DNA from: an uncultured Bacteroidales bacterium
GTDB taxonomy: Bacteria; Bacteroidota; Bacteroidia; Bacteroidales; Paludibacteraceae
Assembly (NCBI GenBank): GCA_900318245.1
Contig: ONJT01000002.1
Coordinates: 112,875 to 176,874 of the forward strand
Length of the DNA: 64,000 nucleotides
Direction of reading: 5' to 3'
Positions 1 through 64,000 of this stretch are shown piece by piece. Each line of letters begins with the position of its first letter. The stretch's first letter is position 1. The notes under the pieces were generated by a model that saw only the letters and a program-made list of their open reading frames with translations, had not been told where the DNA came from and did not search any database. Both the position numbers and the translations under genes were made by a program.

Positions 1-2
1 CG

Positions 3-917
3 CACGTGCGCGTTCGGGGTCTCATGACCATGGCCACCAACACCGACGAGGAAGCGGAGATACGGCGGTGCTTTAGTGAGGCGAAAGCGGTTCTGAGTAA
101 TCTGAGTATTCCGAGTAAGCCGATTTTGTCAATGGGCATGAGCGATGACTATCGCCTCGCGATAGCGTGCGGCAGTACGATGGTGCGGATTGGTAGCACT
201 ATCTTTGGTGAGAGGTCGATAGGATCGACACCCGAACAGGCCATGCGGGCACTGCCGAAAGCGGTTTTTTTTGATCAGGACGGTGTGCTGTTTAACTCCA
301 TGCCGTACCATGCGGCGTCTTGGGAATGGTCGATGCAGAAGCACGGACTGCCGTTCACCAAGAACCAAACCTACCGCAACGAAGGCCGCACGGGTGCGTC
401 GGTCATCAACGAGGCGCATCGGTTGGTGCATGGCACGGATGCCACGCCGGAACTGATAGAAGCCGTGTATGCCGATAAGTCGCAGCATTTCAATAAGTTA
501 ACAGGCGGCAAACTGCCGGAACTGATACCCGGTATTCGCGAGGTATTGGCGTACCTCAAGAGCCGCGGCGTACAGTGTTGGGTCGTCACCGGTTCGGGTC
601 AGCGTTCGCTGCTCGACAACCTTCACAATACTTTTCCAGACACTTTCACGGGCGTCATTTCGGCCTTCGATGTGCAGCACGGCAAACCCCACCCCGAACC
701 GTATTTGAAGGCTTGGGAGCGTTGCGGTTTTGCGAAAAGCGAATGTATGGTGGTGGAAAATGCACCATTAGGTGTGCGGGCCGGCAAAGCGGCTGAACTT
801 TTTACGGCTGCGGTCAACACCGGTATTCTGCCCGACGAGGCGCTGTGGGAAGAGCACGCGGATGTGGTGCTGCCGAACATGGCCGCACTACTGGCGTGGT
901 TACAGCAGTGTCAGTAA
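3..917 (+). CDS. YggS C-terminal part fused to a HAD phosphatase (5' end outside window)
   Basis: The reading frame is open at the window edge, so the protein is truncated at its N-terminus. Numbering from the GTG at position 6, residues 1-70 match the C-terminal part of YggS/PLPBP, the PLP-homeostasis protein (LRGLMTMA-like start, then LSMGMSDDYRLAIACGSTMVRIG and IFGER). After a linker of about 14 residues comes a complete beta-phosphoglucomutase-type HAD domain: D90/D92 in FFDQDGVLF, T195 in VVTGSG, K227 in GKPHPEP, and ENAPLGV at 251-257. No stop or frameshift separates the parts. YggS and HAD proteins are normally separate genes; the fusion and any PLP-related phosphatase role are inference. 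It overlaps the convergent downstream gene by 18 bp. Confidence 0.8.
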   Translation, partial: HVRVRGLMTMATNTDEEAEIRRCFSEAKAVLSNLSIPSKPILSMGMSDDYRLAIACGSTMVRIGSTIFGERSIGSTPEQAMRALPKAVFFDQDGVLFNSMPYHAASWEWSMQKHGLPFTKNQTYRNEGRTGASVINEAHRLVHGTDATPELIEAVYADKSQHFNKLTGGKLPELIPGIREVLAYLKSRGVQCWVVTGSGQRSLLDNLHNTFPDTFTGVISAFDVQHGKPHPEPYLKAWERCGFAKSECMVVENAPLGVRAGKAAELFTAAVNTGILPDEALWEEHADVVLPNMAALLAWLQQCQ

Positions 918-1607
918 TTGCGGAAGCGAAGAAATCACCTTTAGTCCTTTTCCCCCTTCATCCTTAATTCCTTCCCCTCGTCTGTCAAAGAAGACCGCAT
1001 CGAGGCCGGCTTTCTGTGCGCCGAGGATGTCGGTCGTCATACTGTCGCCGACCATCAGCACGTCTTGCGGCATCAGGTCGCAGCGACGCAGGGCTTCCTC
1101 ATAGAACCGCACATCGGGTTTGTCGTAGCCGATATCCATGGAGATATACGTGTCCTCGAAGAGGTGCAGTACGCCGGCTTGCACCAAGCGACTGCGCTGC
1201 AGGTGACCGAAACTATTGCTGGCTGCAAAGAGTCGGTAACCCTTCGCGTGCAAGGCTTCCAAGGTCTCTTTCGCTCCCGGCACCAAGGTGTGCGTCATCC
1301 CCCACGCCGCGCGGAAAGCGTGCTTGAAAGGATCAACGGCCTCGGGCGGATAGCCTGCACGCTCACAAAACTCCTGCGGATAGAGTTCCATCACTTCCGC
1401 GACGGTATGCAGGCCGTGTTTTGCCTCCGAGAAGAGACGACCGGAGATCGCAAAGAAGAGCTCGAAGAGGGCATCATTATTCGGAGTACTCGGAGTATTC
1501 GGAGAATTCTGATTAATGACCGCCAAGGCAGCATCAAAAGCTTCCCGACAACAGGGGATGTAGTCGAGAATGGTGTCGTCTATGTCAATAAAAATAGCCT
1601 TGTACAT
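900..1607 (-). CDS. HAD-superfamily 5'-nucleotidase, YjjG-like
   Basis: A 235-residue protein with all four HAD motifs: D8/D10 in FIDIDDT, the SNSFGHLQRSRL motif-II region, K of KPDVRFY, and the acidic VGDSMTTDILGA motif. The FGHLQ/LVQAG segment and GLDAVFFDR close are typical of YjjG-type pyrimidine nucleotidases, which dephosphorylate (often damaged) pyrimidine monophosphates in the cytoplasm. The start is the ATG at 1607. Residues 31-44 (INQNSPNTPSTPNN) fall in the cap region and are encoded by a 9-bp repeat also present in two unrelated genes. The C-terminal GEGIKDEGGKGLK tail is also simple in composition. Substrate is not determined. Confidence 0.8.
   Translation of the reverse strand: MYKAIFIDIDDTILDYIPCCREAFDAALAVINQNSPNTPSTPNNDALFELFFAISGRLFSEAKHGLHTVAEVMELYPQEFCERAGYPPEAVDPFKHAFRAAWGMTHTLVPGAKETLEALHAKGYRLFAASNSFGHLQRSRLVQAGVLHLFEDTYISMDIGYDKPDVRFYEEALRRCDLMPQDVLMVGDSMTTDILGAQKAGLDAVFFDRRGEGIKDEGGKGLKVISSLPQLLTLL
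1478..1519. repeat. In-frame 9-bp repeat block, family A copy 1
   Basis: Plus-strand units of TCGGAGTAN run three times and end in TTCTGATTAATG. Read on the minus strand this encodes the Asn/Pro/Thr tract of the YjjG-like protein. The same unit and the same closing TCTGATT occur at 17985-18040 and 38291-38365. Confidence 0.8.
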
Positions 1608-1616
1608 CAGTTAATT

Positions 1617-1640
1617 ACAAAAAAAGAGCCCATACGGCTC
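1617..1640 (-). terminator. Rho-independent terminator downstream of tRNA-Pro
   Basis: On the minus strand GAGCC-GTATG-GGCTC is followed by a run of T (A-run at 1619-1625 on the plus strand). It lies between the tRNA and the start of the YjjG-like gene. Confidence 0.65.
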
Positions 1641-1681
1641 GTCTCCTTTAGAGATTCGGGAGTCCTTGCGGACCCCCGATG

Positions 1682-1756
1682 TCGGGTAGGCGAGATTCGA
1701 ACTCACGACCTCCTGCTCCCAAAGCAGGCATTCTAACCGGGCTGAACTACTACCCG
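1682..1756 (-). tRNA. tRNA-Pro (anticodon UGG)
   Basis: The acceptor arms CGGGTAG (1756-1750) and CTACCCG (1689-1683) pair over seven bases, with discriminator A at 1682. The anticodon stem CCTGC/GCAGG encloses a seven-base loop TTTGGGA, giving anticodon UGG. The T arm contains GTGAG-TTCGAAT-CTCGC. CCA is not encoded. Terminators and hairpins follow on the minus strand. Confidence 0.95.
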
Positions 1757-1832
1757 CAGCGCCTTCGTTCTCAAAAGCGGGTGCAAAGGTACTGCTTTTT
1801 TTTGAATTGTGCAAATAAATTTGCGTTTTTTG

Positions 1833-3305
1833 TTATAAAACGACTTCTTCTCCGTGTTCCGGTACCTCTATATTCTTAAATCCCGCTTCGTGTAAGTGCT
1901 CCTTATAGGCCGTCGCGGCTTCTTCGGCGCCGTGCACCACGAACACGCGCTTCACGTCATTAACCTGCAAGCTGCGGGTGAGGTAGTCGATCATCTCCTG
2001 GTAGTCGCCGTGTCCGGAAAAACTCTCTATCTTGGTGATCTGCGCCTTAATACGTCGGTCGAGACCGAAGATGGATATCCACTGCAGTCCCGGTTGTTGG
2101 ATGCGCGCGCCGAGCGTGGTGGGTTCGCAATAGCCGACGATGAGGATCGTGCAGCGCGGGTCGGAGATATGATTCGCCACGTGGTGCTTGATACGTCCTG
2201 CCTCCAACATGCCGCTCGCGGAGATGATGATACACGGTTCTTCTTTGTGGTTCAGCATCTTCGACTCGTTGATGTCGGTGATGTAGCGCAGGGTGTTGAA
2301 GCCGAAGGGATCGGGATCGAAGCGCAAGGTGTCTTGTACCTCGTCGCTCAGTTCGTCCGGGTACATGCGGAAGATCTGGGTGGCGTTCGTACTCATCGGG
2401 CTATCCACGTACACGGGGATGTGCGGCAGGCGCCCGTCGTTATAGAGTTGGTTCAGCACATAGACAATCTCTTGCGTACGGCCGACGGAGAAAGACGGGA
2501 TGAGCAACTGGCCTTTGCGATAGACGCAGGTGTCCTCCACGATGCCGAGCAGCTGCTCTTCGGTAGCTTCCGGCGCGTCGTGCAGGCGATCGCCATACGT
2601 GGACTCGCAAATCAGGTAGTCGCACTGCGGGAAGAGTTGCGGCGACGGCAGGATGTGACTCTTCGGTCGACCTATATCACCCGTGTACGTCAACCTTTTC
2701 CACCGCTTAGCCCCTTTTCCGTCAAGGGTTTCCCCCGTTCCGTCGGGGGACACCGTCTCATATACCTCGAGGCTACAAATCGCGCCTCCGAGCATGTGGC
2801 CGGAGTTGGTGAAGGTCAGCAGCACGTCATCGAACAGCCGGAAGCGGCGGTCGTAGCCGTAAGTGACGAAATGCTTCATCGCGCGGTTGACGTCCTGCTG
2901 GTTGTAGAGCGGTTCGACTTTGTATTTCTTGCCTTTCTCCTTATGGGGATTCTGGCGGTCAATCTTCTTGTTGTAGGTTCGCACATCCTGCTCCTGGATG
3001 AAGGCAGTGTCGGCGAGCATGAGTGCACACAAGTCGCGCGTCGCGGGCGTGCAGTATATATCACCCTTGAAACCCATTTTTACGATATAGGGAATCAGTC
3101 CCGAATGGTCAATATGCGCATGGCTGAGCACTACGCAGTCGAGCGTCGCAGGGTCAAAACCGAGGTCCCTGTTCGCCGCGTCGGTCTCCATTCCTTTACC
3201 TTGATACATGCCGCAGTCGAGCAGTATCGTGTGTCCTGAATCGGTGGTGATGAGGTGCTTACTTCCGGTCACTTCTCGCGTGGCCCCTAAGAATTGAACT
3301 TTCAT
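1833..3305 (-). CDS. Beta-CASP metallo-beta-lactamase-fold ribonuclease (CPSF/Ysh1-like)
   Basis: A 490-residue cytoplasmic MBL-fold protein. The metal motif HxHxDH is H62-A-H64-I-D66-H67. A beta-CASP domain follows (GRTQEIVYVLNQL, IPVYVDSPMS, ISASGMLEAGR), then an RMMBL-type end (SFSGHGDYQEMIDYL, VHGAEEAATAYKEHL). This layout is known from RNA-processing nucleases of the CPSF73/MTH1203 group. Residues about 184-198 (VSPDGTGETLDGKG) sit between two conserved strands, are not typical of the family, and are encoded by a hairpin repeat also found in the CobW-like gene. The RNA target is unknown. Confidence 0.85.
   Translation of the reverse strand: MKVQFLGATREVTGSKHLITTDSGHTILLDCGMYQGKGMETDAANRDLGFDPATLDCVVLSHAHIDHSGLIPYIVKMGFKGDIYCTPATRDLCALMLADTAFIQEQDVRTYNKKIDRQNPHKEKGKKYKVEPLYNQQDVNRAMKHFVTYGYDRRFRLFDDVLLTFTNSGHMLGGAICSLEVYETVSPDGTGETLDGKGAKRWKRLTYTGDIGRPKSHILPSPQLFPQCDYLICESTYGDRLHDAPEATEEQLLGIVEDTCVYRKGQLLIPSFSVGRTQEIVYVLNQLYNDGRLPHIPVYVDSPMSTNATQIFRMYPDELSDEVQDTLRFDPDPFGFNTLRYITDINESKMLNHKEEPCIIISASGMLEAGRIKHHVANHISDPRCTILIVGYCEPTTLGARIQQPGLQWISIFGLDRRIKAQITKIESFSGHGDYQEMIDYLTRSLQVNDVKRVFVVHGAEEAATAYKEHLHEAGFKNIEVPEHGEEVVL
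2711..2754. repeat. In-frame hairpin repeat, family B copy 1
   Basis: A 44-bp block containing the stem TCCCCCG/CGGGGGA with loop TTCCGT. It encodes VSPDGTGETLDGKG on the minus strand inside the beta-CASP RNase. Copy 2 at 41153-41194 differs by one single-base indel and about three substitutions, mainly in the hairpin loop. Confidence 0.85.
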
Positions 3306-3341
3306 GGTTTTTCGAATTATGCTGCAAATTTACAACTTTTT

Positions 3342-3372
3342 TTGCATATATCAAAATATTTTTGTACTTTTG
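3342..3372 (+). promoter_or_regulatory. Bacteroidota-type promoter for the S9 peptidase gene
   Basis: TTG at 3342-3344 and TACTTTTG at 3365-3372 are 20 bp apart, matching the TTG/TAnnTTTG consensus of the Bacteroidota primary sigma factor. Predicted transcription start is near 3380, 13 bp before the ATG. Confidence 0.85.
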
Positions 3373-3392
3373 CAGCGCAAAAGTTTGTGAAC

Positions 3393-5504
3393 ATGAAAAA
3401 ATTAGCGATTTTTATTATGGCAGCAGTGGCTTTAGTAGGTGTAAGTTGCCAAAAGGCAGAAGAAGGTAAGGCTCCTATCACGAAGCCGCAAATCACCATT
3501 GAGGGCGGTCGGTTGACACCCGAAGGACTCTGGGCGATGGGACGTATCGGTGCGGTACAAAGCGATATCGAGACGGGTTGGCTGGCCTACACCGTGAGTT
3601 ACTACAGCGTAGAGGAGAACCGCTCGACGACTTGGATCCGTATATGCGACCCGTACGCAAAAGAAGGCGAGTTGGAGGTGTTTGATGAGTTCGTCGGCTA
3701 TGAACCGGCATGGTTCGGCGCCAGCGGTTGGCTCGCATTTATGCGCGGCGGACAGTTGTACTTGCGTCGCGACAAAGAGGAAGTGAAAGTAGAAGGCGCC
3801 GAGGATATCGAAGGCTTCCTACTCTCCCCGATGCGCGATAAGATCATTCTGGTTAAGCAAATAAAGACCGTTCCTTCGACCGTCGATAAATATCCGGATC
3901 TGCCGCTCGCAACCGGGCATATGCACGAGGATTTGATGTATAAGCACTGGGACGAGTGGACGGAGACCGCTCCGCAGCCTTTTGTATGTCCGCTGGAGAT
4001 CAGTTATTACGGCGAAGGCGAGCGCATCAAGACCGCGAAAGTCGGTGAGAGCGTGAACATCCTCGAGGGCACGGCTTTCGAGAGTCCGATGAAGCCCTTC
4101 GGCGGCATCGAGCAGTTGGCATGGAATCCCAACAACGAAGAGATCGCGTACACCTGCCGCAAGAAGACGGGTTTGGAGTATGCCGTTTCGACCAACAGCG
4201 ATATTTTCCTTTATAACGTGAACACGCGCGAGGAGCGTAATATCACCGAGGACAATAAGGGCTACGACACGAATCCGAAATACTCGCCGAATGGCGAGTG
4301 GATCGCGTGGTCGTCCATGGAGCGCGACGGCTACGAGAGTGACCAGAACCGCCTGATGGTGATGAATCTGAAGACCGGCGAGAAACGCTTCATCAGTCAT
4401 TACTTAGACACCAACGTGGATGAGTTTGCGTGGTACAACGACTCCGTGCTGCTCGGCACCGCCGTCATTCAGGGCACTATTCACCTCTGGGCAATGGGAC
4501 TCGAAGGCTGGTGCGCGAAGATGACCGAAGGGCAGTTTGACGTGAGTCTGGCCGATGTCACGGATCACTATGCTTACCTGCTGAGACACTCGATGCGCGA
4601 GGCGAACGAGATATGCGTGCTCGATGTAGCGAAGGCGCTGGCGAAAGTGGACGGATATATTGAGTTGACCCAACTGACGCACGAGAACGATAATATCTAC
4701 GACCAGATCGAGCGCTCGACAGTAGTGCCGCGCTGGCAGAAGACGACGGATGGCAAAGACATGCTGACCTGGATCATCTACCCGCCGCATTTCGACCCGA
4801 ACAAGAAATACCCGACCATCCTCTATTGCGAGGGCGGTCCGCAAAGTCCGGTTTCGCAGTTCTGGTCCTTCCGATGGAACTTCATGATGATGTCCGCGGG
4901 CGACTACATCATCGTTGCGCCGAACCGCCGCGGTCTGCCGGGCTTTGGCAAAGAGTGGAACGAAGAGATCAGCGGCGACTACAGCGGCCAGTGTATGCGC
5001 GACTATTTCACCGCTATTGATGAGTTCTGCAAAGAGCCGTACGTGGACAAAGACCACCTCGGTTGCGTCGGTGCGTCCTTCGGCGGATTCAGCGTCTATT
5101 GGATCGCCGGTCACCACGAGGGTCGCTTCAAAGCCTTCATCGCGCACGACGGTATCTTCAACCTCGAGATGCAGTACCTGGAGACCGAAGAGAAATGGTT
5201 TGCCAACTGGGACCTCGGCGGCGCGTACTGGGACAAAGACAACAAGATCGCACAGCGTACGTACGCCAACAGTCCGCATAAGTTCGTTGATAAGTGGGAC
5301 ACCCCGATACTATGCATCCACGGCGAGAAAGACTACCGTATCTTAGCGAACCAGGCGATGGCGGCCTACGACGCGGCCAAGATGCGCGGCGTGCCGGCGG
5401 AGTTGCTGATCTTCCCGGACGAGAACCACTGGGTACTCAAGCCCCAGAACGGAATACTGTGGCAGCGCGAGTTCCGCGGATGGCTCGACCGCTGGTTGAA
5501 GTAG
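3393..5504 (+). CDS. S9-family dipeptidyl-peptidase/prolyl oligopeptidase lipoprotein
   Basis: Start chosen at the ATG at 3393, just after the promoter, giving 703 residues. A lipoprotein signal (MKKLAIFIMAAVALVGVSC) places it in the periplasm or on a membrane. An N-terminal beta-propeller with PD40/WD40-like repeats (e.g. NPNNEEIAYTCR, YSPNGEWIAWSS) precedes an alpha/beta-hydrolase domain. The catalytic triad is S562 in GASFGGF, D647 in GEKDYRI and H679 in DENHW. The C-terminal order (ANSPHKFVDKWDTPILCIHGEKD) is typical of DPP5/acylaminoacyl-peptidase-like enzymes. It likely releases dipeptides from peptides taken into the periplasm. Exact specificity is inference. Confidence 0.9.
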   Translation: MKKLAIFIMAAVALVGVSCQKAEEGKAPITKPQITIEGGRLTPEGLWAMGRIGAVQSDIETGWLAYTVSYYSVEENRSTTWIRICDPYAKEGELEVFDEFVGYEPAWFGASGWLAFMRGGQLYLRRDKEEVKVEGAEDIEGFLLSPMRDKIILVKQIKTVPSTVDKYPDLPLATGHMHEDLMYKHWDEWTETAPQPFVCPLEISYYGEGERIKTAKVGESVNILEGTAFESPMKPFGGIEQLAWNPNNEEIAYTCRKKTGLEYAVSTNSDIFLYNVNTREERNITEDNKGYDTNPKYSPNGEWIAWSSMERDGYESDQNRLMVMNLKTGEKRFISHYLDTNVDEFAWYNDSVLLGTAVIQGTIHLWAMGLEGWCAKMTEGQFDVSLADVTDHYAYLLRHSMREANEICVLDVAKALAKVDGYIELTQLTHENDNIYDQIERSTVVPRWQKTTDGKDMLTWIIYPPHFDPNKKYPTILYCEGGPQSPVSQFWSFRWNFMMMSAGDYIIVAPNRRGLPGFGKEWNEEISGDYSGQCMRDYFTAIDEFCKEPYVDKDHLGCVGASFGGFSVYWIAGHHEGRFKAFIAHDGIFNLEMQYLETEEKWFANWDLGGAYWDKDNKIAQRTYANSPHKFVDKWDTPILCIHGEKDYRILANQAMAAYDAAKMRGVPAELLIFPDENHWVLKPQNGILWQREFRGWLDRWLK

Positions 5505-5614
5505 TTCGCATATTAACCCTTCGGAGGAATTCGCCCCCTGCTCAATGACTCTCGCGGACCCCAACCGCTCGAGACACCTCCGAGAGGCTTATATGCTCAC
5601 TAAAATAAATTAAC

Positions 5615-6328
5615 ATGAAATATAATTATTCATATGAGATGAGATACCAGGAGTCGGACGCGCATAAGAAAACGCGTCTGTACCACCTGGAGGAATACCT
5701 ATTGGAAGTTGCAGGTAAGGCTGCCGATGAATTGGGCTACGGCATCGCAGCCATGCATCCGAGAGGTTTAGGATGGATCTTGACGCGCTTGTCGCTGGAG
5801 TTATACGAACTGCCGAGACACAACGATGTGGTGCGCTTTGAGACCTGGATTGAGTCAAACGCACACATGCTCAGCACGCGTGATTTCCGGCTCTATTTGG
5901 GCGACCGGCTGATCGGACAATGTAAGTCGGTGTGGGCGGTGTTGGACCTGGAGAAACGCGAACTTGTCAATATCTTCGACGAGCCGATCTTCAAGGATTG
6001 CGTGGACGGCGAGGTGATTGACTTGCCGCGCGTGCGGATGACAACCATCCCCGAACCGACGGGCATCGCGCCGCATAAGATCGTCTATTCGGACATCGAC
6101 TATAACGGGCACTGCAACAGTTGCCGCTACCTGCAAGCCATGCTCGACGCGTACCTACCCGACATCTACGGCAAGAAAGTGCGGCTGGACATCAATTACA
6201 GCAAAGAAGCTATGCTCGGCGAGTTGATGCAGATACATTACCTTGTCTCCGAGGACGGTGTGCAATATCAAATGAAGAACGAAGCGGGAGAGACGAGCAG
6301 CTCAGCGAAGATAACGATTAGTGAATGA
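5615..6328 (+). CDS. Acyl-ACP thioesterase
   Basis: A 237-residue cytoplasmic protein of the double hot-dog acyl-ACP thioesterase family. Evidence includes the N-terminal YEMRYQESD, RGLGWILTRLSLELYELP, WIESNAH and SVWAVLDLEKRELVNI segments, and in the second hot-dog YSDIDYNGHCNSCRYLQAMLDAY, whose D-N-H region aligns with the family active site. It hydrolyses acyl-ACP to free fatty acid and ends chain elongation. The 110-bp gap upstream holds a long imperfect hairpin (TCGGAGG at about 5521 with CCTCCGA at about 5576), possibly the terminator of the peptidase gene. The stop is followed by GTGAATTAGTGAAT, a short direct repeat. Confidence 0.88.
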   Translation: MKYNYSYEMRYQESDAHKKTRLYHLEEYLLEVAGKAADELGYGIAAMHPRGLGWILTRLSLELYELPRHNDVVRFETWIESNAHMLSTRDFRLYLGDRLIGQCKSVWAVLDLEKRELVNIFDEPIFKDCVDGEVIDLPRVRMTTIPEPTGIAPHKIVYSDIDYNGHCNSCRYLQAMLDAYLPDIYGKKVRLDINYSKEAMLGELMQIHYLVSEDGVQYQMKNEAGETSSSAKITISE

Positions 6329-6343
6329 GTGAATTAGTGAATT

Positions 6344-6829
6344 ATGGAGATACAAGAAACTTCGACGTTATTGAAACGTCCGGCAGAGTTGGAATGCGAT
6401 GTGGTACGCTTCCAGAATCAGAAAGACAAGTGGATCGCCTTTGTGGGCTTGAAGGACGGTCGTCCGTACGAGATCTTCACGGGTCTGGCAGACGACGAAA
6501 TGGGAATTGCGCTGCCCAAGAGCGTAGTGAAAGGAAAGATCCTGAAGGTTGTTCAACCGGACGGCACGAAGCGCTATGACTTCCAGTTCGTCAACACCCG
6601 CGGGTTTAAGACCACCGTCGAAGGACTGAGTTATAAGTTCGACCGCGAGTTCTGGAACTACGCCCGTCTGATCTCCGGCGTGTTGCGCTACGGCATGCCG
6701 ATCGACCAGGTGGTACACATGATCAGCGGTCTGCAAATGGACAATGACTCCATCAACTCCTGGACCACCGGTGTGGCGCGCGTGCTCAAGCGCTACGTTC
6801 CCGGAGCAGAGATCTCTGAAGACGAATAA
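6344..6829 (+). CDS. Stand-alone class II ribonucleotide reductase C-terminal (TSCPD-like) domain protein
   Basis: A 161-residue protein that resembles only the C-terminal domain of B12-dependent ribonucleotide reductase NrdJ: LKRPAELECDVVRF, an FVGLKDGRPYEIF strand pair, and the helical ARLISGVLRYGMPIDQVVHMISGL. No catalytic barrel is encoded nearby. In NrdJ this domain is connected with thiol regeneration, but no CxxC is present here, so an accessory or regulatory role seems more likely. It follows the thioesterase by 15 bp and is closed by a strong terminator. Family match is by pattern reading only. Confidence 0.6.
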   Translation: MEIQETSTLLKRPAELECDVVRFQNQKDKWIAFVGLKDGRPYEIFTGLADDEMGIALPKSVVKGKILKVVQPDGTKRYDFQFVNTRGFKTTVEGLSYKFDREFWNYARLISGVLRYGMPIDQVVHMISGLQMDNDSINSWTTGVARVLKRYVPGAEISEDE

Positions 6830-6833
6830 AAGA

Positions 6834-6864
6834 AAAAGCCGGCGCTGGCCGGCTTTTCTTTTTT
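6834..6864 (+). terminator. Rho-independent terminator
   Basis: AAAAGCCGGC (6834-6843), loop GCTG, GCCGGCTTTT (6848-6857), then a T-rich tail. The 10-bp stem with A-tract makes it work for both strands; the convergent RNase G gene stops at 6863. Confidence 0.9.
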
Positions 6865-8389
6865 ACTTTTCTGCAATAAATCGCGTTTCGAGCATTCCCA
6901 GGGACTGATTCTCCACCACTTTGATACCGTACTTACGTCTCCACTGGCCGGCTAAGGAACGCCAGAAACCGCGCGTGACGTAGGAATAGATGTAGGGGTG
7001 AAGATGCAACTGCAACCCCTTTCCGTGGTGTAGGAACTCCTGTTCGCATTGCTCTGCGAGTTGGTCGGTAAAGAGTATCGATGCTTGGATCTTCCCCTTG
7101 CCGCCGCAGGTCGGACAGGTCTCTTCCACCTGCACTTCCACTGCCGGACGCACGCGCTGACGCGTGATCTGCATCAGGCCGAACTTACTGAGCGGCAAGA
7201 CATTATGCTTCGCCCGGTCGCGGTCCATGAGCTTGCGTACGAAGTCATAGAGCTGCTGCTGATGGCCTTTATCGTTCATGTCGATGAAATCGACGATGAT
7301 GATGCCGCCGATATCGCGCAGACGCAACTGATGTACCAACTCCTCTGCTGCCAGCATGTTAAACTGGAAGGCATTCTCCTCTTGGTCCTCGTAGATCTTC
7401 TTGCTGCCGGAATTGACATCAATGGAGAACAGTGCTTCGGTTTTGTCGATAATGAGGTAACCTCCATGCTTAAAACCGACCGTTCTGCCGAGTCCCGTCT
7501 TCATTTGGCGGGTGATGTCGAAATGGTCAAAGATCGGCTGCGTGCCGTCGTAAAACTTCACGATCTTCGCGCTCTCGGGTGCGATGAGTTCCAAATACTG
7601 CCGTACTTCGTTGTAGATATCGCGGTCATTGATTTGGATGGTGGTGAAGTCGGGACTGAGGACGTCGCGGATAATACCGAGCGTACGTCCCATCTCTTCG
7701 CTAACCAGACTGACGGGTTCTTTCTGCTGCAGGGTCTTGATGGTCTCTTGCCACCGCTCCACGAGCAACCGTAACTCATTGTCCAGTTCAGCCACGCGCT
7801 TGTCTTCGGCTACAGTACGAACGATGATGCCAAACCCTTGCGGTTTGATAGAGAGCATCAGTTGTTTGAGACGCTGGCGTTCTGCCTCGCGTTTAATCTT
7901 CTGACTGACCATTACACCGTCAGAGAAGGGGATGAGGACGATATTACGTCCTGCGATAGAGATCTCGGCCGTGAGGCGCGGACCCTTGGTATTGATCGGC
8001 TCCTTAGAGACCTGCACCAGAATAGGATCACCTACCTTCAGTACCTCTGCGATCTGTCCTTCTTTACCCACCTCGGGCTGCCGCGGGGTCTTTTGAATCA
8101 AAGGCACGCGACGTCTATCCGAGACGGCTTTGGTGACATAGGTCTGCAGCGTTCGAAACTGAGAACCTAAATCCAGATAATGCAGAAAAGCTTCTTTTTC
8201 GTGACCTACATCCACAAAGACTGCGTTGAGCGCCGGCATCACTTTCTTGACGCGCCCGTAGTAAATATTTCCTACGGCGAAGTTGTCCTGGTCGCGTTTC
8301 TCACGCGCCACTTCTTGCAAGCGGTCATCCTCTGTCAGCGCGATCGAAATCTCTTGCGGCTGTACGTCCACAATTAATTCGCTTTTCAT
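6863..8389 (-). CDS. rng: Ribonuclease G/E family endoribonuclease
   Basis: A 508-residue protein with the RNase E/G catalytic half only. An S1-like domain is near the N-terminus (NIYYGRVKKVMPALNAVFVDVGHEKEAFLH). The RNase-H-like core carries the metal site: the first acidic residue in ALFSIDVNSG and the second in DFIDMNDKGHQQQLYDF. The zinc-link motif is CPTCGGKGK. Bacteroidota Rng proteins have this size and lack a long degradosome scaffold. It processes rRNA and turns over mRNA. It is the third gene of the HU-COX24-rng series but is separated from it by a terminator. Confidence 0.93.
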   Translation of the reverse strand: MKSELIVDVQPQEISIALTEDDRLQEVAREKRDQDNFAVGNIYYGRVKKVMPALNAVFVDVGHEKEAFLHYLDLGSQFRTLQTYVTKAVSDRRRVPLIQKTPRQPEVGKEGQIAEVLKVGDPILVQVSKEPINTKGPRLTAEISIAGRNIVLIPFSDGVMVSQKIKREAERQRLKQLMLSIKPQGFGIIVRTVAEDKRVAELDNELRLLVERWQETIKTLQQKEPVSLVSEEMGRTLGIIRDVLSPDFTTIQINDRDIYNEVRQYLELIAPESAKIVKFYDGTQPIFDHFDITRQMKTGLGRTVGFKHGGYLIIDKTEALFSIDVNSGSKKIYEDQEENAFQFNMLAAEELVHQLRLRDIGGIIIVDFIDMNDKGHQQQLYDFVRKLMDRDRAKHNVLPLSKFGLMQITRQRVRPAVEVQVEETCPTCGGKGKIQASILFTDQLAEQCEQEFLHHGKGLQLHLHPYIYSYVTRGFWRSLAGQWRRKYGIKVVENQSLGMLETRFIAEK

Positions 8390-8410
8390 ACTTGAAAGGA
8401 TTAAATCAAT

Positions 8411-8469
8411 AAATAAAAAAGCCTTGTGGCAACGTGTCTACACTTAGACACGTCTAAAGCCACAAAGCT
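8411..8469 (-). terminator. Long hairpin terminator after the COX24-type gene
   Basis: On the minus strand AGCTTTGTGGC pairs with GCCACAAGGCT, with a nested CGTGTCTA/TAGACACG hairpin, followed by TTTTTTATTT. It separates the HU/COX24 transcript from rng. Confidence 0.75.
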
Positions 8470-8483
8470 GCATGCACCGTCAT

Positions 8484-8573
8484 TTACTTATGCTTATGAC
8501 GATTCTTACGTAAGCGTTTTTTGCGCTTATGCGTAGACATCTTATGTCTCTTATGCTTCTTTCCGTTAGGCAT
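8484..8573 (-). CDS. AURKAIP1/COX24-domain small basic protein
   Basis: A 29-residue ORF starting at the ATG at 8573: MPNGKKHKRHKMSTHKRKKR and then LRKNRHKHK. About 65% of residues are Lys, Arg or His. Bacteroidota carry an almost identical short protein annotated as AURKAIP1/COX24 domain, related to mitochondrial mS38, which binds the small ribosomal subunit. It sits between HU and a terminator. The sequence match is strong despite the length. Confidence 0.88.
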   Translation of the reverse strand: MPNGKKHKRHKMSTHKRKKRLRKNRHKHK

Positions 8574-8622
8574 AATGAATAAAAATTAAACTGTTAGTAT
8601 ATATTTTTTCTTATTTTTCTGT

Positions 8623-8898
8623 TTATGCACGCATGTCTTTAGCGAACCCCTTCGCGGGCTTGAACGAAGCAACGCGATGAGGCGGAACAGGCACAGACTT
8701 GCTGGCACTGATATTACGGGCAATTTTCGCCCTACGCAACTTAATCTGGAATGTGCCGAAGCCACGGAGATATACATTCTCTCCGCCAACCAAAGTCTTC
8801 TTTACGCTATCCATGTAGGCCTCCACAATAGCTGTGATCGTCATCTTGTCGTACCCCGTAGCGATAGAAATGTCGTTAATGAGTTCAGCTTTAGTCAT
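8623..8898 (-). CDS. hup: HU-family DNA-binding protein
   Basis: A 91-residue HU/IHF-fold protein: helical N-terminus MTKAELINDIS, the VYLRGFGTFQIKLRRAK signature, and C-terminal VASFKPAKGFAKDMRA. It bends and compacts DNA as a dimer. A TACCTTTG -7 element lies at 8946-8953 on the minus strand, but its -33 region is weak. It heads a short transcript with the COX24-type gene. Whether it forms homo- or heterodimers cannot be told. Confidence 0.93.
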   Translation of the reverse strand: MTKAELINDISIATGYDKMTITAIVEAYMDSVKKTLVGGENVYLRGFGTFQIKLRRAKIARNISASKSVPVPPHRVASFKPAKGFAKDMRA

Positions 8899-8993
8899 AA
8901 CTATATATGTGCTTTAGTTTCTCCTTGTAATGTCGAAAAATCGCGCAAAGGTACTGAAAATAAATGAAATACGAAAATTTTTCTTTAAAAAAA

Positions 8994-9024
8994 TTGCAAA
9001 AATTGTTATTTTTTTGTACTTTTG
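8994..9024 (+). promoter_or_regulatory. Bacteroidota-type promoter for mutY
   Basis: TTG at 8994-8996 and TACTTTTG at 9017-9024 with 20-bp spacing, 43 bp upstream of the mutY ATG. It is divergent from the HU promoter region. Confidence 0.82.
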
Positions 9025-9066
9025 TACCCGATTTGGCTTTTTTAGGTCCAGAAATTGTTGAAAACT

Positions 9067-10056
9067 ATGTCCAACTCCTTATTATATAGACACTTATACG
9101 ATTGGTACGAGACAAATCACCGTGCTCTTCCATGGCGTGAGACGGAGGATCCGTACGCGATCTGGCTAAGCGAGATCATCCTGCAGCAGACACGGGTGTT
9201 ACAGGGTTTGGACTACTGGCGTCGGTTTATGGCGCGCTGGCCGAATGTGGAGGCCTTGGCGGCCGCTGACGAAGCCGAAGTGTTGCGCGAGTGGCAGGGG
9301 TTGGGCTATTACTCGCGGGCCCGCAACTTGCATAAGGCGGCGCAGTTGATCGTGGAGCGCGGATGGGTGCCTTTTCCAAAGACTTTCGATGAGATTCGGG
9401 CGCTGCCCGGTGTAGGAGACTATACCGCAGGGGCGATCGCTTCTTTTGCGTACGACCTGCCCTACCCCGCGATGGACGGCAACGTATATCGGGTGGTGGC
9501 GCGGTTGTTGGATATCGACGAGGCTTTCGATACTTCGGCGGGTAAGAAACTGTTTCACCAACAGATAGAGACGCTTCTGGACCACGAGCACCCGCGACTT
9601 TTTAACTCCGCTATCATGGAGTTCGGGGCCTTGTATTGCACGCCGTCTTTAGGCGACAACTGCGCGCACTGCCCGCTGCAGGCACACTGCGCCGCCTACG
9701 CGCATGGTACGGCGGAGTTACTGCCTGTCCGCAAGCCCCGTCCGAAAGTACGGGATAGATGGTTCACCTATCACGTCTATACGGATGGCGAACATACCAT
9801 CATCCAACGCCGCGAAGCTAAGGATATCTGGTACCATTTATACGAATTCCCTTGCACAGAGGGGCAAACGGATGATAAGTATCCGTTTACGCACGTGCTC
9901 TCGCATCAGAAACTCCATGCGCGGTTTATGGTGCAGCGCGTACAAAAAATGCCGGAAATCCCCGGCACTATCGTCATTCGTTGGGACGAACTCAATGAGT
10001 ATGCGCTTTCTCGATTAACGCTGCGAGCGCTTGATACACTTCAGCATAAGGCGTAG
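9067..10056 (+). CDS. mutY: A/G-specific adenine glycosylase MutY
   Basis: Start taken at ATG 9067 (MSNSLLYRHL) rather than the upstream TTG at 9055. The 329-residue base-excision-repair enzyme removes A mispaired with 8-oxoG. It has SEIILQQTRV with the catalytic Glu, the helix-hairpin-helix LPGVGDYTAGAI, the catalytic Asp in AMDGNVYRV, and an iron-sulfur cluster motif C-x7-C-x2-C-x5-C (CTPSLGDNC.HC.....C). The first spacing is one residue longer than in E. coli MutY. A short NUDIX-like C-terminal domain follows. Its 3' end overlaps the convergent DUF2520 gene by 65 bp. Confidence 0.93.
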   Translation: MSNSLLYRHLYDWYETNHRALPWRETEDPYAIWLSEIILQQTRVLQGLDYWRRFMARWPNVEALAAADEAEVLREWQGLGYYSRARNLHKAAQLIVERGWVPFPKTFDEIRALPGVGDYTAGAIASFAYDLPYPAMDGNVYRVVARLLDIDEAFDTSAGKKLFHQQIETLLDHEHPRLFNSAIMEFGALYCTPSLGDNCAHCPLQAHCAAYAHGTAELLPVRKPRPKVRDRWFTYHVYTDGEHTIIQRREAKDIWYHLYEFPCTEGQTDDKYPFTHVLSHQKLHARFMVQRVQKMPEIPGTIVIRWDELNEYALSRLTLRALDTLQHKA

Positions 10057-10732
10057 CCTTCAGTATTTCCAAATGATGGTTCATCACTTCATGGTCTCCG
10101 CGCTTGGCGGGGCCTGTCTGCGCGTCTTTTGGCTTGAGGGTATGTACCTTCGCCGCCGTCTGGTCGATAAGCGGTAAGAGGGCTTCAAAAGGTATCTGCG
10201 TGTCTTTAAGCACCTCCGCCGCGATGCGGTACATGAGGTTCGAGTAGTTATTGGCAAAGATACCGGCGATGTGCAGCCGCTCGCGGTCATGTTGCCCCGC
10301 CTCGTAGATACGGCTCGTCAGGCACTGCGCCAAAGAGTAGATGGCGGCGATGTCGTCGATATTACGGCCCTCGATGATACAAGGTATGCCGCTCCAGTCT
10401 TCGATCAGTACTTCGCGGCTGAAACTCTGGAAGAAATACAGTACGCCTGCGTGCGGTTTATCTTCGCCGAACACCTCAATAGGCATCGAACCCGAGGTAT
10501 GAAGATGCAGCGCCTTCGGCGCATAGACCTTGGAAATCACCTCCCGCAGCGCGTGATCGGCTATCGCATAAATATATACGTCGGCCTGCGGGATAGGTTC
10601 TGCGGTCGGAGGATTAGCAGTCAGCGGACGCGCATGAATGAGTTCCGCACGGATTCCCTTGCTCTCCAGCGCATGGTGGAGATTCGTCCCCACACTCCCC
10701 GCTCCGAGAATAACAATTTTCATATCGTTCAA
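9992..10732 (-). CDS. Rossmann-like/DUF2520 NAD(P)-binding protein
   Basis: A 246-residue protein with an N-terminal dinucleotide fold (IVILGAGSVGTNLHHAL) and a C-terminal helical DUF2520 domain (HIAGIFANNYSNLMYRIAAEVL). The architecture resembles pyrroline-5-carboxylate reductase and ketopantoate-reductase-like oxidoreductases; substrate unknown. MNDMK offers two ATGs (10732 and 10723). It has its own promoter at 10776-10806. The last 65 bp are antisense to the end of mutY. Confidence 0.82.
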   Translation of the reverse strand: MNDMKIVILGAGSVGTNLHHALESKGIRAELIHARPLTANPPTAEPIPQADVYIYAIADHALREVISKVYAPKALHLHTSGSMPIEVFGEDKPHAGVLYFFQSFSREVLIEDWSGIPCIIEGRNIDDIAAIYSLAQCLTSRIYEAGQHDRERLHIAGIFANNYSNLMYRIAAEVLKDTQIPFEALLPLIDQTAAKVHTLKPKDAQTGPAKRGDHEVMNHHLEILKATPYAEVYQALAALIEKAHTH

Positions 10733-10775
10733 CTTTTGCGCGGCTTAGAGCCGAGCATCTTATTCATTGCGGGCA

Positions 10776-10806
10776 CAAAGGTACTGCTTTTTTCTGACAT
10801 ACGCAA
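10776..10806 (-). promoter_or_regulatory. Promoter for the DUF2520 gene
   Basis: Minus-strand TTG (10806-10804), 20-bp spacer, TACCTTTG (10783-10776). A small CGGCT-TAG-AGCCG hairpin lies in the leader at about 10741-10753. Confidence 0.82.
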
Positions 10807-10827
10807 ATGAAAAATACTCGGCAAAAA

Positions 10828-10850
10828 GTATATATACTACGTATATATAG
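10828..10850. repeat. Inverted repeat GTATATATAC-TAC-GTATATATAG
   Basis: Arms of 10 bp pair at nine positions around the spacer TAC. The same arrangement with 11-bp perfect arms occurs at 36430-36454, also next to an 11-bp repeat array. Confidence 0.75.
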
Positions 10851-10882
10851 TATAAGCGTACATTTTTTACGTGCTTTTTGTG

Positions 10883-11058
10883 TTATCCTACGGCTATCCT
10901 ACGGGTATCCTACTGTTATCCTACGGCGAGATATGCTTCCCGAAAGCAAAATGGATGCAGAATGAAAGGGGAATGACAAGAGCCTTACCGGAGCCTCACC
11001 TTAGCCTTGACTGTCGGTTGACCGTCGGCTCACCGTCGGTTCACTGAGGTTAAAGTAC
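10883..11058. repeat. Array of about 16 diverging 11-bp units
   Basis: This part of a 486-bp gene-free stretch (10733-11218) divides into 11-mers that keep phase. They include gttatcctacg, gctatcctacg, ggtatcctact, gttatcctacg, later aaaatggatgc, agaatgaaagg, ggaatgacaag, and then agccttaccgg, agcctcacctt, agccttgactg, tcggttgaccg, tcggctcaccg, tcggttcactg. Neighbouring units resemble each other while distant ones do not. No coding potential is seen. Confidence 0.8.
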
Positions 11059-11087
11059 TGCAAAAAGAAGAATTGCCTAGCAACAAA

Positions 11088-11115
11088 AGAAAAACTCCGC
11101 GCGGTTACGCGGAGC
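11088..11115 (-). terminator. Terminator of the accessory cassette
   Basis: On the minus strand CTCCGCG-TAACCG-CGCGGAG is followed by TTTTTC. It lies about 105 bp downstream of the last cassette gene. Confidence 0.75.
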
Positions 11116-11218
11116 AGGGGACGAACTAAGAACGGAATAGCATTCCTGATAATAGACGAAGATAGAAAACAATAAGCGCGGGGCTGTGCCATGCGCTTGC
11201 GGTAAACTATCGTGCATA

Positions 11219-11410
11219 TTAGGCATTAGCCAATAACACTTTTATTTCAGAAATGGTTTCTTCAACGAGATATGACTTCATTTCTCCATTGTCATCTTTG
11301 AATCTTACATTTGCGTGCGCCCATTCGGAATCTGGTCCTAAAATCATTGATTTATCAGTTACTTGAACAGGAGTACCGTCCTTCAACAGATGTAATGTTA
11401 TTGTCTTCAT
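11219..11410 (-). CDS. Small protein with FlbD-like pattern, unknown function
   Basis: A 63-residue cytoplasmic protein. Its order of a short strand (KTITLHLL), DKSMILG, a charged FKDDNGEMKSYLVEE hairpin and a final helix (ETISEIKVLL) resembles the FlbD/YlzI small-protein pattern of strand-strand-Val-Glu-Glu-helix. No motility genes are nearby. Its ATG lies 4 bp after the stop of the 53-residue coiled-coil ORF, so the two are very likely co-translated. Codon use is more A/T-rich than in flanking housekeeping genes. Function not recognised. Confidence 0.7.
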   Translation of the reverse strand: MKTITLHLLKDGTPVQVTDKSMILGPDSEWAHANVRFKDDNGEMKSYLVEETISEIKVLLANA

Positions 11411-11414
11411 GATG

Positions 11415-11576
11415 TTACTTTCTTGATATATATGAAACGATTTCCGATATTTTGATTATTGCTCTATTCAGAGACTCGAAAGAACTCCTTTGATTATTAT
11501 CCAGACTCTTAATCTCTTTTGTGAGCTGATCTACCTTACTTTCAATTAGAGAGAGGCGTTTTATAATATCTTCCAT
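11415..11576 (-). CDS. 53-residue coiled-coil protein of the accessory cassette
   Basis: This short ORF runs from ATG 11576 to TAA 11415. It begins MEDIIKRLSLIESKVDQL and contains a further heptad-rich stretch (TKEIKSLDNNQ, FESLNRAIIKISEIV). Leu/Ile/Val at a/d positions predict one long amphipathic helix. No signal peptide or enzyme motif is present. Close coupling (4 bp) to the next ORF supports translation. Function unknown; an oligomerisation or adaptor role would be a guess. Confidence 0.65.
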   Translation of the reverse strand: MEDIIKRLSLIESKVDQLTKEIKSLDNNQRSSFESLNRAIIKISEIVSYISRK

Positions 11577-11683
11577 AATAGTGTTGCGTTATACATGAAT
11601 GATACTATTGTGTTGGTAATCTCTACAAGAGAAAGAATACTGCTCGCATTACATTATAAAAACATAAGGCGAGCAGTATTAGT

Positions 11684-12718
11684 TTAGAGAGAGAATGGAG
11701 CTGTCTTGCGCCGATTATAATCATAACCGGCCGCGATTGCTTTATTTCTCAATGACAATGCTTTATCTAAATCTTGAGGAAGAGTATTACCTGATTCATA
11801 ATAATTTGCTAAAGCAATCATTGCGTAACTTGCGCCCAATTCTGCTGCTTTCAAATAGTATTTAGCAGAAGTTTTAAATGCTTCTACAGAACCTTTACGC
11901 TGACCTTTTTCGTTATATAACGCTCCCATTTCTCTATATAAGAATGCTCTTGTAGTATCGGGCATAGTTTGTGCATTCTTTTCTGCTTTATTATAATATC
12001 TAAATGCATAATCTATGTTCTGCTGTATTCCACTAATACCTCCTCTATCATAGAGTCTACCCATAACAAAGCACGATATCGGGTCATTCATTTCTGCTCC
12101 TAACATAGCATACTTTCTTATGTTATTTTCATCCGTTGTGTACATGTATGCGTACGCAAGGTGTCCATACACAACATGATAAGCTAAACGTACCTCATCT
12201 GAACATTGCTCTAACTTATCTGCTGCCTTACGTAAGTAAAATACGGCTGAAAGAGGTTCAACAGGTGTTACAAGCACTCGTCTATCCTTTACATCGGGAT
12301 CCCAGTCACGTCTAGTTCCACGTGGACAAGCATAAAATATACCACTAAAAACAAGAGGAAATAGTGCGCCCTTTGCTATAGCTCCTTTAATAAGATCATT
12401 GGCTTCTTTCTCATTCCCCTGTCGTGTTGACAATAAACAACCAAGCAGTCCTTCTCCTTCCGCATTTCCATTATTCATCATTTCTGTGAACAATGCTTCG
12501 AGAGCTTCGCTTTTGTCGGCTTTATCCGCATACTGGTCATACAAGTTGTACTGAGCGGCAAGATCGCCAGCTTTTGCTTTTGCGCAAAGTTGCTCAAAAG
12601 AATCTCCTTTCGGCTTGCTTGCCGATGCTTTTTGTTTTCCTTGACTTTTTGCCGGCTTTTTTGTTTCGCCTTGCAATTCCTCTTTAACGAGGTCAATAAT
12701 TTTTTGTAAAAGTCCCAT
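11684..12718 (-). CDS. Sel1-like/TPR repeat protein
   Basis: A 344-residue protein without a signal peptide. A short helix (MGLLQKIIDLVKEEL) and a Lys/Gln/Ser-rich linker lead to alpha-alpha repeats of Sel1 type, e.g. AMLGAEMNDPISCFVMGRLY, YLKAAELGASYAMIALANYYESG and the last KALSLRNKAIAAGYDY. Such solenoids bind partner proteins. It is the central and largest gene of the cassette, 27 bp after the small membrane-protein gene. No enzymatic domain is visible. A/T-rich codon use suggests acquisition. Confidence 0.8.
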   Translation of the reverse strand: MGLLQKIIDLVKEELQGETKKPAKSQGKQKASASKPKGDSFEQLCAKAKAGDLAAQYNLYDQYADKADKSEALEALFTEMMNNGNAEGEGLLGCLLSTRQGNEKEANDLIKGAIAKGALFPLVFSGIFYACPRGTRRDWDPDVKDRRVLVTPVEPLSAVFYLRKAADKLEQCSDEVRLAYHVVYGHLAYAYMYTTDENNIRKYAMLGAEMNDPISCFVMGRLYDRGGISGIQQNIDYAFRYYNKAEKNAQTMPDTTRAFLYREMGALYNEKGQRKGSVEAFKTSAKYYLKAAELGASYAMIALANYYESGNTLPQDLDKALSLRNKAIAAGYDYNRRKTAPFSL

Positions 12719-12745
12719 AATTATTTAAAATTTAAGTTTAAAATA

Positions 12746-13036
12746 TTATTCACCGCCAACCTCATCGCCATAATGTGCAACATGAAGGTAGAATGCCCAC
12801 CAGGCAACAAGCAGCCAAAACCAAATATGGCTATCAGCCAAAAACCATACTAATAATCCAGAAGTAACTATAATCAAAAATCTAGTAAAGATTTTCGGAA
12901 TAGGAATATCTTCTAGTATGCTCTCTATAAAATCAACAATGCCGCCAAGGAATCCTCCAAGAATTCCTCCAATAAACCAGCCCACTAAGAAACTGCCGAT
13001 AAACCACAATATACTAGATAAAAGTCCTGCTAACAT
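12746..13036 (-). CDS. Small multi-pass membrane protein
   Basis: A 96-residue hydrophobic protein. One long segment (SSILWFIGSFLVGWFIGGIL) is rich in Gly-xxx-Gly spacing. An amphipathic stretch (DFIESILEDIPIPKIF) follows, and then two segments (FLIIVTSGLLVWFLA and WFWLLVAWWAFYLHVAHY). It lies between two soluble small proteins with gaps of 13 and 27 bp, so it is probably part of one transcript. No family recognised. Confidence 0.72.
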   Translation of the reverse strand: MLAGLLSSILWFIGSFLVGWFIGGILGGFLGGIVDFIESILEDIPIPKIFTRFLIIVTSGLLVWFLADSHIWFWLLVAWWAFYLHVAHYGDEVGGE

Positions 13037-13049
13037 TTCTATATGAATT

Positions 13050-13367
13050 TTAATTTAGTAACATCTCTCTTACTTGTTCATAAGACTCTTCGACTACAAT
13101 CATTGAAGATTTTGTATTAATCCAACCTTCTCTTTCCACGCTTGAGTATTCTTTAAAATCAACATTTACATCGTATTCATTTAATTCCATGAATGTACTA
13201 CATAAAGTATCAACGAACAACACACAACCACTACCTGCTCCGTTTGGACGAGCAAGCACTATATGATCCGTGTTTAAATATATTTTAAAAGTTCTTTGTT
13301 CAGCAGAGAATGAATTTGTTGGAAGATTGAGAACTTTAACCATTGTTAATTGAATAAATTTTGCCAT
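13050..13367 (-). CDS. Hypothetical 105-residue protein, FlbD-like outline
   Basis: A soluble protein beginning MAKFIQLTMVKVLNLPTN. The layout resembles that of the 63-residue cassette protein: a target strand (RTFKIYLNTDHIVLARP), a central insertion, and a C-terminal SSMIVVEESYEQVREMLLN strand-helix. It is first in the minus-strand cassette. No clear promoter is seen in the 82 bp before it, so transcription may read through from the ncRNA promoter at 13749-13779. Function unknown. Confidence 0.68.
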   Translation of the reverse strand: MAKFIQLTMVKVLNLPTNSFSAEQRTFKIYLNTDHIVLARPNGAGSGCVLFVDTLCSTFMELNEYDVNVDFKEYSSVEREGWINTKSSMIVVEESYEQVREMLLN

Positions 13368-13448
13368 GATATTAATATTTTAAGTTTTGCCTACTCTTTA
13401 TTGGATTTTCAGCATTCTCCATTTATAATTGTTCGTTATAACATACAA

Positions 13449-13742
13449 CAAAAAACGCGAATAACTGTTGTTATCCGTGATTTGAGGCTGTAGGAAATGC
13501 CTTAGTTATCAGATACGCAAACAGAAACTCGCGCCGTGTATGTATCCGCCAACACACCATAGGACATACCAATAGTGTGGGCGAGTTCTACACTCGTGAG
13601 CATCTACTTACTTGCTTTCTGAATAACTAATTTTGAAACTTCCTACATTCCAAATCATCAGATTACAAGCGTTAGTAAACGCCTTTCAATATGTATGCAC
13701 CCTCACCTGTGACATGTATGCACACACCCCAGCGCGAGTTTG
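13449..13742 (-). ncRNA. Rod-shaped structured RNA, candidate 6S RNA
   Basis: A consensus promoter (13749-13779) predicts a start near 13742. From 13647 to 13489 the RNA folds back: closing stem TGTAGGAA/TTCCTACA, an inner stem TTAGTTATTCAGA with TCTGATAACTAA, large internal bubbles, and an apical CACAC/GTGTG hairpin (about 13549-13581). A terminator follows (CGGATAAC-AACA-GTTATTCG then TTTTTT, 13477-13449). No ORF is plausible. A single long interrupted rod is the hallmark of 6S RNA, which binds RNA polymerase. The approximately 95-nt 5' extension is longer than usual and may be trimmed. Confidence 0.65.
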
Positions 13743-13748
13743 CGGGTG

Positions 13749-13779
13749 CAAAGGTACAACAAAAAAATGATATACGCAA
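13749..13779 (-). promoter_or_regulatory. Promoter of the structured RNA
   Basis: Minus-strand TTG (13779-13777), 20-bp spacer, TACCTTTG (13756-13749). The next plausible protein start on this strand is at 13367, about 375 nt away. Confidence 0.85.
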
Positions 13780-13795
13780 ATAAAAATGAAAAAAT

Positions 13796-13907
13796 GTCGC
13801 ATGACATGCGACGGAATAAACATAGAACGCCGGATAATATCCGGCAAAAGGGACAAAGCCCGCAACTAATAGTCCCAAAAGAAACCTCATGCCGACTACT
13901 AGTCGGC
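13796..13907. repeat. Three 17-bp palindromes with 8-bp arms and one-base centres
   Basis: GTCGCATGACATGCGAC (13796-13812), GCCGGATAATATCCGGC (13829-13845) and GCCGACTACTAGTCGGC (13891-13907) all have the same geometry. A weaker GGGAC/GTCCC pair lies between the last two. They occupy the gap between the ncRNA promoter and the Crp/Fnr gene promoter and could be operators. Confidence 0.7.
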
Positions 13908-13987
13908 GTAAATGCCAAGAATCTTACTACACCGCGAGTCCGAAAAGCGAAGAAATAGCAGAAAATGTGCTAAAAAACATAATTTAT

Positions 13988-14018
13988 TTGCATATGTCAA
14001 GAAAATGTTGTATCTTTG
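13988..14018 (+). promoter_or_regulatory. Promoter of the Crp/Fnr-family regulator
   Basis: TTG at 13988-13990 and TATCTTTG at 14011-14018, 20 bp apart. Predicted start near 14026. Confidence 0.83.
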
Positions 14019-14047
14019 CAAAGAATTTTCGGATGGATCGAATAAGC

Positions 14048-14746
14048 ATGAAACGTAGAGAAGAGCAATTTGCCCCGTTGTGGGAGTTGAACGAACTATG
14101 GGAGACGCTGACGGAAGAAGAGAAAACTTACGCAGCGGAACATGCCGAAGTTGTGTACTACGAGAAGAATGAACTCATTCATTCGGACGGCGACGAGTCG
14201 TTGTATATGTGGATGCTGCTGCGCGGCAAAGTACGTATCTTCAAGGAAGGTATCGGTCAACGCCAGCAGATCATCCGTTTGCTCAAGCCTTACGATATCT
14301 TCGGCTATCGCGCTTGTATCGCGGACGAGGCGTATAACTCCAGCGCAAGTGCGGTCGAGAGTTGTGCAGTCTATCGCATGCCTAAAGAGTGCTTCTCGCA
14401 CTTGGTTCGCCAGAACGGCTCCTTCTGTTACCGGGTGATGCTGATGATGGCGAAGGACTTGGCCTTCTCGGAGATTCAGACGGTCAACCTAACGCAGAAA
14501 CATATTCGCGGACGCTTGGCAGAGAGCCTGCTATTGCTGCTCAAGAACTACGGCTACGAAGAGGACGGACATACCTTAGCGATGCTGTTGCCGCGCGAGG
14601 ACCTGGCGAACATGAGTAATATGACGACCAGCAACGCTATCCGCACCCTCAGTCAATTTGCGCAAGAAGGACTGCTCGCCATCGACGGGCGGCATATACA
14701 GATACTGGACGAGAAGTCCTTAGAAAAAATATCGCGACTCGGTTGA
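14048..14746 (+). CDS. Crp/Fnr-family transcription regulator
   Basis: Start at ATG 14048 (MKRREEQFAPLWEL); ATG 14033 is an alternative only 7 nt after the predicted transcript start. The 232-residue protein has a cyclic-nucleotide-binding-type jelly roll (EVVYYEKNELIHSDGDES, LRGKVRIFKEG, QQIIRLLKPYDIFGYRACI). A dimerisation helix and a Crp-type helix-turn-helix follow (LPREDLANMSNMTTSNAIRTLSQFAQEGLL). No Fnr-type cysteine cluster is visible. The effector is unknown. The palindrome cluster just upstream could be its own operator, which is inference. Confidence 0.88.
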   Translation: MKRREEQFAPLWELNELWETLTEEEKTYAAEHAEVVYYEKNELIHSDGDESLYMWMLLRGKVRIFKEGIGQRQQIIRLLKPYDIFGYRACIADEAYNSSASAVESCAVYRMPKECFSHLVRQNGSFCYRVMLMMAKDLAFSEIQTVNLTQKHIRGRLAESLLLLLKNYGYEEDGHTLAMLLPREDLANMSNMTTSNAIRTLSQFAQEGLLAIDGRHIQILDEKSLEKISRLG

Positions 14747-14760
14747 GCCGCGATTTTTTT
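14731..14760. terminator. Bidirectional terminator overlapping the regulator stop codon
   Basis: ATCGCG-A-CTC-GGTT-GAG-C-CGCGAT followed by TTTTTTT on the plus strand; the A-run upstream on the plus strand supplies a T-run for the minus strand, where the M23 gene ends at 14759. Confidence 0.75.
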
Positions 14761-15742
14761 AGTCCATCGTATTTCCCATATTCGACGAGATCTGAAGCAT
14801 CTTATCGTATTCCTCCGGCGTAAGATCGTAGAAATAGAAGTTACGCGGGTCGATAGGTTTGCCTAAGTAATGTACTTCGTAGTGGAGGTGCGGGCCGGTG
14901 GATTTACCGGTGTTGCCGACGAGGGCTATGACGTCGCCTCGCTTCACTTTCTGCCCTACCCGTACAAAACGCTTGGAGCAGTGGGCATAGCGCGTGCTAT
15001 AGTTAAAGCCATGGTCGATCTCTACGGTCTCACCGTAGCCTTGACGCCAACCCGAATAGACGACCGTACCATTTCCTGTAGCGAAGATATCCGTACCTAC
15101 AGGCGCTGAGAAGTCCATGCCTTCGTGGAAACGACGGATGTGATAGACGGGGTCGATACGCCAGCCGTAGCCGGATGCCATGCGCTTGAGTTCTTTGTTA
15201 AGCACGGGCTGAATAGCCGGAATATTCTCCATACGCACCTCTTGGTTCTTCGCCAACTGCAACACCTCATCGTACGAGCGCGCCTGGACGTAGAGTTCTT
15301 TCTCGAGGATATCCACCTTACGCTGGATATCCGCCGCCAGCTGCGTGTTAGTCATATGGGCGATCGAGTCGTAGTACGAGATCTGATGGGTCGCTCCCAT
15401 ACGCGCACTCAGCGGGATAGGTTCTGCACCCAGGATAGCCCGATAGAGGTTGTCATCGCGCTGCGCAAGGTCGGTGAGTACAATCTGCATTTGATCCAAC
15501 TGCTGGTCCATGACTTCTATCTGCGCCGAAAGGTTTCGATTATACTGCATGAGCGATGCTTCCCGCGGCGAGGGGAAGAAATACAGGAAGGTGTAAAAGA
15601 AAATCACACCCAGGCATATACCGCCGATGACATATCCGCCGGAACGGCGAAGCCAATAGCGGAAACCATGCTCAATACGCTCGAGTTGCAGCGTCTCAGG
15701 GTTAATACGATAATGACGATTCTTTAACTTACTATTTGTCAT
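14759..15742 (-). CDS. M23 (LytM) peptidoglycan endopeptidase, membrane-anchored
   Basis: A 327-residue protein with one N-terminal transmembrane segment (YVIGGICLGVIFFYTFLYFF), a coiled-coil periplasmic stalk (NRNLSAQIEVMDQQLDQMQ), and a C-terminal LytM domain. Zinc ligands are visible in RFHEGMDFSAP (HxxxD) and HLHYEVH (HxH), and all are intact, so it is probably an active D,D-endopeptidase. It is the last gene of the long minus-strand run, 3 bp after ygiQ, and ends at a terminator. Confidence 0.9.
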   Translation of the reverse strand: MTNSKLKNRHYRINPETLQLERIEHGFRYWLRRSGGYVIGGICLGVIFFYTFLYFFPSPREASLMQYNRNLSAQIEVMDQQLDQMQIVLTDLAQRDDNLYRAILGAEPIPLSARMGATHQISYYDSIAHMTNTQLAADIQRKVDILEKELYVQARSYDEVLQLAKNQEVRMENIPAIQPVLNKELKRMASGYGWRIDPVYHIRRFHEGMDFSAPVGTDIFATGNGTVVYSGWRQGYGETVEIDHGFNYSTRYAHCSKRFVRVGQKVKRGDVIALVGNTGKSTGPHLHYEVHYLGKPIDPRNFYFYDLTPEEYDKMLQISSNMGNTMD

Positions 15743-15745
15743 GGA

Positions 15746-17431
15746 TCATTTATGATTTTTGTACCAGAAAAAATACTGGTTTTGTTGTTTTTTCTCTTCA
15801 GGTGTACGCGCTACGTATATAGGTTCGCGCGTGTAAGGGTTGATGCCGGTATAGAACATCGTCGTCGAGAGCGTCATAGGCGTCGGCGTGAAGTCCTGCA
15901 CCTGCTCCGGCCTGTAATGCATCCGCTTCGTCTCATCCGCCAGCACCTGCATGTCACGCTTGGTGCAACCGGGGTGCGAGGAGATAAAGTACGGAATAAG
16001 CTGTTGGTTGAGGCCCGCCTCTTTGTTGATACGCAGGAAGAGATCTCTAAAGCGCAGGTAATTGTTCCAACTCGGTTTGCGCATCACCTTCAGCACATTA
16101 TCCGAACAATGCTCCGGCGCCACTTTGAGTCGTCCCGACACATGGCGTGTGATCAGCTGACGGGCATACTCGTCGTTCATCAGGTCATAGCGGATACCCG
16201 AGCCCACAAAGGCATGCTTCACGTACGGCAGTTTATCCACCGTGCGGTAGATGTCGAGTAGCGGTCCGAAGTCCTGATTGAGGTTCTTGCATATAGCCGG
16301 CTGGAGACACGAAGCCCGCGCACACTTCTCGCAAAGCGACATGTCCTTGCCGTGCATCGCGTACATATTCGCCGACGGACCGCCGAGGTCGCTTATCACG
16401 CCGTGCCAGTCCGGTAACTGACTCAGTTTCTCAATCTGCCGCAAGATAGATGCCTTCGAGCGGGAGACGATCTGTTTGCCCTGGTGCGCCGAGATCGTAC
16501 AGAACGAGCAGCCACCGAAACAACCGCGGTGCATACACACCGACCACTTGATCATTTCGTATGCCGGGATATGCTTGTCCTTGTATTTGGGGTGCGGCGT
16601 GTAGGTAAACGGCAGGTCGAAGATGGCATCGAGTTGCTCCGTCGTCATCGGCGGGTAAGAGGGATTGACCACTACCCATTGTTTGCCGACCGGCTGCACG
16701 AGCGTCGTCTGATGAATCTTATTCGACTCAATCTCCATAAGGCGGAAGTTCTCCGCATGCTTGCGCTTATCGCGCAGCGCCTCTTCGTGCGAGGATAGCA
16801 TGATAGCGTCCTCCGGTATCTCCGACTTATCGGACGTCAGGTACGCCGTCTGCGGGATATCATGCACGCAACCTCTGTTTGCTATCTCCGTCATCGCTTG
16901 TTCGCCCATACCATAGACGAGCATGTCTGCGCCGCTATCGACGAGGATGGACGGCATCAGTTTGTCCTGCCAGTAGTCATAATGCGTCAAGCGGCGCATC
17001 GAGGCTTCGATGCCGCCGATGATGATCGGCACATCCGGATAGAGTTGCTTAAGGATCTTGCAATAGGTGATGGTGCAATAGTCGGGCCGCGCACCGGCAC
17101 GTCCTTCGGGCGTATACGCGTCGTCCGAACGTCTGCGCTTGGCGGCCGTGTAGTGGTTCACCATCGAGTCCATACTTCCCGCCGACACCGCAAAATAGAT
17201 ACGGGGCTTTCCGAATTTCTTGAAGTCACGGAAGTCGCCGTGCACGTCTGGTTGCGGCACTATCGCTACGCGATAGCCGGCTGCCTCCAATACTCTACCC
17301 AACACCGCCGCACCGAAAGACGGATGGTCGATATACGCGTCGCCGGTGAAGAAGACGATGTCCACTTCATCCCAGCCGCGCAAGTCCGTCTCTTTGCGGG
17401 TAGTAGGTAAGTATTTCAGCAGGTCAGCCAT
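15746..17431 (-). CDS. ygiQ: YgiQ-family radical SAM protein
   Basis: A 561-residue protein. It has the N-terminal B12-binding-like domain of YgiQ (DIVFFTGDAYIDHPSFGAAV, IIIGGIEASMRRLTHYDYW), the radical-SAM cluster motif C-x3-C-x2-C in CFGGCSFC, and a YgiQ C-terminal domain (VQDFTPTPMTLSTTMFYTG). A Cys-rich stretch (CEKCARASC) may bind another cluster. The reaction is not established for this family. The start ATG overlaps the dnaX stop by one base, which indicates translational coupling. Confidence 0.92.
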   Translation of the reverse strand: MADLLKYLPTTRKETDLRGWDEVDIVFFTGDAYIDHPSFGAAVLGRVLEAAGYRVAIVPQPDVHGDFRDFKKFGKPRIYFAVSAGSMDSMVNHYTAAKRRRSDDAYTPEGRAGARPDYCTITYCKILKQLYPDVPIIIGGIEASMRRLTHYDYWQDKLMPSILVDSGADMLVYGMGEQAMTEIANRGCVHDIPQTAYLTSDKSEIPEDAIMLSSHEEALRDKRKHAENFRLMEIESNKIHQTTLVQPVGKQWVVVNPSYPPMTTEQLDAIFDLPFTYTPHPKYKDKHIPAYEMIKWSVCMHRGCFGGCSFCTISAHQGKQIVSRSKASILRQIEKLSQLPDWHGVISDLGGPSANMYAMHGKDMSLCEKCARASCLQPAICKNLNQDFGPLLDIYRTVDKLPYVKHAFVGSGIRYDLMNDEYARQLITRHVSGRLKVAPEHCSDNVLKVMRKPSWNNYLRFRDLFLRINKEAGLNQQLIPYFISSHPGCTKRDMQVLADETKRMHYRPEQVQDFTPTPMTLSTTMFYTGINPYTREPIYVARTPEEKKQQNQYFFWYKNHK

Positions 17432-19128
17432 TAGTCTATCTGCAGGTCGAGTTTCTCTTTTAGTTGGGCAAGCGCAGGGTTCTGCTCTACCATCAGTTTA
17501 TATTTCTCTTCAGCGGTAAAAGCCAGCTGCTCTTGGTTGAACTCCGCCTGCACAAGTTGTATCTCCAGGTGGTCATTATGCAGGGCTGCACGTAACTGCC
17601 GCAAGAGCGTGGGTAAGGCCTTTTTCATTTCCGTCATTTGCCACGGGTTCGGCATCTGGATCTCCGCCGTCAAGTCGTTGACCATTAGCGGCATGTAGTT
17701 CTCTATCAACTGCTTGAGACGCGTTTCCTCCTTGTGCGAGTCAGCCAGACCAACCCACGCGTCTCGGAGTTGGTCAACTGTAAAAGGGCGATTCTGCTCC
17801 TCTTGTTTGGGTTGCTCTGCAGGGGCAGCTGCCGGCTGTGCCGGAGCAGGTTCGGGTTTCTTCGGTCCCAAGCCAATACTTATTTTCGGCATCTTAGGTA
17901 TGGAAGGAGTAGCAGCCTTCGGTTGAGGAGCCGGAGCAGGAGTCGGGGTCGGCCGGCTCGCAGGGGCAGTCTGTGGGGCGGCTTTCGGAGTATTCTGAGT
18001 ACTCGGAATATTCGGAGTACTCGGAATAGTCTGATTCAGACCCAGTTGGCAGAGTTTGACGAGGGCGAGTTCGACGGTCAGGCGCTTGTTACGCGCCGTG
18101 CGGTAGTTGATATCGCAGGTGTTGAGGATATCGAGCGCCATGAAGATCCACATCGGATGGCAGCGCTGTGCCTGTTGACCGTAGCGTGCACGCATCGACT
18201 CACCGGTCTCGAGCAGCGGCAGTGTCTGCGGGTCTTTGCTCACCAGTACATCGCGCAGGTGCTGCGCAAAACCCGTCACAAAATGACCGGCATCGAAGCC
18301 ATGGTTAAGAATGTCGTTGAAGATCAGCAAGGTCTTCGCCACATTATGCTGCAGTGCGCTGTCCACCAACTGGAAATAATAGTCGACGCTGAGCACATTC
18401 AGTACTTCGATCGTGCGCTCGTACGTGATCTCTTTGCCGCAGAACGCGACGAGTTGATCGAAGATCGAGAGCGCGTCGCGCATACCTCCGTCGGCTTTCT
18501 GCGCCACCACATTCAGCGCTTCTTCACTCACCGTGATACCTTCGTTCGCCGCTACTTTCTGCAGATACGCGATGGTATCAGGGATGGTGATGCGGTTGAA
18601 GTCATAGACTTGGCAACGACTGAGAATCGTCGGCAGCACTTTGTGCTTCTCCGTCGTCGCGAGGATGAAGATGGCGTACGAGGGCGGTTCTTCGAGTGTC
18701 TTGAGCAGGGCGTTGAACGCACCGGCAGAGAGCATATGTACCTCGTCGATGATATAAACGGAGTACTTACCAATCTGCGGCGGGATACGCACTTGGTCGA
18801 TGAGGTTTCGGATGTCTTCTACGGAGTTATTCGATGCCGCATCGAGTTCGTGAATGTTAAACGACCGCTGCTCGTTAAAAGCCTTACACGACTCGCATTC
18901 GTTGCATGCATCAAACCCGTTCTGAGGGTTCGAACAGTTGATGGTCTTTGCGAAGATACGCGCGCAGGTGGTTTTTCCCACACCTCGCGGTCCGCAAAAC
19001 AGATACGCATGCGCCAAGTGGTTCGAACGAATGGCGTTCTGCAAAGTCTGCGTCAACGCTTGTTGACCCACCACCGACTCAAAGGTCTGGGGGCGGTACT
19101 TACGCGCCGAAACAATGTAATTTTCCAT
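17431..19128 (-). CDS. dnaX: DNA polymerase III gamma/tau subunit
   Basis: A 565-residue clamp-loader subunit. The AAA+ part has Walker A GPRGVGKT, four zinc-binding Cys (CSNP...CNECESC), Walker B IIDEVHML and sensor SRC. A Pro/Ala-rich linker (PTPTPAPAPQPKAATPS) leads to a short tau-like C-terminal domain. Residues 363-382 (LNQTIPSTPNIPSTQNTPKA), at the collar-linker border, are encoded by the family A 9-bp repeat. It sits between the Sfp-type gene (29-bp overlap) and ygiQ (1-bp overlap), so replication protein supply is tied to an efflux operon. Confidence 0.95.
   Translation of the reverse strand: MENYIVSARKYRPQTFESVVGQQALTQTLQNAIRSNHLAHAYLFCGPRGVGKTTCARIFAKTINCSNPQNGFDACNECESCKAFNEQRSFNIHELDAASNNSVEDIRNLIDQVRIPPQIGKYSVYIIDEVHMLSAGAFNALLKTLEEPPSYAIFILATTEKHKVLPTILSRCQVYDFNRITIPDTIAYLQKVAANEGITVSEEALNVVAQKADGGMRDALSIFDQLVAFCGKEITYERTIEVLNVLSVDYYFQLVDSALQHNVAKTLLIFNDILNHGFDAGHFVTGFAQHLRDVLVSKDPQTLPLLETGESMRARYGQQAQRCHPMWIFMALDILNTCDINYRTARNKRLTVELALVKLCQLGLNQTIPSTPNIPSTQNTPKAAPQTAPASRPTPTPAPAPQPKAATPSIPKMPKISIGLGPKKPEPAPAQPAAAPAEQPKQEEQNRPFTVDQLRDAWVGLADSHKEETRLKQLIENYMPLMVNDLTAEIQMPNPWQMTEMKKALPTLLRQLRAALHNDHLEIQLVQAEFNQEQLAFTAEEKYKLMVEQNPALAQLKEKLDLQID
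17985..18040. repeat. In-frame 9-bp repeat block, family A copy 2
   Basis: Five to six units of the form TCGGAGTAN or TCGGAATAN ending in TCTGATTCA. Read on the minus strand this gives LNQTIPSTPNIPSTQNTP in DnaX. Confidence 0.8.
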
Positions 19129-19669
19129 ATGCTATGCTGTATATATAATTCTCTTTTTCAAAAGTCGATATTTCGAGATCTCGTGATTTCGATATAATAT
19201 GCTGTAGTTGTTCAAACGATTGTATCCCTACTCCTTGGGCTTTGACAACCGCTTCTTTGCGCGTCCACAGCCGTGTGAATTTCCGGTCGTCCATTCCTAC
19301 TCTCTCTTCTTCATTCATCGTTCGGGCGATGAGGTCCGCATCCGCATGCCGTATCGTTTCGATGTCAATGCCTATAGGTTGGTCATCTATCGCGACGGCG
19401 ATGCCTTGCTTGCAATGACTGATACTGAAATAAGGACCGTTCTCCCAATAGGGTTTGCCGTGTTCGTTGTATTGCCATTCGGTATCTCTATATTCCGATA
19501 TATCGACCAGTTTATAAAGCATCAGCCACGATTTCAAACAGCAATACTGCCCGAAGGTATGCTTGTATCTCAGTGCCTGCTCGCGACGTTGAGCGGATAC
19601 CAGAGGTAGCATGCGCTGCACCTCCGTCTCCGTGCACTCATCCATTCTATCAAAAACGTTCACTCTCAT
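19100..19669 (-). CDS. 4'-phosphopantetheinyl transferase (Sfp type)
   Basis: A 189-residue Sfp/AcpT-family enzyme that would transfer phosphopantetheine from CoA to a carrier protein Ser. The core motifs are present: FSISHCKQGIAVAI, IGIDIE (metal-binding D and E) and TRLWTRKEAVVKAQG. It overlaps the RND pump gene by 4 bp (ATGA) and dnaX by 29 bp. Two segments, DISEYRDTE and SKSRDLEIS, are encoded by TATCGATATTCCG-like simple DNA that recurs in intergenic sites, a possible weak repeat insertion. Confidence 0.88.
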   Translation of the reverse strand: MRVNVFDRMDECTETEVQRMLPLVSAQRREQALRYKHTFGQYCCLKSWLMLYKLVDISEYRDTEWQYNEHGKPYWENGPYFSISHCKQGIAVAIDDQPIGIDIETIRHADADLIARTMNEEERVGMDDRKFTRLWTRKEAVVKAQGVGIQSFEQLQHIISKSRDLEISTFEKENYIYSIAYGKLHCFGA

Positions 19670-22600
19670 TCACTCACTTCTTCATCCCTTTTTGCGTATA
19701 CCTTCCAATAGACGACGGGCAGGATGGTGACTGTCAGCGGCAGTGTGAACAGCGTTCCAAAGCATATTACCACACCCATCGGCATCCAGAGACTCGTCGC
19801 GGCGATGATCATCGGCAGCACACCGAGCGCCGTAGTAGCTGAAGTCAGGAACACCGGTCGCATACGTCGCAAACCCGCCTGGAAAGCGGCTTCTTTATAC
19901 GTCAGGTGCTTGTATTTGCGCGCGTCTTCGGCGTACTCGTACATCATGATAGCATTACGCACGATAATACCTATCAGACTGACGACACCCAACACCGCGG
20001 TGATAGAGATATCCAGGTTGAAGATCCACAGACCGAGCATCGAACCAAAGAGACAGAGGATGGCGCTGGAGAGGGTGAGTAGTGCCAAGCCAATCTTGCC
20101 GAAATGGTACAACAGCAGGGCTAACATCACCACAAGGGCGGCAACGATGGACCATAGTATCTGCGGGATCATGAGGTTGTTGATCTCCGTCAAGCCACCG
20201 TACGCGATCGACACGCCTTCCGGCAGGTCAGTGAGGTTGTTCTCTACCCAATTCTTCACCTTTCGCTCGGCATCGACCTGACTCGTCGCTCCTCGGAGGT
20301 CGGCGCCTACCGTCATCGTTCGCACGGCGTTACGGCGTTCGAGTAAAGTATGGTGCCAATTGGGTTCGATAGTCGCCACTTGACGCAGAGGTACCCAGAC
20401 GCCTGGCAAAGCTGTCGGCACTTGTATCGCACCTAGTTCGTCGGCGTTGAGGGTGTTGATTCCGGCCGTATAGAGCACTACCGGCACCGCATAAGACTCT
20501 TCATAGAGCGTCGTGATCGTCGCGCCTTGCGTAGCCTCCATCAGGTAGAGCGAGAGCATCGTCTCGGTGATACCGAGTCGGGTTGCTTCGTCCGCTTTGA
20601 GCACGATACGTGTGGACGCCGCTACGTTGTTATAGTCGCAGTGCACCCACTGCAGTTCGGGTTGCGCGAGCATGAATTGCTGAATACTGTCCGCGATAGG
20701 TTTCATCGCCTCCCAGTTTTCGCCTTTCACGCGCACCTCGAGCGGATTCTTCACCGCCTGATAGTCGAGTTGTTTGAACCGCGCATAGGCATTCGGGAAA
20801 TAGTTCTCATACTTGCCGTTATAGGCTTTGAGCACTTGGCTGGTTGCCTTACTGGACTTGGTATTGACCACTAGCTGCGCGTAGTTCGTAGCCGGCGTCT
20901 GCGGCGTGTATGTAGCATGGAAGCGCGGGGAAGACTGACCGATGAACGCCGTCACACTCGTCACACGCGGGTCTTGGCGTAAGATGTTTGCCAGGGAGTC
21001 CGCCACCGACGCACTCTCTTCGAGGGTCGCACCGTCACGCAGGTGTATCTCAACCGCAAAGAACTCCCGCTCGGCTTTAGGCAATAGCTGGAGGTTAAGA
21101 TGCATCAACAGGATCACACCCACTAAAGTCGCGCCGCCTAAGAGGCACCAGGCGATGACCGGATGGTCGAAACAGCGCTGTAAGATATGTCGGTAAGCGC
21201 CCTGCAACCACGTGAAGAACTTCGTCTGCACGCGTTCCACAAGATTCATTTCTTCGGGCTTGCGCTCGCGAATGAAGCGGAAAGACAGGAACGGCGTCAC
21301 CCACGAAGCATAGAAGATACTTGCCACCAGCGCAAAGAGCACTGCCCAAGGGAAGAGCTGAACGAACTCACCCAGCGGACCGGTGATGATACGCGTCATA
21401 GGGAAGAACATGCCACAGATCGCCATCGTCGCGAGCGACATCGGCACGAAGAGCATACTCGTGCTCACGACGGCGGAGTACCAGCGCGAATGACGACGCG
21501 CCAAGAGGTTCGTATAGCCGTCTATGACGATGACCGAGTCATCGACAATCATTCCCAAAACGAAGATCAGTGCCGCCAGCGTCACCGTGTTCAGTTCGAT
21601 ACCCGTGACATACATCAGGCCGATACAGATCGCCGTGCAGACGGGCAGTCCCGTCGCCGCTACAAGAGCGGTACGTAGCGGGAAGAGCAACAGCATCACC
21701 GCAATCACCACGAGGATAGAAATCACGATGTCGCGCAAGAACGAGAGCACGGAGTCGTTGACTACCTTCGGTTGGTCAGTGATTCGATGGAATTGAATAT
21801 CGGGCGGTAGCAAAGCCGCAGCTTGCGCTAACTGCTTATCCACCTCGTCGCCGAAAGCAACGATGTTATTACCCGGCACCATTTCCATATTCAGGATAAG
21901 ACAGGACGCTCCGTTGAACTCTACATAGTTCTTCGGTGCCTGATAGCGGCGCTCGACGGTAGCAATATCTTTGAGACGTATGGTAGCCCCCGTCACAGGG
22001 TCGGACCACACGATCTGCTCCTGCAGTTCATATTCGGACAGGTAGGGAATCACCACTTGCAGCGCTCCGTGTGCATCGCTCTCGCCGCCGACGGTTCTCA
22101 GTCCTTGCAGCGCCATCTGCGCCTGCAGTGCGGACGGGTTGATGCCATAGCGTGACAGTTGTTCCGGGTCGATGGTGATAGCTATCTCTTCGGTCTGCTG
22201 CCCCATGATACGCAGTTTGCCCATTTCAGGGATAGCACGTAAATGCGAGCATACCTGTTTGGCATATTGCTCGAGTTCGCGCGGACTGCGCTCGGGACTC
22301 TCCACGGCGATGAGCAGGGACGAGGTATTGCCGAAATCATCGATGACAAGGGTCTGTAGCACGCCCGTAGGCAATTGGGTCTTTTGCAGGAGCGGTAGCC
22401 CCGCGCGGATCTTCGCCCAGGCAGCCTCGTTATTGACAGCCGTCATACGTAGCATCACGTAGATATACGCGAGGCCGTCTTGACTCTGGCTGAACGTCAG
22501 TTTCTTGTCAACGAATTCGAAGGAGTTGATATAATCCTCGAGGGGTATCGTCACCTGCTGCTCCACTTCTTCGGCCGTCGCGCCGGGATAGTAGGCAACT

Positions 22601-22749
22601 ACCAGTCCTTGGCGGATGGTGAATTGCGGAAACTCGTCCTTGTTCATCTGCGGCAAGGACCAGATACCGAATGCCATCAGTACCATGAATAAGGCCATCA
22701 CCAGTCCGTGACGCCGCATTGCTCCTTCTATGTGTGCACTAATCTTCAA
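19666..22749 (-). CDS. RND-family efflux pump (AcrB/HAE1 type)
   Basis: A 1027-residue inner-membrane pump with 12 predicted helices and two large periplasmic loops. The TM4 proton-relay Asp pair is intact (VLGMIVDDSVIVID). The start MRRHGLVMALFMVLMAFGIW and the C-terminal GIIVRNAIMMYEYA and LPMIIAATSLWMPMGV are family hallmarks. It overlaps the adaptor gene by 11 bp. No TolC-like outer-membrane channel is encoded in the window, so it must use one from elsewhere. Substrate class unknown. Confidence 0.92.
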   Translation of the reverse strand: MKISAHIEGAMRRHGLVMALFMVLMAFGIWSLPQMNKDEFPQFTIRQGLVVAYYPGATAEEVEQQVTIPLEDYINSFEFVDKKLTFSQSQDGLAYIYVMLRMTAVNNEAAWAKIRAGLPLLQKTQLPTGVLQTLVIDDFGNTSSLLIAVESPERSPRELEQYAKQVCSHLRAIPEMGKLRIMGQQTEEIAITIDPEQLSRYGINPSALQAQMALQGLRTVGGESDAHGALQVVIPYLSEYELQEQIVWSDPVTGATIRLKDIATVERRYQAPKNYVEFNGASCLILNMEMVPGNNIVAFGDEVDKQLAQAAALLPPDIQFHRITDQPKVVNDSVLSFLRDIVISILVVIAVMLLLFPLRTALVAATGLPVCTAICIGLMYVTGIELNTVTLAALIFVLGMIVDDSVIVIDGYTNLLARRHSRWYSAVVSTSMLFVPMSLATMAICGMFFPMTRIITGPLGEFVQLFPWAVLFALVASIFYASWVTPFLSFRFIRERKPEEMNLVERVQTKFFTWLQGAYRHILQRCFDHPVIAWCLLGGATLVGVILLMHLNLQLLPKAEREFFAVEIHLRDGATLEESASVADSLANILRQDPRVTSVTAFIGQSSPRFHATYTPQTPATNYAQLVVNTKSSKATSQVLKAYNGKYENYFPNAYARFKQLDYQAVKNPLEVRVKGENWEAMKPIADSIQQFMLAQPELQWVHCDYNNVAASTRIVLKADEATRLGITETMLSLYLMEATQGATITTLYEESYAVPVVLYTAGINTLNADELGAIQVPTALPGVWVPLRQVATIEPNWHHTLLERRNAVRTMTVGADLRGATSQVDAERKVKNWVENNLTDLPEGVSIAYGGLTEINNLMIPQILWSIVAALVVMLALLLYHFGKIGLALLTLSSAILCLFGSMLGLWIFNLDISITAVLGVVSLIGIIVRNAIMMYEYAEDARKYKHLTYKEAAFQAGLRRMRPVFLTSATTALGVLPMIIAATSLWMPMGVVICFGTLFTLPLTVTILPVVYWKVYAKRDEEVSE

Positions 22750-23773
22750 TGATCTTGCAGTCTTTATAGAGTTTCTGATATCCCTCGGTGATGAGGGTGT
22801 CGCCGGCTTGCAGGCCGCTCTTCACACGCACGCCGTCAGCCTGGTAGCCGTCGATGGTGATTGTACGACGCTCTGCAGTGCCATTCTCTGCGACCCACAC
22901 GGTGTGTCCGTCGGGCGTGAGTAAGATACACTGCGCCGGAATGACGATATCGTTATTAGTCTGTTGATTGGGGTCGTCGGATTTTTGCGCTATTTGTACC
23001 TTCGCTACCATACCCGTCATCAGTACGTCTGTGCCGCCGGTGATATGTGCGACCACATCGTAGGTATGTGTGAGGGTATTGGCGGCGACACTCTTCTCGC
23101 TGATGGTGACGGGAAAGACCGCATTCACAGCCGCACATTCCACTTCGCCCTTCGTGCCGAGTTCGCGGATCTCTGCTTCGGGAACGGTAAAGCGTACGTT
23201 GAATCCCGAGATATCGAGAATCGAACAGATCTTCGTTCCGGGTATCACCGTCTGACCTTTCTCTATCGTCAGTCCATTGACCACACCGTCGCAGGGCGCA
23301 GTGAGCGAGCACTCCTCCAGGCGTTTCTTCGCCGCCGCATAGAGGGATTTGGCTTGGGCCAACTGGCTTTGCACTTCTACCATCTTCTGGTCCGACACTA
23401 CGCCCTTGGCATGTACCTTGCTCACGCGGTCATAGCCGTCCTGGGCATGCTGGAGAGCCGCCTTAGCGCCTTGCAGGGCATTGAGGGCTTGGGTGTTATC
23501 GACAGCCAGCAGCACTTGTCCTTTGCGGACACGCTCGCCGTTCTTCACATTGATAGCTGTCACACGCCCCGCAGCCTCCATGCTCAGCGGCGTCTCGTGC
23601 GTAGGTTCGATCACTCCTACGTAGCGCGAGGTAGCACTACCGGTTTGCGGCGCTACGACGGTTGTCTTCACTTTGATCGGCGCTTGCGCAAACTCCTGAT
23701 GCACCTGTTTGGTACAAGCCACCAGTCCACAGAGCGCGAGCGCCATCCATCCTATTTTATACGTTTTCACCAT
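22739..23773 (-). CDS. RND periplasmic adaptor lipoprotein
   Basis: A 344-residue membrane-fusion protein. A lipoprotein signal ends at the lipobox Cys (ALCGLVAC). It has a lipoyl-type half-motif (GRVTAINVKNGERVRKGQVLLAVDN), a coiled-coil hairpin (GAKAALQHAQDGYDRVSKV onward), the second lipoyl half (APCDGVVNGLTIEKGQTVIPG), and a beta-barrel/MP domain. It couples the RND pump to an outer-membrane channel. Overlaps with MATE upstream (17 bp) and the pump downstream (11 bp) indicate coordinated translation. Confidence 0.92.
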   Translation of the reverse strand: MVKTYKIGWMALALCGLVACTKQVHQEFAQAPIKVKTTVVAPQTGSATSRYVGVIEPTHETPLSMEAAGRVTAINVKNGERVRKGQVLLAVDNTQALNALQGAKAALQHAQDGYDRVSKVHAKGVVSDQKMVEVQSQLAQAKSLYAAAKKRLEECSLTAPCDGVVNGLTIEKGQTVIPGTKICSILDISGFNVRFTVPEAEIRELGTKGEVECAAVNAVFPVTISEKSVAANTLTHTYDVVAHITGGTDVLMTGMVAKVQIAQKSDDPNQQTNNDIVIPAQCILLTPDGHTVWVAENGTAERRTITIDGYQADGVRVKSGLQAGDTLITEGYQKLYKDCKIIED

Positions 23774-25076
23774 AGTTCTTTTTCCATTCGATGGTCAGGT
23801 ACGCCACTCGGGCGATGAGGTGCGCGAAATACGCGATGTACAGCGCTTGCGCTCCCAACCACGTGAAGGTCGTTATATATCCTATTACGAAAGCCAACGC
23901 GGCCCAAATCATTGCGTTTCGTATCTGTACACCGGCGGTAGCTCCCACAAACACACCGTCCCACATAAACGCCAGTGCACTCACTATCGGCATGGCTATC
24001 AGCCAGCCCATATACGGCTTGGCAGCCGTTATCACCTCGCAGTCCGAGGTCATTGTGGCGATAAACGTATCGCCGAAGACGGCATATACCGCCGTAAAAA
24101 GTAACCCTACTCCGATGCTCCAGTTAAAAAGCAGACGGACTATTTGCCCTAAATCCTGACTCCTGTATCCTGCCTCCTGTATCTTCCCGAACTCCTTCCC
24201 TACCAGCGCTTCGCCGGCATACGCAAAGCCGTCCACGAAGAAGGAGAAGAACATAAAGAACTTCATCAGTATACTGCTCACGGCCAATTCCGTGTCTCCG
24301 TATCGGCTGGCGAGGGAGGTATAGCCCACATAGACGACCATGAAGCAGAGCGAGCGGATGAACAGATTTCCGTTCAGACTCATCATTCGCTTTAGTTCCG
24401 GCCACTTCATCGCAGCGAGTATCTCGCGCGTGCCGATATGAATGATGCCGTACTTGAGCACCAGGATCGCGACGGCGAGGAACAGTCCGCTATACTGCGC
24501 GACGAGTGTGCCGTAGGCAACACCTACCACTCCGTAGCCGGCATGCACCGCCAGGTAGTAACTGGCACCCATATTGACGGCATTCACGAGGATATCCGTC
24601 GCCATTGGACTCTTCGTATCCTGCATGCCGATGAACCAACCCTTGAAGGTGAAGAGCATCAGCGTAGCGGGCGCTGCCCAGATACGCACGTAGAAGTACT
24701 CGCGCGCGATGGAAGCCGCTTCGGCGGAGCAAGGCACGACAGCTAAGACGGCGTTGACGAAGAACCACTGTATCGCCCACACAAAGAGGGTCGCGAGCAG
24801 CGCCAGAGTAAGACTCTGCACGAGGATCTTACGGCATTCGTCTTTTCGTCCCGCCCCATACGCCTGAGCCGCGAGGCCGGAAGTGCCGATACGCAGGAAT
24901 CCGAAGTTCCAATAGAGTAAGTCAAAGAGCATGGTACCGATCGCGATACCTCCGATAGCCGCGGCATCACTCAGGTGCCCCACTATCGCTGTGTCCACGA
25001 TGCCGACGAGCGGTATCGTGATGTTCGCCAAGATACTTGGCACCGCGAGACGTACTATTTCGCGGTTCAGGCTCAC
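23757..25076 (-). CDS. MATE-family efflux transporter
   Basis: A 439-residue, 12-helix NorM/DinF-type MATE protein (LAVPSILANITIPLVGIVDTAIVGHL at the N-terminus, split into conserved VDTAIVGHL). It exports cations or drugs using an ion gradient. Residues about 298-309 (KIQEAGYRSQDLG), in the cytoplasmic loop between the two bundles, are encoded by a 7-bp repeat (family C) and look longer than usual for the family. It overlaps the AspT-type gene by 4 bp and the adaptor gene by 17 bp. Confidence 0.9.
   Translation of the reverse strand: MSLNREIVRLAVPSILANITIPLVGIVDTAIVGHLSDAAAIGGIAIGTMLFDLLYWNFGFLRIGTSGLAAQAYGAGRKDECRKILVQSLTLALLATLFVWAIQWFFVNAVLAVVPCSAEAASIAREYFYVRIWAAPATLMLFTFKGWFIGMQDTKSPMATDILVNAVNMGASYYLAVHAGYGVVGVAYGTLVAQYSGLFLAVAILVLKYGIIHIGTREILAAMKWPELKRMMSLNGNLFIRSLCFMVVYVGYTSLASRYGDTELAVSSILMKFFMFFSFFVDGFAYAGEALVGKEFGKIQEAGYRSQDLGQIVRLLFNWSIGVGLLFTAVYAVFGDTFIATMTSDCEVITAAKPYMGWLIAMPIVSALAFMWDGVFVGATAGVQIRNAMIWAALAFVIGYITTFTWLGAQALYIAYFAHLIARVAYLTIEWKKNYGENV
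24150..24184. repeat. In-frame 7-bp repeat, family C
   Basis: Units AATCCTG, ACTCCTG, TATCCTG, CCTCCTG, TATC run in tandem. Read on the minus strand they encode IQEAGYRSQDLG in the MATE loop. Confidence 0.65.
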
Positions 25077-26737
25077 AAGAACAATAAGATCATTAGTTGT
25101 CCCGTGAGTACCCGCAGGAACATCGTCAGCGGGTAAACGGTGGAGTACGCTACCGCTGCGCGGTCATTGACCGAGCTCTGCGAGGTAGCATACGCCAGTG
25201 CCGGCGGGTCGGTCGTCGAGCCGGCGATGAGTCCCATGAGCGTGAAGTAGTCGAGCTTGAGCCACAGACGCGCGATGACACCTATCAGGAGCAAAGGCAC
25301 CATGGTGATGATCACGCCGTAGCCGATCCACACATAGCCGCCGTCCAGCAAGGTCGGGATAAAACTCTTACCTGCACCGAAGCCTACGGAAGCAAGGAAG
25401 AGCGATATGCCGATTTCGCGGATCATCAAATTGGCTGAAGTGGTGGTATAGGTCACTAAATGCCATTTCGTGCCAAATGCACCCATCAGGATTGCGATGA
25501 TTAGGGAACCGCCCGCGATACCTAATTTGAACGGTTGGGACAGCCCGGGCAGTGCAAAAGGTATGGATCCTAAAGCCACGCCTAAAATGATTCCGAAGAA
25601 CAGCGATGCCAGGTTCGGTGCATCCAGCTTCTTGGCGGAGTTTCCGAAGGCTTTTGCAATTTTCTCTACTGCCTCCTTCTCGCCTACTACCGTCAGACGG
25701 TCACCTAACTGCAGACGTAAATCCGGAGTTGCCAGCAGTTCGATACCGGCGCGGCGGACACGCGTGATGGTGATATGGAAAGCGTCGCGCACTTTCAGAT
25801 CACATATCTGTTTGCCGTTGATTTTATCCTTGGTCACCACGATATGCTGGCTTACAAGGTGGATATTCCTCTCCTGTTCATCCCAATGGATATCTGCTTT
25901 CTCGCCGAGCAAGAGTACCGTACGTTCGTTCTTCTTATCTGTTACCAGCCGCACTTGGTCGCCTACGTGTAGCAGTGTCTCTGCGTCCGGCATGAACTCA
26001 TTGCCATGAATGTCTAATACGCGGCTCACTACGATTGTCACATGCGTCAGCAGACCTAAGTCACGCACATGCAGACCGTCTATTTGCGGGTTTGTCAGCT
26101 TCATGTCGTAGTGCTCTACCTGCTGCACTTCGCCTTTCTCGGCCGTCACCTGCTCTTCCTCCTTGTCCATCTTGATTCGGAAGACCCAGCGGATGACCAT
26201 CATCGCAAGCAGGATACCTACCACGCCTAACGGGTACGCCATGGCATAGCCCGACGCGATGTCGGGATTCGAGACACCCGTCAGGTCCTGATACGCCTGT
26301 TGGGCGGCACCCAGACCCGGAGTGTTCGTCACAGCGCCGAAAAGCACACCGGTCATCGTTGCGATATCTACACCGCTCAGGATGTGAATCACATACGCCG
26401 TAGCGCACCCCAGGAGCACGATACTCGCCGCTAACATGTTCAAACTCAGACCGCCTTTGCCGAACGAGGAGAAGAAACCGGGACCTACCTGCAAACCGAT
26501 CGAATAGACGAACAGAATGAGGCCGAGGTCTTTCGCAAACGACTCCACCAACGGGTCCAGCGTCATACCGAAATGACTGCACGCAATCGCGCAGAACAAA
26601 ATCCACGTGATGCCGAGGGTAATCCCCTTGAACTTCAGTTTCGCGCCCAAGAAGATACCCGCGGCGATCGCGATGGCAAGCACAAAAATGGAATGTGCTA
26701 TGCCTGTACCAAAAAATAAACTACTAAACCAATCCAA
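25073..26737 (-). CDS. AspT/YidE-type antiporter with two RCK_C domains
   Basis: A 554-residue inner-membrane protein. Two blocks of about five helices each (GITWILFCAIACSHFG, GLILFVYSIGLQVGPGFF; mirrored near the C-terminus by GIILGVALGSIPFALPG and GISLFLASVGFGAGKSF) flank two TrkA_C/RCK_C cytoplasmic domains (e.g. NIHLVSQHIVVTKDKINGKQI). Motifs GAVTNTPGLGA and GSTTDPPALAYA are typical of the AspT family of aspartate:alanine and dicarboxylate exchangers. Substrate is unknown. It lies 25 bp after a pectinesterase and overlaps MATE by 4 bp. The 25-bp gap is an ATTTAAAATTTAAAATT simple repeat. Confidence 0.9.
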   Translation of the reverse strand: MDWFSSLFFGTGIAHSIFVLAIAIAAGIFLGAKLKFKGITLGITWILFCAIACSHFGMTLDPLVESFAKDLGLILFVYSIGLQVGPGFFSSFGKGGLSLNMLAASIVLLGCATAYVIHILSGVDIATMTGVLFGAVTNTPGLGAAQQAYQDLTGVSNPDIASGYAMAYPLGVVGILLAMMVIRWVFRIKMDKEEEQVTAEKGEVQQVEHYDMKLTNPQIDGLHVRDLGLLTHVTIVVSRVLDIHGNEFMPDAETLLHVGDQVRLVTDKKNERTVLLLGEKADIHWDEQERNIHLVSQHIVVTKDKINGKQICDLKVRDAFHITITRVRRAGIELLATPDLRLQLGDRLTVVGEKEAVEKIAKAFGNSAKKLDAPNLASLFFGIILGVALGSIPFALPGLSQPFKLGIAGGSLIIAILMGAFGTKWHLVTYTTTSANLMIREIGISLFLASVGFGAGKSFIPTLLDGGYVWIGYGVIITMVPLLLIGVIARLWLKLDYFTLMGLIAGSTTDPPALAYATSQSSVNDRAAVAYSTVYPLTMFLRVLTGQLMILLFL

Positions 26738-26762
26738 AATATATATAATTTAAAATTTAAAA

Positions 26763-29696
26763 TTAGAGTTGCGCACCTAACATGTTATACGCCTTGCCGT
26801 CGCGGACGATGACTACTTGTCCGTCACGGATTATTTTCTGTACTTTCACACCCTCTGCGGCGGTATTTTCCACTCCCTGCGGGTCAGTGCCTGCGGGCAA
26901 GCCGAAACCACCGCGTCCGTTCGCTTTGCGGATGGTATAGGTGATTCCGTTGTACAAAGCTACCTTATCATTGAACTCTCCACCTTTGAAGAGGATGGGT
27001 TTTTCTCCCTCGGCCTCAGCCATGTAAATAGCGTCCGGTTCGAAGTCCTCTGCCTTCTCCTCGCACACAGCCTGCTGTGCATCGTTCTGTGCATCAGCCG
27101 CCCAAGCTCCAAGCGTGTAGTCGATAGTATAGGTAGCTGCTTCGTCTGCCGTGAGGATGGTCTCCATCTGCTTCTCGTCGGATCCAAGCACGAAGGTTAC
27201 ATTATTGCTTGCCGGCGAAACAACGTTGCCGTCCTTATCCATGGAGTTGAACTCGCCGAATTTCTCAGGCAGTTTGTTCATCGCGCCGAGTGTCCAGCGG
27301 GCGATCTTGTCTTTCTGCTGAGAAGCGTCTTTGGTCATGATTAACTCGCCGTTCGAGTCATCCAGAATCGTATTGAGGAAGACGCATTTCGGAGCATTGT
27401 TCCAACTACGGCCGAGACTCATGACAGGCTTAGTGCCTTGTATATCCTCTGCGTACTTCACGCGGCAGGACTCGAAGACATAGCCCTTGTCGCTCGCATC
27501 CGCGTTGCTGGCTGTGATGGCATTCGCACCGCCGCCGCTCGCATTTCGTTGCTCACCTACGAGGACGTTGTTCTTGAAATAAACGCTTCCGTCGCCGCAG
27601 ATGAAATCGACTGTTCCGTGAATCTCACAGTCCTCGAAATACTTGACTGCACCGACCTTGTTGCTGTAATAGGTGTCTTGGTGAGAGAGCAGTTTGACGT
27701 TCTTGCATATCGTCTTGGTACCCTTATCCTGGAGACTTACGCCGCGTGCACCCGACAAGCCGGCTGCGATGGCTGCGAAATAATCCATGTTATCCCAGAG
27801 CGTCAAGTCCTGCAGATAGGTGTTGGTCGCCGTGATGAGGAGCGTAGCAGTTGTCGAGATACCCTCTTTGCGATAGTCTGGTGTATTCTTGATAATCGTC
27901 CCTTCCATCGACTGTCCGATGATGGAGATATTATTCTTGCTGATGGTGGTCAGGCAGGTTTCGCCGAGGTCATAGATACCGTTCGGCAGGAAGATTTTCT
28001 CGCCTGCAGCCATCGATTCGAGTGCTAAGATCAAACCCGCGCCATCGTTCGGAGCGATCTCATAGTAGCCAAACTCGTTCTTCTTGGGCAGTTCGGCGAT
28101 GTTATATACCTTCAGCGAGTGGATATAATCCGTACCCGTGAAATGGAACGTCAGGGTCGTTGCTTCTCCGGTATATTGGATGCTCTGCAACTCACCATCC
28201 GGCGTCACCTCTTTCTCTGTGGTCAGTTTGCCTACGACGTTTTCTGCGGCGTCACGCAGCTCGGTATCGCCGGTGTGCGAGTATTTGCATACACCTACTA
28301 CGAGCAGTGCATTGCCGGCAACCTTCACGCCGAGCGTGTTGCCATTACCGAAAGTCCAGCCGTGTTGCGCATCTTTGTAACTGCCTCCATTGAAGACGAG
28401 CACTTCGTGATCCTCCGGATAGAACGATTTCTGACGGAAGTCGTAGTTGAAGATCTTGCCCATCGCTGCCTCTTCTATCTCAGTGGCTACCGCATAGAGA
28501 CTGAGGTCTTCGTTAACAGCCGTGCCTTCCGCCACTTTGAGCGCAGTAGGCGTTGTGCCGTCAAACCAGCCGCGGAAAGCGCAGCCGGCAGGAACAGTGA
28601 CGTCGGCTACACCGTATTTATATTTGAGCGCCGAACTGCCTTCGATGATTTCACTACCGATGAGCTTCTTACCGTCCGTGTCATAATATCGCACCTCTAC
28701 TTGCGGCACAAACTCACACGCTTCCGCGAAGAAATACGGGAGATAGCCGTTTACCGTGAAACTCAGTTCTGCCGCTTCCTCCACGTTATAGAGCCAGGTG
28801 ACGAATTTCGTGTAGCCGTTCCCTACTCCGCTGTTGTCGCAGCCGACTTTATTATCAATTGTCGCGAAATCCGCGCCGTTCTTCTTCACAGCGATGTTAT
28901 TGCCGTAGCCGCAACCGCCCAGCGTGAATTTCACGGGGCCATCCACTTGTACGGTGATCGTTCCGCCTTGCAGGCCGTGCTGGGCGTCTTTGAAGACGAG
29001 ATCGCTCAGCGTCACATTAGCCGGTTTTTCTGCAGGCTCCACCCATGTCGGTTCTTCCGAACGGAAGTCCACTTTGAAGTTCGTGAATGTACGTACTTCC
29101 TCTTCTCCGTTGATGGTACCGTTGATCTGTACATCACTCAGGCAGAAGAGTTTGCCGGCATTGAAACCGGATACATAGAAACGTACTGCTACTTCGCGCC
29201 CAGCATCAGCGGTGATATCATGGCGGTGGTGTAGCGCCGGACTTCCAGAGGTATTATTGTCACGCAGCAGATCTCCTTCCGGCACTTGTGTCGGTGTTGA
29301 CTCCACACCGTCGACCACATAACTCCAATGGTAGGAAGCGCCATCCGTCCCTTGCTTAATAGCATCATAGTCGATGCTTGTCAAGGTATAAGTAACGCCT
29401 TTTTTCATCTTAACGCTGTACTCCACCATAACGGCCGGATCCACACCCATCTTGTTAGAGGCAGGATTGAAAGTCGCCATCGTCTCACCAGGGTTAGCGG
29501 CAAAATTATTACGCGAACCTTCAGTCAGCCCCGTGCCTACTTTGCGTTTGTTCTCTTTGATACCATCCGCGGCGTCCGAGGTTACCACGGCATTGTCCGT
29601 ACCGTCCGCCCATTTGATAGTAGCGGGTACATTGTCAAAGGACCAGGCATTGATGCTCAACAAAGCACCTAACGCGAAAAGAATTGTCTTTCTCAT
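26763..29696 (-). CDS. Secreted multidomain pectinesterase (CE8)
   Basis: A 977-residue secreted protein. After the signal peptide (MRKTILFALGALLSINAWS) come beta-sandwich-like regions (about 20-520). A right-handed beta-helix pectin methylesterase domain follows from about residue 560. Active-site regions are SHQDTYYS (Gln, Asp), GTVDFICG (Asp) and LGRSWNN (Arg, Trp). The C-terminal tail KIIRDGQVVIVRDGKAYNMLG is the short sorting/anchor-like tail common on Prevotella-group secreted enzymes. It removes methyl groups from pectin. It overlaps the second CE8 gene by 4 bp. Confidence 0.9.
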   Translation of the reverse strand: MRKTILFALGALLSINAWSFDNVPATIKWADGTDNAVVTSDAADGIKENKRKVGTGLTEGSRNNFAANPGETMATFNPASNKMGVDPAVMVEYSVKMKKGVTYTLTSIDYDAIKQGTDGASYHWSYVVDGVESTPTQVPEGDLLRDNNTSGSPALHHRHDITADAGREVAVRFYVSGFNAGKLFCLSDVQINGTINGEEEVRTFTNFKVDFRSEEPTWVEPAEKPANVTLSDLVFKDAQHGLQGGTITVQVDGPVKFTLGGCGYGNNIAVKKNGADFATIDNKVGCDNSGVGNGYTKFVTWLYNVEEAAELSFTVNGYLPYFFAEACEFVPQVEVRYYDTDGKKLIGSEIIEGSSALKYKYGVADVTVPAGCAFRGWFDGTTPTALKVAEGTAVNEDLSLYAVATEIEEAAMGKIFNYDFRQKSFYPEDHEVLVFNGGSYKDAQHGWTFGNGNTLGVKVAGNALLVVGVCKYSHTGDTELRDAAENVVGKLTTEKEVTPDGELQSIQYTGEATTLTFHFTGTDYIHSLKVYNIAELPKKNEFGYYEIAPNDGAGLILALESMAAGEKIFLPNGIYDLGETCLTTISKNNISIIGQSMEGTIIKNTPDYRKEGISTTATLLITATNTYLQDLTLWDNMDYFAAIAAGLSGARGVSLQDKGTKTICKNVKLLSHQDTYYSNKVGAVKYFEDCEIHGTVDFICGDGSVYFKNNVLVGEQRNASGGGANAITASNADASDKGYVFESCRVKYAEDIQGTKPVMSLGRSWNNAPKCVFLNTILDDSNGELIMTKDASQQKDKIARWTLGAMNKLPEKFGEFNSMDKDGNVVSPASNNVTFVLGSDEKQMETILTADEAATYTIDYTLGAWAADAQNDAQQAVCEEKAEDFEPDAIYMAEAEGEKPILFKGGEFNDKVALYNGITYTIRKANGRGGFGLPAGTDPQGVENTAAEGVKVQKIIRDGQVVIVRDGKAYNMLGAQL

Positions 29697-31195
29697 TGTT
29701 TATAGTTGTTAGTTAAAATGATTTTCGGTATTTCTTGTGCCCACGGACCAAGGACGGCGTCGAGCGTATAGGCCTTCGCCTCTTTAGCCGTGAGAATGGT
29801 GTTCATCGGACGCTCCTGCGTGCGGAAGTGGAAGACCACCTCGTGCTTCTTGGGCGAGATAATCCTTCCCTTCACATCCCGGGTCTTGTATTCCCCGAAG
29901 CGGGCGGGCACGACGCGCATGCCGGGCAAGGTCCAGCGATGGATGTTCTTATTGTCCGTCAGGGCGAAATCGCCGGCACTGTAGTCGAGTGTAGTACGGA
30001 GGAACACGCACTTGGGATAGTTGTTCCAACTGCGTCCGAGGCTCACTACCGGACATTCGCTTTTGATTGTGCAGGACTCGAAGACATAGCCATAGTCCGT
30101 CTCGGCGGCATTGCTCGCGGTAATATAATCCGCACCTTCGTTACCCTGCCCGCGCCGCTCGCAGTACAGCAGGCAGCGGTTGAAATACACGTTGCCGTCG
30201 CCGCAGATAAAATCCACTGTGCCGTGTATCTCGCAGTCCTCGAAATATTTCAGTCCGCCGACTTGGTCGCTATAATACGTGTCCTGGTGCGAGAGCAGGC
30301 GCACGTGCTTGCACACGGTCTTCGTGCCCTGATCCCAGAGACAGACGGCGCGGCCGTTGTTGTTCGCGTAGTAGTCGAGCGCATTCTCTATCGTCAGGTC
30401 GCGCAGCACGGTGCCCTCGACATCGTCGGCGATGCGCAGCGTCGCGGTCTTGCTGATAGACTCCAGCCGGTAGTCGAGCTTGTTACGGATGATCGTGCCC
30501 TCCATCGACTCGCCGATGATGCTTATCCCGTCGGCTTCGATCGCCGTGAGCGTCAGTCCGCCGAGGTCATAGATGCCGTTCGGCAGGTAGATGGTCTTAT
30601 GTCCGCTCGCATTCGCGTCCGCCAGCGCGCGTAAGAAAAAACGGGCGTTCTCCGACAATGTATCGATGTTCACCTCTTGGATATACGCCTGCTCTTCCCC
30701 TTTGTCCGCGTCGCAGGGAGACGGCACAAACACCTCGCCTTCCACAAACTCGATGCGCTGCAGCACGGCTTCCATGTTCAGCAGGCGGGTGATGAAGATA
30801 TTGTTCTGCTCCGCCGTGAGCGGGATACACTGCGTGCCCGACTTGCGGATCTCGCAGGTCACGCCGACGCGCGTCTCTTCCAGCGGTGTGTCCCCACTCC
30901 AGGTATGCACCTGCAGCGAGGCGCGGTTGATGCCGCTGCGCGGACCGAAGGTCAACTTCAGCACACCCGCCACCGGGGCTTTCGTGAACCAGCACCAACC
31001 GGAGCTGTTCAGTTTGATACCTTTCAGGCCGTTCTTCACCCCTTCGGCATCATTGACGATGCCGCCGAACCGCAGTCCGCGATCCGGGTTACTCTGCGGC
31101 GGTGCGTCCGTGTAGTCCCAGAGCAGGTCATTCTCCCCTGCCCACAGGACCACACTCAGCATCACCACCGATAGGATGGTAAAGAAACGTCTCAT
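29693..31195 (-). CDS. Secreted pectinesterase (CE8)
   Basis: A 500-residue protein with a signal peptide (MRRFFTILSVVMLSVVLWA), an approximately 170-residue N-terminal beta-rich region, and a CE8 beta-helix with the same catalytic blocks as its neighbour (SHQDTYYS, GTVDFICG, LGRSWNN). Over the catalytic domain the two proteins are very similar (SIIGESMEGTIIRN against SIIGQSMEGTIIKN), so they arose by tandem duplication. Unlike its neighbour it lacks the sorting-like tail, so the two may act in different places. It starts 3 bp after hpf. Confidence 0.9.
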   Translation of the reverse strand: MRRFFTILSVVMLSVVLWAGENDLLWDYTDAPPQSNPDRGLRFGGIVNDAEGVKNGLKGIKLNSSGWCWFTKAPVAGVLKLTFGPRSGINRASLQVHTWSGDTPLEETRVGVTCEIRKSGTQCIPLTAEQNNIFITRLLNMEAVLQRIEFVEGEVFVPSPCDADKGEEQAYIQEVNIDTLSENARFFLRALADANASGHKTIYLPNGIYDLGGLTLTAIEADGISIIGESMEGTIIRNKLDYRLESISKTATLRIADDVEGTVLRDLTIENALDYYANNNGRAVCLWDQGTKTVCKHVRLLSHQDTYYSDQVGGLKYFEDCEIHGTVDFICGDGNVYFNRCLLYCERRGQGNEGADYITASNAAETDYGYVFESCTIKSECPVVSLGRSWNNYPKCVFLRTTLDYSAGDFALTDNKNIHRWTLPGMRVVPARFGEYKTRDVKGRIISPKKHEVVFHFRTQERPMNTILTAKEAKAYTLDAVLGPWAQEIPKIILTNNYKQ

Positions 31196-31198
31196 AAA

Positions 31199-31474
31199 TT
31201 ATGCGTTTTTGCGGCGCTCGAGTTGGGACTCGAGGGCATTGAGGCAAGCATCGAGTGCTTCCTCGAAGCTGTCGGCGGTCTTCTCCGCGAAGAGGCCGGC
31301 GATGCGCACTTTCACTTCTTTGTTAGCGTTCGTCTGCGGCTTGATGACCGACATGCGGATGTCCACTTTGTCGTCGCCGTTGAGGTGGCGCTCAAAACGA
31401 TTCATTTTCTTCTCAATAAACTGCTCCAGTTTCTCCGCCATTTCAAAATTGACGGCATTGATCGTTACGTTCAT
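31199..31474 (-). CDS. hpf: Ribosome hibernation-promoting factor, short form
   Basis: Start set at ATG 31474 (MNVTINAVNFEMAEKLEQFI), downstream of the promoter; upstream in-frame codons are untranscribed. The 91-residue protein has the beta-alpha-beta-beta-beta-alpha outline of HPF/YfiA: KKMNRFERHL, VKVRIAGLFAEKTADSFEEALD, and a C-terminal basic helix ESQLERRK. It lacks the dimerising C-terminal domain of long HPF. It binds the 30S decoding region in slow growth. It heads the long minus-strand run with a 3-bp gap to the pectinesterase, so polysaccharide use may share its starvation control. Confidence 0.9.
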   Translation of the reverse strand: MNVTINAVNFEMAEKLEQFIEKKMNRFERHLNGDDKVDIRMSVIKPQTNANKEVKVRIAGLFAEKTADSFEEALDACLNALESQLERRKNA

Positions 31475-31520
31475 ACTACAAATATTTAAAAGGTTAAACG
31501 ATAATATCTCTTTGCGGGTG

Positions 31521-31551
31521 CAAAAGTACAAAAAAAAAATGACATACACAA
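31521..31551 (-). promoter_or_regulatory. Promoter of hpf and the downstream run
   Basis: Minus-strand TTG (31551-31549), 20-bp spacer, TACTTTTG (31528-31521). The -33 triplet lies inside the terminator hairpin of the upstream gene. Confidence 0.82.
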
Positions 31552-31561
31552 GGGTGTATGT
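31529..31561 (-). terminator. Terminator of the IgGFc-protein operon, overlapping the hpf promoter
   Basis: On the minus strand ACATACAC-CCTT-GTGTATGT is followed by C-A and a run of about nine T. The stem spans 31561-31542. Confidence 0.7.
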
Positions 31562-31596
31562 ATTTTTCATGCATTTTTATGTGTATTTCATTCGTA

Positions 31597-32508
31597 TCAC
31601 CATACACCGAGACAGCGGCAAGGGGTCTTCTTCGGGTGTGACGCAGAAGCATCGTAGGGAGAGATAGCGTACGAGATTTTGATGCCTACGTCAAAGAGTG
31701 CCATTTGTGACACCAGTTTTTCTCCTTGGCGGTTAGCCTCTATTACGGGCGTTAGGATGCGCTGGAGCGGAAAACCGTCCCGCGTATCCGTGAGCATAAT
31801 CATACTAATAGCGTCGCTCTGCGCGGGCGAATACTTGCTTAAACAATAATCGCCGTACACACCAACCATGATATACGAGTTGTGCGTGCGGGAGTTTTTG
31901 TTAATAGGTATCTTATAACTCAGTTCAGCCGTTGCCCACCATAATACTTTCGGTAGCGCCAGTTGCCCTTCGTTAACCATCGAGAAATTGCGCGAAGCGG
32001 CCAGCGGATAGGACTCTTCCACACGGTTGTCATACGCGGGGTAATAGACCGAAAGCGCCGCATTTTCCACGCTCTGTTTCCAACTGTTGGTCAGCGGGAA
32101 GACGGCTTTCGCACCTACCAGAAACAGGACATTCTTCGCCGACAGCGCCACTTGTACCGGCACGCCGACCGACCACGTCGTGTAACGCTCGCTGAGGTTG
32201 CCGATCAGATAGTCCACTTCCATCTGTTGGTTCTCTACATCAATCGTCGAGTAGTGGTCTTCGTAGTTGATTTTTCCAAATCCCGCCTGGTGATAGTCGC
32301 ACGAGAGACCGATACGAAAACCGATCACGTAAGGCGAGAGGTAGTTATAATAGAGTTGTGCGCCGCCGTTCACGCCCAATTGCGACTGTACATACACCGG
32401 TTGGGACGACCAACCGGCAACACCGCCGTGCACACCTATCTCAAACAGGTGTTCTGCGTGCGCCAAGAGCGGAAGGATCAGTACTATGGATAGCATCAGT
32501 CGTCTCAT
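31597..32508 (-). CDS. Outer-membrane beta-barrel-like protein
   Basis: Start chosen at ATG 32508, which overlaps the upstream stop as ATGA; the ORF extends further upstream but without need. About 303 residues, with a signal peptide (MRRLMLSIVLILPLLAHA) and alternating aromatic/polar strands throughout (FEIGVHGGVAGWSS, YVIGFRIGLSCDY, WATAELSYKIP, DVGIKISYAIS) typical of small outer-membrane barrels. It is translationally coupled to the large IgGFc-type surface protein, suggesting a secretion or anchoring partner, like PorP/SprF next to type IX cargo; no PorP/SprF identity can be claimed. The C-terminal SHPKKTPCRCLGVW is unusual for a barrel. Confidence 0.72.
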   Translation of the reverse strand: MRRLMLSIVLILPLLAHAEHLFEIGVHGGVAGWSSQPVYVQSQLGVNGGAQLYYNYLSPYVIGFRIGLSCDYHQAGFGKINYEDHYSTIDVENQQMEVDYLIGNLSERYTTWSVGVPVQVALSAKNVLFLVGAKAVFPLTNSWKQSVENAALSVYYPAYDNRVEESYPLAASRNFSMVNEGQLALPKVLWWATAELSYKIPINKNSRTHNSYIMVGVYGDYCLSKYSPAQSDAISMIMLTDTRDGFPLQRILTPVIEANRQGEKLVSQMALFDVGIKISYAISPYDASASHPKKTPCRCLGVW

Positions 32509-35500
32509 GGTATAAACTTCTTTTCTGTCCATACTTGATCGCCCTGCTCGTAGCGATAGAGATAGATGCCGTGCGTCACTTGGTTTTCCCGAACAGGCAC
32601 ACCGCGGCTGTCATAGATAAACACGTGTACCGGCTGTTCTTCCTGTACTGCTGTGTTGATTTCCAGAATATTGGAGCACACCTCCTCGTCGCCGTCAAGC
32701 GTGAGTATCATCTGGAATGTACCGTGCAGTTCGTCAAACTCCGAATAGTCGTCTTCGTTGGCGCCGGGGATTGGTTCGCCGTTCTTGTACCACTGATATC
32801 TAAGTACCGTGCGGTTCGGGAACAGTTCGCGCACTTTCACATTATCGACAAGTAGCACCCAATTATATTTATTGACGATGATGTTCGCACACCGGTGACA
32901 TTCCTCCACGTCCAATCTAAAGGGTTCACTCTCCGTGCGGCAATTAACGCGGTCGATATTTCCGCTGCCGGCAACAGCGACTTTATACCAGCCCACCTTA
33001 TCGGATGTCACCTTATCGAATGAGAGTTCGCGCACAGTACCGCCATCAACAGCCGTCCATGTTTCATTATCCGACGAATAGAACCACTGGTACTCCAGCG
33101 GCTCAGGCATGGAACCATCATTCTCAAACTCAATTTCAAAAGAATAAGGATCTTTCTCACAAACGAGTTCCGGCGAGGTGATTCGAACGGGCGGCAAACA
33201 GATATGTATCTCTATATCATCGACCGCAAAGTCATTACCGGAATACGCTGTGACGAAATTATCTATCGTTAATCGGATAGCATCGACACCCGGGGGCACC
33301 GAGAAAGACATCCCCATCCGTTGCCACTGAGCAGATAGTTTCCATGCATCTGAAACTTTATAAAGACTCCAGTCGTACCCAATAGTATCCAACTCCTGTA
33401 TGGCCAATATAGACTCGTCTTGAGGATTCGTTAATACCATTCGGATATGCGGGTAGGCATACTCAACACCTCTCTGCCAGTAAGATGCTATTTGATTAGC
33501 TGTTGTTACGTTGACCACATAAGCAGAAAAAGTCATTTCCGAGCCCTCACACAAGCCTTCAATCATCGTGCTATAGAACGGGACATTGTTTCCTAAACCG
33601 TCTATCTCCAGGAAATAGCCGCGGGTATAGTCATTCGGATATGTGTGGTCGTCTTGTATATGCCAAAGAGAATAATCAGGGTTCGAGCTATTTCTTATGC
33701 CTTTTTTAGTCAAATAGCAATTTCCTCCTAAACGATATTGGTTGTCCATTCCCGGAGGACGCGTACTTCCACGTTCCGGATCATCCGGATCATTCCCGCC
33801 GAAGTCTTCGCGGAAGAGAAGCCTTTCGTTCGAACACAATTCGTCTACAGGTTGTACGCATTCTTGCACCTTTAAGAGGAACGGTTCACTCATCGCGCGG
33901 CAGTTGACGTAGTCGATATTGTCACGGCTGGAAACGGCTACCCTATACCAGCCGGAATCAGCTTTTTGTATGGCCGACATTGTAAGCGTACTGGTTGTTT
34001 CGGTTAACTCCGACCAAGTAAGACTATCGGCCGAGAATAACCATTTATACTTTAGAGGTTCAGGGAACGTACCATCATTGGTAAAGTTAGCGGTTAGTGT
34101 CGCTTTCTCATTGGTACATAGTTCGTTTCCGCCCTCAACTGTTACCGGCGGTGCGCATAGACGTATCTCAATATCATCAATCGCGAAATCGTTACCTGTC
34201 GTACCCGTCGCGTTGTTGTAAATAGTCAATTGGATTTGGTCGAGACCGCTCGGCACAGTGAAATTCATACCCACCAAGTGCCACTCAGCGGACTGTTTCC
34301 AGCACGTATTATCTCCGGTATAGGAGTCATCGTATGGGATGTCTCCGGTATCGTATGTCGCCAATTCGGCTCCTGTATCGGGATTTGTCAACACGAATTT
34401 CAAACGCGGATAAGAGTATCTTCCGGGACTACCTACATACATGCCCCAAGTCATGACATTCGCCACATAGGCTGAGAAAGTCAGTTTGGAACCTTCGCAA
34501 AGTCCGTCAATAGTTGTCGAATAAAACGCTGCATGATCCCCAGCGCCGTCTATTTCCAGCAAATAGCCGCGTGTCAGGTCTCCAAAATGCGTGTGGTCAT
34601 CTTGTAAGTGCCATTGAGAAGTACCATTACCATTGCAATATCCTTGTTTCGTCACCAGATATTTTCCCGCCTTCATACTGCCAAACGCGTCAGTGGTTGC
34701 CTGCTCATAACTCATGCCCGAAACCGGATCTTGACCTACTCTCGGATCCTCCGGATCATTTCCACCGAAATCCTCTCGAAAGAGCAGCGTCCCGTCCATA
34801 CACAACTCCGTCTGTTGCGGCTCTTCCGGCAGCGACAAACTGTATCCTGACCCCTCGGCTGTTTTTGCGTAATGGATTATATGTGCGCTGAAACCCTCGC
34901 CGGATGAAATGAGCGTTCCGCTTTCGGCAGTAAAGGGTATCTGATAGACTACAAAACCGTCTGTCTCCATGCGTTGCACTCCGCTTTGAGAAGCGTACGA
35001 ACTCAGCACTTGATTATTGTATTGAACTTTTGTCTCATCTGCCAAAGGAGTAATTACCAATAAGGCAAGTGTATGAGGAGCATTTTCACTCGTTTGCGTC
35101 TTTCCCCAACGCGCCTCTGTTACCATATTATCTACCGGAGCGATTTCTATCATTGCGGGATCACCTTTGTCATTATTGGCAGAACTTCCGGGTAGGTATA
35201 AATAGCAACATACAGGTTTGGAGGTTTCTATATGGCGAACCACCAAATCGGAAGAAGCGGAATACAGCGTTTGTGTAAACCATTCGCCTGCATTCTTAAC
35301 GTGCCGCTCCTTTGTCCCATTCTCGTCATAAATATACACTTCGGTGTTATCCTCGGCAACGGTTATCTTCCAGTCGCAGAGCATCAGTCCCGCGCATTTA
35401 GGAATAATAAACTCCTTGCCCCAACTGCTTATAGGACGAGCTTGCTCGAACACATTATCTGACCAAGTTACAGATGAAGGATAGCGGGCTATGGTATTCC

Positions 35501-36176
35501 CTTGAAAAACAGCAATCTTTCGATCAGATTCCACCATAGTACCGGTAACATCATCCGCATAATTGACAGGTTGAAAGAGCAGAACTTGTCTCTCGTCGAT
35601 AGGAAAAAGAGTCGTCTGTCCGGCCGGAATATTCTCATTCGTCGTCACACATGTCAAATCGACACGAGGTCTTACTCGAACTGTACTTCCGGTTTCAACT
35701 CCTACAACTGTGAATTGGGAATAAGTAGGCACATCATCAATCAACGAACCCGGTATTCCTTGAACCATATATTTCTTCCCCAACAAGCGCTTAGGAATGA
35801 TTGCCGTTTCTGCCGAAGAAGTTGTTGCTATACTGTTAATATTGACAAAACATGCTCCTGAAGAATGAATAGACACACCCTTCAAAATAGCATCTTCCAT
35901 GTTATCTATAAAAACTACCTTGCTGGTTCCTTGAACTACATGAAGCGTGTTCTGACCATTATTAACCGAGGTCGAAAAAGTCAAATCTATATCGTCAGGT
36001 GCAGATATAGAAATGGCACATTCCCTAAGGTTGGTAGGAACATAGGTGTTAGGTCCCTTCCAATTCCAGTGGTCAAGAAGAGTAAAATAAAAATCTTCCT
36101 GCGCATACAGCCCCGCACCAACGCCCAATAGCATCAGCGCAGTAAATAGCATTCTATGTATAAAACGCTTTACCAT
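32505..36176 (-). CDS. Large secreted surface protein with IgGFc-binding-like and tandem jelly-roll/Ig modules
   Basis: Start at ATG 36176, after the promoter, giving 1223 residues with signal peptide (MVKRFIHRMLFTALMLLGVGAGLYA). Roughly residues 60-450 match the IgGFc_binding-type N-terminal domain (FEQARPISSWGKEFIIPK, CDWKITVAEDNTEVYIY). Two copies of a module follow (LLFREDFGGNDPxDPxxG ... WHLQDDHTHFGDLTRGY ... GNDFAIDDIEIRLC), each with an Ig-like domain (YKWLFSADSLTWSEL and YQWFYSSDNETWTAV). The C-terminus ends in a short sorting-like tail (YDSRGVPVRENQVTHGIYLY). A likely cell-surface or gliding-type adhesin; the ligand is unknown. Confidence 0.82.
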   Translation of the reverse strand: MVKRFIHRMLFTALMLLGVGAGLYAQEDFYFTLLDHWNWKGPNTYVPTNLRECAISISAPDDIDLTFSTSVNNGQNTLHVVQGTSKVVFIDNMEDAILKGVSIHSSGACFVNINSIATTSSAETAIIPKRLLGKKYMVQGIPGSLIDDVPTYSQFTVVGVETGSTVRVRPRVDLTCVTTNENIPAGQTTLFPIDERQVLLFQPVNYADDVTGTMVESDRKIAVFQGNTIARYPSSVTWSDNVFEQARPISSWGKEFIIPKCAGLMLCDWKITVAEDNTEVYIYDENGTKERHVKNAGEWFTQTLYSASSDLVVRHIETSKPVCCYLYLPGSSANNDKGDPAMIEIAPVDNMVTEARWGKTQTSENAPHTLALLVITPLADETKVQYNNQVLSSYASQSGVQRMETDGFVVYQIPFTAESGTLISSGEGFSAHIIHYAKTAEGSGYSLSLPEEPQQTELCMDGTLLFREDFGGNDPEDPRVGQDPVSGMSYEQATTDAFGSMKAGKYLVTKQGYCNGNGTSQWHLQDDHTHFGDLTRGYLLEIDGAGDHAAFYSTTIDGLCEGSKLTFSAYVANVMTWGMYVGSPGRYSYPRLKFVLTNPDTGAELATYDTGDIPYDDSYTGDNTCWKQSAEWHLVGMNFTVPSGLDQIQLTIYNNATGTTGNDFAIDDIEIRLCAPPVTVEGGNELCTNEKATLTANFTNDGTFPEPLKYKWLFSADSLTWSELTETTSTLTMSAIQKADSGWYRVAVSSRDNIDYVNCRAMSEPFLLKVQECVQPVDELCSNERLLFREDFGGNDPDDPERGSTRPPGMDNQYRLGGNCYLTKKGIRNSSNPDYSLWHIQDDHTYPNDYTRGYFLEIDGLGNNVPFYSTMIEGLCEGSEMTFSAYVVNVTTANQIASYWQRGVEYAYPHIRMVLTNPQDESILAIQELDTIGYDWSLYKVSDAWKLSAQWQRMGMSFSVPPGVDAIRLTIDNFVTAYSGNDFAVDDIEIHICLPPVRITSPELVCEKDPYSFEIEFENDGSMPEPLEYQWFYSSDNETWTAVDGGTVRELSFDKVTSDKVGWYKVAVAGSGNIDRVNCRTESEPFRLDVEECHRCANIIVNKYNWVLLVDNVKVRELFPNRTVLRYQWYKNGEPIPGANEDDYSEFDELHGTFQMILTLDGDEEVCSNILEINTAVQEEQPVHVFIYDSRGVPVRENQVTHGIYLYRYEQGDQVWTEKKFIP

Positions 36177-36229
36177 TTCTAAGTACACTGTCGGTTGTAG
36201 CGAATATATTTTTCCAACCTTTGCGACTG

Positions 36230-36260
36230 CAAAGGTACAAAGATTTTTTGATATATGCAA
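36230..36260 (-). promoter_or_regulatory. Promoter of the large surface-protein operon
   Basis: Minus-strand TTG (36260-36258), 20-bp spacer, TACCTTTG (36237-36230); start near 36223, 47 nt before the ATG. Confidence 0.83.
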
Positions 36261-36297
36261 GAATTTAATACAAAATTATTCAATTATGATGCTTTCA

Positions 36298-36418
36298 GGG
36301 GGTGCAGCGAGGGTGTAGTCGGGGTGCAAAATACCCTGAAAGATCCCCGAAAACCTCGCACTTATCGCGTACTTATGACGTACTTATCACGCACTTATCA
36401 CGCACTAAATTTTGCATG
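36298..36418. repeat. Array of about 11 diverging 11-bp units
   Basis: Units in phase: gggggtgcagc, gagggtgtagt, cggggtgcaaa, ataccctgaaa, gatccccgaaa, acctcgcactt, atcgcgtactt, atgacgtactt, atcacgcactt, atcacgcacta, aattttgcatg. TTTCAGGG/CCCTGAAA also forms a stem around the first units. It lies in the 685-bp gene-free stretch 36177-36861. Confidence 0.8.
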
Positions 36419-36429
36419 TTATTTCGTTT

Positions 36430-36454
36430 GTATTATATACTACGTATATAATAC
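36430..36454. repeat. Perfect inverted repeat GTATTATATAC-TAC-GTATATAATAC
   Basis: Two 11-bp arms around TAC. Same design as 10828-10850; both sit beside an 11-bp repeat array. Confidence 0.8.
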
Positions 36455-36465
36455 TGGAGAGATAA

Positions 36466-36840
36466 TAAAAAAACGGGAAATGAAAGGAGCGGGCACAAAA
36501 AAAGCGTCGCACAACGTTTGCTCGAGAAAACTTCCTGAGAATAGGATTTGAGGCCTGCTTTTTCCTCTGTAATCCGGCCACCTCATCGCTACCCGGGGAT
36601 TAGGAATGTAAACTAATCCAATGCACGGGGTCTCGGCGTAGAGTACCGGCACGCCATTAGTGAAGCATTTGCACTCGGTTAGTTGTTAGAGTTTTCCGGT
36701 TCCTATGCGTTGTACGACGCTCGCTTACATTAGAACTCCGCGTGACTCGCGACTACGTCGCTCGATGACGCCTACGTTCTATGCTACGCTCTTAGCTCGG
36801 ACTATCCTCAGTCCTCGCTAGAAAACTTAGTATGGGTGTT
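36466..36840. other. Gene-free stretch with several hairpins, possible structured RNA
   Basis: No credible ORF. Hairpins include GGATTAG/CTAATCC (36598-36620), GAGG/CCTC, GGACT/AGTCC, and GCGAC-TAC-GTCGC. On the minus strand the hairpin group ends near a GCTTTTTTT run at about 36500. Could be an RNA gene, a decayed element or a REP-like cluster. No known RNA class was recognised. Confidence 0.35.
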
Positions 36841-36861
36841 AGTATATATTTCTTTTTTATT

Positions 36862-38226
36862 TTACCGCCGCCAGCCCAGGGTCAGGACGATGCGGTGGGT
36901 GGCAGTATTGAGATCGTATGGGTTATCAACGGCATTCTCATGGGCGTAGAGCTGCATGCGCTGCCAGCGGTATTGGTAAGCCGCTTGGACAACGAAATAT
37001 TGTCCTCGATAGCCGATGCCTCCGGAGACGTATTGCGACCACCTGACGCGCTGGAAATAGACGTCCTGGCGGTGCAGCGTCGGATCCACATGCACCACGT
37101 TGTTCGAACGCGAGAAAGCGCTCTCGAAGGCATAGCCGGCGTTGATATACAGTCCCGGCACAGGGATGATTTCAAGGCCCATGCGCAGGCTATGATTATC
37201 GAGGGCGTTCGCCTGATGACGATAGTCATACTGGAACGCAATGAGGGCGTAATAGTTCACCTGGAAGGCCACCGAAGTACTGAGGTGCAGCGGCTGATGA
37301 TAGTCATTGAACTCATTGTTCGTGATCCAACTGGTATTACGCACCGAGTCCGTAAGGGCTTGGAGGTCACCGTCGGTACTGCGGCGCAGTTTGCCCACAG
37401 ACGGTGTCTCGAGGCCAAAGCCCAGGCGCAACCAAGCGGTCGGACGATAGATGAGTCCCGCCGAGAGAGCGGCTCCTGCGCCGGTGAAGAGCAGCGAAGT
37501 CCAGTTATTGTTATACCACGCTTTCTGCTGCGCGTTATAGATATCGAAGGTCTCGTCGTACTCCGCTTCGCCGGCAAAGGAGAAGGAATGGATGCGCAGC
37601 CCGAGGCCTACGTACCACTTATGCGCGATATTCATCGCCCAATCGAAGGAATAATTATTCACATAGCCCCACTCGCGCAGTTTCAGCCAGTTGGAGGCAT
37701 TCATGCGCTCCGTGCAAAACGGAATACCGAGGTCCACGCCGGTGGAGGCAAAGAGTTTGCCGAGCGAAGGAATTCCCTCGAGGCCCTGGACATTATAGAG
37801 GCGATTATACGACTGCACACGATGGTACGAGAAGAGAAAGTTATGCGCCTGCACACCTACCCCGTCCACTGCGCCGGTCGGTATATGAATGACGATAGAG
37901 GCCTGCGGCGCCATGAAGAGGTTCGTTCGGCCTCCGAGGTTCGTGCCGCGCTGGTAGACATTGTCGATGGCATCATCGAGCGTGAGCATCACTTCGTGAT
38001 GGCGATACAAGCCCAGTCCGGCAGGGTTGTCGAGCGCCGCCGAAGGATCACCGCCGATAGCCGTCATCGCACCGCCCATGCCCACATAACGCGCCGTACC
38101 CATGATCGACCGCTCGCCGAGACGCTGAGCGTCTTGGGCAAAGGAAAGTGAAAGGTAAAAGGTGAAAGGTGAAAGGAGCACCATCCACAATCCGATTATT
38201 CTATATATATACCTTTCAATTTTCAT
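36862..38226 (-). CDS. OmpP1/FadL-like outer-membrane protein
   Basis: A 454-residue barrel protein. The N-terminal GTARYVGMGGAMTAIGGD followed by PSAALDNPAGLGLY is the hallmark of the OMPP1/FadL/TodX group, which includes PorV-like proteins; a long series of amphipathic strands follows and the last strand ends ATHRIVLTLGW. It moves hydrophobic molecules or serves type IX secretion; which one cannot be told. The hydrophobic core of the signal peptide (residues 17-29, LLSPFTFYLSLSF) is encoded by an 8-bp AAAGGTGA repeat. It follows the small lipoprotein gene by 10 bp. Confidence 0.82.
   Translation of the reverse strand: MKIERYIYRIIGLWMVLLSPFTFYLSLSFAQDAQRLGERSIMGTARYVGMGGAMTAIGGDPSAALDNPAGLGLYRHHEVMLTLDDAIDNVYQRGTNLGGRTNLFMAPQASIVIHIPTGAVDGVGVQAHNFLFSYHRVQSYNRLYNVQGLEGIPSLGKLFASTGVDLGIPFCTERMNASNWLKLREWGYVNNYSFDWAMNIAHKWYVGLGLRIHSFSFAGEAEYDETFDIYNAQQKAWYNNNWTSLLFTGAGAALSAGLIYRPTAWLRLGFGLETPSVGKLRRSTDGDLQALTDSVRNTSWITNNEFNDYHQPLHLSTSVAFQVNYYALIAFQYDYRHQANALDNHSLRMGLEIIPVPGLYINAGYAFESAFSRSNNVVHVDPTLHRQDVYFQRVRWSQYVSGGIGYRGQYFVVQAAYQYRWQRMQLYAHENAVDNPYDLNTATHRIVLTLGWRR
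38141..38176. repeat. 8-bp repeat forming a signal-peptide core, family D
   Basis: AAAGGTGA-type units in tandem; minus-strand reading gives SPFTFYLSLSF. Similar TTTTCA(C/T)-rich DNA recurs at 38214-38243 and 45122-45149 between genes. Confidence 0.65.
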
Positions 38227-38236
38227 TTTTCACTTT

Positions 38237-38488
38237 TCATTTCTTGATACGGATGGTTACAGTGGTGTCTTGGATGTTGAGGTACTCGATACTTTGAGTA
38301 GTCGGAGTATTCGGAGTAGTCGGAGTAGTCTGATTAACATGCGTCACCGGAATACTCGGAGTAGGCAGATCGCCCTTCTCTACCTCAGGCGAATAGTAGG
38401 CATCGTCGATGGGAATGCTATTCGCGGTCGAGCAGGCGGCGAAAAAGGCCGCGCTGATAAGCAGTACTATGTATGGTTTTTTCGACAT
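38237..38488 (-). CDS. Small lipoprotein with repeat-derived tail
   Basis: An 83-residue protein with a lipoprotein signal (MSKKPYIVLLISAAFFAAC) and then a short acidic/polar mature part. Residues 42-66 (TPSIPVTHVNQTTPTTPNTPTTQSI in part) are encoded by the family A 9-bp repeat, nearly a third of the protein. It lies between trpS (33 bp) and the OmpP1-like gene (10 bp). Function unknown. The high share of repeat DNA makes it possible that the gene was built or extended by repeat growth. Confidence 0.68.
   Translation of the reverse strand: MSKKPYIVLLISAAFFAACSTANSIPIDDAYYSPEVEKGDLPTPSIPVTHVNQTTPTTPNTPTTQSIEYLNIQDTTVTIRIKK
38291..38365. repeat. In-frame 9-bp repeat block, family A copy 3
   Basis: Four TCGGAGTAN-type units ending in TCTGATTAACATG, then a further GGAATACTCGGAGTAGG unit pair. 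It encodes NQTTPTTPNTPTTQ on the minus strand. Confidence 0.8.
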
Positions 38489-38521
38489 ATCGGTATATCG
38501 ATATTCCGGTATTCCGACCGA

Positions 38522-39511
38522 TTAGATTTTGCGGAAACCGATGATCTCGCGAACCTCTTCGATCGTTTTCTCTGCACGGGCAGCGGCTTTTTCTGCTCCG
38601 TCGCGCATGACACGCTCGAGGAAAGCATCGTCGGACGAGTACGCGAGGATGCGTTCACGTATCGGCGCCAGCAGTTTATTGGCATCCGCCGCCATCTGCT
38701 TCTTCATGTCGCCATAGCGGATCTCCATGCGGTTATAGAGGTCGTTGTAGTACTCCGTCGCCTCGGGTCCGCAGAGCAGTTCGCAGAGCGTGAAGAGGTT
38801 TTGAATGACATCCGGTTTCTCTTGGTTGAGTTGGGTCGGTCCTTGGTCCGTCACCGCCCGCATGATCTTCTTGGTGACCGTCTTCTCGTCATCGCACAGA
38901 TAGAGGCAGTTGCCTTCGGATTTGCCCATCTTTCCCGTCCCGTCCAGTCCCGGCACTTTGACCGCTTTGTCGGCAAAATGGAAGGAGGCGGGTTCTTTGA
39001 AATACTCGACGTTATAGATTCTATTGAATCTACGGGCGAAGAGTCGCGCCATTTCCATGTTCTGCTCCTGGTCCTTTCCAACGGGCACTTTGTCGGCCTT
39101 GTGCATCAGGATATCCGCCGCCATGAGGCAGGGATAAGTGAGCAGTCCGGCATTGACATTATCGGGTTGCTTTCGCACTTTCTCTTTGAAGGACGTTACA
39201 CGCTCGAGTTCGCCCAGGTAGGCGTTCATATTGAGGTACAGATAGAGCTCGAGTACTTGCTTCACGTCGGACTGCACATATATCGGCGCCTTCTCGGGAT
39301 CAATGCCGCAAGCGAGGTATTCGCTGAGGATGGTCTTGACGGAATTACGGATGTTCTCCGGCGTCGGATGGGTCGTAAGCGAATGCCAGTCGGCGATAAA
39401 GAACATGCAGTCGTACTCGTCTTGCATCTGCACAAAACTCTTCACCGCCCCGAAATAGTTTCCGAGGTGCAGGTTTCCCGTAGGGCGTATTCCACTAATA
39501 ACTCTCTCCAT
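38522..39511 (-). CDS. trpS: Tryptophanyl-tRNA synthetase
   Basis: Start at ATG 39511 (MERVISGIRPTGNLHLGNYFG). The 329-residue class I synthetase has the HIGH-type motif HLGN and the KMSKS-type motif GKMGKSEGN, and the typical CGIDPEKAPIYVQSDV and DQEQNMEMARLFARRFN blocks. It charges tRNA-Trp with tryptophan. Downstream of the stop, 38489-38517 is TATCGGTATATCGATATTCCG-like simple DNA. Upstream, GATTTCAAATTT occurs twice between trpS and the Lrp gene. Confidence 0.95.
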   Translation of the reverse strand: MERVISGIRPTGNLHLGNYFGAVKSFVQMQDEYDCMFFIADWHSLTTHPTPENIRNSVKTILSEYLACGIDPEKAPIYVQSDVKQVLELYLYLNMNAYLGELERVTSFKEKVRKQPDNVNAGLLTYPCLMAADILMHKADKVPVGKDQEQNMEMARLFARRFNRIYNVEYFKEPASFHFADKAVKVPGLDGTGKMGKSEGNCLYLCDDEKTVTKKIMRAVTDQGPTQLNQEKPDVIQNLFTLCELLCGPEATEYYNDLYNRMEIRYGDMKKQMAADANKLLAPIRERILAYSSDDAFLERVMRDGAEKAAARAEKTIEEVREIIGFRKI

Positions 39512-39533
39512 TGATGATTTCAAATTTATGATT

Positions 39534-39992
39534 TCAAATTTCTACGGGTATTTGACGATAGATCGGTTGCGCGAGGGCCGTTAACGTAGTTGTATCCGAT
39601 ACGCCCGGAATAGCCTGAATCTTGGTGGTCAGGAGCGAGAGGAGGTGCTCGTTATCATGCGCAAAGACCTTAATCAGGATACCAAACGCGCCCAAGGTAT
39701 ATTGCGCTTCGACCACCTCCGGTATCTGCTGCAAAGCAGTAATAACCTGGTTGGACATTGAGGCCTTCTCCATCGTGATACCAATATAAACGCAGAGCTG
39801 ATAGCCTAACATCTTCGGCTGCACATGGTAACTGGAACCGGTGATGACACCGTTGTCAAACATCTTCTGCACGCGCTGATGTACCGCGGCGCGACTCACT
39901 CCACATTGCTCCGCCACCTCCTTGAACGGTATACGGGCACTCGTCGTAATAATCTTAAGAATTTTGCGATCTAACTCGTCAATTTTTTCCAT
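39534..39992 (-). CDS. Lrp/AsnC-family transcription regulator
   Basis: Start at ATG 39992 (MEKIDELDRKILKIITTSAR). The 152-residue protein has an N-terminal winged helix-turn-helix (FKEVAEQCGVSRAAVHQRVQKM) and a C-terminal RAM domain (YIGITMEKASMSNQVITAL, GAFGILIKVFA). Such proteins sense amino acids as octamers. Its promoter interlaces with that of the divergent methyltransferase gene, so autoregulation and control of that gene are likely. Effector unknown. Confidence 0.9.
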   Translation of the reverse strand: MEKIDELDRKILKIITTSARIPFKEVAEQCGVSRAAVHQRVQKMFDNGVITGSSYHVQPKMLGYQLCVYIGITMEKASMSNQVITALQQIPEVVEAQYTLGAFGILIKVFAHDNEHLLSLLTTKIQAIPGVSDTTTLTALAQPIYRQIPVEI

Positions 39993-40021
39993 TATTTTGA
40001 TAAAATGATTAAATTCGAGTG

Positions 40022-40052
40022 CAAAGATACAGTATTTTTTGGATATATGCAA
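40022..40052 (-). promoter_or_regulatory. Promoter of the Lrp/AsnC gene
   Basis: Minus-strand TTG (40052-40050), 20-bp spacer, TATCTTTG (40029-40022). It overlaps the opposite-facing promoter at 40039-40069 by 14 bp. Confidence 0.82.
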
Positions 40053-40069
40053 ATTTTTTTGTACTTTTG
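40039..40069 (+). promoter_or_regulatory. Promoter of the O-methyltransferase gene
   Basis: TTG 40039-40041 and TACTTTTG 40062-40069, 20 bp apart, start near 40077 and only 12 nt before the ATG. Confidence 0.8.
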
Positions 40070-40088
40070 CCGCAAATTTTGTAACATT

Positions 40089-40736
40089 ATGACACTTGAC
40101 GAGTATATTTCCGGTCATTCGAGTCCTGAAAACGCCGTTTTGGAGGCTATCACGCGTGACACGTACGTTCATGTTTTGAACCCGCACATGCTGAGCGGAC
40201 ACGTGCAGGGTCGCGTGTTGAGTATGATCAGTCACATGATCCGTCCGAAGCGGATCTTGGAGTTAGGTACGTTCACGGGTTATTCCGCGCTGTGCCTGGC
40301 GGAAGGACTCGCCGAAGGCGGAAAACTGGTGACCATCGAGCATAATGACGAACTGGAAGAGACGATTAGACGCAATCTCTCGCGGTCGCCGTTGGGTGAA
40401 AAAATCGAACTCGTCATCGGCGATGCGAAAGAAATTCTCTCCGACCTAACGTTCGGAGCACACAACAAAGAAAATTTTGAACTCGTCTTTATCGACGCGG
40501 ACAAGCGGGAGTACTGCGCATATTTAGATTTAGTGTATCCGCTCGTGCCGGTAGGCGGATTTATCCTGGCGGACAACACGCTCTGGGACGGACATATCAT
40601 CGATCCGGCGTACGACAAAGACAAGCAGACCTTAGGTCTGAGAGCATTCAACGACCAATTAAAAGAGGATGACCGCTTTGAGCAAGTCATCCTCCCTTTA
40701 CGCGACGGACTGACGATGATTCGTAAAATCAAGTAG
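40089..40736 (+). CDS. SAM-dependent O-methyltransferase (caffeoyl-CoA OMT-like)
   Basis: Start at ATG 40089 (MTLDEYISGHSSPENAVLEA). The 215-residue cytoplasmic class I methyltransferase has motif I LELGTFTGYSALCLAEGL and ETIRRNLSRSPLGEKIELVIGDAKE. A metal-binding LVFIDADKREY block and GGFILADNTLWDGHI follow, as in the divalent-metal-dependent catechol/caffeoyl-CoA OMT group. The small-molecule substrate is unknown. It is divergent from the Lrp-type regulator with interlaced promoters. Confidence 0.9.
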   Translation: MTLDEYISGHSSPENAVLEAITRDTYVHVLNPHMLSGHVQGRVLSMISHMIRPKRILELGTFTGYSALCLAEGLAEGGKLVTIEHNDELEETIRRNLSRSPLGEKIELVIGDAKEILSDLTFGAHNKENFELVFIDADKREYCAYLDLVYPLVPVGGFILADNTLWDGHIIDPAYDKDKQTLGLRAFNDQLKEDDRFEQVILPLRDGLTMIRKIK

Positions 40737-40756
40737 TCCGTTTTCAGTATTCAGTT

Positions 40757-41974
40757 TTACTGCAAACAGTTATCGAGTGCCGTCTTCAGGGCCTGTTTAT
40801 CCAAGTGCTGACCAATGAAGACGAGTTTCTGCATTCTGTCGCCGTATTGGTCGTCCCAGTCTTTGCGCAGTTGGGCATCATCCGCCATGAGTTGCATCAG
40901 CTCCTCTTTTGGCATGGTAGCAAACCACTCACCGGCTTTGCGCAGGTTGAACTGGCGACCGGCCTGCTCGAAGAGATAGCACATGTCGTATTCTTCAGCG
41001 AAATAGCACATTCCTTTGCAACGCAGCACGTTCTTCGGCCAGTGCGCCGCGACGAACTCATCGAAGAGCCCGAGGTCGAAAGGTTTCCGCGCGTAATATA
41101 CATAGGTGTCAATACCGAACTCCGCGAGGTGATCATGCCCCTCATGGTCGTGCCCCTTTCCGTCTAGGGTTTCCCCCGTTTCATCGGGGGACACCTCATC
41201 GTCGTCATCGTCGTCTTCATCATGGTCGTGGTGATGATGCGCGTCTTCGACCTCCTGAATCCAGGTCGCTGAAGTAGCGGTGCGGTCGAAGTCAAAAAGG
41301 TGGGTATTGAGCAGTTTGTCGAGGTCCACGTCGCAGTAGTTGGTCTCGATGATCTCCGCATTCGGCTGGATAGCCCGGATGATGGATTTGATATGTTCCA
41401 ACTCCTCGGGAGCCACTTCTGCAGCCTTGTTGAGCAGGATGAGGTTGCAGAACTCGATTTGCTCGATGACGAGTGCCTCGAGGTCTTCCTCTTTAGGCAC
41501 ATAGTGCGCCAAAGCATCGCCCCCATTGAACTCATCCCTCAGACGCAGCGCGTCCACTACGGCGCAGATACAGTCCAACACAGGCAGCCCGTCTTGGGCA
41601 AACTGCGGCACCATTTCCGCATAACTGCAAAGGGTCTGCGCGATCGGTGCGGGTTCGCAAATACCGGAAGCCTCGATGACGATGTAGTCATAGGCTTTTT
41701 GTGCGGCGAGGTCGTGCAGTTGCGAAACAAGATCCATTTTCAGCGAGCAGCATATACAGCCGTTTTGGAGGGCTACGAGGCTGTCATCGCTCTGGCTTAC
41801 CACCCCGCCCTGTTGGATCAACGAAGCATCGATATTCACTTCGCCAATATCATTGACAATAACCGCAAAACGGATGCCTTTCGTATTCGTCAGAATGCGG
41901 TTCAAAAGTGTGGTTTTGCCGCTCCCGAGATAACCCGTGAGCAGCAAAACCGGTATTTTATTAATCGTTAACAT
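40757..41974 (-). CDS. CobW/ZNG1-family GTPase metallochaperone
   Basis: A 405-residue G3E GTPase: Walker A GYLGSGKTTLLN, the metal-binding CICC motif in NGCICCSL, Walker B/ASGICEPAP, and GTP-specificity NKAAE. A His/Asp-rich linker (about 243-282, HHHHDHDEDDDDDDE and HDHEGHDH) suggests zinc or cobalt storage. The linker is interrupted at 261-274 by VSPDETGETLDGKG from the family B hairpin repeat. A CobW_C domain follows (FDEFVAAHWPKNVLRCKGMCYF). It overlaps the GT117 gene by 14 bp. Confidence 0.9.
   Translation of the reverse strand: MLTINKIPVLLLTGYLGSGKTTLLNRILTNTKGIRFAVIVNDIGEVNIDASLIQQGGVVSQSDDSLVALQNGCICCSLKMDLVSQLHDLAAQKAYDYIVIEASGICEPAPIAQTLCSYAEMVPQFAQDGLPVLDCICAVVDALRLRDEFNGGDALAHYVPKEEDLEALVIEQIEFCNLILLNKAAEVAPEELEHIKSIIRAIQPNAEIIETNYCDVDLDKLLNTHLFDFDRTATSATWIQEVEDAHHHHDHDEDDDDDDEVSPDETGETLDGKGHDHEGHDHLAEFGIDTYVYYARKPFDLGLFDEFVAAHWPKNVLRCKGMCYFAEEYDMCYLFEQAGRQFNLRKAGEWFATMPKEELMQLMADDAQLRKDWDDQYGDRMQKLVFIGQHLDKQALKTALDNCLQ
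41153..41194. repeat. In-frame hairpin repeat, family B copy 2
   Basis: Same element as 2711-2754: CCCCTTTCCGTC, AGGGTTT, and the stem TCCCCCG-TTTCAT-CGGGGGA, then CACC. It encodes VSPDETGETLDGKG. Confidence 0.85.
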
Positions 41975-44900
41975 AAGCAGCGTATTCCGGATAATATTTA
42001 TCTACAAATTCCGACTGCCCGAAGCGTTCGCAAGTCTGGAGTACATAACTCAAGATAGCTGCTTCGCGACCGGTAGTCGATTCCATTACTTGACGTTGGC
42101 GGCGGTCGAGGGACTGCGCAAAGCGCAGGTACTCCACGCAGGTGTTCGCTACAACGTCCATGATAGCCAGTGCTTTCTCGTCCTGGTGGAGGAGGAAATA
42201 CATCTGTGCCATGGAGGCGGAGGTGTAGTCGTAAGGCACGTTATAACCCGGCAGTTGTTCCTCTGCGAAATCGAGCACCTCAAGGGCTTTTTCGCGCTGC
42301 CCCTCACGAATGAGTTCTTCCGCCAATTGGGCGAACATCATACGGTGCGTGCGGCACATACGCATGAGGTTTTCGTCGATATAGATGCCCGGGATATTCA
42401 TGTTACCATAAGCGAACTTGTGCATCATATTCTCGTACATCTTCTCCGTGTTCACGCGGGGTTGTCCGTCGCGGCTGCGGGTCGGGGTGATTTGATAAGT
42501 GAGACCCGTCAGTTCCATATACGGCTCGAGGCCCAGGTAATAGTCATTACCTACGGTCGCGCAGAAATAGATGGGTCGCTCCCATTTATTGGTCGAGAGC
42601 ATTTCCATGATCATCATCTGCGAGCGGGTATACATACGCTTCTTCTGGAACATGATCTGCTCGCCGTCAGGGGTCTCCACATAGAGTTGGTCGGACGGCA
42701 AATAGTTATCCCCTTCGCGTGTCTTGGTACGCGGGTCATCGGAGCGGAGGAAGTTAAAGGCTTTCTCCACGGAGACAGGTTGTCCCAGACGGTTGTCTAC
42801 GCGCGCTATCTCGTTCGAGCCGGGCATATAATCCTTATACTCCCAAGAGATAGGCAGCGCCTTCGAGTCGTAGTACGGGCGCTTCATCTGCGCGATGTAC
42901 CAGTCTGTCTGAAGATACGAGAGGTTGCAGACGCGGATGTCCGTGCCGACCTCTTCCACCTCTTGGTTGTACCAAAGCGGGAAGGTATCGTTATCGCCGT
43001 TGGAGAAGAGGATAGCTTGCGTCTCGCAGGACTTGAGGTAGTTCGCTCCGAAGTCGCGGCAGCTGTAGCGATTCGAACGGTCATGGTCGTCCCAGTTCTG
43101 CTGCGCCATGAGTGCCGGAACACCCAAGCATATCAAAGATATGCAGACCGCTATCGCTGTTAGACCGGCTTCGCCTGTTAGACCGCTATCGCTGTTAGAC
43201 CGCTTCGCTGTTAGAGCACTATTGATCCAGTCGATGAGGGCGAGTACGCCGAGACCGATCCATATACAGAAAGCATAGAACGAACCTGCGTAGGCGTAGT
43301 CTCGTTCACGCGGCTGGTAAGGCGTCTGGTTGAGGTAGAGCACGATCGCAAGGCCGGTGAGGAAGAAGAGCAGGAAGGTCAACGTGAAGTTCTTCCATCC
43401 TTCGCCTTCGCCCTTAGCGTTGCGCTTTCCGCACTGCCAAACGATACCGATGATACCGAGCAGCAACGGCAGGAAATAATAGACGTTATGGCCTTTGTTC
43501 TCTTTCAGTTCGGTCGGCAGCAGGTCTTGGTCACCGAGCATGGCATCGTCGATAAACGAGATACCGGAGATCCAGTTACCTTTGGTGATGTCGCCGTAGG
43601 ATTGCAGGTCATTCTGACGGCCGACGAAGTTCCACATGAAGTAGCGCCAGTACATGAAGTTAACCTGATAGCGGAAGAAGAACCGAAGGTTCTCTCCGAA
43701 GGTCGGACAGTACTCCGTCTTCTGCTGTCCGCAGTACTCATAGCGGACGCGCTTGCCTTTGATGTTCGCCCACTCTTTATAAGCCTGCACATGACTGCCT
43801 TGCGAGGAGTACATACGCGGGAAGAGCATGCAGAACTGCTTCATGTATTGGTAGTCCGTCTTGTAGCCGGTGATGACATAATGATCCTTCTCGCCTTCCA
43901 CCTTTGGCGCGGGCGCATACTGGGCATGTCCTTTCTTCTCCACCGGCACGCACATGTTTCCTTCGATACGCAACTCGACGGGAGCGTTGTATGTCTGGCC
44001 ATAGAAGAGCGGACGGTCGCCGTACTGCTCGCGGTTGAGGTAGTACTTGAGCGAGAACACATTATCGGGGCTGTTCTGGTCCATCGGGGTGTCGGCATTG
44101 GAACGAATGACGAGGGCGGCATAAGAGCTGTAACCAATCAGGATGACTGTTAACATCAGCACTCCTGTGTTAAGCCAGCGCCAGAGGTTCTTGCCTTGGT
44201 CCTCAGCATACTCGATATCCGAGCGTTTCTTGGTGTAAAGAATCGCCCAGACGAGCAGACCTACTGTCAGGATGAGGCAAACCCACATACCCGTATTGAA
44301 CGGACATCCGAGACCGTTCACAAAGGCCAATTCGAACCATCCGATAAGCGTCGGGAAGCCCGGGATAATACCGTAGAGGATGACCAGCAGCACGAGGCAG
44401 GAAGCCAAGAAAGCATAGATGAGGCCCTTCCACGAGAACGCATAACGACGGAAGTAATAGACGAGTCCGATCGCCGGTATGGTCAAGAGGTTCAAGAGGT
44501 GGACGCCGATACTCAGACCCATCAGATAGGCGATGAGGATGAGCCACTTGTCCGAGCCTTCTTCGTCCGCCTGCTCGTCCCACTTGAGGATGAGCCAGAA
44601 GACGACCGCTGTAAACAGCGAGGACGAAGCATATACTTCGCCTTCTACGGCAGAGAACCAGAAAGTGTCGCTGAAGGTGTACGCGAGGGCACCTACGGTG
44701 CCGGCACCCAAGAGCGCGATACCTTTCCATAGTTCATCGGGTTGCACGAGTTTCTTCGCGAGCGCCGTGATCGTCCAGAAAAGGAAGAGGATGGTGAAGG
44801 CGCTGGCCAGTGCCGAGAGGGCATTGACGCACATCGCTACGTGCGCCGTGTCCGAGGCGAAGAGCGAGAAAAAATGGCCCATGAGCATGAAGAACGGTGC

Positions 44901-45059
44901 GCCGGGCGGGTGTCCAACGTCCAGTTTCCAGGCGCTGGAGATGAACTCACCGCAATCCCAGAAAGAAGCGGTAGGTTCCATCGTCAGGAGGTACGTCGCT
45001 GCAGCGATCGCAAACACAATCCATCCGCAGAGCGTATTCCATAATTTGAAATGTTTCAT
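41961..45059 (-). CDS. DUF2723/GT117 membrane protein, O-mannosyltransferase-like
   Basis: A 1032-residue protein. An N-terminal DUF2723 region has about 9-11 helices (GWIVFAIAAATYLLTMEPTA, DCGEFISSAWKLDVGHPPGAPFF), in which the conserved DxGE and GHPPGxP motifs match PMT-like glycosyltransferases. A large periplasmic C-terminal part follows with helical TPR-like end (EKALEVLDFAEEQLPGYNVPYDY). It probably transfers a sugar from a lipid donor to exported protein. Residues 615-638 (TAKRSNSDSGLTGEAGLTAI) in an inter-helix loop come from a 17-bp repeat. A TACCTTTG element lies at 45114-45107. Confidence 0.85.
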   Translation of the reverse strand: MKHFKLWNTLCGWIVFAIAAATYLLTMEPTASFWDCGEFISSAWKLDVGHPPGAPFFMLMGHFFSLFASDTAHVAMCVNALSALASAFTILFLFWTITALAKKLVQPDELWKGIALLGAGTVGALAYTFSDTFWFSAVEGEVYASSSLFTAVVFWLILKWDEQADEEGSDKWLILIAYLMGLSIGVHLLNLLTIPAIGLVYYFRRYAFSWKGLIYAFLASCLVLLVILYGIIPGFPTLIGWFELAFVNGLGCPFNTGMWVCLILTVGLLVWAILYTKKRSDIEYAEDQGKNLWRWLNTGVLMLTVILIGYSSYAALVIRSNADTPMDQNSPDNVFSLKYYLNREQYGDRPLFYGQTYNAPVELRIEGNMCVPVEKKGHAQYAPAPKVEGEKDHYVITGYKTDYQYMKQFCMLFPRMYSSQGSHVQAYKEWANIKGKRVRYEYCGQQKTEYCPTFGENLRFFFRYQVNFMYWRYFMWNFVGRQNDLQSYGDITKGNWISGISFIDDAMLGDQDLLPTELKENKGHNVYYFLPLLLGIIGIVWQCGKRNAKGEGEGWKNFTLTFLLFFLTGLAIVLYLNQTPYQPRERDYAYAGSFYAFCIWIGLGVLALIDWINSALTAKRSNSDSGLTGEAGLTAIAVCISLICLGVPALMAQQNWDDHDRSNRYSCRDFGANYLKSCETQAILFSNGDNDTFPLWYNQEVEEVGTDIRVCNLSYLQTDWYIAQMKRPYYDSKALPISWEYKDYMPGSNEIARVDNRLGQPVSVEKAFNFLRSDDPRTKTREGDNYLPSDQLYVETPDGEQIMFQKKRMYTRSQMMIMEMLSTNKWERPIYFCATVGNDYYLGLEPYMELTGLTYQITPTRSRDGQPRVNTEKMYENMMHKFAYGNMNIPGIYIDENLMRMCRTHRMMFAQLAEELIREGQREKALEVLDFAEEQLPGYNVPYDYTSASMAQMYFLLHQDEKALAIMDVVANTCVEYLRFAQSLDRRQRQVMESTTGREAAILSYVLQTCERFGQSEFVDKYYPEYAAYVND
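43146..43215. repeat. In-frame CTGTTAGACCG repeat, family E
   Basis: Four GTTAGA-boxes 16-18 bp apart separated by CCGCTATCGCT, CCGGCTTCGCC and CCGCTTCGCT, giving small GGC-TTC-GCC-type hairpins. It encodes LTAKRSNSDSGLTGEAGLTA in the GT117 protein. Confidence 0.7.
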
Positions 45060-45195
45060 TTTATCGTTGTTTTTGTTATCAAGCCATATTTAGGCAAAAT
45101 CGGCTGCAAAGGTACAATAAAAAATGGAAAGCAGAAAGTGAAAAGTGAAAAAATTACGCATACATGTATTTTTTATCGAAAATATACGCACGCAC

Positions 45196-45226
45196 TTGCA
45201 CATATGAAAAAAATGTTGTATCTTTG
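45196..45226 (+). promoter_or_regulatory. Promoter of the surface-polysaccharide operon
   Basis: TTG 45196-45198 and TATCTTTG 45219-45226, 20 bp apart, start near 45234 and 35 nt before the first ATG. No other promoter is seen until past 58 kb on this strand. Confidence 0.83.
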
Positions 45227-45268
45227 CGGACTTTTTGGAATTTAGATTAAAAAACATATATTACAAAC

Positions 45269-46024
45269 ATGATTAACGTTGGAATTATCGGATGTGGTTT
45301 CGTAGGAGGAGCCCTCAAAAATTGGTTGGAGAACAACAACCCCGAGTGTAAGTTATTTATCAGCGACCCGTACAAGGGGTACAACGATGACCTGAGTGGC
45401 ATCGATGTGGCTTTTCTGCAAATTCACGTGCCGACGGAAGAAGACGGCACGCAGGACTTGCGTCTAATGAAAGAGTTGATTAAGAACCTGCCGGACGTGC
45501 CGGTATTTGTTCGCACGACCATTCTGCCGGGTACGAGTGAGATGCTGTCGAAAGAGACCGGACACCATGTGTATTACATGCCGGAGTTCTTGACCGAGCG
45601 CACATTCATCGAGGACTTCAACAAGCAGACCATGGTCTTCACCGGAGCACAGGAACTGCTGACGAAGATCTTCGTAGGTAAGAAATTCACCGTCATGAGT
45701 CCGCTCGAGGCAGAGTTGACCAAGTACATGCATAACGTTTTCGGCGCATACAAAGTGACATATTTCAATGCCTGCAAGGAATACTGCGAGAAGATGGGCG
45801 CAGACTGGCGCAAGGTACATACCGGCGTACTGCTGTCCGGCTATATCAACGATACGCACACCTATGTTCCGGGGCCGGACGGCAAATACGGCTACGGAGG
45901 CAAGTGCTTCCCGAAAGACGTGAATGCGTTCGCAGAAATGACCAAAGGAACATCACTTGGCACTCTGTTGGAGCATCTGCACGAACTCAACGTCCATTTC
46001 CGCGGAGTAGAAGAACATATCTAA
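45269..46024 (+). CDS. Short UDP-glucose/GDP-mannose dehydrogenase-family protein
   Basis: A 251-residue protein. It has the NAD-binding start ([17 protein letters not shown]) and the central domain with the catalytic Cys C213 in [13 protein letters not shown]. It lacks the approximately 150-residue C-terminal UDP-binding domain of the full enzymes such as the next gene product. The catalytic region is otherwise intact ([24 protein letters not shown]), and it begins the operon under a strong promoter. It may act on a different nucleotide sugar, or pair with another subunit; this is inference. Stop and next start are 2 bp apart. Confidence 0.78.
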
Positions 46025-46026
46025 TC

Positions 46027-47265
46027 ATGAAAATAGCAGTTGCAGGAACAGGTTATGTAGGTCTCAGCATCGCTACCCTACTGGCCCAACACCATGAAGT
46101 GACGGCGGTCGATATTATCCCCGAGAAGGTAGATATGATCAACCGTCGGCAGTCGCCTATTCAGGACGAGTATATCGAGAAATTCTTTGCGGAGAAGGAC
46201 TTGCACCTCACTGTGACCTTGGATGCCGAGACGGCGTACAAAGAGGCGGAGTATGTGGTGATCGCCGCGCCGACGAACTACGACAGTCGTCGTAATTATT
46301 TCGACACCTCGGCAGTAGAGAGCATCATCGAGACGGTGCTGCGCGTGAACCCAAGCGCCATCATGGTGATTAAATCCACGATTCCGGTGGGGTACACCAA
46401 ATCTGTGCGTGAGAAATACCACTGCGAGCACATTCTCTTCTCGCCGGAGTTTCTGCGCGAGAGCAAAGCCCTCGAGGACAACCTGTACCCCAGCCGCATC
46501 ATCGTCGGCACGGATAGGACGGACAAGCAGCAGTTAGCCGCAGCCGAGACCTTTGCGAACCTGCTCAAAGAAGGCGCCATCAAGCAAGACATAGAAGTGC
46601 GTATCATGGGCCTGACAGAAGCCGAGGCCGTGAAGTTGTTCGCCAACACCTACCTGGCGCTGCGCGTGAGTTTCTTCAATGAGTTGGACACCTACGCCGA
46701 GATGAAAGGACTGGACACGCAGTCTATCATCGACGGCGTATGTCTCGACCCGCGTATCGGCACGCACTACAATAATCCTTCGTTCGGCTACGGCGGTTAT
46801 TGCTTGCCCAAAGACACCAAGCAGCTACTGGCGAACTACCAGGATGTGCCGGAGAACCTCATCGGCGCTATTGTAGAGTCCAACCGCACGCGTAAGGACT
46901 TCATCGCCGACCGCGTGTTAGCCAAAGCCGGGTATTACGACTACTACCAGAAAGGCGATTTCGATGCGGCGCAGGAGCATGACTGCACGATCGGTGTGTA
47001 CCGCCTGACGATGAAGTCGAACAGCGATAACTTCCGTCAGTCGTCTATCCAAGGCATCATGAAACGCGTGAAGGCGAAAGGTGCGCAAGTCATCATCTAT
47101 GAGCCGACCTTAGAGAACGGCACGACTTTCTTCGGAAGCGAAGTGGTGAACGACCTCGAGCAATTCAAACTTCGCAGCCAAGCCATCATCGCCAATCGCT
47201 ATGACAGCTGTCTGGATGACGTGAAGGAAAAAGTATACACACGCGATATTTTCAAACGGGACTAA
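46027..47265 (+). CDS. ugd: UDP-glucose 6-dehydrogenase
   Basis: Start ATG 46027 ([21 protein letters not shown]). The 412-residue full-length enzyme has the Rossmann N-terminus, central [23 protein letters not shown] and catalytic Cys C259 in [14 protein letters not shown]. It also has the C-terminal UDP-binding domain ([18 protein letters not shown]). It oxidises UDP-glucose to UDP-glucuronate, providing acidic sugar for the polysaccharide. It follows the short dehydrogenase by 2 bp and is immediately followed (TAATTG) by the flippase. Confidence 0.92.
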
Positions 47266-48621
47266 TTGGCTGAGAAAGTAGAACATATCGGGAAGCGCGA
47301 GATAGCGTGGAGCTACGCCGGCACGTTTTTCATGATCGGCGCGGGAGTCATTCTACTGCCGTTTATCCTTCATGAAATGCCCCGAGAGACGGTAGGTATC
47401 TGGAATATCTTCCAGACTATCACCGTCCTGGTTATGTTGCTGGATTTCGGTTTCCGTCCGTCTTTTGCGCGTAACATCAGTTATATCTTCTCCGGCGTGA
47501 AGACGCTGCAGAAAGAAGGTGTGGCGCATGCAGCGACGGATGCCGAGGTGGACTACGGTTTGCTGAATGGCACGATCGAAGCCATGCGCCGGTTCTACCG
47601 ATGGGTTGCTCTGGCGGTGCTGGCGCTGTTAGGAACAGTCGGGACTGCCTATTTCCTATACATCCTACGCAAGTACTCCGGGGATCATCAGGATGCCCTG
47701 ATCGCATGGGTGATACTCATCACCATCAATTGTTACAACCTCTACACGCTCTACTACGACGCGCTGCTCACCGGCAAAGGCTACGTCAAGCGCATTCAGC
47801 AGATCAATATCCTGGCGCAAAGCATTTACGTCTGTCTGGCGATAGGACTGATCTATGCGGGTTTGGGTCTGACGGCGATCGTATCCGCACAGCTCACCTC
47901 TGTGCTTGTTCGCCGGTTCGTCAGCCATAAGGTCTTCTTCACACGGGAACTGAAAGCGCACCTGCAGACAGCACAGCCGCAGGACACCAGACAGATTCTC
48001 TCGGCCATCACGCCGAACGCCGTAAAGGTCGGCCTCACGCAGTTGGGCGGATTTCTGGTCAATAAATCGTCCCTGCTCATCGGATCGGTCTTCCTGTCAC
48101 TGGAAGAGATAGCATGTTACGGCATCACGGTGCAGGTGATGGATATTCTGGCGCGGTGCGCGACGGTGGGTTATCAGGCCTATGCGCCGAAACTGGCGCA
48201 GTGCCGTGCGGAGAATGATATCATGGGCCTGAGGCGCTATTATATGATCTGCATCGGCAGTCTGTTAGCTACTTTTGCGGTCGGCGGCCTGGCTTGGTTA
48301 GGGCTCGGCGAATGGGCGTTGAGACTGATCGGCAGCCAGACGCAGTTTGTACCGCCGGCTATGCTGGCCGCGATGTTACTCATCAACACGCTGGAACACA
48401 ACCATGCTATCTCCGGCGGATTTATCATGGCGGATAACAAGATTCCGTTCTTCATCCCGTCGTTAGTGAGCGGCGCCGCTACGGTGGTGTTGCTGTGGAT
48501 CTTCCTCAGCCCGCTGCACATGGGTGTATGGGGACTGATCCTGGCGCCGGGTCTCGCGCAGTTGGCTTACCAAAACTGGAAGTGGCCCAGTATGGTTATT
48601 AAAGAATTATGGGGGAAATAG
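47266..48621 (+). CDS. Polysaccharide flippase (Wzx-like)
   Basis: A 451-residue, 12-14-helix protein of the MATE-related polysaccharide export superfamily (SYAGTFFMIGAGVILLPFIL, VLVMLLDFGFRPSFARNISYIF, LIGSVFLSLEEIACYGITVQ). It is expected to flip undecaprenyl-linked repeat units. The start appears to be a TTG directly after the ugd stop; no better ATG precedes the first helix. It overlaps the polymerase gene by 13 bp. Its position in a glycan cluster argues for Wzx over drug efflux. Confidence 0.85.
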   Translation: MAEKVEHIGKREIAWSYAGTFFMIGAGVILLPFILHEMPRETVGIWNIFQTITVLVMLLDFGFRPSFARNISYIFSGVKTLQKEGVAHAATDAEVDYGLLNGTIEAMRRFYRWVALAVLALLGTVGTAYFLYILRKYSGDHQDALIAWVILITINCYNLYTLYYDALLTGKGYVKRIQQINILAQSIYVCLAIGLIYAGLGLTAIVSAQLTSVLVRRFVSHKVFFTRELKAHLQTAQPQDTRQILSAITPNAVKVGLTQLGGFLVNKSSLLIGSVFLSLEEIACYGITVQVMDILARCATVGYQAYAPKLAQCRAENDIMGLRRYYMICIGSLLATFAVGGLAWLGLGEWALRLIGSQTQFVPPAMLAAMLLINTLEHNHAISGGFIMADNKIPFFIPSLVSGAATVVLLWIFLSPLHMGVWGLILAPGLAQLAYQNWKWPSMVIKELWGK

Positions 48622-49907
48622 GCAGCATTGACATAGTATACGCCCTGATATACATCGTTTTGATGGCATGTATATTCTGGAGGCACCAACGTCAGATAGA
48701 CTGGCGCTGGGGTGCCGGCAGTATCATCTTGCTCACCTACGTGCTATACCCGATTGTCGGAGCCTTTTGGTTTTTTGACCCGAACCGGCCCTACGGCGAA
48801 GTAGTGCCGCTGAGACTCTTCCCGTTCATCTACCTGGCGCTCATGGAATGGATAGCCCTCCGGCCGACGCTTCAATATGACCGGAACGATATTCAGAAGA
48901 TAGAGCCTCCGACCATCCTGTTTTTGAACATATTCGCCATCATTTATATCCTGTGCACGCTCATGCAGATCCCGAACATCCTCAGTCACATGGCGGACGG
49001 CTTGCGCAGTATCATGATGGATAGCGATGCCGGCGCGGACCTGTATTATGAGTCCCAATCGGAAGACAGCAATTACGATGGCGCGATCAGTAATATCCCG
49101 GCGATCATCTTTAATATCTTCTCCCCGCTGGCCTTTTTCCTGTTCTTCTACTATCTGACCTTGGAGAAACGACGCTTATGGGCTATCCTCGGATTCGGCG
49201 TATGTGTCCTCATCAAGTCCTTCCATTCGCTAAGTAACGGTCAGCGTACGGAAGTGACGATGTCGGTGTTTAACATCATCATTGCTTATCTCGCCTTGAA
49301 ACCCATGCTCTCCCAACAAGTCAAGCGCTGGGTACGGGTGATTCTTATCTCTTTGGCTGTGTTGATCACTATTCCGTTTATTGCCCTTTCTGTCAGTCGT
49401 TTTGGCGAAGAAGAGGGCGGTCTATTGGGAGGTCTCATCTACTATACCGGCGAAGCGCCGTACTATTTCAACAACTACGCACTGGATGCGGACGGCATCC
49501 GTTATGGTGACCGAACGTGCAACGTGTTCAAAAAGTTCATCGGATTGTCGTCACCGAACGGTATCTTTGATGTGCGTAATACGTATTACGACATGAAGAT
49601 GGACGATTCTATCTTCTCCACCTTTGTCGGGGACTTCGTATTGGACTTCGGCGGCACAGTGACCGCTATCCTCTTTATCTTGTTTAGTATCGTCTTCTGC
49701 CTGCTTACCCGCACCAATGCGCCTAACCAGATACCGTTCCACCGCGCGGTCCTGGTCTATTTTGCTATGACGGTCTGCATGCAGGGAGGAATGTATTTGT
49801 TTAATTACTCTTTTGAGGCCAACTTGCAGATACTGGCGGTGTTTATCTTCTATCTGTTTTTCGGCTTGGAATACCTGTTAAGACATCGGCATCACGAACC
49901 TGTATGA
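48609..49907 (+). CDS. O-antigen polymerase-like membrane protein (Wzy-like)
   Basis: A 432-residue integral membrane protein with 10-12 helices (IVYALIYIVLMACIFW, IPAIIFNIFSPLAFFLFFYYL, VILISLAVLITIPFIALSVS) and a large external loop around residues 260-330 holding a charged EEEGGLLGGLIYYTGEAPYYFNNYAL stretch shown here only in part as GGLLGGLIYYTGE. This is the usual plan of oligosaccharide repeat-unit polymerases, which are poorly conserved. The context between flippase and glycosyltransferase supports the call. Start ATG lies within the flippase end; the stop overlaps the next start (ATGA). Confidence 0.75.
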   Translation: MGEIGSIDIVYALIYIVLMACIFWRHQRQIDWRWGAGSIILLTYVLYPIVGAFWFFDPNRPYGEVVPLRLFPFIYLALMEWIALRPTLQYDRNDIQKIEPPTILFLNIFAIIYILCTLMQIPNILSHMADGLRSIMMDSDAGADLYYESQSEDSNYDGAISNIPAIIFNIFSPLAFFLFFYYLTLEKRRLWAILGFGVCVLIKSFHSLSNGQRTEVTMSVFNIIIAYLALKPMLSQQVKRWVRVILISLAVLITIPFIALSVSRFGEEEGGLLGGLIYYTGEAPYYFNNYALDADGIRYGDRTCNVFKKFIGLSSPNGIFDVRNTYYDMKMDDSIFSTFVGDFVLDFGGTVTAILFILFSIVFCLLTRTNAPNQIPFHRAVLVYFAMTVCMQGGMYLFNYSFEANLQILAVFIFYLFFGLEYLLRHRHHEPV

Positions 49908-50743
49908 GTACGCTGTTTTCCATATTGCTCCCGACCTATAAGCGTTCTTTCCTGAAAGAATGTATCGATAGTGTGTTGGCGCAGAGCTATGCGTCTTGGG
50001 AACTGATCATCGTCAACGATGCCTCTCCGGAAGACATCCGCAGCATCGTGGAGACGTATACGGATCCGCGTATTCATTACTACGAGAACAAGCAGAACAT
50101 CGGTGCCCGACGCCTCGTCAAGCAGTGGAACTACTGTCTGAGCCTCGCCTCAGGGGAGTACGTCATCTGCATGGGCGATGATGACAAACTGATGCCGAAT
50201 TGCTTAGCTACCTACGCCGAACTGATCGCGCGCTATCCGGAGGTATCGGTGCTGCATGGTCAGACCGACATCATCGACGCCAAGAGCCAACTCGTATGCC
50301 ATACGAAAGCGCGCCCGGAGTGGGAGTCCGCGATGAGTTTGTTCTTTAATCGGACGTTTACCTACCGCCATCAGTTTATCGGCGATTTCTGTTATAAACG
50401 TTCGGATCTGCTCTCGGCCGGCGGGTTCTATGACCTGCCTTATGCCTGGGGCAGCGATGATATCACCGCTATTCGGGCTGCCGAAGCACAGGGTATCGCC
50501 AACACGCAGCAGGTCGTTTTCCTGTATCGCGACAATGAAGGCACCATCACCCGTCATTCGCATACCTTCGGCAAACTACATGCGATCGCGCTGGATACCT
50601 GTTGGAAGATCCGCTATCTCCGCCGTCCCACTCACAATGAGGTAGATGAGGAGTATCGCAAGACCCTTTGCAGGAACGTACTCCGCGTAGCGCTGAAAAA
50701 AGCATACTACGTGCTGTATCACTCTATAAAAAAACGCAGTTAA
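49904..50743 (+). CDS. Glycosyltransferase family 2
   Basis: A 279-residue GT-A protein. It has FSILLPTYKRSFLKECIDSVLAQSY, the nucleotide site WELIIVNDASPEDI, the metal motif DDD in CMGDDDKLMP, and a C-terminal acceptor region (GGFYDLPYAWGSDDITAIRAA). It adds a sugar from a nucleotide donor to the growing lipid-linked unit at the cytoplasmic face. Specificity not determined. It overlaps the polymerase gene by 4 bp. Confidence 0.9.
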   Translation: MSTLFSILLPTYKRSFLKECIDSVLAQSYASWELIIVNDASPEDIRSIVETYTDPRIHYYENKQNIGARRLVKQWNYCLSLASGEYVICMGDDDKLMPNCLATYAELIARYPEVSVLHGQTDIIDAKSQLVCHTKARPEWESAMSLFFNRTFTYRHQFIGDFCYKRSDLLSAGGFYDLPYAWGSDDITAIRAAEAQGIANTQQVVFLYRDNEGTITRHSHTFGKLHAIALDTCWKIRYLRRPTHNEVDEEYRKTLCRNVLRVALKKAYYVLYHSIKKRS

Positions 50744-50748
50744 CACCC

Positions 50749-51897
50749 ATGGCTAAACGCATACTCATAGACGCCACCAACACGACGATCACTATTCCTA
50801 ACGGAGGGTCGTTCTGTACGCAAGCCTACATGGAGGCTCTTTTGGCGCTGTACCCGGGTCGAGTGGACGTACTGCATCCGCAAGAGGCGCACATTCGCGA
50901 TAGCCGCTATCGAACCATAGATGTGCCTCGACGGAGTCGTATGCAGCGCGTGCTGGGTTTCCTGCGCGGCCGTTTCTACCGCAGCGCTTCCTTCCTCGTG
51001 GACTATCTGCGGGCGCACCAAGGGGAGTATGAAAGGGTGATGATCAACACGGGATTATACGCCGGATGCAACATCCGGGCGCTTCATGCCATGGGTCTGA
51101 GCGTCGTGGTGTTACACCATAATTTTGAATCGGAGTACCGGATGGATAGCAAGTCGATCCTCACCCTGAAAGGTCGCACCGACCGGATAGTCCGTTATTG
51201 GGAGCGCAAAGGCTATCAAGGGGCGGATATCAATCTCTTCTTGACGCGCCAGGACCGCCTGCGCTTCGAGCAGGAGTACGGGGCACATGCACAGAACCAC
51301 GTGACGAGCATCTTTGAGACGCGCGCGGAACGGCAAGCCCTGGTGCCCCACCCCGCTTCGAAGAGCGCGGTCATCACCTGTGCGCTGGGCGACATTCAGA
51401 ACCAGGCGCCGCTCCTCCGTTTTGGAGAGCAGTACCTGCCGCTCTTCCGGAATATCTTGCCGGACTGGACGATTCACCTCATGGGCCGCAACCCCTCGAA
51501 AGCGATTCGGGAAATGGTACAACAGCACGATTGCATGCGCCTCACGCCGAACCCCGAGAACATCCGCGAATTGGCAGCCGAGAGTGATATCTATCTCTGC
51601 CCGATGGACGCCGGCGGAGGACTGAAACTGCGCCTGATGGACGGCTTGCGCTCCGGTCAGCCGGTGCTGGTGCACGAGCGCTCCGCACGCGGCTATGACG
51701 CGTTGTTGGACGCTCCGTATTTTTATACGTACCACGACCCTGAGAGTTTTGAGCAAGGGCTGAGACAACTCATACAATACATGCAATCGGCCGACTACTC
51801 GCGCGAGAAGATACAAGACAAACACTACGAGACCTTCGGCCTGGAGGTAGGCATCGAACGACTAAGAAAGATTCTAAATGAGAATATTGGCGGTTGA
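50749..51897 (+). CDS. GT-B glycosyltransferase (GT4-like)
   Basis: Start ATG 50749 (MAKRILIDATNTTITIPNGG). The 382-residue protein has a GT-B outline: an N-terminal sensor fold with VVVLHHNFESEYRM and ADINLFLTRQDRLRFEQEYG, and a C-terminal donor domain with IHLMGRNPSKAI, NIRELAAESDIYLCPMDAGGGLKLRLMD, the nearest equivalent to the EX7E region. It overlaps the following GT gene by 20 bp. Donor and acceptor are unknown. Confidence 0.8.
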   Translation: MAKRILIDATNTTITIPNGGSFCTQAYMEALLALYPGRVDVLHPQEAHIRDSRYRTIDVPRRSRMQRVLGFLRGRFYRSASFLVDYLRAHQGEYERVMINTGLYAGCNIRALHAMGLSVVVLHHNFESEYRMDSKSILTLKGRTDRIVRYWERKGYQGADINLFLTRQDRLRFEQEYGAHAQNHVTSIFETRAERQALVPHPASKSAVITCALGDIQNQAPLLRFGEQYLPLFRNILPDWTIHLMGRNPSKAIREMVQQHDCMRLTPNPENIRELAAESDIYLCPMDAGGGLKLRLMDGLRSGQPVLVHERSARGYDALLDAPYFYTYHDPESFEQGLRQLIQYMQSADYSREKIQDKHYETFGLEVGIERLRKILNENIGG

Positions 51898-53035
51898 CAT
51901 ATCGGGTAAAGTGGACAAGTACGATCGGGCGCTCTATGAGAGTGTCAAAGCATCGTTACAGGCAGAAGATCAGTTGGTCTTCGCTTGCCCCACCTATAGC
52001 ATCCAGACGCAACTACCACCGCTCTCGCTGTGCAACCTCATTCCTAAGAAGCACAAACATAGCAAGCACCTGTGGAAACGAATGTTGAAGGTGGTAGAAG
52101 GTATCATCAATTACGGTAAGGTGGCCCGATATATCCGGCGGGAACAGATAGACGTAATGCATCTACAGTGGTTGCCTTTTATGGAAATATGCAGTCTGGA
52201 GAAGCACTGGCTTAAGTGGGTGCGTCGGAAGAACCCGCGCCTGAAGATTCTCTTGACCGTGCATAATATATACCCGCATAACTGTTCGGCGGCCGGGAAA
52301 GAGAAATACAGGCAGCGTATAGTAGCGATCCTTCCACTCATAGACTGCATCATCACCCACACACAGGACACCGCTCGTTCGATAAGTAAAGTCTTTGGCA
52401 TACCGGCAGCACACGTAGCCGTTGTACATCATGGTATCTTCACGCCGCAATCCGTACCGGCGGAGAGCCCGAAGCATTCGGGTACGCGCCTCCTACTCTT
52501 CGGTCAACAATCGCACTACAAAGGTACCGACCTGCTCATTCATGCGAGCGAGTTGCTCCCCGAGGAGGTTCGCCGGCACCTGCACATACGAATCGTCGGA
52601 TACACCGATAGCAAACTGTACAACACCTATTGGCAGCGTGCCGCGGACCAACATATCGAATGGCGAAACCAGTACCTCAGCGACCAGGAACTGTATCAGG
52701 AGATTCAAGCAAGCGACATCCTGATCTTCCCATACCGGGAGATTTCGCAGAGCGGCGCCTTGTTATTAGGTTTGTATTTTGAGAAACCGGTTATTGCCTC
52801 CTGTTTGCCGACGTTTATCGAGACCTTAGGAGACACCTACCCTAAACAGTTATTGTTCCAGAACGGCGATGCACAGGACTTAGCCGACACCATCACTTGG
52901 TGCGTAGGCCACTCCAAAGAGACGAAAGACCTACCGGCTATCCTGCATCATATCGTGGAGCAGAACAGTTGGGAAAGCGCTGCCCGCAAAACCATACAAT
53001 TATACCACACCTTCAAGACCAACCACGCAGAATAA
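51878..53035 (+). CDS. Glycosyltransferase family 4
   Basis: A 385-residue GT-B protein: an MRILAVDISGKVDKYDRAL start, DVMHLQWLPFMEI, LLTVHNIYPHNCS, and a GT4 C-terminal domain (RLLLFGQQSHYKGTDLLIHASELL, HIRIVGYTDSKLY, EIQASDILIFPYREISQSGALLLGLYF). It belongs to the polysaccharide operon, overlapping the previous gene by 20 bp and the acetyltransferase start by one base (TAATG). Sugar specificity unknown. Confidence 0.88.
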   Translation: MRILAVDISGKVDKYDRALYESVKASLQAEDQLVFACPTYSIQTQLPPLSLCNLIPKKHKHSKHLWKRMLKVVEGIINYGKVARYIRREQIDVMHLQWLPFMEICSLEKHWLKWVRRKNPRLKILLTVHNIYPHNCSAAGKEKYRQRIVAILPLIDCIITHTQDTARSISKVFGIPAAHVAVVHHGIFTPQSVPAESPKHSGTRLLLFGQQSHYKGTDLLIHASELLPEEVRRHLHIRIVGYTDSKLYNTYWQRAADQHIEWRNQYLSDQELYQEIQASDILIFPYREISQSGALLLGLYFEKPVIASCLPTFIETLGDTYPKQLLFQNGDAQDLADTITWCVGHSKETKDLPAILHHIVEQNSWESAARKTIQLYHTFKTNHAE

Positions 53036-53616
53036 TGATCACCTATCGACTCGCCACATTAGCGGACATCCCGTCCATCGCGAAAGTGCATCTTATGTGC
53101 TTTCCGGATTCGATGTGGGCATTCTTGGGCGAAGCGCTGATACGTGCTTTCTACAGCGAGTACGTCCAAGAGCAGAATATCTTCGTGGTAGCGGAAGAGG
53201 ACCACTCGCTCATCGGTTTCTGTATGGGCTACGAACGGCCGACGAAAGCGCGCGAGCGGTTTATGCAGAAGAACAAAAAAGCACTCATCCGACGGGTACT
53301 GATCGGCCTTTTGAGTTGTAACAAACTCGTGTACTCAAAATGCCTGGATAACTTCCTGCCGAAAAGCAAAGGCTATGAAGCGACGCAAAAAGGCGACCTG
53401 CTATCTATCTGCGTCTTGCCTGATTTCCGCGGGAAAGGTATTGCCGATGCGTTGGTGCAGCATTTTGAAGAGCTCTTGAGAAACAGAAATATCACGGCAT
53501 ACACATTAAGTGTCTATACCGATAATATCCGGGCGATTTCGTTCTACAAGCGTCAGGGACTGGAGCCGGTTTTTGAAGGAAAGAACGAAATCACCATGGC
53601 AAAGCAAATGAAATGA
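53035..53616 (+). CDS. GNAT-family N-acetyltransferase
   Basis: Start ATG 53035 (MITYRLATLADIPSIAKVHL). The 193-residue protein has the acetyl-CoA loop in SICVLPDFRGKGIADALVQHFEELL (R-x-x-G-x-G/A as RGKGIA) and the C-terminal YTDNIRAISFYKRQGLEPV. Placed among glycosyltransferases, it probably acetylates an amino sugar made by the downstream aminotransferase. ATGA overlap with the next gene. Confidence 0.88.
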   Translation: MITYRLATLADIPSIAKVHLMCFPDSMWAFLGEALIRAFYSEYVQEQNIFVVAEEDHSLIGFCMGYERPTKARERFMQKNKKALIRRVLIGLLSCNKLVYSKCLDNFLPKSKGYEATQKGDLLSICVLPDFRGKGIADALVQHFEELLRNRNITAYTLSVYTDNIRAISFYKRQGLEPVFEGKNEITMAKQMK

Positions 53617-54383
53617 TGGAACTGGTTAGCGTCATAATGCCCACATACAACTGCGGTCGGTTTATCGCCGAGTCTATTCGCAGTGTGCTTGCCCAGACCT
53701 ACACCAACTGGGAACTCATCATCGTGGACGACTGCTCGACCGATAACACCGCCGAGCTAATCGGCTCGTTTGCAGACAAGCGCATTCATTATATGCGCAA
53801 TGAGCATAATTCCGGCGCGGCGCTAACGCGTAACAAAGCGCTGCGGGAAGCCCAAGGACGTTACATCGCTTTCCTCGATGCCGATGACGTATGGGCGCCG
53901 GAGAAACTAACCAGACAGATCGCGTTCATGGAGCAGCACGGCTATGCCTTCACCTACCACGAGTACACGGAGATAGATGAAGACTCCAAGCCCCTGCAAA
54001 TCTACGTGAGCGGAAAGAAGCATGTGCGGCCGTTCGATATGTATTGCTGCTGCTGGCCGGGCTGCCTGAGTGTGGTGTACGATGCGCAGGTCGTCGGTCG
54101 CATTCAGATACCGGACATCCGGAAGAACAACGACTCGGCGATGTGGCTGCAAGCGATTCGGAAAGCGGACTGTTACCTGCTACCGGAGTGCTTGGCGCAA
54201 TACCGGCGCCGGACAGGTTCTATCACACCCACCGGCGTATGGAAGAAGATCGGCTGGCACTATATCCTCTTCCGTCAGGGCGCGCAGATGAATCCAATCG
54301 CCGCAGCCTTTTGGATGGGCATGAATATTATTGGAAACAGTTATAAGAAAATACGATATGTCAAGCGAATTAAAACGATTTAA
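53613..54383 (+). CDS. Glycosyltransferase family 2
   Basis: A 256-residue GT-A protein with VSVIMPTYNCGRFIAESIRSV, WELIIVDDCSTDNTAELI, and the DxD site in AFLDADDVWAPEKL, followed by an acceptor-binding half (DNDSAMWLQAIRKADCYLLP in outline). Two adjacent ATGs (53613 and 53616) are possible starts. It overlaps the aminotransferase gene by 26 bp. Specificity unknown. Confidence 0.9.
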   Translation: MMELVSVIMPTYNCGRFIAESIRSVLAQTYTNWELIIVDDCSTDNTAELIGSFADKRIHYMRNEHNSGAALTRNKALREAQGRYIAFLDADDVWAPEKLTRQIAFMEQHGYAFTYHEYTEIDEDSKPLQIYVSGKKHVRPFDMYCCCWPGCLSVVYDAQVVGRIQIPDIRKNNDSAMWLQAIRKADCYLLPECLAQYRRRTGSITPTGVWKKIGWHYILFRQGAQMNPIAAAFWMGMNIIGNSYKKIRYVKRIKTI

Positions 54384-55578
54384 TATCCCCTTCTCGCCGC
54401 CGGACATGACGGAGGCGGAAGTGAATGAAGTACGCGACGCCATCTTGTCCGGCTGGATCACCACCGGCCCGCGCACCAAAGAGCTGGAGCGGCAAATAGC
54501 GAGTTATGTAGGCACCGCCCGTGCGGCGTGTCTCAACTCAGCGACGGCCTGTCTCGAACTGGCGCTGCGTCTGTTGGGCATCGGCGATGGGGACGAAGTC
54601 ATCGTGCCGGCTTACACCTACACGGCCTCCGCATCGGTGGTGTACCACGTAGGCGCAAAGATGGTGTTTGTTGATGTGCAGAAAGACTGTCTCGAGATGG
54701 ACTATCAAGCCGTCGAAGCAGCTATCACCGAGCGCACGAAGGCCATCATCCCTGTGGACTTAGCCGGTATACCTTGCGACTATGACCAACTCTTCGCGCT
54801 CGTCGCGCGCAAGCGTGCACTCTTCCGCCCCGCGAGCGATATCCAGCGCGCCCTCGGACGCATCGCCATCTGCGCCGACGCGGCGCATGCCTTCGGGGCT
54901 TCACGGCACGGTAAGATGGTAGGCGCCATCGCGGACTTCACGTCCTTCTCCTTCCACGCAGTGAAGAACTTCACCACAGCCGAAGGCGGTGCCCTCACCT
55001 GGCGCACCATCGAAGGTATCGACGACGAAGCGCTCTATCATCAGATACAACTCTTCTCGCTGCACGGGCAGTCGAAAGATGCGCTGGCCAAGACCCAACT
55101 CGGCGCATGGGAGTACGACATCGTCGGTCCGTGGTATAAATGCAACATGACGGATATCATGGCGGCGCTGGGACTTGTACAGATGAAGCGCTACCCTGCC
55201 CTCTTGGCTCGTCGCCGCGAGATCATCGCGCGGTATGACGCCGCCTTCAAGCCCCTCGGCGTAGAGGTGCTGAATCACTATACCGACGACTACCTCTCGT
55301 CCGGTCACCTCTATCTCACGCGCATACCCGGAGCGAGCCTCGAAGAGCGCCAGGCCATCATCGTCAAAATGGCGGAACGCGGTATCGCCACCAACGTGCA
55401 CTATAAGCCCCTGCCGATGATGACGGCGTACAAGAAAATGGGCTTTGACATCAAGGACTTCCCGAACGCCTACGCGCATTTTGTCAATGAGATCACCCTC
55501 CCGCTGCATACGCGCCTGACGGACGAAGAGATAGATTATATCATCGAACAATATACCGACATCCTGACACATAGATGA
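54358..55578 (+). CDS. DegT/DnrJ/EryC1 sugar aminotransferase
   Basis: Start ATG 54358 (MSSELKRFNIPFSPPDMTEA). The 406-residue PLP enzyme has SATACLELALRLLGIGDGDEV, the pyridine-contacting Asp in ICADAAHAFGA, and Schiff-base Lys K203 in FHAVKNFTTAEGGA. The C-terminal NVHYKPLPMMTAYK is typical for transaminases of UDP-4-keto sugars. With the GNAT enzyme it would give an N-acetylated amino sugar of the diNAcBac type. An insertion at about 150-165 (RKRALFRPASDIQRALGR) is slightly long for the family. Confidence 0.92.
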   Translation: MSSELKRFNIPFSPPDMTEAEVNEVRDAILSGWITTGPRTKELERQIASYVGTARAACLNSATACLELALRLLGIGDGDEVIVPAYTYTASASVVYHVGAKMVFVDVQKDCLEMDYQAVEAAITERTKAIIPVDLAGIPCDYDQLFALVARKRALFRPASDIQRALGRIAICADAAHAFGASRHGKMVGAIADFTSFSFHAVKNFTTAEGGALTWRTIEGIDDEALYHQIQLFSLHGQSKDALAKTQLGAWEYDIVGPWYKCNMTDIMAALGLVQMKRYPALLARRREIIARYDAAFKPLGVEVLNHYTDDYLSSGHLYLTRIPGASLEERQAIIVKMAERGIATNVHYKPLPMMTAYKKMGFDIKDFPNAYAHFVNEITLPLHTRLTDEEIDYIIEQYTDILTHR

Positions 55579-56162
55579 CCCGCTTGTGCGACATAGTATT
55601 CAGCTTTTTCGGACTGCTTTTCCTCAGCCCGCTCTTGCTCATCGTCGCGCTGTGGATCGTGCTCGATGACCCGGGACCGGTGTTCTACCGCCAGCAGCGT
55701 GTAGGGCGTCACAACCTGGACTTCGGGCTGCTTAAGTTCCGCTCTATGCGTGTCGGGGCAGACAAGATGAGTCTTATCACCATCGGCGACCGCGACCCGC
55801 GCATCACGCGCGCCGGCTATTATATCCGTAAGTTCAAACTCGACGAACTGCCGCAGTTATGGAACGTACTCATTGGCGACATGTCGCTCGTCGGCCCGCG
55901 GCCGGAAGTGCGCCGCTACGTGGACCTCTATACCGAAGAGCAGCGCCAAGTGCTGTCCGTTCGACCGGGCATCACCGACTATGCCTCTATCGAGTATATC
56001 GACGAGAACAAACTCCTGGCGCAAGCCGCGGATCCGGACAAGACCTATATAGACGAGATCATGCCGGCGAAGATAGCGCTCAACAGGCGGTATATCAACA
56101 ACCCCACACTGGGTCAATACTTTAAAATCATTTTTCTTACGATAGCTAAAATCATACGATAA
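55575..56162 (+). CDS. Initiating sugar-phosphate transferase (small PglC-type)
   Basis: A 195-residue monotopic phosphoglycosyl transferase: N-terminal re-entrant hydrophobic segment (VFSFFGLLFLSPLLLIVALW), the DPGPVFYRQQRVGR motif, LLKFRSM, and the catalytic Asp-Glu pair in KFKLDELPQLWNVL, then DMSLVGPRPE. The minimal length equals PglC rather than WbaP. It attaches the first sugar phosphate to undecaprenyl phosphate. Adjacent transaminase and acetyltransferase suggest diNAcBac-like donor sugar, which is inference. Confidence 0.92.
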   Translation: MTRLCDIVFSFFGLLFLSPLLLIVALWIVLDDPGPVFYRQQRVGRHNLDFGLLKFRSMRVGADKMSLITIGDRDPRITRAGYYIRKFKLDELPQLWNVLIGDMSLVGPRPEVRRYVDLYTEEQRQVLSVRPGITDYASIEYIDENKLLAQAADPDKTYIDEIMPAKIALNRRYINNPTLGQYFKIIFLTIAKIIR

Positions 56163-56167
56163 ATAAC

Positions 56168-57118
56168 ATGGCATTTTTCGGATTATTCAACAGAGAGAAA
56201 AAAGAGACACTCGACAAAGGGCTGGAGAAATCCAAAGAGTCGGTGCTCAGTAAGATCGGTCGCGCGATAGCCGGTAAGTCCACCATCGACGATGATGTGC
56301 TGGATAACTTGGAAGAGGCGCTCATCACCTCGGACGTAGGTGTTGAGACGACTCTGCGCATCATCGAGCGCGTGCAGGAGCGCGTCAAGCGCGACAAGTA
56401 TGTCGGCACGGACGAACTACGGCACCTGCTGGTGGACGAGATAGCGTCCCTGCTGCAAGAGAACAATGTCGAGGACGTACTCGACTTCTCCGCGCCGCTG
56501 CCCGCCAAACCCTACGTGGTGATGGTCGTCGGTGTCAACGGCGTAGGTAAGACCACCACCATCGGTAAGTTAGCCTACCAATACAAGCAGGCCGGCAAGA
56601 AAGTGTACCTCGGCGCAGCCGACACCTTCCGCGCCGCTGCCGTAGAGCAACTCTGTATATGGGGCGAACGCGTCGGCGTACCCGTCATCAAGCAGCAGCA
56701 AGGCTCCGACCCCGCGTCCGTAGCTTACGACACCCTCCAGTCCGCCAAAGCCAATGATGCGGACGTCGTACTCATCGACACCGCCGGTCGACTGCATAAC
56801 AAAATCAACCTCATGAACGAACTCACGAAGATCAAGAACGTGATGCAGAAAGTGGTGCCTGATGCACCGCACGACGTGATGCTCGTCCTCGACGGTTCGA
56901 CAGGCCAGAACGCTTTCGAGCAGGCGCGCCAGTTCACGGCTGCCACCCAAGTCACCTCGCTCGCCATCACCAAACTCGACGGCACAGCCAAAGGCGGCGT
57001 GGTCATCGGCATCAGCGACCAGTTCAAGATTCCTGTGCGCTATATCGGCCTGGGCGAGAAGATGACAGACCTCCAAACCTTCAACCGCATAGAATTTGTT
57101 AAATCACTAATACTCTAA
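56168..57118 (+). CDS. ftsY: Signal recognition particle receptor FtsY
   Basis: A 316-residue SRP-GTPase without the long acidic A domain found in E. coli. The N-terminal helix MAFFGLFNREKKETLDKGLE is followed by the NG domain: GVNGVGKTTTIGKLA (G1), DTFRAAAVEQL, DTAGRLHN (G3), TKLDGTAKGG (G4) and the closing FIGLGE-like YIGLGEKMTDL. It docks ribosomes to the translocon. It lies 5 bp downstream of the sugar transferase, so it shares the operon's read-through. Confidence 0.95.
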   Translation: MAFFGLFNREKKETLDKGLEKSKESVLSKIGRAIAGKSTIDDDVLDNLEEALITSDVGVETTLRIIERVQERVKRDKYVGTDELRHLLVDEIASLLQENNVEDVLDFSAPLPAKPYVVMVVGVNGVGKTTTIGKLAYQYKQAGKKVYLGAADTFRAAAVEQLCIWGERVGVPVIKQQQGSDPASVAYDTLQSAKANDADVVLIDTAGRLHNKINLMNELTKIKNVMQKVVPDAPHDVMLVLDGSTGQNAFEQARQFTAATQVTSLAITKLDGTAKGGVVIGISDQFKIPVRYIGLGEKMTDLQTFNRIEFVKSLIL

Positions 57119-57122
57119 TCTT

Positions 57123-58547
57123 ATGGAAACATCCTGCATTACCCCGAAAGGAACTGAACTCCATCGAGTAGAATCCGACTTGTTAGGCGAACTCGAGGTG
57201 CCTGTTGATGCGTACTATGGTATCCAGACCAAGCGCGGTATCGACAACTACAAAGTGTCTAACCTCAAGATGTCCGACTTCCCGGAGTACATCATCGCTA
57301 TGGGCTATATCAAGCTCGCAGCGGTAGAAGCCAACCACGAATTAGGTATCATCAACGATGAGATCTACGAGGCGATCGCACAGGCATGCCGCGAACTCAT
57401 CGACGGCAAGATGCACGACCAGTTCCCCACCGACATGGTGCAGGGCGGTGCCGGCACGACGGTCAACATGAACGCCAACGAGGTCATCGCCAACCGTGCA
57501 CTCGAACTCATGGGCCACCGGCGTGGTGAATACCAGTACTGCTCGCCCAACGACCACGTCAACTGCGCGCAGAGCACCAACGACGCTTATCCGTCCGCTT
57601 TCCGCTATGCCTTCATCCGCATGAACCGCGGACTCGAGGCGGAGCTCAAGAACCTCATCGCGGCGCTGCGTAAGAAAGGCGACGAGTTCAACGACTCCAT
57701 CAAGATGGGCCGTACCCAGTTGCAGGACGCCGTGCCTATGACCAGCGGCCAGGAGTTCCATGCCTTCGCTAACAACCTCGAAGAGGAGATCGCCAACATC
57801 GAGCGCAACGTCAACCTGCTCTATGAGATCAACATGGGCGGAACGGCTATCGGTACGGGACTCAACGCCGCGGCCGGCTATGCCGAACTGTGCATCAAGA
57901 AGATGCGCGAACTGACGGGCGAACCCTTCCAACTGGCGAGCGACCTCGTAGAGGCTACGCCCGACACCGGCGCGTACGTCAGCTACTCCGCTTCGCTCAA
58001 GCGCCTCGCGGTCAAACTGAGTAAGATGTGTAACGACCTGCGCCTCATGGCTTCCGGTCCGCGCTGCGGGCTGCACGAGATCAACCTTCCGCCGATGGCA
58101 CCGGGTAGCTCCATCATGCCGGGTAAGGTCAACCCTGTCATCCCTGAGGTCACCAACCAGGTATGCTTCAAGGTCATCGGTAATGACACCGCTGTCACCT
58201 TCGCTGCCGAAGCAGGCCAACTCCAACTCAACGTCATGGAGCCGATCATCACCGAGTGTATCTTCGAGTCCGTGACTTGGTTGCAGAACGTGATGAAGAT
58301 CCTCCGCGAGAAATGTATCGACGGCATCACCCTCAACCGCGAGCATAACCTCGAGACCGTCAAGCACTCTATCGGTATCGTTACGGCGCTCAACCCCGTC
58401 ATCGGATATAAGGCCGCTACGAAGATCGCCAAAGAGGCTCTCGAGACCGGCAAATCCGTCTATAACCTCGTGCTCGAACAGGGTCTGCTCAGCAAAGAGC
58501 AACTGGATGACCTGCTTGATCCCGCGCACATGCTCGCTGCGCATTAA
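57123..58547 (+). CDS. aspA: Aspartate ammonia-lyase
   Basis: A 474-residue fumarase/aspartase-superfamily protein. Signature GSSIMPGKVNPVIPEV is complete. Substrate-binding TNDAYPSAFR, GRTQLQDAVPMT and GGTAIGTG are those of aspartase. The N-terminal ESDLLGELEVPVDAYYGIQT separates it from fumarase class II. It converts aspartate reversibly into fumarate and ammonia, feeding fumarate respiration, common in Bacteroidota. It follows ftsY by 4 bp and is closed by a terminator. Confidence 0.95.
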   Translation: METSCITPKGTELHRVESDLLGELEVPVDAYYGIQTKRGIDNYKVSNLKMSDFPEYIIAMGYIKLAAVEANHELGIINDEIYEAIAQACRELIDGKMHDQFPTDMVQGGAGTTVNMNANEVIANRALELMGHRRGEYQYCSPNDHVNCAQSTNDAYPSAFRYAFIRMNRGLEAELKNLIAALRKKGDEFNDSIKMGRTQLQDAVPMTSGQEFHAFANNLEEEIANIERNVNLLYEINMGGTAIGTGLNAAAGYAELCIKKMRELTGEPFQLASDLVEATPDTGAYVSYSASLKRLAVKLSKMCNDLRLMASGPRCGLHEINLPPMAPGSSIMPGKVNPVIPEVTNQVCFKVIGNDTAVTFAAEAGQLQLNVMEPIITECIFESVTWLQNVMKILREKCIDGITLNREHNLETVKHSIGIVTALNPVIGYKAATKIAKEALETGKSVYNLVLEQGLLSKEQLDDLLDPAHMLAAH

Positions 58548-58577
58548 CAGGCGCACGCCTGCGCGCGTACGTATAAT

Positions 58578-58612
58578 AAATAAGGTGACCGTTTGGCCAC
58601 CTTATTTGTTTT
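58578..58612. terminator. Bidirectional terminator
   Basis: AAATAAGGTG (58578-58587) pairs with CACCTTATTT (58598-58607) with inner ACC-GTTT-GGC, then a T-rich tail. It ends aspA and lies opposite the convergent 58624 gene. Confidence 0.85.
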
Positions 58613-58623
58613 CTTCTCAGCTC

Positions 58624-59985
58624 TTATCGACGAGTACCTGCACTTCCGCCACCGGAGCGTCCACCGCCGCCTCCGGAGAAGCCTCCGCTCGAGCGACTGC
58701 CTCCACCGCCGGAATAACCTCCGCTGGATCGGCTTCCGCCGGAATAACCGCCGCTGGAACGACTTCCGCCGTAACTGCTGCTACTGCTCGAACGACTCGG
58801 ACTCGAGTAACTGCCGCCGGAGCGACTGCTCGAACTGCCGGAGTACGTGCGTGCGCCGGAGCTACTGCCGGCACTACGACTTGTGCTGTAGGTCGAGCCT
58901 GCCGAACGACTGCTGCTTGCCGAGCGAGTGCTGTACGAACTCGAACGGCCTGTGCTGCGGGTACTATACGAACCCGAACTCGTGCGGTTGCCGGTACTCC
59001 GCGAACTTGCTTCGCTGCGACTACCGGTGCTGGCGCTTGCGCTGCGGGTGCTGTACGAACCCGAACTGCGGGTCGTGGCACTTCCGCCGGTGGTGCGAGT
59101 GCCGGCCGTGCGGCCTTCTGCACTGCGCGTAGCTGCGGTGTTACGGCTGCCGTAGGTGCGGCTGTCGGATGCCGTGCGGTCGAACGAACCGGTACCGCGG
59201 GTTGTTGCCGAACCCGATGCCGTGCGCGTTCCTCCTACGCTACCGCTGCTGCGACGGATATCACCGGCGTTACGCATACCTGCGTTGCGATCCGAGAACG
59301 AACGGTCGGGATGTGCGGCAGCGTAGTCTCTACGCGATACATCGCGGTGTAAATCCCGATAGCCGTGGCGAACAGCTTGTGCGCGACGGAAAGAGCAGCA
59401 GGGGTGGTGATGATGCCATGCGTAGCAGTGATGCCAGTACCAGTCGTGCGCCCAGCAGTCATGTACGTACCACCATCCGGGCCAGTATCCCCAGTACCAA
59501 GGGCTATGCCATGCGTACCATGCGTCGCACCAGAACCAGTCGTATATTATCGGACGGTAAACGAATACCGGTTCGATGATGTAGGCCTCGCCGTAAACGT
59601 ATTCATCGCCTACTATCTGAACGCTTACCTGGTCTTTCTCGTCTTTCTCAACGTAGATAGACGCAACGTCCTGATAGATATCTTTCGCCAGAACAGCTTG
59701 CAAAACGATCAGTCGCTTGTTGCCCTCGCCCGTCTCTATAACGCGCAGATAGTCTACTTGACCGTCCCCATTCAGGTCGAGGTTGCAGAATGCGCTATCC
59801 GGGTTGTTGAGCATCGTCTCGAACTCTTCCAGGTTCTTAGCCTCTGCAAAAAGCTTAGCTACAACCTTCAAGTCCAGGCCTTCGGAGATGTCCGAACTGT
59901 TGGCAGAAACCGTTACGGTCTGTTCAGCCCATGAAGCCATGCATAGCAGCATCAGCGTCATCAAAAGTGTAGTTAATCGTCTCAT
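58624..59985 (-). CDS. Secreted protein with Trp/His/Tyr-rich middle and Ser/Gly/Arg repeat tail
   Basis: A 453-residue secreted protein: signal peptide MRRLTTLLMTLMLLCMASWA, then a folded N-terminal part (about 30-135) with an EF-hand-like calcium loop DLNGDGQVDYL. A striking region (about 150-200) of WYAWHSPWYWGYWPGWWYV and WHHCYAWHHHHPCC type follows, then over 230 residues of low-complexity Arg/Ser/Thr/Gly, ending in GGYSGGSRSSGG-like repeats. Similar proteins are seen in Bacteroidota but no function is known. The tail is repeat-encoded (TCCGCCGGAACGACT-like units). Metal or envelope-polymer binding would be inference. Confidence 0.78.
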   Translation of the reverse strand: MRRLTTLLMTLMLLCMASWAEQTVTVSANSSDISEGLDLKVVAKLFAEAKNLEEFETMLNNPDSAFCNLDLNGDGQVDYLRVIETGEGNKRLIVLQAVLAKDIYQDVASIYVEKDEKDQVSVQIVGDEYVYGEAYIIEPVFVYRPIIYDWFWCDAWYAWHSPWYWGYWPGWWYVHDCWAHDWYWHHCYAWHHHHPCCSFRRAQAVRHGYRDLHRDVSRRDYAAAHPDRSFSDRNAGMRNAGDIRRSSGSVGGTRTASGSATTRGTGSFDRTASDSRTYGSRNTAATRSAEGRTAGTRTTGGSATTRSSGSYSTRSASASTGSRSEASSRSTGNRTSSGSYSTRSTGRSSSYSTRSASSSRSAGSTYSTSRSAGSSSGARTYSGSSSSRSGGSYSSPSRSSSSSSYGGSRSSGGYSGGSRSSGGYSGGGGSRSSGGFSGGGGGRSGGGSAGTRR

Positions 59986-60006
59986 AATCGTAATTATTTA
60001 ATGGTT

Positions 60007-60050
60007 CCTCGGTATCCCGATATATCGGTATATCGGTATCCCGATACTTT
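60007..60050. repeat. TCGGTATaCCGATA simple repeat in an intergenic gap
   Basis: CGGTATCCCGATA, TCGGTATATCGG and a further CGGTATCCCGATA lie in tandem, upstream of the 58624 gene and downstream of ribBA. Similar DNA lies at 38489-38517 after trpS. Confidence 0.6.
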
Positions 60051-60076
60051 AGTCTTTCAAATATCGTGCCAAACTC

Positions 60077-61330
60077 TTACACCAGCTTTAAGTCGTGATG
60101 CATCTTCTCTTTTTTTGTGCGCATGTAGCGCTCGTTCCAGCGGTTCGGTTGGATCTCTATCGGCACGTTCTCTACGATCTCGATGCCGTAACTCTCCAGT
60201 CCTACGCGCTTCACGGGGTTGTTGGTCATCAGGCGCAACTTGCACGCCCCCATTTCGCGAAGTATCTGCGCGCCTACGCCGTAGTCCCGTTCGTCCGGAC
60301 GGAAACCGAGATGCACATTCGCCTCCACCGTGTCTTCGCCTTGCTCCTGTAACTTATACGCACGGATCTTGTTCATCAGTCCGATGCCGCGACCTTCCTG
60401 ATTCATATAGACGATCAGTCCGCGTCCTTCGGCCTCGATCATCTGCATCGCCTTTGCCAACTGCTCGCCGCACTCGCAGCGCTTCGAGCCGAACACGTCG
60501 CCGGTCATACAACTCGAGTGTACGCGGCAGAGGATCGGTTCGTCTTTCGTCCACTCGCCTTTGCTCAGCACGACGTGCTCCAGACCCGTCGTCAGGTCGC
60601 GGAAAGGCGTGAGCATGAACTCCCCGTTCTGCGTCGGCAGGAACACCGTCTCCCCCCGCTCGATAAGCCCATCATTAAGCGGCTTTGCCGCGCTCATTTC
60701 ATCATTGAGCTCGCTCTGCGAGCGCTCATTAAGCCTGTAGGCTATCAGGTCCTTGATCGTGATGATCTTCAGCCCGAACTCTTTCGCTACTTCCTGCAGT
60801 TGCGGCATACGGGCCATGGTGCCGTCGGCATTCATGATCTCTATCAGCGCCGCCGCAGGTTGCAGTCCTGCCAGACGGGCGAGGTCCACGCCTGCCTCCG
60901 TATGTCCGGCGCGTTGCAGCACGCCGCCGGCTTTCGCGTACAGCGGGTTGATATGTCCCGGACGACCGAAGGTCTCGGGTTTGCTGTTGGGATCCGCGAG
61001 AGCCAGGATCGTCGCTGCGCGATCCGCCGCAGACACACCCGTCGTGCAGCCCTCGAGTTTATCGACCGTCACCGTGAACGGCGTACCGAGCATCGAGGTG
61101 TTATTCGCCACCTGGTGCATCAGGTCCAACTGCGCGCAGCGCGCCTCCGTGATCGGACAGCAGAGCACGCCGCGACCGTGTTGCAGCATGAAATTCACTT
61201 TCTCCGGCGTGATTTTCTCCGCCGCGATGATGAAGTCGCCTTCGTTCTCGCGGTCCTCATCGTCTACGACGATCACAAACTTCCCTTGACGGAAATCCTC
61301 CAATGCCTCTTCTATTGTATTGATTCTCAT
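60077..61330 (-). CDS. ribBA: Bifunctional DHBP synthase / GTP cyclohydrolase II
   Basis: Start ATG 61330 ([20 protein letters not shown]). The 417-residue riboflavin-pathway enzyme has RibB residues in [20 protein letters not shown] and [17 protein letters not shown]. The RibA domain has [20 protein letters not shown] (three zinc Cys) and [17 protein letters not shown]. At the domain junction, residues 200-220 ([20 protein letters not shown]) are extra compared with the usual AYRL-x-HE-x-LIER link and are encoded by a two-hairpin repeat. It is the last of the cdd-lptF/G-ribBA series. Confidence 0.94.
60671..60733. repeat. In-frame two-hairpin repeat, family F
   Basis: ATCATTAAGCGGC-TTT-GCCGCG, CTCATTTCATCATTGA, then GCTCGC-TCT-GCGAGC and GCTCATTAAG. 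Two stable hairpins are flanked by TCATTA boxes. Minus-strand reading gives [21 protein letters not shown] in RibBA. Confidence 0.75.
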
Positions 61331-61340
61331 ATTAGCCTGA

Positions 61341-61384
61341 ATGCGAATAATATTTTTGGTATTTTTTATATTTTTTTCTTTATA
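61341..61384. repeat. AT-rich 44-bp repeat before ribBA (copy 1)
   Basis: ATGCGAATAATATTTTTGG followed by TATTTTTTATAT and a T-run. About 40 of 44 positions match 62856-62899. It covers the LptF/G stop codon and ends 11 bp before the ribBA start. Confidence 0.75.
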
Positions 61385-62829
61385 AACTGAACAACGTTCT
61401 TCCAACCGTTTTCCCATGCCTCAGGGTTGAACAGCGGCGAGTCGGTCGCAGCCTTGTAGGTCAGGAAGATACCCGTCGGCAGCAGCACGAACGAACTGAG
61501 CCACATACCCGCCCAGCAGGGCCATAACGCTTCGCGCGCCATCTTATATCCCGTGTTGTCGATGATGTAATAGATGATAAACATCACCACCGAGATCACT
61601 ACCGGCGCTCCTAATCCTCCTTTGCGGATGATGGCGCCCAGCGGCGCACCGATGAAGAAGAAGATCAGGCAAGCGAAAGCCAATGTGTACTTGCGGTATA
61701 ACTCGATCTGGTGCTTGCGCACATAGCGCTCCGCGTCCTCGAGCAGCAGCGCGTTATACTCTATCTGATCGCGGTACGTACGCGCCCGCTCAGCCGCTAT
61801 CTGCAGCACTTGCCTCTGGCGGAACGCGTCCAGCGAGTTCCACAGCCCTTCCCAATCGAATTTCTCTTTCTGCTCCTTCGTCACCGTCTCGGGCAGGGTC
61901 ACCTGTCGTCGCGTCTCGCGTCCGAAATAGCGGTCGGTCAGCAACTGCGTACTCTGCTCTCTACTCCGCCCTTCAGCTACCACCCGCACCGAGTCGATCG
62001 AGTGCGTCAACTGCGCGACGTTCTTACTCACGTGCTGGTCCTCGAGGATCGACTCGTCGAAGCGGTTGAAGTCCGTTGAGAAATCTATCAGCAGCCGTTT
62101 GTGCGCGAAGGTCTCACGCCGGTACGGGATATTCTTCGTGCTCCGCGTCGCGCGCTGTTCTTTCTTGTTCAGGTCCTCGAACGACTCGCCGTTGACGAGG
62201 TCAAAGATCAGGTAGTGCTTGTCCGCGCTCACCGTCAGTCGGCCCGTGTCCGCCACCATCACCTTCACGTTCTCGAAGCCGTTCGAGTAGTCGTATATCA
62301 TGATGTTGAGCAACTCGCCGCGGGAGGTCTTGTCGTGCACGTAGATATGAAATCCGCTGATGTCGTCGTAGAACTCGCCTACGGGGATGTCCAACTCCGG
62401 ACTCTTCTGGCGCAGCGAGAAGATAAGCGCCCAGAGCTTCATCTGCGACTTAGGCAGCACGTTGTTGCTAAAAAAAAACGCACCTACGCTAAGGAACGCC
62501 ACCGCTATCGCCAGCGGACGCATGATCCGGAAAAGCGATATTCCCGCCGCCTTCATCGCCGTCAACTCCGATTTCTCCGCTAAGTTGCCGAACGAGATGA
62601 TCGAACTCAGCAGTATCGCCAGCGGCAAAGCCAAGGGCACCACCGCCGCCGTGGCATAGATAAAAAACTCCGACAGCACACCCAAGCCGATACCTTTGCC
62701 TACCAGGTCATCGACGTGGATCCACATGAACTGCATCAGCAATATAAAGATCGCAATGAAGAAAGTAGCAAAGAACAGCCCCAGAAAATTCCGCAGCAAA
62801 TACACATCTATTTTCTTCACTCCTACCAT
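61366..62829 (-). CDS. LptF/LptG-family LPS export permease
   Basis: A 487-residue inner-membrane protein of the YjgP/YjgQ family: three N-terminal helices ([39 protein letters not shown], coupling helix [15 protein letters not shown]), a large periplasmic beta-jellyroll (about 140-330), and C-terminal helices ([43 protein letters not shown]). It works with LptB and a partner to extract LPS or lipo-oligosaccharide. Only one family member is in the window. Its stop codon is inside an AT-rich repeat shared with the cdd 3' end. Confidence 0.88.
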
Positions 62830-62855
62830 TAACTTCCTAACCGCTTGAGGCGATT

Positions 62856-62899
62856 ATACGAATAATATTTTCGGTATTTTTTATATATTTTTCTTTTAT
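62856..62899. repeat. AT-rich 44-bp repeat before lptF/G (copy 2)
   Basis: ATACGAATAATATTTTCGG followed by TATTTTTTATAT and a T-run; includes the cdd stop codon. Copy 1 lies in the same position relative to the next gene of this operon. Confidence 0.75.
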
Positions 62900-63378
62900 C
62901 CCTTAAGGTTTTCGCTAACGAAAATCAAGGGCAGCAAATCCGCTGCGGATTCGAACACCCAAATAGCGTCCTCGCCGTACAGCAGCACTTCCATCTTTCC
63001 GCCGTAGCGGTGCTCGGTCTCGATCATCACCTGTCGGCACGAACCGCAAGGCGAACCGGGTTCTTTGGTGAAATGCCCGCCCGTGAAGCAGGCGATAGCG
63101 AGCTTCGTCACCGGCTGCTCCGGGTACTGTGCGCCGGCGGCAAACAGCGCCGTACGCTCGGCGCATAACCCACTCGGGTATGCCGCGTTCTCTTGGTTGC
63201 AACCCGGGATTAACACACCGTTCCCTAATTTCGCCGCCGCACCTACATGAAAACCGCTGTACGGGCAGTAACTGTGCTTCGTTTGCGCTTTGGCCAACTC
63301 GAGCACCTCGCGCTGCTCATCCGTCAACTCGTCCCACTGATAGGCACGCATCTTCGTCGTCAAATTGTATTCTTTCAT
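62896..63378 (-). CDS. cdd: Cytidine deaminase
   Basis: A 160-residue homotetramer-type cytidine deaminase. The zinc site is complete: C-A-E in GLCAERTALFA (catalytic Glu) and PCGSC in GSPCGSCRQVM. Substrate-binding YCPYSGFHVGAA and NQENAAYPSG are also present. It deaminates (deoxy)cytidine to (deoxy)uridine for pyrimidine salvage. It starts 47 nt after a consensus promoter region and precedes lptF/G by 66 bp. Confidence 0.94.
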   Translation of the reverse strand: MKEYNLTTKMRAYQWDELTDEQREVLELAKAQTKHSYCPYSGFHVGAAAKLGNGVLIPGCNQENAAYPSGLCAERTALFAAGAQYPEQPVTKLAIACFTGGHFTKEPGSPCGSCRQVMIETEHRYGGKMEVLLYGEDAIWVFESAADLLPLIFVSENLKG

Positions 63379-63424
63379 ACTATTGATTTGGTTATATTTA
63401 TTTCAGTGCACATCTTTGCGGCTG

Positions 63425-63455
63425 CAAAGATACTGCTTTTTTCTGACATATGCAA
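63425..63455 (-). promoter_or_regulatory. Promoter of the cdd-lptF/G-ribBA series
   Basis: Minus-strand TTG (63455-63453), 20-bp spacer, TATCTTTG (63432-63425). Confidence 0.82.
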
Positions 63456-63461
63456 GAAAAA

Positions 63462-63492
63462 GTAAAAAAAAGACACCCCGAGGGGTGCCTTT
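63462..63492 (-). terminator. Terminator of the upstream small-gene pair
   Basis: On the minus strand GGCACCCC-TC-GGGGTGTC is followed by eight T. It lies directly upstream of the cdd promoter. Confidence 0.85.
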
Positions 63493-63511
63493 CGCCATGT
63501 AGGCGCAGTGC

Positions 63512-63814
63512 TTACGCTCCTGCGAGAGCTGCGTCGTACGCGTCACCGCAGACTTTCCACAGATACGCCTTCATGGTCTTTTTGCCACCGGCGGTGTCCT
63601 TCTGTGCGAGGAAGTCGGCGATGTCGGTCGCCTGCTGCATCAGGTCCTTGCCGCGGGCTTTGACAGCTGCTGCAACCGAAGCGAAGCGCGAACGTGCTGC
63701 GAGCTCTTTCGCCTGCGGCACCGTCGAGCGAGTTACGGAACTCAAACCACGGATGTACAGGCGGTTGCAGTGGGTGTCCTCGGTTGCCGCTACGCGGTGA
63801 GTAGCCAGAATCAT
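63512..63814 (-). CDS. Hypothetical basic protein, about 100 residues
   Basis: From ATG 63814 the protein begins MILATHRVAATEDTHCNRLY and continues with VTRSTVPQAKELAARSRFASVAAAV, ending in an Ala-rich AYLWKVCGDAYDAALAGA. The frame stays open upstream to ATT codons at 63865 and 63862 (KPNNKKSQHAADQ), so a longer form with an unusual start is possible. It lies 52 bp after the small lipoprotein gene and before a terminator, suggesting one transcript. Predicted mostly helical. Not recognised. Confidence 0.55.
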   Translation of the reverse strand: MILATHRVAATEDTHCNRLYIRGLSSVTRSTVPQAKELAARSRFASVAAAVKARGKDLMQQATDIADFLAQKDTAGGKKTMKAYLWKVCGDAYDAALAGA

Positions 63815-63866
63815 CTTCTGGTCTGCCGCGTGCTGCGACTTCTTGTTGTTAGGTTTGTTAATAATG

Positions 63867-64000
63867 TTACTTCTTCGAAGCGTCGTAAGACTCGGTGGTT
63901 CTCGTTTGGATCATGACCGAGGTGTCGCCGCGCTGGTAGAATTCCGACTTGTTCGTGATAGTACGAACGACGTTGCAGGACGTGAGTCCCATGGCGGCTC
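63867..64000 (-). CDS. Small lipoprotein, N-terminal part outside window
   Basis: Forty-three residues plus stop are visible: AAMGLTSC, NVVRTITNKSEFYQRGDT and SVMIQTRTTESYDASKK. The LTSC is a lipobox, so the mature protein is only about 36 residues. Short lipoproteins with the NVVRTIT..SEYYQRGDTS pattern are common in Bacteroidota; no function is known. The signal peptide continues past position 64000. Confidence 0.7.
   Translation of the reverse strand, partial: AAMGLTSCNVVRTITNKSEFYQRGDTSVMIQTRTTESYDASKK

Follow-up and report, generated by a model that had tools for sequence, protein, structure and literature searches.

A genus-restricted, REP-like palindromic repeat family with copies in frame inside unrelated protein genes of Bacteroidales

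The window analysed here, a stretch of 64,000 nucleotides from an uncultured Bacteroidales bacterium, contains two genes, encoding a beta-CASP RNase and a CobW GTPase, that share an almost identical hairpin-forming segment, raising the question of how the same short sequence came to lie inside two different proteins. The features concerned are given below; the E-values refer to a covariance model (R1) that was built from an alignment containing both copies.

1833-3305, minus strand: host gene 1, beta-CASP / metallo-beta-lactamase RNase, 490 aa (Pfam PF10996, PF07521 and PF00753; relative of PDB 2dkf)
2712-2756, minus strand: element copy 1 (45 nt, model R1), encoding TVSPDGTGETLDGKG; covariance-model match E 1.4e-16
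2727-2754, minus strand: hairpin of copy 1, 2727-2737 with 2744-2754, an 11-position stem with one mismatch and a 6-nt loop
2731-2737/2744-2750, minus strand: inner 7 bp of copy 1, TCCCCCG/CGGGGGA
40757-41974, minus strand: host gene 2, CobW/ZigA-type GTPase, 405 aa (Pfam PF02492, residues 8-209; PF07683, residues 288-404)
41153-41197, minus strand: element copy 2 (45 nt), encoding EVSPDETGETLDGKG; covariance-model match E 3.6e-20
41168-41195, minus strand: hairpin of copy 2, 41168-41178 with 41185-41195
41172-41178/41185-41191, minus strand: inner 7 bp of copy 2, TCCCCCG/CGGGGGA

The assignment of both hosts in a preliminary description of this DNA agrees with the Pfam matches, which place the two proteins in unrelated families and thereby rule out homology of the hosts as the explanation for the shared element; the best NCBIfam match of the second protein is ZigA, below the cut-off of that model. 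TVSPDGTGETLDGKG lies at about residue 184 of the RNase, and EVSPDETGETLDGKG at about residue 260 of the CobW-domain protein, in the His/Asp-rich linker that joins the GTPase domain to the C-terminal domain. Both copies are on the minus strand and in a common frame of the two genes, as had been described. Alignment of 2712-2754 with 41153-41195 gave 39 identical bases of 43 without a gap and an ungapped score of 31, compared to a maximum of 20 across 40 dinucleotide shuffles of the window. A 1-bp indel reported earlier proved to be merely an alternative alignment (AAAAGGG vs AAAGGGG), the 45-nt alignment being gap-free, and the statement that the differences gather in the hairpin loop is only half right: the 43 bp contain four differences, two in the loop and two outside it. 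Chance, shared host ancestry, contamination or an assembly error as the source of the pair has a practically negligible probability: the genomes searched are mostly drafts, which speaks for artefacts, but the shuffles rule out chance, the hosts are unrelated and the same element recurs across many genomes, among them public records that bear several different titles.

The window also holds other repeats. A pair of 173 nt at 27574 and 30180 reaches 59 with the same score, which is stronger than the element pair; it falls in direct repeats about 2.6 kb apart (27465-27746 and 27962-28000 against 30071-30352 and 30559-30597) within two adjacent large minus-strand ORFs, and the repeated segments are probably paralogous. 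A GTGCAAAGGTAC-type motif occurs in seven copies (8940, 10770, 13743, 31515, 36224, 45101 and 63419); on the opposite strand it looks like the Bacteroidetes promoter element.

The 7-bp stem noted earlier is present in both window copies and is part of a longer one, GGTTTCCCCCG/CGGGGGACACC, with 11 positions and one mismatch as read from the sequence. Minimum-energy folding of the 45-nt copies formed the inner 7 bp in both cases, with -19.6 kcal/mol (z -1.4) for copy 1 and -19.3 kcal/mol (z -2.0) for copy 2. Throughout the family, the stem arms GGTTGTCCCCG and CGGGGAAAACC enclose a loop that mostly measures 6 nt, with fewer nucleotides in many of the diverged copies; the second arm is followed by a spacer that varies and, in the tail, by a conserved box resembling GGAAAGGGG. 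As matched, the element is about 37-50 nt long, with an imperfect hairpin of about 10 bp around one mismatch. Among 12 distinct rows, the stem pair 8-25 is U-A in seven and C-G in five, five of the ten pairs are invariant, and one pair is unpaired in five rows because the mismatch shifts. The covariation score was reached by none of 500 shuffles, and the number of pairs changed on both sides is one, which 385 of 500 shuffles reach, making the covariation evidence for this stem thin. A second hairpin, CCCT/AGGG, was considered and dropped, with 87.5% of cells paired but 295 of 500 shuffles reaching as much.

These folds bear on the possibility that the element is an RNA hairpin acting in the mRNA, through stability, translation pausing or the context of ribosome binding, with the peptide as a by-product. 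The folding energies of six copies (-13.4 to -20.1 kcal/mol), the single compensatory pair with both sides changed in 5/12 distinct rows, and the position of one copy at the 3' end of a V-ATPase subunit D gene, just before the start of the next gene, are consistent with such a role. However, REP DNA is expected to show the same hairpin, the folding z values, from -1.2 to -2.6, are modest, some copies are antisense or intergenic, and the identified hosts have no evident common operon or pathway. Six loci compared with Rfam 15 gave three matches with E-values up to 1, all of them outside the element, and a known structured RNA was rejected on this basis. Taken with these points, we regard a primary function in the mRNA as very unlikely.

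The expectation that further copies exist in the genome was borne out, depending on the stringency of the search. A strict 42-mer with up to three mismatches occurs at two places in the own genome, and model R1, a 45-position covariance model made from 16 copies, gives five matches at E<=1.5e-5, namely in the CobW and RNase genes, in ValS (C27:9881), antisense in UvrA (C27:11152) and at C21:51618, outside the five longest ORFs of its locus. Of the 178 genomes that represent the genus, 15 contain a 37-base pattern (three mismatches allowed), each in at most two places, and the other 163 have none, while model R1 matched 55 at E<=1e-5 and 118 at E<=0.1. Among 180 genomes from the other genera of this bacterial family, none matched at E<=1e-5 (best 1.9e-4); 39 of them had a match at E<=0.1, and these weak matches are taken as noise. 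An exact-pattern scan of named genomes gave eight stretches, all in records titled Bacteroidales or Paludibacteraceae, several of the matching public records being rumen or gut samples judging by their titles. The family is therefore restricted to one genus of Bacteroidales among the genomes searched, and several matching record titles point to Paludibacteraceae. A viral origin was rejected after a single pattern scan of viral contigs, which found no element.

At E<=0.1, individual genomes contain up to about twenty matches (19 in G182, 18 in G187, 18 in G122 and 22 in G056) on different contigs, so that the element, like REPs, is a short imperfect palindrome recurring at unlinked sites of one genome. 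G182, G187 and G122 have species-specific sets of near-identical copies, an argument for amplification. Copies between genes often lie within larger repeats, such as ACCAATTACC arrays in G182 and a TGCAAAG-flanked repeat in G187. In G122 (L045 and L058), two copies are embedded in a repeat of 375 bp and 93% identity that has no coding flank and is possibly a larger mobile unit.

If the two peptides were native to their hosts, orthologues should carry them. The element itself was absent at the corresponding site from all 29 RNase orthologue loci, all of the same genus, and from all 29 CobW orthologue loci (28 of the same genus, L041 of another family), and the same residues at the same site were not found in distant genera, represented here by L041 and the RNase TTHA0252. 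At the RNase site, L223, L231, L235 and L236 have EEEEGKKRWK, EEGRWK or a similar short turn; the only RNase locus with the same insert, L080 (G132), was found by model R1. Alignment of the RNase with TTHA0252 (PDB 2dkf) places the insert in a short stretch between SAFV and TLVYSGDLG, a position that is probably a surface turn. The CobW orthologues mostly have a His/Asp-rich linker, with a diverged relative of the element in G006 (L024) and an unrelated repeat in G015 (L026), and two loci found by pattern, L054 (G172) and L057 (G216), contain the element in this linker. A conserved peptide native to the hosts was thus rejected, given orthologues without the element for RNase, CobW and, as described below, ValS.

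The flanks of 124 copies among the matches listed, including four weak ones from the own genome (L099-L102), were then examined; the list was longer than this set, to which the second copy of G210, for example, does not belong. This set derives from 48 + 91 matches by removal of five same-place repeats (L045, L098:230, L097:2772, L113 and L150:1501) and ten reverse-strand self-matches of the palindrome. An automatic codon-usage score (>=12) assigned coding flanks to 51 copies, of which 39 are in sense phase 0, four in sense phase 2, three in sense phase 1 and five antisense; the other 73 have no coding flank at the score used, which misses some genes. The automatic frames were in error for L077, L069 and L078, which are canonical by hand, L081, L133, L154 and L157 were scored as sense phase 0 although no convincing gene surrounds the element, and phase 0 was also assigned to L185, which encodes another peptide.

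Curation by hand together with Pfam and NCBIfam provided 19 host gene families, as a rule with one locus per family compared to the databases and the rest assigned by like sequence; six of the 51 coding-flank copies (L081, L100, L133, L134, L154 and L157) were left out for want of a convincing gene, and the least sure members are the beta-helix protein (L160), the ORF without a family (L056) and the bPH_5 protein end. Fourteen families contain the element in the canonical sense frame, encoding EVVPDETGKTLDGKG: the RNase, CobW, V-ATPase D, BatD, TopB, an MFS transporter, YceD, topoisomerase IV/gyrase A, ValS, UvrB, TrmO, an exonuclease, the beta-helix protein and the 188-aa ORF of L056. Five have it in another frame: an RlmI-like methyltransferase, a DegT aminotransferase (with two element places in L191), a VapE-like protein, the bPH_5 protein end, and UvrA, where it is antisense in L098 of the own genome and in L117. 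The topoisomerase copies lie in the C-terminal tail, in L079 and nine more loci, two of them with tandem copies; this family is based on an NCBIfam match of L079 below the cut-off, L079 and L155 being without a Pfam match, and on like sequence for the other nine. In V-ATPase subunit D (L068:1501-1557), most of the C-terminal end consists of the element, in five species among the loci retrieved, and the stop codon overlaps with the start (1554) of the following gene, which encodes a V_ATPase_I family subunit. In UvrB, the insert comes with an extra ITN-type repeat and interrupts the alignment to PDB 2fdc between residues 387 and 389; in TrmO, the insert interrupts the alignment to 1xqb at residue 66.

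The frame encoding EVVPDETGKTLDGKG thus prevails and is not exclusive. With a null of 1/3 for open frames, 14 of 19 families in the canonical frame has a P of 3.8e-4, a bias that is partly ascertained because 15 of the 16 copies on which R1 was trained are canonical. Element lengths divisible by three were found for 15 of 19 selected coding copies vs 35 of 73 copies without coding flanks (Fisher p 0.02). In the 45-nt consensus, sense frame 0 is open and hydrophilic and the other two sense frames contain stops, while two antisense frames are open and less hydrophilic than sense frame 0.

Such a bias could also arise if the 14-15 residue peptide were a selected protein module, for binding, modification or as a linker, copied for its usefulness. 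The predominance of one sense frame among coding-flank copies and among curated families, and the hydrophilic, linker-like character of the peptide, agree with this idea, but several observations disagree. Comparison of 45-nt copies at nine coding sites gave 16, 13 and 9 consensus mismatches of 135 at codon positions 1, 2 and 3, so that third positions show the same degree of conservation as the other two, and there is no excess of synonymous changes (10 synonymous vs 24 non-synonymous codon changes, compared to 34 to 101 among random changes, P 0.56). The RlmI-like, DegT and VapE-like genes use other frames, UvrA has the element antisense, and 73/124 copies are without a coding flank. There is accordingly no sign at these nine sites, a sample of little power, that the peptide itself is held by selection, and we consider a selected module highly improbable. 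Selection against stops and greasy inserts may be enough to explain the frame bias, which would then reflect purifying selection, with a peptide that is presumably neutral.

For ValS, comparison of two sister species, G006 (plain, L286) and G208 (carrier, L159), revealed identical flanks around 30 nt in the former and 42 nt in the latter, the 42 nt being the element. Of the hallmarks of MITEs, terminal inverted repeats and target-site duplication, no duplicated target was seen at this one site, and the only inverted repeat observed is the hairpin itself. The junctions, at which TG and GG are shared, are the same in six of six carriers by eye; a script found four of the six, each of 42 nt. The earlier notion that the element is tolerated inside proteins is therefore to be modified, at least in ValS, where it replaces part of a loop and is not a simple addition. 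In a quick gene tree made from 35 rows and 699 columns with the insert columns excluded, in which 12 of 32 inner branches are unresolved, six changes are needed to account for the six carriers, a single clade of carriers is rejected (p-AU 7.5e-6), and two pairs with supports of 99 and 97 each couple a carrier with a non-carrier. The element may have entered this loop several times, or recombination may have passed the loop on.

The same loops are also occupied by other repeats. By eye, the ValS loop contains other tandem or palindromic repeats in L284, L289, L291, L296, L298 and L302, and the RNase loop (residues ~184-200 in the window gene) contains unrelated repeats in L224, L225/L228, L227, L229, L230, L234 and L239, one example being TPNPSLKGGE from a CCCCTCCCTAAAAGGAGGGGAG palindrome. 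A second repeat type in the window, (TTCGGAGTA)n-like with a 9-base period, was observed at 1467-1515, 17971-18037, 78-126 and 38279-38336. It lies in frame in genes that are unrelated to each other, namely those of a HAD hydrolase (INQNSPNTPSTPNN) and DnaX (LNQTIPSTPNIPSTQNTPKA), and also within a short Ala_racemase_N-like stretch; the fourth place is in an ORF without a Pfam match.

These observations raise the alternative that microhomology or template switching exchanges loop DNA for repeat DNA with no transposase involved, the element being one of several repeat types so used. The exchange of 30 nt for 42 nt in ValS with TG and GG shared at the junctions, the unrelated palindromic or tandem repeats in the RNase, CobW and ValS loops of other species, and the (TTCGGAGTA)n-type repeat in frame in several window genes all point in this direction. 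Against it, the palindrome is conserved between unlinked sites and amplified in a species-specific manner, for which slippage alone is insufficient, and we regard the alternative as possible though doubtful. A wider form of the idea is a standing process of loop swapping in this genus, by which conserved and often essential proteins have loops replaced repeatedly, precisely and in frame by DNA of several unrelated repeat families; this is a speculation that we think rather unlikely. Should it hold, the same loops would be struck in many species, repeat DNA would be a reservoir of new surface segments with the palindrome as its best-defined currency, and short matches at the loop edges may guide the choice of site.

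What might move the element was approached through Y1 transposases, including RAYT-like proteins. Pfam PF01797 had no match in the own genome at E<=0.001. A RAYT-like Y1 protein (L220:703-2025 and relatives), of about 350-440 aa and barely matching Pfam Y1_Tnp, is encoded in 128 of 178 genus genomes, with six matches in the own genome (best E 1.5e-18). The element was then sought near 30 PF01797 loci, with no match at E<=1, and near 30 RAYT-like loci, with nothing credible (best E 0.22); these 60 loci, a subset of those in the genus, correspond to 54 distinct genes, six being in both searches. A RAYT/Y1 gene acting in cis was thus rejected for the loci scanned. Across genomes, a RAYT-like match occurs in 45 of 55 element-bearing genomes (model R1, E<=1e-5) vs 83 of 123 others (Fisher p 0.07), a co-occurrence that is not convincing.

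Overall, we consider it highly probable that the two window copies belong to a genus-restricted REP/RPE-like palindromic family that has spread through the genomes of the genus and is tolerated in protein loops. This retains most of the preliminary reading of a mobile REP-like element: the copies are dispersed in unrelated genes and between genes, and orthologues are without them, while mobility as the cause is something we infer from the dispersed, species-specific and polyphyletic copies. The element would spread through the genomes of one genus, with copies landing between and inside genes. Those inside genes would persist mainly where the frame stays open, where it gives the hydrophilic, turn-rich (E/T)V(V/S)P..(T)G(E/K)TLDGKG, and where the site is an indel-tolerant loop, linker or terminus. 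The mover would most likely be either a HUH/Y1 (RAYT-like) transposase acting in trans on the single-stranded DNA hairpin, or microhomology-guided copying into loops followed by interspecies spread through homologous recombination. Among the points against this explanation are the outcome at the 60 Y1/RAYT-like loci scanned, none of which has a credible copy nearby, the constant ValS junctions, which are not predicted by free insertion, and the scarcity of strict copies, at most two per genome and none in most of the 178.

Palindromic repeats that invade proteins in frame are known best from Rickettsia. The Rickettsia palindromic elements (RPEs) are palindromic repeats scattered over the genome, in frame within protein genes that are unrelated to each other and also elsewhere (PMC10969869; PMC3733652), of about 150 bp (PMC10969869), with RPE-4 and RPE-6 counted as REP-sized (PMC3733652). 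By these descriptions, the present element resembles RPEs in lying in frame inside unrelated conserved genes, and differs in its length of about 37-50 nt, in its Bacteroidales host and confinement to one genus in the genomes searched, and in replacing loops that it shares with unrelated repeats.

GTAG- and CGTC-tagged REPs, some of them inside ORFs, have been described by Di Nocera et al. 2013 (PMC3733652). The CGTC type comprises short hairpins with one tagged end and without a dedicated transposase in five phyla including Bacteroidetes, and tagged REPs hit uvrB in R. conorii and uvrA in other species (PMC3733652); uvrA and uvrB are also hosts of our element. The CGTC type is described as having CGTC (or TGTC/CCTC) unpaired at one stem end, a CCA-like tail, a stem of 8-9 bp starting with A-T and a loop of 4-5 nt (PMC3733652). 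By that definition the element is different: its CGTC is three bases off the stem or missing in many variants, and its stem has about 10 pairs around a mismatch with G-C ends and no CCA tail. It is like GTAG REPs and REPINs in its REP-like hairpin and in the frequency of RAYT-like Y1 proteins in its genus; GTAG, however, occurs on the complementary strand in some variants only (e.g. L172 and L173), and the arrangement of REPtrons, a RAYT gene flanked by the repeat, was not seen at the 54 distinct genes. The enterobacterial RU-1 to RU-3, small mobile sequences of 103-168 bp carrying ORFs (PMC2759123), are likewise small non-autonomous repeats that can lie inside genes and add peptide, and the element is less than half their length.

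In the open-licence literature, judged by titles and the beginnings of abstracts, we found no treatment of such an element in this bacterial group. The element is new and its kind ordinary, a genus-restricted REP/RPE-like palindrome that turns into loop sequence of proteins. What is unusual is that several repeat types share the same loops and use them recurrently. If general, such use would be a route from non-coding repeat DNA to coding sequence. The naturally occurring insertions in UvrA, UvrB, ValS, topoisomerases and a V-ATPase subunit mark sites that tolerate extra residues. Next to Rickettsia, a second lineage in Bacteroidales, with a shorter element, close relatives whose corresponding site is element-free and carriers that form no clade, makes the process testable by comparison.
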